A DNA stretch of 10,220 bases from a bacterium (GTDB lineage Bacteria > ARS69): the NCBI GenBank assembly GCA_025774865.1, contig JALGZO010000470.1, positions 1 through 10,220 on the forward strand. The letters run 5' to 3'. A program made the position numbers and the translations under genes. The notes under the pieces are model-generated. The model ran no database searches and was not told where the DNA came from. It was given only the letters and a program-made list of their open reading frames with translations. Shown piece by piece: positions 1 to 10,220 of the stretch. Numbering within the stretch: position 1 is the stretch's first letter; every line of letters starts with the position of its first letter.

Positions 1-981
1 GGCCGGCACGCGCCAGCCGCCTTCCCAGTTCGTGTTCTTCTCGCCGCGGAACGGGGTCGAGGCGGCGTCGGGCCACGTGTTGTAGTGCGGTCCGTTGTCG
101 GTGGAGTAGAAGACGATCATGTTGTCGGCGATGCCGAGCTCGTCGAGCTTGTCGAGGAGCTGGCCGACGTGCATGTCGTGCTCCACCATGCCGTCCGAGT
201 ACTCGTCCTGGCCGGAGATGCCACGGTGCTCCGGCTTCACGTGCGTCCGGAAGTGCATCCGCGTGCCGTTCCACCAGCAGAAGAAGGGCGTCCCGGCCGC
301 GTTCTGGCGCTCGATGAAGTCGAGGGCGGCCGCCATCGTCTCGTCGTCGATGGTCTCCATGCGCTTCTTCGTGAGCGAACCCGTGTCCTCGATCTTGCCG
401 TCGGCGGAAGACTTGATCACGCCCCGTGGCCCGAAACGCTCACGGAACGTCCGACCGTCGGCGACCTTCAGGTCGCCGGGATAGTCCTCGTTCTCCGGCT
501 CCTCTTCCGCGTTCAAGTGGTAGAGATTCCCGAGAAACTCGTCGAAGCCGTGGTTCGTCGGGAGATGCTCGTCGCGATCGCCGAGGTGATTCTTGCCGAA
601 CTGCCCGGTGGCATAGCCGTGCGGCTTCAGAAGGGCAGCGATCGTGGGGTCTTCCGTGCGGAGGCCGAGCTCGGCGCCCGGCAGTCCGACCTTGCTGAGA
701 CCCGTCCGGAAGACGCTTTGACCGGTGATGAACGAAGAACGTCCGGCGGTACAGCTCTGCTCACCGTAGTAGTCGGTGAAGAGCACGCCTTCGGCGGCGA
801 TGCGGTCGATGTTCGGCGTGTGGTACCCCATCATCCCGCGCGTGTAGGCGCTGATGTTCGACTGGCCGACATCGTCGCCCCAGATGACGAGAATGTTGGG
901 CTTGTCCTGAGCGGCGGCGGGGGAAATGAGGGAGGCCGCCACCCATGACACGGCCAGAACGGCGGCGATCGAGCACTTCAT
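1..981 (-). CDS. Secreted arylsulfatase (type I, formylglycine-dependent), C-terminus beyond window
   Basis: This gene encodes an exported enzyme expected to hydrolyse sulfate esters in the periplasm or outside the cell. The visible 327 residues start with a Sec-type signal peptide (about 1-24, ending PAAAQ before DKPNILVIWGDD). The sulfatase signature C-T-A-G-R is at 77-81; Cys77 would be oxidised to formylglycine by a sulfatase-activating enzyme. Metal ligands are D36/D37 and the STDNG motif at 293-297. The second signature, GKNHLG, is at 129-134 with K130 and H132. The stretch from NLYHLNAEEEPENEDYP onward is typical of a widespread bacterial arylsulfatase subfamily. Full members run to roughly 500-570 residues, so a good part of the C-terminus lies outside. 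The ATG at 981 follows an AAAGGA (988-993) six bases upstream. It is divergent from the cytochrome gene, with 124 bases between them. The substrate cannot be told from the sequence. Confidence 0.95.
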   Translation of the reverse strand, partial: MKCSIAAVLAVSWVAASLISPAAAQDKPNILVIWGDDVGQSNISAYTRGMMGYHTPNIDRIAAEGVLFTDYYGEQSCTAGRSSFITGQSVFRTGLSKVGLPGAELGLRTEDPTIAALLKPHGYATGQFGKNHLGDRDEHLPTNHGFDEFLGNLYHLNAEEEPENEDYPGDLKVADGRTFRERFGPRGVIKSSADGKIEDTGSLTKKRMETIDDETMAAALDFIERQNAAGTPFFCWWNGTRMHFRTHVKPEHRGISGQDEYSDGMVEHDMHVGQLLDKLDELGIADNMIVFYSTDNGPHYNTWPDAASTPFRGEKNTNWEGGWRVPA

Positions 982-1031
982 GGAAGGTCCTTTCGAGAGA
1001 GCGTCTGGGCCACGTTTCGGGCGGGCCGCGG

Positions 1032-1037
1032 ATTATA
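1032..1037 (-). promoter_or_regulatory. Possible -10 element for the sulfatase gene
   Basis: Read on the minus strand, these bases are a perfect TATAAT in an otherwise very GC-rich divergent intergenic region (982-1105). It lies about 50 bases upstream of the sulfatase ATG, a sensible distance for a promoter. No convincing -35 hexamer is present at 16-18 bases; the best is TGGCGG. The call therefore rests on the -10 box and the local A+T island alone. Confidence 0.3.
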
Positions 1038-1093
1038 GAGGGTGGCCGGGCGCTCCGCCACCGGAAGTGCGGCCAGCCCTCGCGGTTTGCGCT

Positions 1094-1097
1094 AGGA
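1094..1097 (+). promoter_or_regulatory. Ribosome binding site deciding the cytochrome start
   Basis: AGGA lies eight bases before the ATG at 1106. It abuts and overlaps the alternative ATG at 1097, where it could not serve. This supports MSLPRLS as the true N-terminus, which still gives a good lipoprotein signal peptide. Confidence 0.45.
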
Positions 1098-1105
1098 TGC
1101 GCCGC

Positions 1106-3067
1106 ATGTCCCTGCCCCGTCTTTCCGTCCTGATCCTGCCCCTCGCGGCCCTCGCCGCCTGCGGTGGGCCGGAAGATGGCCCGCCCGCCGGCGACTCGGA
1201 GGCGGCCTATGTCGGCCGCGAGTCCTGCGCGGAGTGCCATCCCGTCGAGCACGAGCTCTGGCAGGGCTCCCACCACGACCTCGCCATGGAGCCAGCCGAC
1301 GAGACGACCGTGCTCGGCGACTTCGACGACGCCACCTTCACGCATTACGGCGTCACGTCCGACTTCTTCCGCCAGGGCGACACCTTCATGGTCCGCACGG
1401 AAGGCCCGGACGGTCAGCTGGCGGAATACGAAGTGGCCTACACGTTCGGCTTCGACCCCCTGCAGCAGTACCTCGCGAAGCTCCCGAACGGCCGCATGCA
1501 GACCTTGCCGCTCTGCTGGGACACACGCCCCGCGGCCGACGGCGGACAGCGCTGGTTCCACATCTATCCGGACGAGCCCATCCCCCCCGACGATGTGCTC
1601 CACTGGACCGGCCCCGCACAGAACTGGAACCACATGTGCGCCGAGTGCCATTCGACGAACGTGCGGAAGAACTATCACGCGGCCGAAGATCACTTCGAAA
1701 CGACGTTCTCTGAAGTCGACGTCTCCTGCGAGGCGTGTCACGGGCCTGGCTCGCTTCATGTCGAGTGGGCGCGCGACGGGCACCGGGAGGGCGATCCGAG
1801 GCTCGTGGGGTCGGTGACGGACTCGGTTGCCGTCGTGTGGACCATCGAACCCGACGCCGACACGGCGAAGCGCTCGGTCCGCCGCACGTCGCAGGCCGAG
1901 CTCGAGACCTGCGCGCGCTGCCACTCCCGTCGCGCGATGATCAGCGAGGACTGGGTCCCCGGGCAGTCCCTCATGAACACGCACCGCCCGGCTCTTCTCA
2001 CCGAAGAGCTCTATCACGCGGACGGTCAGATTCTGGACGAGGTCTACGTCTGGGGCTCGTTTCTGCAGAGCAAGATGTATCGGGAAGGAGTCACGTGCAC
2101 CGACTGCCACGAGCCCCATGCCGCCCGTGTCCTCGCGCAGGGCAACGCGCTGTGCGGGAAGTGCCACCTGGCATCGAAGTTCGACATGCCGTCGCACCAC
2201 TTTCACAAGGAGGGATCGACCGGTGCGAGCTGCGTCGAATGTCACATGCCGGCGAGCACGTACATGGTGGTCGACCCGCGACGCGACCACAGTCTCAGGA
2301 TCCCGCGCCCGGATCTCTCGGTGAGGCTCGGCACGCCGAACGCATGCAACGTCTGCCACGCCGATAGCTCCTACGAGTGGGCGGCCGCCGCGTCCGAGGA
2401 ATGGTGGGGCCCGGTCTCCTCCGACGAGCCCGCTCACTGGGCCGAGACCATTCACGCCGCCCGCACCTGGCAGGCCGGCGCCGGCGAGAAGCTCGTCCGG
2501 CTCGCCGCCGATCGGTCGGCTCCGGCCATCGTGCGCGCGACCGCGGTCATGCTCCTGCCGCGCGACGCCGGCGCGAAGGCGTCCGACGCCATCCAGGTCG
2601 CGCTCAACGATGAGGATCCTCTGGTTCGTATGGCGGCGCTCGGGTTGCTCGACTCCGTGGATCCGATGCCTCGGATGCAGATCGGCTACCGTCACCTCTC
2701 CGATCCGGTCCGGTCCGTCCGGCTCGAGGCGGCGAGCACCCTCGCCTCCGTGCCGCCGGGGCTCTTGCCCGAGGAGCAGCGCACGAAACTCGGCGAGGTG
2801 TTGGAGGAGTACCGAGCGGTTCAGGAGCTCAACGCGGACCGGGCGGAGGCACACCTCAACCTGGGTTCGCTCCACGCGAGACGCGGCGAGCTCGACGAAG
2901 CGATCCGCGAATACCGAATCGCGCTCGAGATCATGCCGTCGTTCGGGCCGGCCTGGGTCAACCTCGCGGACGTCTGGTGCGACGAGGGCGTCGCGCGGAG
3001 GCTCTGGCCCAATTCGAGATGGCCGCCCAGCTCCAGCCCGACGAGCCTTACTACCAGTATGTGCTGA
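1106..3067 (+). CDS. Octahaem cytochrome c (C554-like) lipoprotein with HEAT and TPR repeats, frameshifted near the 3' end
   Basis: This is an extracytoplasmic electron-transfer protein with eight CXXCH haem sites. Numbered from the ATG at 1106, they are at residues 41, 178, 208, 269, 331, 350, 376 and 414. The N-terminus is a lipoprotein signal with lipobox L-A-A-C at 16-19, so it is probably membrane-anchored in the periplasm or on the outer membrane. After the haem domain come HEAT-like units (about 470-555, with paired V-R-x-x-A elements) and a TPR beginning near 577. AGGA at 1094-1097, eight bases upstream, favours the ATG at 1106; an ATG at 1097 is also possible. From residue 630 the frame becomes an implausible Arg/Pro/Ser tail and stops at 3067, while the TPR resumes in another frame up to 3192. 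The repaired protein would be about 695 residues. This architecture recurs in environmental bacteria; its redox partner is unknown. Confidence 0.9.
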   Translation: MSLPRLSVLILPLAALAACGGPEDGPPAGDSEAAYVGRESCAECHPVEHELWQGSHHDLAMEPADETTVLGDFDDATFTHYGVTSDFFRQGDTFMVRTEGPDGQLAEYEVAYTFGFDPLQQYLAKLPNGRMQTLPLCWDTRPAADGGQRWFHIYPDEPIPPDDVLHWTGPAQNWNHMCAECHSTNVRKNYHAAEDHFETTFSEVDVSCEACHGPGSLHVEWARDGHREGDPRLVGSVTDSVAVVWTIEPDADTAKRSVRRTSQAELETCARCHSRRAMISEDWVPGQSLMNTHRPALLTEELYHADGQILDEVYVWGSFLQSKMYREGVTCTDCHEPHAARVLAQGNALCGKCHLASKFDMPSHHFHKEGSTGASCVECHMPASTYMVVDPRRDHSLRIPRPDLSVRLGTPNACNVCHADSSYEWAAAASEEWWGPVSSDEPAHWAETIHAARTWQAGAGEKLVRLAADRSAPAIVRATAVMLLPRDAGAKASDAIQVALNDEDPLVRMAALGLLDSVDPMPRMQIGYRHLSDPVRSVRLEAASTLASVPPGLLPEEQRTKLGEVLEEYRAVQELNADRAEAHLNLGSLHARRGELDEAIREYRIALEIMPSFGPAWVNLADVWCDEGVARRLWPNSRWPPSSSPTSLTTSMC

Positions 3068-3192
3068 GCGTGGCGCTCCACTCGTCGGGGGACGGTGAGG
3101 CGGCGAAGCAGATCCTGACCGGCGCCCACGATCGCTTCCCCGGGCACCCCGACATCGCGGCCTTTCTCGCGCAGCTGCAGAACGGACCCTGA
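2977..3192 (+). CDS. Out-of-frame 3' part of the cytochrome gene: final TPR units
   Basis: This open frame holds the continuation of the TPR domain and is very unlikely to be a separate gene. From about 2989 it reads RRAEALAQFEMAAQLQP, with the A-x-x-x-F and Pro spacing of a TPR helix pair. One more TPR-like unit follows (PYYQYVLSVALHSSGDG...) before a stop at 3190-3192. Adding one base after GGC at 2987-2989 joins NLADVWCDEG to RRAEALAQF and restores a normal TPR without a seam. The only local start is a GTG at 2977 with no ribosome binding site. The break is either a sequencing or assembly error or a recent inactivating or shortening mutation; window sequence alone cannot separate these. 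Confidence 0.8.
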   Translation: MRRGRRAEALAQFEMAAQLQPDEPYYQYVLSVALHSSGDGEAAKQILTGAHDRFPGHPDIAAFLAQLQNGP

Positions 3193-3236
3193 TCTGCTAC
3201 TGTACCCGCCTTCCCCGCCCTCGAATCGAAATCGAA

Positions 3237-3242
3237 AAGGAG
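3237..3242 (+). promoter_or_regulatory. Ribosome binding site deciding a TTG start
   Basis: AAGGAG sits nine bases before the TTG at 3252. There is no ATG that would give a signal peptide, and the TTG yields a short n-region with two Arg residues, a hydrophobic core and a lipobox-like Cys. The site therefore fixes the start of the downstream lipoprotein gene. Confidence 0.65.
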
Positions 3243-3251
3243 ACAGGACCC

Positions 3252-3893
3252 TTGACCAGGAGATTCCCTCGCATCCTCGCGTTCATAGGCCTCGCGGCGG
3301 CGATCGGATGCGCCAGCAGCGGAGCCACCAAGATCACACAAGCCTGGGTGGACCCGAGCTACGCCGGCAATTACCTCGAGAAGGTCATGGTGATCGGCGT
3401 GGCGAAGGAGGAGGCGCGGCGCCGGGTGTTCGAGAACACGATGGCGGCCACGTTCCGCGAGCGCGGCGTCGAGGCGCTCCCGAGCTGGGAAGCGATCCCG
3501 GCCAGCAAGAAGGAAATAGACAAGGAGACGATCCAGAAGGCGATCGAGGGCCGGGGCATCGACGCCGTCCTCATCACGCGGCTCGTCCAGGTCGACAAAG
3601 AGCAGCAGTACGTTCCGGGGACGACGTACGTGGACAGCTACTGGGGGAGCCCCTACTACGGGGGCGGGTACTATCCGTACTACTCCTCCACGTACGCGGT
3701 CGTTCACGAGCCAGGCTACGTGGTCGAGAACACGATCGTGCAGCTCGAGACGAACATCTACGACGTGGAGACGGAGCAGTTGCTGTTCGCCGCGATGTCG
3801 GAGACCCTCAATCCCGACTCGGTGAACGATGCGATCCAGAAGTTCGCGAAAGCCATGGTCGGTGAGCTCCTGGAGCAGAGGCTCGTCAAGTAG
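3252..3893 (+). CDS. Conserved lipoprotein of unknown function with a Tyr/Gly-rich segment
   Basis: The 213-residue product starts at TTG with a strong AAGGAG ahead of it. Residues 1-19 form a lipoprotein-type signal (MTRRFPRILAFIGLAAAIG) followed by Cys20, so the mature protein should be tethered to a membrane facing the periplasm or exterior. The body alternates predicted strands and helices (KVMVIGVAKEEARRR, GIDAVLITRLVQVD). It is interrupted by a Tyr/Gly-rich stretch at about 120-148 with twelve tyrosines. The C-terminal part (TIVQLETNIYDVETEQLLFA) ends in an amphipathic helix. The overall pattern resembles small DUF4136-like lipoproteins, but I do not recognise a named family with certainty and give no function. 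It begins 59 bases after the cytochrome gene on the same strand, so cotranscription is possible. Its last 8 bases overlap the end of the opposing hydrolase gene. Confidence 0.85.
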   Translation: MTRRFPRILAFIGLAAAIGCASSGATKITQAWVDPSYAGNYLEKVMVIGVAKEEARRRVFENTMAATFRERGVEALPSWEAIPASKKEIDKETIQKAIEGRGIDAVLITRLVQVDKEQQYVPGTTYVDSYWGSPYYGGGYYPYYSSTYAVVHEPGYVVENTIVQLETNIYDVETEQLLFAAMSETLNPDSVNDAIQKFAKAMVGELLEQRLVK

Positions 3894-4566
3894 GACGCAG
3901 GTCGGCCCACTCCCGCACGGTGTCGGCGATCTCGTCGAGCGCCTCGTCGTCCGTTCGTCCTGATCGCTTCGGCACTCGGAACGAGTGGTCTCCCCCCTCC
4001 ACGACGTGGATCGTCGCGCGCGGCCCGAGCTCCTCGCAGACCGCTCGGAGCAGGTCGAGCTCCGCGAGCTTGTCGCGCGTGCCCTGGAGAAACAGCATCG
4101 GCGCGGTGACGTCCGCGAGATGAGCAGCTCGCTCCCGGCCGGGGCGTCCGGGGGCGTGCAGCGGGAAGCCGAAGAAGACGAGACCCTGCACGCCGTCCAG
4201 TGGCTCTTTCGACGCCGCCGTCGACGTCATTCGTCCCCCGAACGACTTCCCGCCGGCGAGAATCGGCAGGTCGCCCGCGATCTCCTGCGCCGCCGCCACG
4301 GCGGAGCGAACGGTCTTCACCGACACCGGCGGAACGTCGGGCCGCTTCGCCCCGCGCTCCATGTAGGGGAACTGGTAACGGAACGTCGCGATCTTCCGCT
4401 GCGCGAGCCGCTCGGCCACGGCTTCCATGAACGCATGCCGCATGCCGGCCCCGGCTCCGTGCGCCATCACGAGGAGCCGGTCGGCCTCGTCGGGCCGGAG
4501 CAGCACGGCGCTCACTTCGCCCGAGCGCTCGGTCGCGACAAAACGGTACGGGATCGGCTCACTCAT
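3886..4566 (-). CDS. Alpha/beta hydrolase, KANL3/Tex30 type
   Basis: This is a 226-residue cytoplasmic alpha/beta-fold hydrolase without a signal peptide or membrane segment. The oxyanion-side motif LLVMAHGAGAGMRH is at 31-44. The nucleophile elbow is G-K-S-F-G with Ser108. The likely acid is Asp165 (LQGTRDKLAE), and the likely histidine is His194 in GGDHSF. These features and the short length match the family related to the eukaryotic KANL3/Tex30 proteins, often annotated as dienelactone hydrolase-like; the substrate is unknown. The start is set at MSEPIPYRF because a GGGGA lies five bases upstream. An in-frame ATG at 4704 would run into otsA and adds 46 unlike residues. It is divergent from otsA (123 bases apart) and convergent with the lipoprotein gene, with overlapping ends. 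Confidence 0.9.
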   Translation of the reverse strand: MSEPIPYRFVATERSGEVSAVLLRPDEADRLLVMAHGAGAGMRHAFMEAVAERLAQRKIATFRYQFPYMERGAKRPDVPPVSVKTVRSAVAAAQEIAGDLPILAGGKSFGGRMTSTAASKEPLDGVQGLVFFGFPLHAPGRPGRERAAHLADVTAPMLFLQGTRDKLAELDLLRAVCEELGPRATIHVVEGGDHSFRVPKRSGRTDDEALDEIADTVREWADLRPT

Positions 4567-4630
4567 CGGTGTCCCCACTCCGGAATCGCGTCGCGACTCT
4601 AAGCGTATTCCCGAGCCGGACGGAAGCGCT

Positions 4631-4659
4631 TTGACCGTCTTGGGGATCCATCGCATACT
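4631..4659 (+). promoter_or_regulatory. Predicted sigma70-type promoter of the trehalose operon
   Basis: TTGACC at 4631-4636 (5 of 6 matches to the -35 consensus) is followed, after exactly 17 bases, by CATACT at 4654-4659 (4 of 6 matches to the -10). A transcript would begin near 4666, leaving a leader of about 24 bases before the otsA ATG. The position, in the divergent gap between the hydrolase and otsA, supports the call. No operator could be recognised. Confidence 0.5.
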
Positions 4660-4689
4660 CACGCGCTCGACATTGGGGAAGAAGGAGCC

Positions 4690-6072
4690 ATGAGCACGAA
4701 ACACGAGCTCGTGATCGTCGCCAACCGCTTACCGGTCCGGCGACTGCAGCGGCAGGGCCGACGCGAGTGGAAGCTGAGCCCGGGTGGGCTCGTCTCGGCG
4801 CTCGTCCCGATTCTCGAGGGGCGAAACGGCGTCTGGGTCGGCTGGGGTGGGCACACGGGTCCGGCCGGCTCGTCGTTCCGGTTCGGCGACTTCGCGATCC
4901 AACCCGTCCCGCTCTCCAAGCGCGAGCTCGAAAGCTTCTACTACGGCTTCTCCAACCGCACGCTCTGGCCGCTCTATCACGACGCCGTCCGCTGGCCCGA
5001 GTACCACCGCGTGTGGTGGGGTCCCTATAAGGAAATCAATCGCCGTTACGCGGAGGCCGCGGCGTCGGTGGCGGCCGAGAACGCGGTCGTCTGGGTCCAC
5101 GACTACCACCTGCAGCTCGTGCCCCAGCTCCTGCGCCGCATGCGGCCCGATCTGCGGATCGGGTTCTTCCTGCACGTTCCGTTCCCGCCGCAGGAGCTCT
5201 TCGCGCAGCTCCCGTGGCGCCGCGAGATCCTGCAGGGCCTGTTGGGCGCGGACGTCGTCGGGTTCCAGACGAAGACGGGAGCCTCGAACTTCACGGGGCT
5301 CGCGAAGCGCTACGCTCGGGCGAAGGGGTCGCCCAACGCGCTGGCCTACCAAGGGCGGACGGTGCGGGCCGCGGCCTTTCCCGTGTCGATCGACTTCGAA
5401 AAGTTCGAGAAGCTCGCGCGGACCGCGACGGTGCAGGCAGACGCCGAGAGGTTCCGGTATCAACTCGGAGTGCGGCGCAAGATCATACTCGGCGTCGACC
5501 GGCTCGACTACACGAAGGGAATCGACATCCGGCTTCGCGCATTTCAGGAGCTGCTCTCTCGCGGGGACGTTTCGCTCGAGGACTGCGTGTTCGTGCAGAC
5601 GGCGGTTCCCAGCCGGGAACGCGTCGTCACGTACCTCGATTTGAAGAAGCGCGTGGAAATGCTCGTGGGTCAGATCAACGGCGAGTACGCGGACGTCGGG
5701 CGCGTCGCGATCCATTACCTCCACCGGAACCTCCCGATGGAAGAGCTCGCGGCCCTCTACGTGGCGGCCGACGTGATGCTCGTCACGCCGTTCCGCGACG
5801 GGATGAACCTCGTCGCGAAAGAATACGTCGCGACCCGCGTCGACGAAACGGGTACGCTCGTACTGAGCGAGTTCACGGGAGCGGCGGTCGAGATGGGGAA
5901 CGCGCTCCTCGTGAATCCGCACGACGTCGACGCCGTGTCCTCCTCGATTAGCCGCGCTCTTCGGATGCCCCGCGCCGAAATGGGTCGCCGCATGAGACGG
6001 CTGCGCTCCGCCGTGCGGGGTCATGACGTCTTCGACTGGGGTCGCGAGTTCCTGGAAGCGCTCGAAGCATGA
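4690..6072 (+). CDS. otsA: Trehalose-6-phosphate synthase (UDP-forming), GT20
   Basis: OtsA transfers glucose from UDP-glucose to glucose-6-phosphate, making trehalose-6-phosphate in the cytoplasm. The product is 460 residues, the normal length for bacterial enzymes. It contains the N-terminal ANRLPV (11-16) and the glycine loop S-P-G-G-L (30-34). Also present are YGFSNRTLWPLYH (85-97), WVHDYHL (135-141), the nucleotide-sugar site DRLDYTKG with R271 and K276 (270-277), and TPFRDGMNLVAKEY (366-379) with D370. All known catalytic and phosphate-binding positions appear intact. A purine-rich GAAGAAGGAG lies immediately before the ATG. The stop codon overlaps the next gene's start as ATGA, so otsA and the fusion gene are probably translated in a coupled way. 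The product is an osmoprotectant precursor; high osmolarity or general stress control is typical of the pathway. Confidence 0.97.
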   Translation: MSTKHELVIVANRLPVRRLQRQGRREWKLSPGGLVSALVPILEGRNGVWVGWGGHTGPAGSSFRFGDFAIQPVPLSKRELESFYYGFSNRTLWPLYHDAVRWPEYHRVWWGPYKEINRRYAEAAASVAAENAVVWVHDYHLQLVPQLLRRMRPDLRIGFFLHVPFPPQELFAQLPWRREILQGLLGADVVGFQTKTGASNFTGLAKRYARAKGSPNALAYQGRTVRAAAFPVSIDFEKFEKLARTATVQADAERFRYQLGVRRKIILGVDRLDYTKGIDIRLRAFQELLSRGDVSLEDCVFVQTAVPSRERVVTYLDLKKRVEMLVGQINGEYADVGRVAIHYLHRNLPMEELAALYVAADVMLVTPFRDGMNLVAKEYVATRVDETGTLVLSEFTGAAVEMGNALLVNPHDVDAVSSSISRALRMPRAEMGRRMRRLRSAVRGHDVFDWGREFLEALEA

Positions 6073-8600
6073 CGACGCTGGCCGAACGGATCGAGCAGAT
6101 CGCGAAGGTCCCGATCCTGCTGGTGGGCACGGACTACGACGGGACGCTCTCCCCGATCGTGGAGAACCCGATGGATGCGCGCGCCCACCCCGAGGCGCTC
6201 GTCGCACTGCGCAACCTCGCCCTGCTTCCGCAAACGCACGTGGCCATCATCTCGGGGCGAGCGCTCCGCGACCTCGACAAGCTCGCGCCGCTGCCCGACG
6301 AAGTGCATCTCGTGGGAAGCCACGGCAGCGAGTTCGATCTGGATTTCTACGAACAGCTACCACCCGAGAAGACGGATCTTCGGCAAGAAGTACACGACCG
6401 TCTGCACGAGTTCGCGGCGATGGACCCCGGTTTCTACGTGGAAGAGAAGCCGGGGAGCCTCGCGTTCCACTATCGAAAGGCGCCCGACGAGAAGGCCAGG
6501 GAAGTGGTGCGGGAAATCGAGCGCGATCCGGGAGGCCGGGCAGGAGTCCACGTCCGTCACGGCAAGAAGGTGATCGAGCTGGCCGTGGTCGAGACGAACA
6601 AGGGCGAGGCGCTCGAAGCGATTCGCCACCGCGTCGGCGCGAGCGCGGCGATCTACATCGGAGACGACGTGACGGACGAGGACGCGTTCGCGAGCCTCAC
6701 CGGCCCGGACGTGGGCGTGAAAGTCGGCGGAGGAGAGACGCGGGCGAAACACCGTATCGAGGATCCGGACGAGGCGGCGCGCGTGCTCGCCCAGTTGTGC
6801 GAGATGCGCGCCGACTGGTTGAACGCGGCTCAGTTCGTTCCCATCGATGCGCACTCGATGCTTTCCGACCAGCGGACGGCGGCGCTGCTCGCGCCGGGGG
6901 GACGCATCGTCTGGTACTGTGCTCCGTGCCTCGACTCGCCGGCTCTCTTCGCGGAGCTCCTCGGGGGGCCGGTGGCGGGTCACTTCACCGTGCGGCCGGT
7001 CGGCGACGATTCTCCCGGAACTCAGCACTACGTCGCGAACAGCATGGTCGTCGAGACGAAGTGGCGAAACGTGAAGCTGACCGACTTCCTCGATTGCTCG
7101 GCGGAACGAACCTTGCAACGTGCCGGTCGCTCCGACCTCGTCCGCATCGTCGAGGGGACCGGCGAGGTCGAGCTGGTGTTCGCACCGCGTCTCGATTTCG
7201 GCCGGACCCCGACCTCGATGCACCCTCGCGATTCCGGCCTCGAGATCGAGGACACGTTCGATCCGATCGTCCTCTTCTCGCCGGGCATCGAGTGGCAAAT
7301 CGTCCAGGAGGGCTCGCACGATACGGCCCGAGCGCGCCTCAAGCTCGACGAGCAACCGTTGATTCTCGAGCTGCGCTACGGCACCGGCACGCTCCGGGGA
7401 CGCATGGGCGCGGCGCAGGAACGGCTGGTTCGGACGAACCGGCACTGGGAAACCTGGACGGAGAGTCTACGCCTGCCCCGGGTCGAGAAGAAGCTCGTCG
7501 TGCGCAGCGCGCTCGTTCTCAAGGGACTCTGCTACGGTCCGAGTGGCGCGATCGCGGCGGCCGCGACCACGAGCCTGCCAGAGCACGTCGGCGGCGTCCG
7601 CAACTGGGACTACCGGTACTGTTGGCTCCGGGACGCCGCGCTCGCCGCCACGTCGCTGGCGAAGCTCGGCTCGTTCAGTGAGCCCATTCGCTTCCTCGAC
7701 TGGGTGCTCGGCATTCTCGATCGGCATACCTCGCCGGAGCGGCTCCATCCCGTGTACACCCTGACCGGCCGCGAGCTTCCTCCGGAGGGCGAGATCTCGG
7801 AGCTGTCGGGCTACCGCGGCAGCCGTCCGGTGCGCGTCGGCAACCTCGCGGCGAATCAACTCCAGCTCGACGTGTTCGGCCCCATCGTCGAGCTCATTCT
7901 CGTGATGATGTTCCGCGACGCTCCTCTGTCATCCGAGCACTGGCGCCTCGTGGAGGCGATGGTCACTGCGGTGTCGAAGCGATGGGAGGAGCGGGATCAC
8001 GGGATCTGGGAAGTGCGCACGCGTCGCAGACACCACGTTCACTCGAAGGTGATGTGCTGGGTGACGGTCGATCGCGCCTGCACGCTGGCCGACCACTATC
8101 TCGGCCGCCCGCGCGACGACTGGATGGGCCTTCGGGACCGGATTCGCGAAGATGTTTTGCACCGCGGCTGGAACGAAGAGGTGAAGGCGTACACCGCGAC
8201 CTACAATTCCGAGGGGCTGGACGCGGCTACGCTCGAGATCGGCCTGAAGGGGCTCATCGAACCGACCGACCCGAGGTTCGTGTCGACAGTCGAGAGGATC
8301 CAGCAGGAGCTGAGCCTGGGACCGGGCGTCTATCGCTACCGGTACGACGACGGCCTGCCCGGGTTCGAGGGCGCATTCCATCTCTGCACGGCGTGGCTGG
8401 TTCAGGCTCTGTGGTTGATCGGCCGCAAGGACGTGGCTCGCTCGTACTTCGACCAGATGATCGCGCTCGCGGGACCGACAGGGCTTCTTTCCGAGGAATA
8501 CGGTCCCCGTACGAAGCGGGCGCTCGGGAATCACCCGCAGGCGTACTCGCACATCGGGGTGATCGACTGCGCTCTCATGATGGACGAGGACGAGGGGTAG
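6069..8600 (+). CDS. otsB: Fusion: trehalose-6-phosphate phosphatase (OtsB) + GH15 glucoamylase/trehalase-type hydrolase
   Basis: This 843-residue cytoplasmic protein joins two enzymes. Residues 1 to about 245 are an OtsB phosphatase of the HAD superfamily. Its motif I is DYDGTL (22-27, nucleophile D22, acid D24), motif II is IISGRA with S62, and the metal site is GDDVTDEDAF (198-207). It would release phosphate from trehalose-6-phosphate. Residues about 257-470 match the GH15 N-terminal beta-sandwich (SDQRTAALLAPGGRIVW), and about 475-840 the (alpha/alpha)6 catalytic barrel. The barrel has the sugar-binding VRNWDYRYCWLRDAA (510-524), the probable general acid E648 in GIWEVR, and the probable base E809 or E810 in LLSEEY. 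Both active sites look intact. GH15 includes glucoamylases, glucodextranases and mycobacterial-type trehalases. Context favours trehalose or a related glucoside, but specificity is inferred. No stop or internal ribosome site separates the halves. Confidence 0.95.
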   Translation: MTTLAERIEQIAKVPILLVGTDYDGTLSPIVENPMDARAHPEALVALRNLALLPQTHVAIISGRALRDLDKLAPLPDEVHLVGSHGSEFDLDFYEQLPPEKTDLRQEVHDRLHEFAAMDPGFYVEEKPGSLAFHYRKAPDEKAREVVREIERDPGGRAGVHVRHGKKVIELAVVETNKGEALEAIRHRVGASAAIYIGDDVTDEDAFASLTGPDVGVKVGGGETRAKHRIEDPDEAARVLAQLCEMRADWLNAAQFVPIDAHSMLSDQRTAALLAPGGRIVWYCAPCLDSPALFAELLGGPVAGHFTVRPVGDDSPGTQHYVANSMVVETKWRNVKLTDFLDCSAERTLQRAGRSDLVRIVEGTGEVELVFAPRLDFGRTPTSMHPRDSGLEIEDTFDPIVLFSPGIEWQIVQEGSHDTARARLKLDEQPLILELRYGTGTLRGRMGAAQERLVRTNRHWETWTESLRLPRVEKKLVVRSALVLKGLCYGPSGAIAAAATTSLPEHVGGVRNWDYRYCWLRDAALAATSLAKLGSFSEPIRFLDWVLGILDRHTSPERLHPVYTLTGRELPPEGEISELSGYRGSRPVRVGNLAANQLQLDVFGPIVELILVMMFRDAPLSSEHWRLVEAMVTAVSKRWEERDHGIWEVRTRRRHHVHSKVMCWVTVDRACTLADHYLGRPRDDWMGLRDRIREDVLHRGWNEEVKAYTATYNSEGLDAATLEIGLKGLIEPTDPRFVSTVERIQQELSLGPGVYRYRYDDGLPGFEGAFHLCTAWLVQALWLIGRKDVARSYFDQMIALAGPTGLLSEEYGPRTKRALGNHPQAYSHIGVIDCALMMDEDEG

Positions 8601-8622
8601 GAACGACTGCGTTCTGGGATCG

Positions 8623-8733
8623 CCGCCGTGAGAGGGCTGGTGTCTCTCGACCGCATCAAGGGCCCGGGTTCCTTTGGGGGTGTGGCATGTCGGAGGGCCC
8701 AGCGGACGAGAGACACCAGCCCTCTCACGGCGG
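8623..8733. repeat. Long inverted repeat: 27-base perfect arms around a 57-base spacer
   Basis: Bases 8623-8649 and 8707-8733 are perfect reverse complements over 27 bases; the arms begin CCGCCGTGAGAGG and end GTGTCTCTCG. Pairing can continue inward: one mismatch, then CCGC with its complement, a small internal loop, and GGGCCC (8660-8665) with GGGCCC (8695-8700), leaving a 29-base loop. The element occupies most of the gap between the convergent 3' ends of the fusion gene and the histidine kinase. No T-tract follows either arm, so it is not a standard intrinsic terminator. It contains no transposase or obvious open frame, and no clear target duplication flanks it. It may be a small non-autonomous mobile element, a REP-like sequence, or a structured 3' end. 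Confidence 0.85.
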
Positions 8734-8790
8734 TGGCATCAACCGGAGTACGCTCGCTGCGGGGGCCAACATGACAGCGTGGACGGAACC

Positions 8791-10140
8791 CTAGGCGGCC
8801 GGCAGCCACAGCGAGAAGACCGAGCCCTGGCCGGGGGTGGACGCGGCCTCGAGGTGCCCGTCCATCTTCTCCGCGAGACTCTTCGCGAACGCGAGCCCGA
8901 TCCCGAGACCCCCGTGCTCGCGGGTCTGCGAGCCGTCGCCCTGCCGAAACGATTCGAAGATCACGGGAAGTCGCTCGGGCTCGATACCGGGGCCGTCGTC
9001 GGCGACGTCGACTCGAACCCACTCCACCCCGTCCACGCTCTCGAGATCGACGCGCAAGTGGACGTGCGATCCCTGAGGCGAGAACTTCACCGCATTGTCC
9101 ACGAGGCAGTCGACGATCTGCAGCAGCCGCTCTCGCTCGAATAGCGCGGGAGTGGGCGTCGACGCGGCGGAGAACTTGAATTCCCTCAGATCCGTGCTGA
9201 TCCCGGGCCGGCGGTCTTCGTAGAACGCCATGAGCGCTTCCCGAACGTCGCCGCGCTGGACGTCGATCGTCAACCGATCCTGGAGCAGCTTTCCGAAGTC
9301 GAGCAGTTGCAGGAGCATTCCGTGGAGCTTGGTGGTCTGGCTGCGGATGACCTTGAGGTGGTCGCGGCGCGTTCCTTCCTCTTCCATGCCGAGAATCGAA
9401 TCGAGATACGCGATGATGATCGTGAGCGGCGTGCGGAGCTCGTGGTTCATGTTGCGCAAGAACTCGCTCTTCAGGCGGTCGAGCTCCTGGAGTTGCTCGT
9501 TGGCCATGCGCAACCGACGGTTGTTCTCGATCGCACGGTTGTAGACGTTCGTGTTCTCGACGGAGACCCCGAGCAGGTTGACGGATGCCTGCAGAATCTC
9601 TCGATCCAACGAGCCGAAGTCGTTGCCGGAAACGCGCCGCCCCAGGGCAACGAGGCCCGAGAGCGAACGCCGGGCGGTGACCGGGGCGAAGATCGCGATG
9701 CCCTTCTCCTCCGCGAGGTCGAGGTCCGGTCCGCTCCCGAGGTCCCTCAATTCGGAGAGGAGCAGCGGTTCCAGAAGCTCCCCGGGTCGATCCAAGAGCC
9801 ACCGGGTCCACGCGCCCCCGATCGCCTTGGCGACCGTCTCGGCGATGCCTTGGCTGCGGACCAGAACGGGTTCTCGGCTCCGGACCTCGGGCAGTATCCA
9901 GAAGGCGCCTCGACTGCAGCCGAAGTGTCCCAACAGATTGTAGAGAGCTGCGTCCGCGATCTCGTAGAGATCCAGGCGGACGCTGAGCTCCTGGCTGAGC
10001 TCGAGGAGCGATAGAAGACTCAGGTCTCCGCTGGGACGGCGGAGAGCCGGCCGACCCTGGTCCATCTTGGCCGGGGCAGCCGGTTCCTTGGCCGGTCGAT
10101 CCCGCCGCGGCGCGGGCCCGCGAGGGGGGAACGCTCTCAA
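8791..10140 (-). CDS. Cytoplasmic sensor histidine kinase with GAF domain
   Basis: This is a 449-residue two-component kinase lacking any transmembrane segment, so it senses a cytoplasmic signal or acts within a protein complex. A Pro/Arg-rich N-terminus (1-38) precedes a GAF-like sensor domain (about 45-200). A helical linker follows (ENNRRLRMANEQLQELDRLK), then the HisKA domain with phospho-acceptor His233 in MNHELRTPLT. The HATPase_c domain has the N box around N349 (VDNAVKFSPQG), G1 DDGPGIEPE (381-389), F box ESFRQGD, and G2 GGLGIGLAF (410-418). All kinase boxes are present. No receiver domain or adjacent response regulator is visible. The start is uncertain: TTG at 10140 overlaps the upstream stop as TTGA, which suggests coupling, whereas ATG at 10065 would drop the low-complexity first 25 residues. 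It lies downstream of a likely STAS-protein gene, pointing to a phosphorelay or partner-switching module. Confidence 0.93.
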   Translation of the reverse strand: MRAFPPRGPAPRRDRPAKEPAAPAKMDQGRPALRRPSGDLSLLSLLELSQELSVRLDLYEIADAALYNLLGHFGCSRGAFWILPEVRSREPVLVRSQGIAETVAKAIGGAWTRWLLDRPGELLEPLLLSELRDLGSGPDLDLAEEKGIAIFAPVTARRSLSGLVALGRRVSGNDFGSLDREILQASVNLLGVSVENTNVYNRAIENNRRLRMANEQLQELDRLKSEFLRNMNHELRTPLTIIIAYLDSILGMEEEGTRRDHLKVIRSQTTKLHGMLLQLLDFGKLLQDRLTIDVQRGDVREALMAFYEDRRPGISTDLREFKFSAASTPTPALFERERLLQIVDCLVDNAVKFSPQGSHVHLRVDLESVDGVEWVRVDVADDGPGIEPERLPVIFESFRQGDGSQTREHGGLGIGLAFAKSLAEKMDGHLEAASTPGQGSVFSLWLPAA

Positions 10141-10220
10141 GCCCCGATCGCCTCGAGCGCCTCGGCCTCCGTGGTGCCGAGATTGAGGAACTGCGTGAGA
10201 TTCAAGAGCTCCACGACGGA
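10137..10220 (-). CDS. C-terminal end of a likely STAS-domain (anti-sigma antagonist-like) protein, partial
   Basis: The last 27 codons of a gene entering from beyond the window edge read through to a TGA at 10139-10137. The tail, which includes VVELLNLTQFLNLG followed by TEAEALEAIGA, resembles the end of STAS domains of the SpoIIAA/RsbV type. In those domains a helix with a leu-rich turn is followed by an acidic 'E-x-E-A-L' helix. Such proteins bind anti-sigma kinases or sit in stressosome-like assemblies. The TGA overlaps the TTG start of the histidine kinase, so the two are probably one operon. Only a short fragment is visible, so the family call is moderate. Confidence 0.6.
   Translation of the reverse strand, partial: SVVELLNLTQFLNLGTTEAEALEAIGA

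Follow-up and report, generated by a model that had tools for sequence, protein, structure and literature searches.

A probable family of low-copy palindromic repeats with a conserved core and copy-specific arms, mostly found beside stop codons in one bacterial genome

Introduction

Why should a long, perfectly matched inverted repeat stand between the 3' ends of two convergent genes? The question arises from the stretch of DNA analysed here, 10,220 nucleotides of contig C474, referred to below as the window. A first-pass annotation, made from the letters of the window, had proposed as options a mobile or REP-like element, an RNA structure at the shared 3' end and a bidirectional Rho-independent block, and had named, as the finding that would undo it, a palindromic assembly artefact at this point together with absence of the element from closely related assemblies. 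The host assembly comprises 4.7 Mb in 785 contigs (92.7% complete, 8.3% contamination), and the repeat was followed through this genome, through other genomes and through the literature on palindromic repeats.

Results

The inverted repeat in the window is real. Its arms, 27 nt long and exact, lie at 8623-8649 and 8707-8733 around a 57-nt spacer, precisely where the first-pass annotation had placed them, and the inner pairing that it described is also present, CCGC facing GCGG and GGGCCC at 8660-8665 facing GGGCCC at 8695-8700. When the single A·A mismatch at 8650/8706 is tolerated, each arm reaches 32 nt: the left arm (8623-8654, + strand) is exact up to 8649 and continues past the mismatch into CCGC, and the right arm (8702-8733, + strand) complements it at 97% of positions across the 32 nt. 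The whole element (8623-8733) is assigned to the + strand by its 55-nt core at 8651-8705, which reads CCGC-ATCAA-GGGCCC...GGGCCC-A-GCGG. The inverted repeat scored 29, whereas the best score among 200 first-order randomised versions of the whole window was 17. Predicted RNA folding energies were -90.5 kcal/mol (z -9.1) for the + strand and -86.4 kcal/mol (z -12.2) for the - strand, and on either strand none of 200 shuffled sequences was as stable.

The convergent setting was also confirmed. On the left, a gene encoding a fusion of trehalose-phosphatase, a trehalase-like N-terminal domain and GH15 (6069-8600, + strand) has its stop codon 22 nt from the hairpin, while on the right the stop codon of a sensor histidine kinase gene with HisKA and HATPase_c domains (8791-10140, - strand) is 57 nt away. 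The fusion gene overlaps a preceding otsA (GT20), the two together occupying 4690-8600, an adjacency that places trehalose synthesis alongside possible breakdown.

A hairpin in a convergent-gene gap, immediately past the stop codons and with a strong GC-rich stem on both strands, is where an unusual bidirectional intrinsic terminator might be expected, or an element inserted into the loops of existing terminators. However, the lack of a T-tract noted by the first-pass annotation held on either side of the window hairpin; over the 20 nt that follow the right arm, no T run exceeded a single base in the window or 3 bases in any other copy. The terminator scan of the window returned no terminator-like site, and the loop is at least 47 nt long. 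With the T-tract absent and the loop too long, this explanation was rejected as very improbable, and with it the Rho-independent block.

DNA, pattern and covariance-model searches of the host's own assembly agreed on five full copies of this hairpin, here called type I, each of about 110 bases, on contigs C474 (the window), C704, C358, C130 and C154. An additional, truncated copy on C704 belongs to a 121-bp tandem duplication in which the left arm was lost. Outside the window, the neighbours of type I copies include an nqrF-like gene (C704), the gap between topA and trmFO, the 3' side of coaBC, and a locus with a uracil-DNA glycosylase gene on one side and an unidentified open frame on the other. 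Around the C154 copy the open frames diverge, their starts lying 175 and 136 nt away. Hairpin elements occurred singly or in small clusters among housekeeping genes, and an integron-like cassette arrangement was not seen. Within the same assembly the type I core was found solely in the short copies, and comparison of the copy flanks by eye gave no consistent target-site duplication. Just past the full copy on C358 there is a lone short palindrome, GGCGAGAGGCACTGGCCTCTCGCC, which resembles one type I arm (L038:1000-1035).

The fragmented state of the assembly and its level of contamination are circumstances in which a palindromic artefact of assembly or amplification might be suspected. A fold-back product, however, would have unrelated centres, and here one core lies inside five contigs, with different genes around it and with arms that differ between copies and match within each. 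The artefact is thus very unlikely, to the point of being negligible, and was rejected.

Among the five type I copies, identity averaged 90.5% over the 55-nt core, 81% over the inner arms and 37% over the outermost six pairs. The conserved part of the family is therefore the spacer, or core, and not the arms, which begin with GTGA in three copies and with ATGA and AAGA in the others. Standard pairs nevertheless made up 98.6% of the paired cells, and shifting the partner by 1-3 columns lowered pairing to about 45%. Two-sided changes were found at 10 pairs, against a shuffle mean of 4.6, and none of 500 shuffles reached as many. In the C130 copy the inner GGGCCC stem is shorter by one base on each side, the two having been lost jointly. 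The first-pass annotation had read the perfect arms of the window as a sign of recent origin; since the arms are well matched in all five copies although the copies differ from one another, this reading is weakened. It had also linked an RNA structure to compensatory changes, and these are present between copies, though not between species.

Outer pairs that have diverged and yet remain paired, together with the two-sided changes, indicate either that the hairpin is selected or that each arm is time and again rewritten from the other, and both selection and template switching would fit the sequence data. Template switching is known to create and repair perfect stems (PMC8794818), and it could be envisaged that switching around a replication-stalling core both makes and corrects the arms, which would then be matched without function in an element that is neutral debris. 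Arms that match within each copy and differ across copies, with outermost pairs so little alike and still paired, are as expected of such a process, and the tandem duplication on C704 that lacks a left arm shows local slippage. However, template switching gives no account of one 55-nt core at five separate loci and leaves the core's resistance to change unexplained. As the whole explanation we regard it as possible but somewhat unlikely.

Next to the hairpins a second repeat recurs, the 26-bp sequence GTCAACYSSMGTACGCYCGCAGCGG, often in tandem and present at about 11 loci genome-wide. It was found at four of the five type I loci, with a degenerate version at the fifth, and also at the type II loci on C72 and C28 described below. 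In the window a degenerate single unit with 2 mismatches (8738-8762, + strand) sits just to the right of the hairpin. An array of about six tandem 26-bp units of the GTCAACTGCAGTACGCCCGCAGCGGT type, flanked by two type II hairpins, was observed on C72 (L102:2623-2786), and arrays of the same type of unit occur on C358, C31 and C719.

Further hairpin types were detected by inverted-repeat scanning and BLAST, and were counted in about 434 kb of host sequence chosen in part for containing elements or repeats. In these sampled stretches, types II, III and IV each had a core of their own and two to four copies per type. Type II hairpins, met on inspecting further loci of the 26-bp repeat, lie on C28 and C72; type III on C704 and, twice, at the end of C780, where the contig breaks off within the last copy; and type IV on C358 and C760. 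The type III core was 85% identical between C704 and the first C780 copy. The outer arms of type III matched at 0.67-0.70 between copies, near random (random mean 0.56, maximum 0.73), whereas within each copy the arms matched at 0.87-0.90. In type IV, the apical loop as well as the outer arms differ between C358 and C760, and the middle is common to both. One type IV hairpin (C760, L041:3649-3761) lies between rpoC and downstream ribosomal-protein genes, 23 nt past the rpoC stop codon.

The type I model matched the type II loci on one strand, at 40 and 32 bits and with the CCGC/AGCGGA junction in register; the sequence-only shuffle test gave a weak result (p ~0.01-0.2), so that homology of types I and II is no more than suggested. 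The hairpin types may also be unrelated look-alike elements. Scanning 180 kb from a second contig set added a single small hairpin. At an equal threshold, long-spacer hairpins were rare in sampled stretches of two relatives, one with none in 400 kb and the other with 3 in 304 kb, against 7 in 188 kb of the host (G000), a comparison that is only indicative because the host stretches included element-bearing contigs and part of the seven were parS-like sites and an intragenic repeat. A cluster of at least 4-5 TGTTTCACGTGAAACA sites, set about 57-83 bp apart by spacers that are themselves partly repeated, lies near a contig end on C350 (L122:8963-9237); these sites resemble canonical chromosomal parS. 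A relative (G002, L153:10893-10972) has an imperfect inverted repeat of 26 nt with a spacer of 28 nt, apparently unrelated in sequence.

Most hairpins have an end 2-33 nt away from a stop codon, and no T-tract follows any of them. This group takes in the type I copies on C474, C130 and C704 (on its nqrF-like side), type II on C72, type III on C704 and C780, and type IV on C358 and C760; the exceptions are C28 (123 nt), C154, where the hairpin is upstream of both open frames, and the inner members of clusters. The orientation of the core relative to the neighbouring gene is mixed in types I and II, as would be expected of a dispersed DNA element more than of an RNA specific to a gene, while both type IV copies follow their gene (topA and rpoC) in the same orientation.

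Could the hairpins instead be cis-acting RNA at the 3' end, protecting the mRNA end, being cut by RNase III, or blocking the polymerase or Rho-dependent transcription, with a core that binds protein and copies duplicated because they are useful? Structured RNAs are classically marked by covarying arms around a conserved core, and the closeness of the majority to a stop codon and the two type IV copies, each trailing its gene in the same orientation, argue in the same direction. Set against these, the core of types I and II has no fixed orientation with respect to the upstream gene, and the C154 copy lies between divergent open frames. Rfam did not offer a family either, as the window had no match at the gathering score and the elements gave low-scoring chance matches below it. 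We therefore consider a cis-acting RNA unlikely as the primary explanation.

Searches outside the host gave no relatives. The type I covariance model was run on 59 other genomes, among them each of the four further members of the phylum that were examined, and had zero matches. When about 85,000 GTDB genomes were scanned by pattern, no relative of the element was found; two stretches from that scan (L035 and L036) were discarded, as their fold was unlike that of the element and their count fitted chance expectation. Viral contigs contained no match to the full type I core, to types II, III and IV or to the 26-bp patterns, and three viral-contig matches to an 18-base piece failed the model. Plasmids gave zero matches to all four hairpin types, as did phages to type II, the one type searched there. 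In the host's own ~93%-complete assembly, the profile for RAYT/Y1 transposases, PF01797 (Y1_Tnp), had no match at E <= 0.001, with weak sub-threshold matches only.

Discussion

A non-autonomous palindromic element is the best fit to copies that are dispersed, mixed in orientation and clustered with other repeats, and that conserve their core. With modest confidence we favour a low-copy, dispersed, non-coding palindromic repeat of several families, non-autonomous, whose arms are kept paired by selection, template switching or both. The hairpins are probably a further version of the small palindromic mobile-type repeats of bacteria. Of the mobile or REP-like option in the first-pass annotation, the dispersal has stood, with five full copies mostly by gene 3' ends, while the copy number turned out to be low.

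The host genome carries at least four hairpin types of common layout and different sequence, each element of 105-135 bp. The conserved core, asymmetric and about 55-85 nt long, has small internal loops, and the GC-rich arms that close it are self-complementary in each copy and different between copies. Such elements may have spread as non-autonomous palindromes of a REPIN-, RPE- or MITE-like kind, with the folded core as the probable feature recognised, and would be tolerated beside stop codons. Their arm pairing could be maintained because the hairpin is selected, because replication switches template from one arm to the other, or for both reasons. Transcribed from either convergent gene, the window copy would form a very stable hairpin right after the stop codon, through which the end of the mRNA might be stabilised or processed. 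A role in 3'-end RNA is plausible for the hairpins, given that related repeats act in this way (PMC10969869, PMC3733652), and the mobile-element and RNA-role readings are mutually compatible.

A bolder proposal is a new class of palindromic element in which the folded core is recognised and not the ends, a single hairpin layout is common to several unrelated cores, the copy-specific arms arise as inverted copies of local DNA at insertion or are rebuilt later, and insertion is aimed just after stop codons, often by a 26-bp repeat. This we hold to be doubtful. Known bacterial palindromic repeats have ends that are recognised and conserved, and elements conserved in the middle would suggest that hairpins can be recognised or made in another way. 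Arms that are copy-specific and yet match themselves also offer a natural test between selection and replication template switching as the source of paired stem changes. The host lies in a phylum from which five genomes were covered here, so that these hairpins are not described from model organisms.

Among known systems, the REPINs and their RAYT transposases (PMC3116915, PMC2817692) are similar in their size of about 100 bp, their two inverted arms, long hairpin and extragenic location, and also in their compensatory changes across the two sides and their tandem clusters. However, REPINs have conserved ends and a variable spacer (PMC3116915), the reverse of the conserved core and variable arms seen here. 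The GT(A/G)G head at the REP foot is absent, five full copies and one partial stand against tens to hundreds, and a cognate RAYT was not found in the assembly at the threshold given above. Canonical membership, and with it the REP/REPIN option of the first-pass annotation, was therefore rejected, and because of the mismatch in conservation, head and RAYT the hairpins are classed as working like non-autonomous palindromic elements without being members of the REPINs.

The Rickettsia palindromic elements (RPEs) and other multi-family palindromic MITEs (PMC10969869) are alike in having several palindromic families of about 100-150 bp per genome; in contrast to RPEs, which often lie in frame within genes, the hairpins here are intergenic. 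GTAG- and CGTC-tagged REPs and TIRYT-associated TIR repeats (PMC3733652) are likewise palindromic and mainly downstream of coding regions; they have been proposed to act as RNA hairpins, and the CGTC REPs lack a dedicated transposase (PMC3733652). The tagged REPs, however, are units of 20-40 bp with a tetranucleotide tag, whereas here GT(A/G)G is absent and the core is the conserved unit. Correia, ERIC and similar gene-end MITEs (PMC10969869) share the intergenic inverted-repeat form, and they are transcribed and undergo RNase III processing or alter mRNA stability (PMC10969869); their terminal inverted repeats are conserved within the family, unlike the copy-specific arms of the present hairpins. 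Of the features of a MITE, the hairpins thus have the short length, the non-coding sequence, the terminal inverted repeats and the several dispersed intergenic copies, but their terminal repeats vary by copy in place of family-conserved ends common to an autonomous element.
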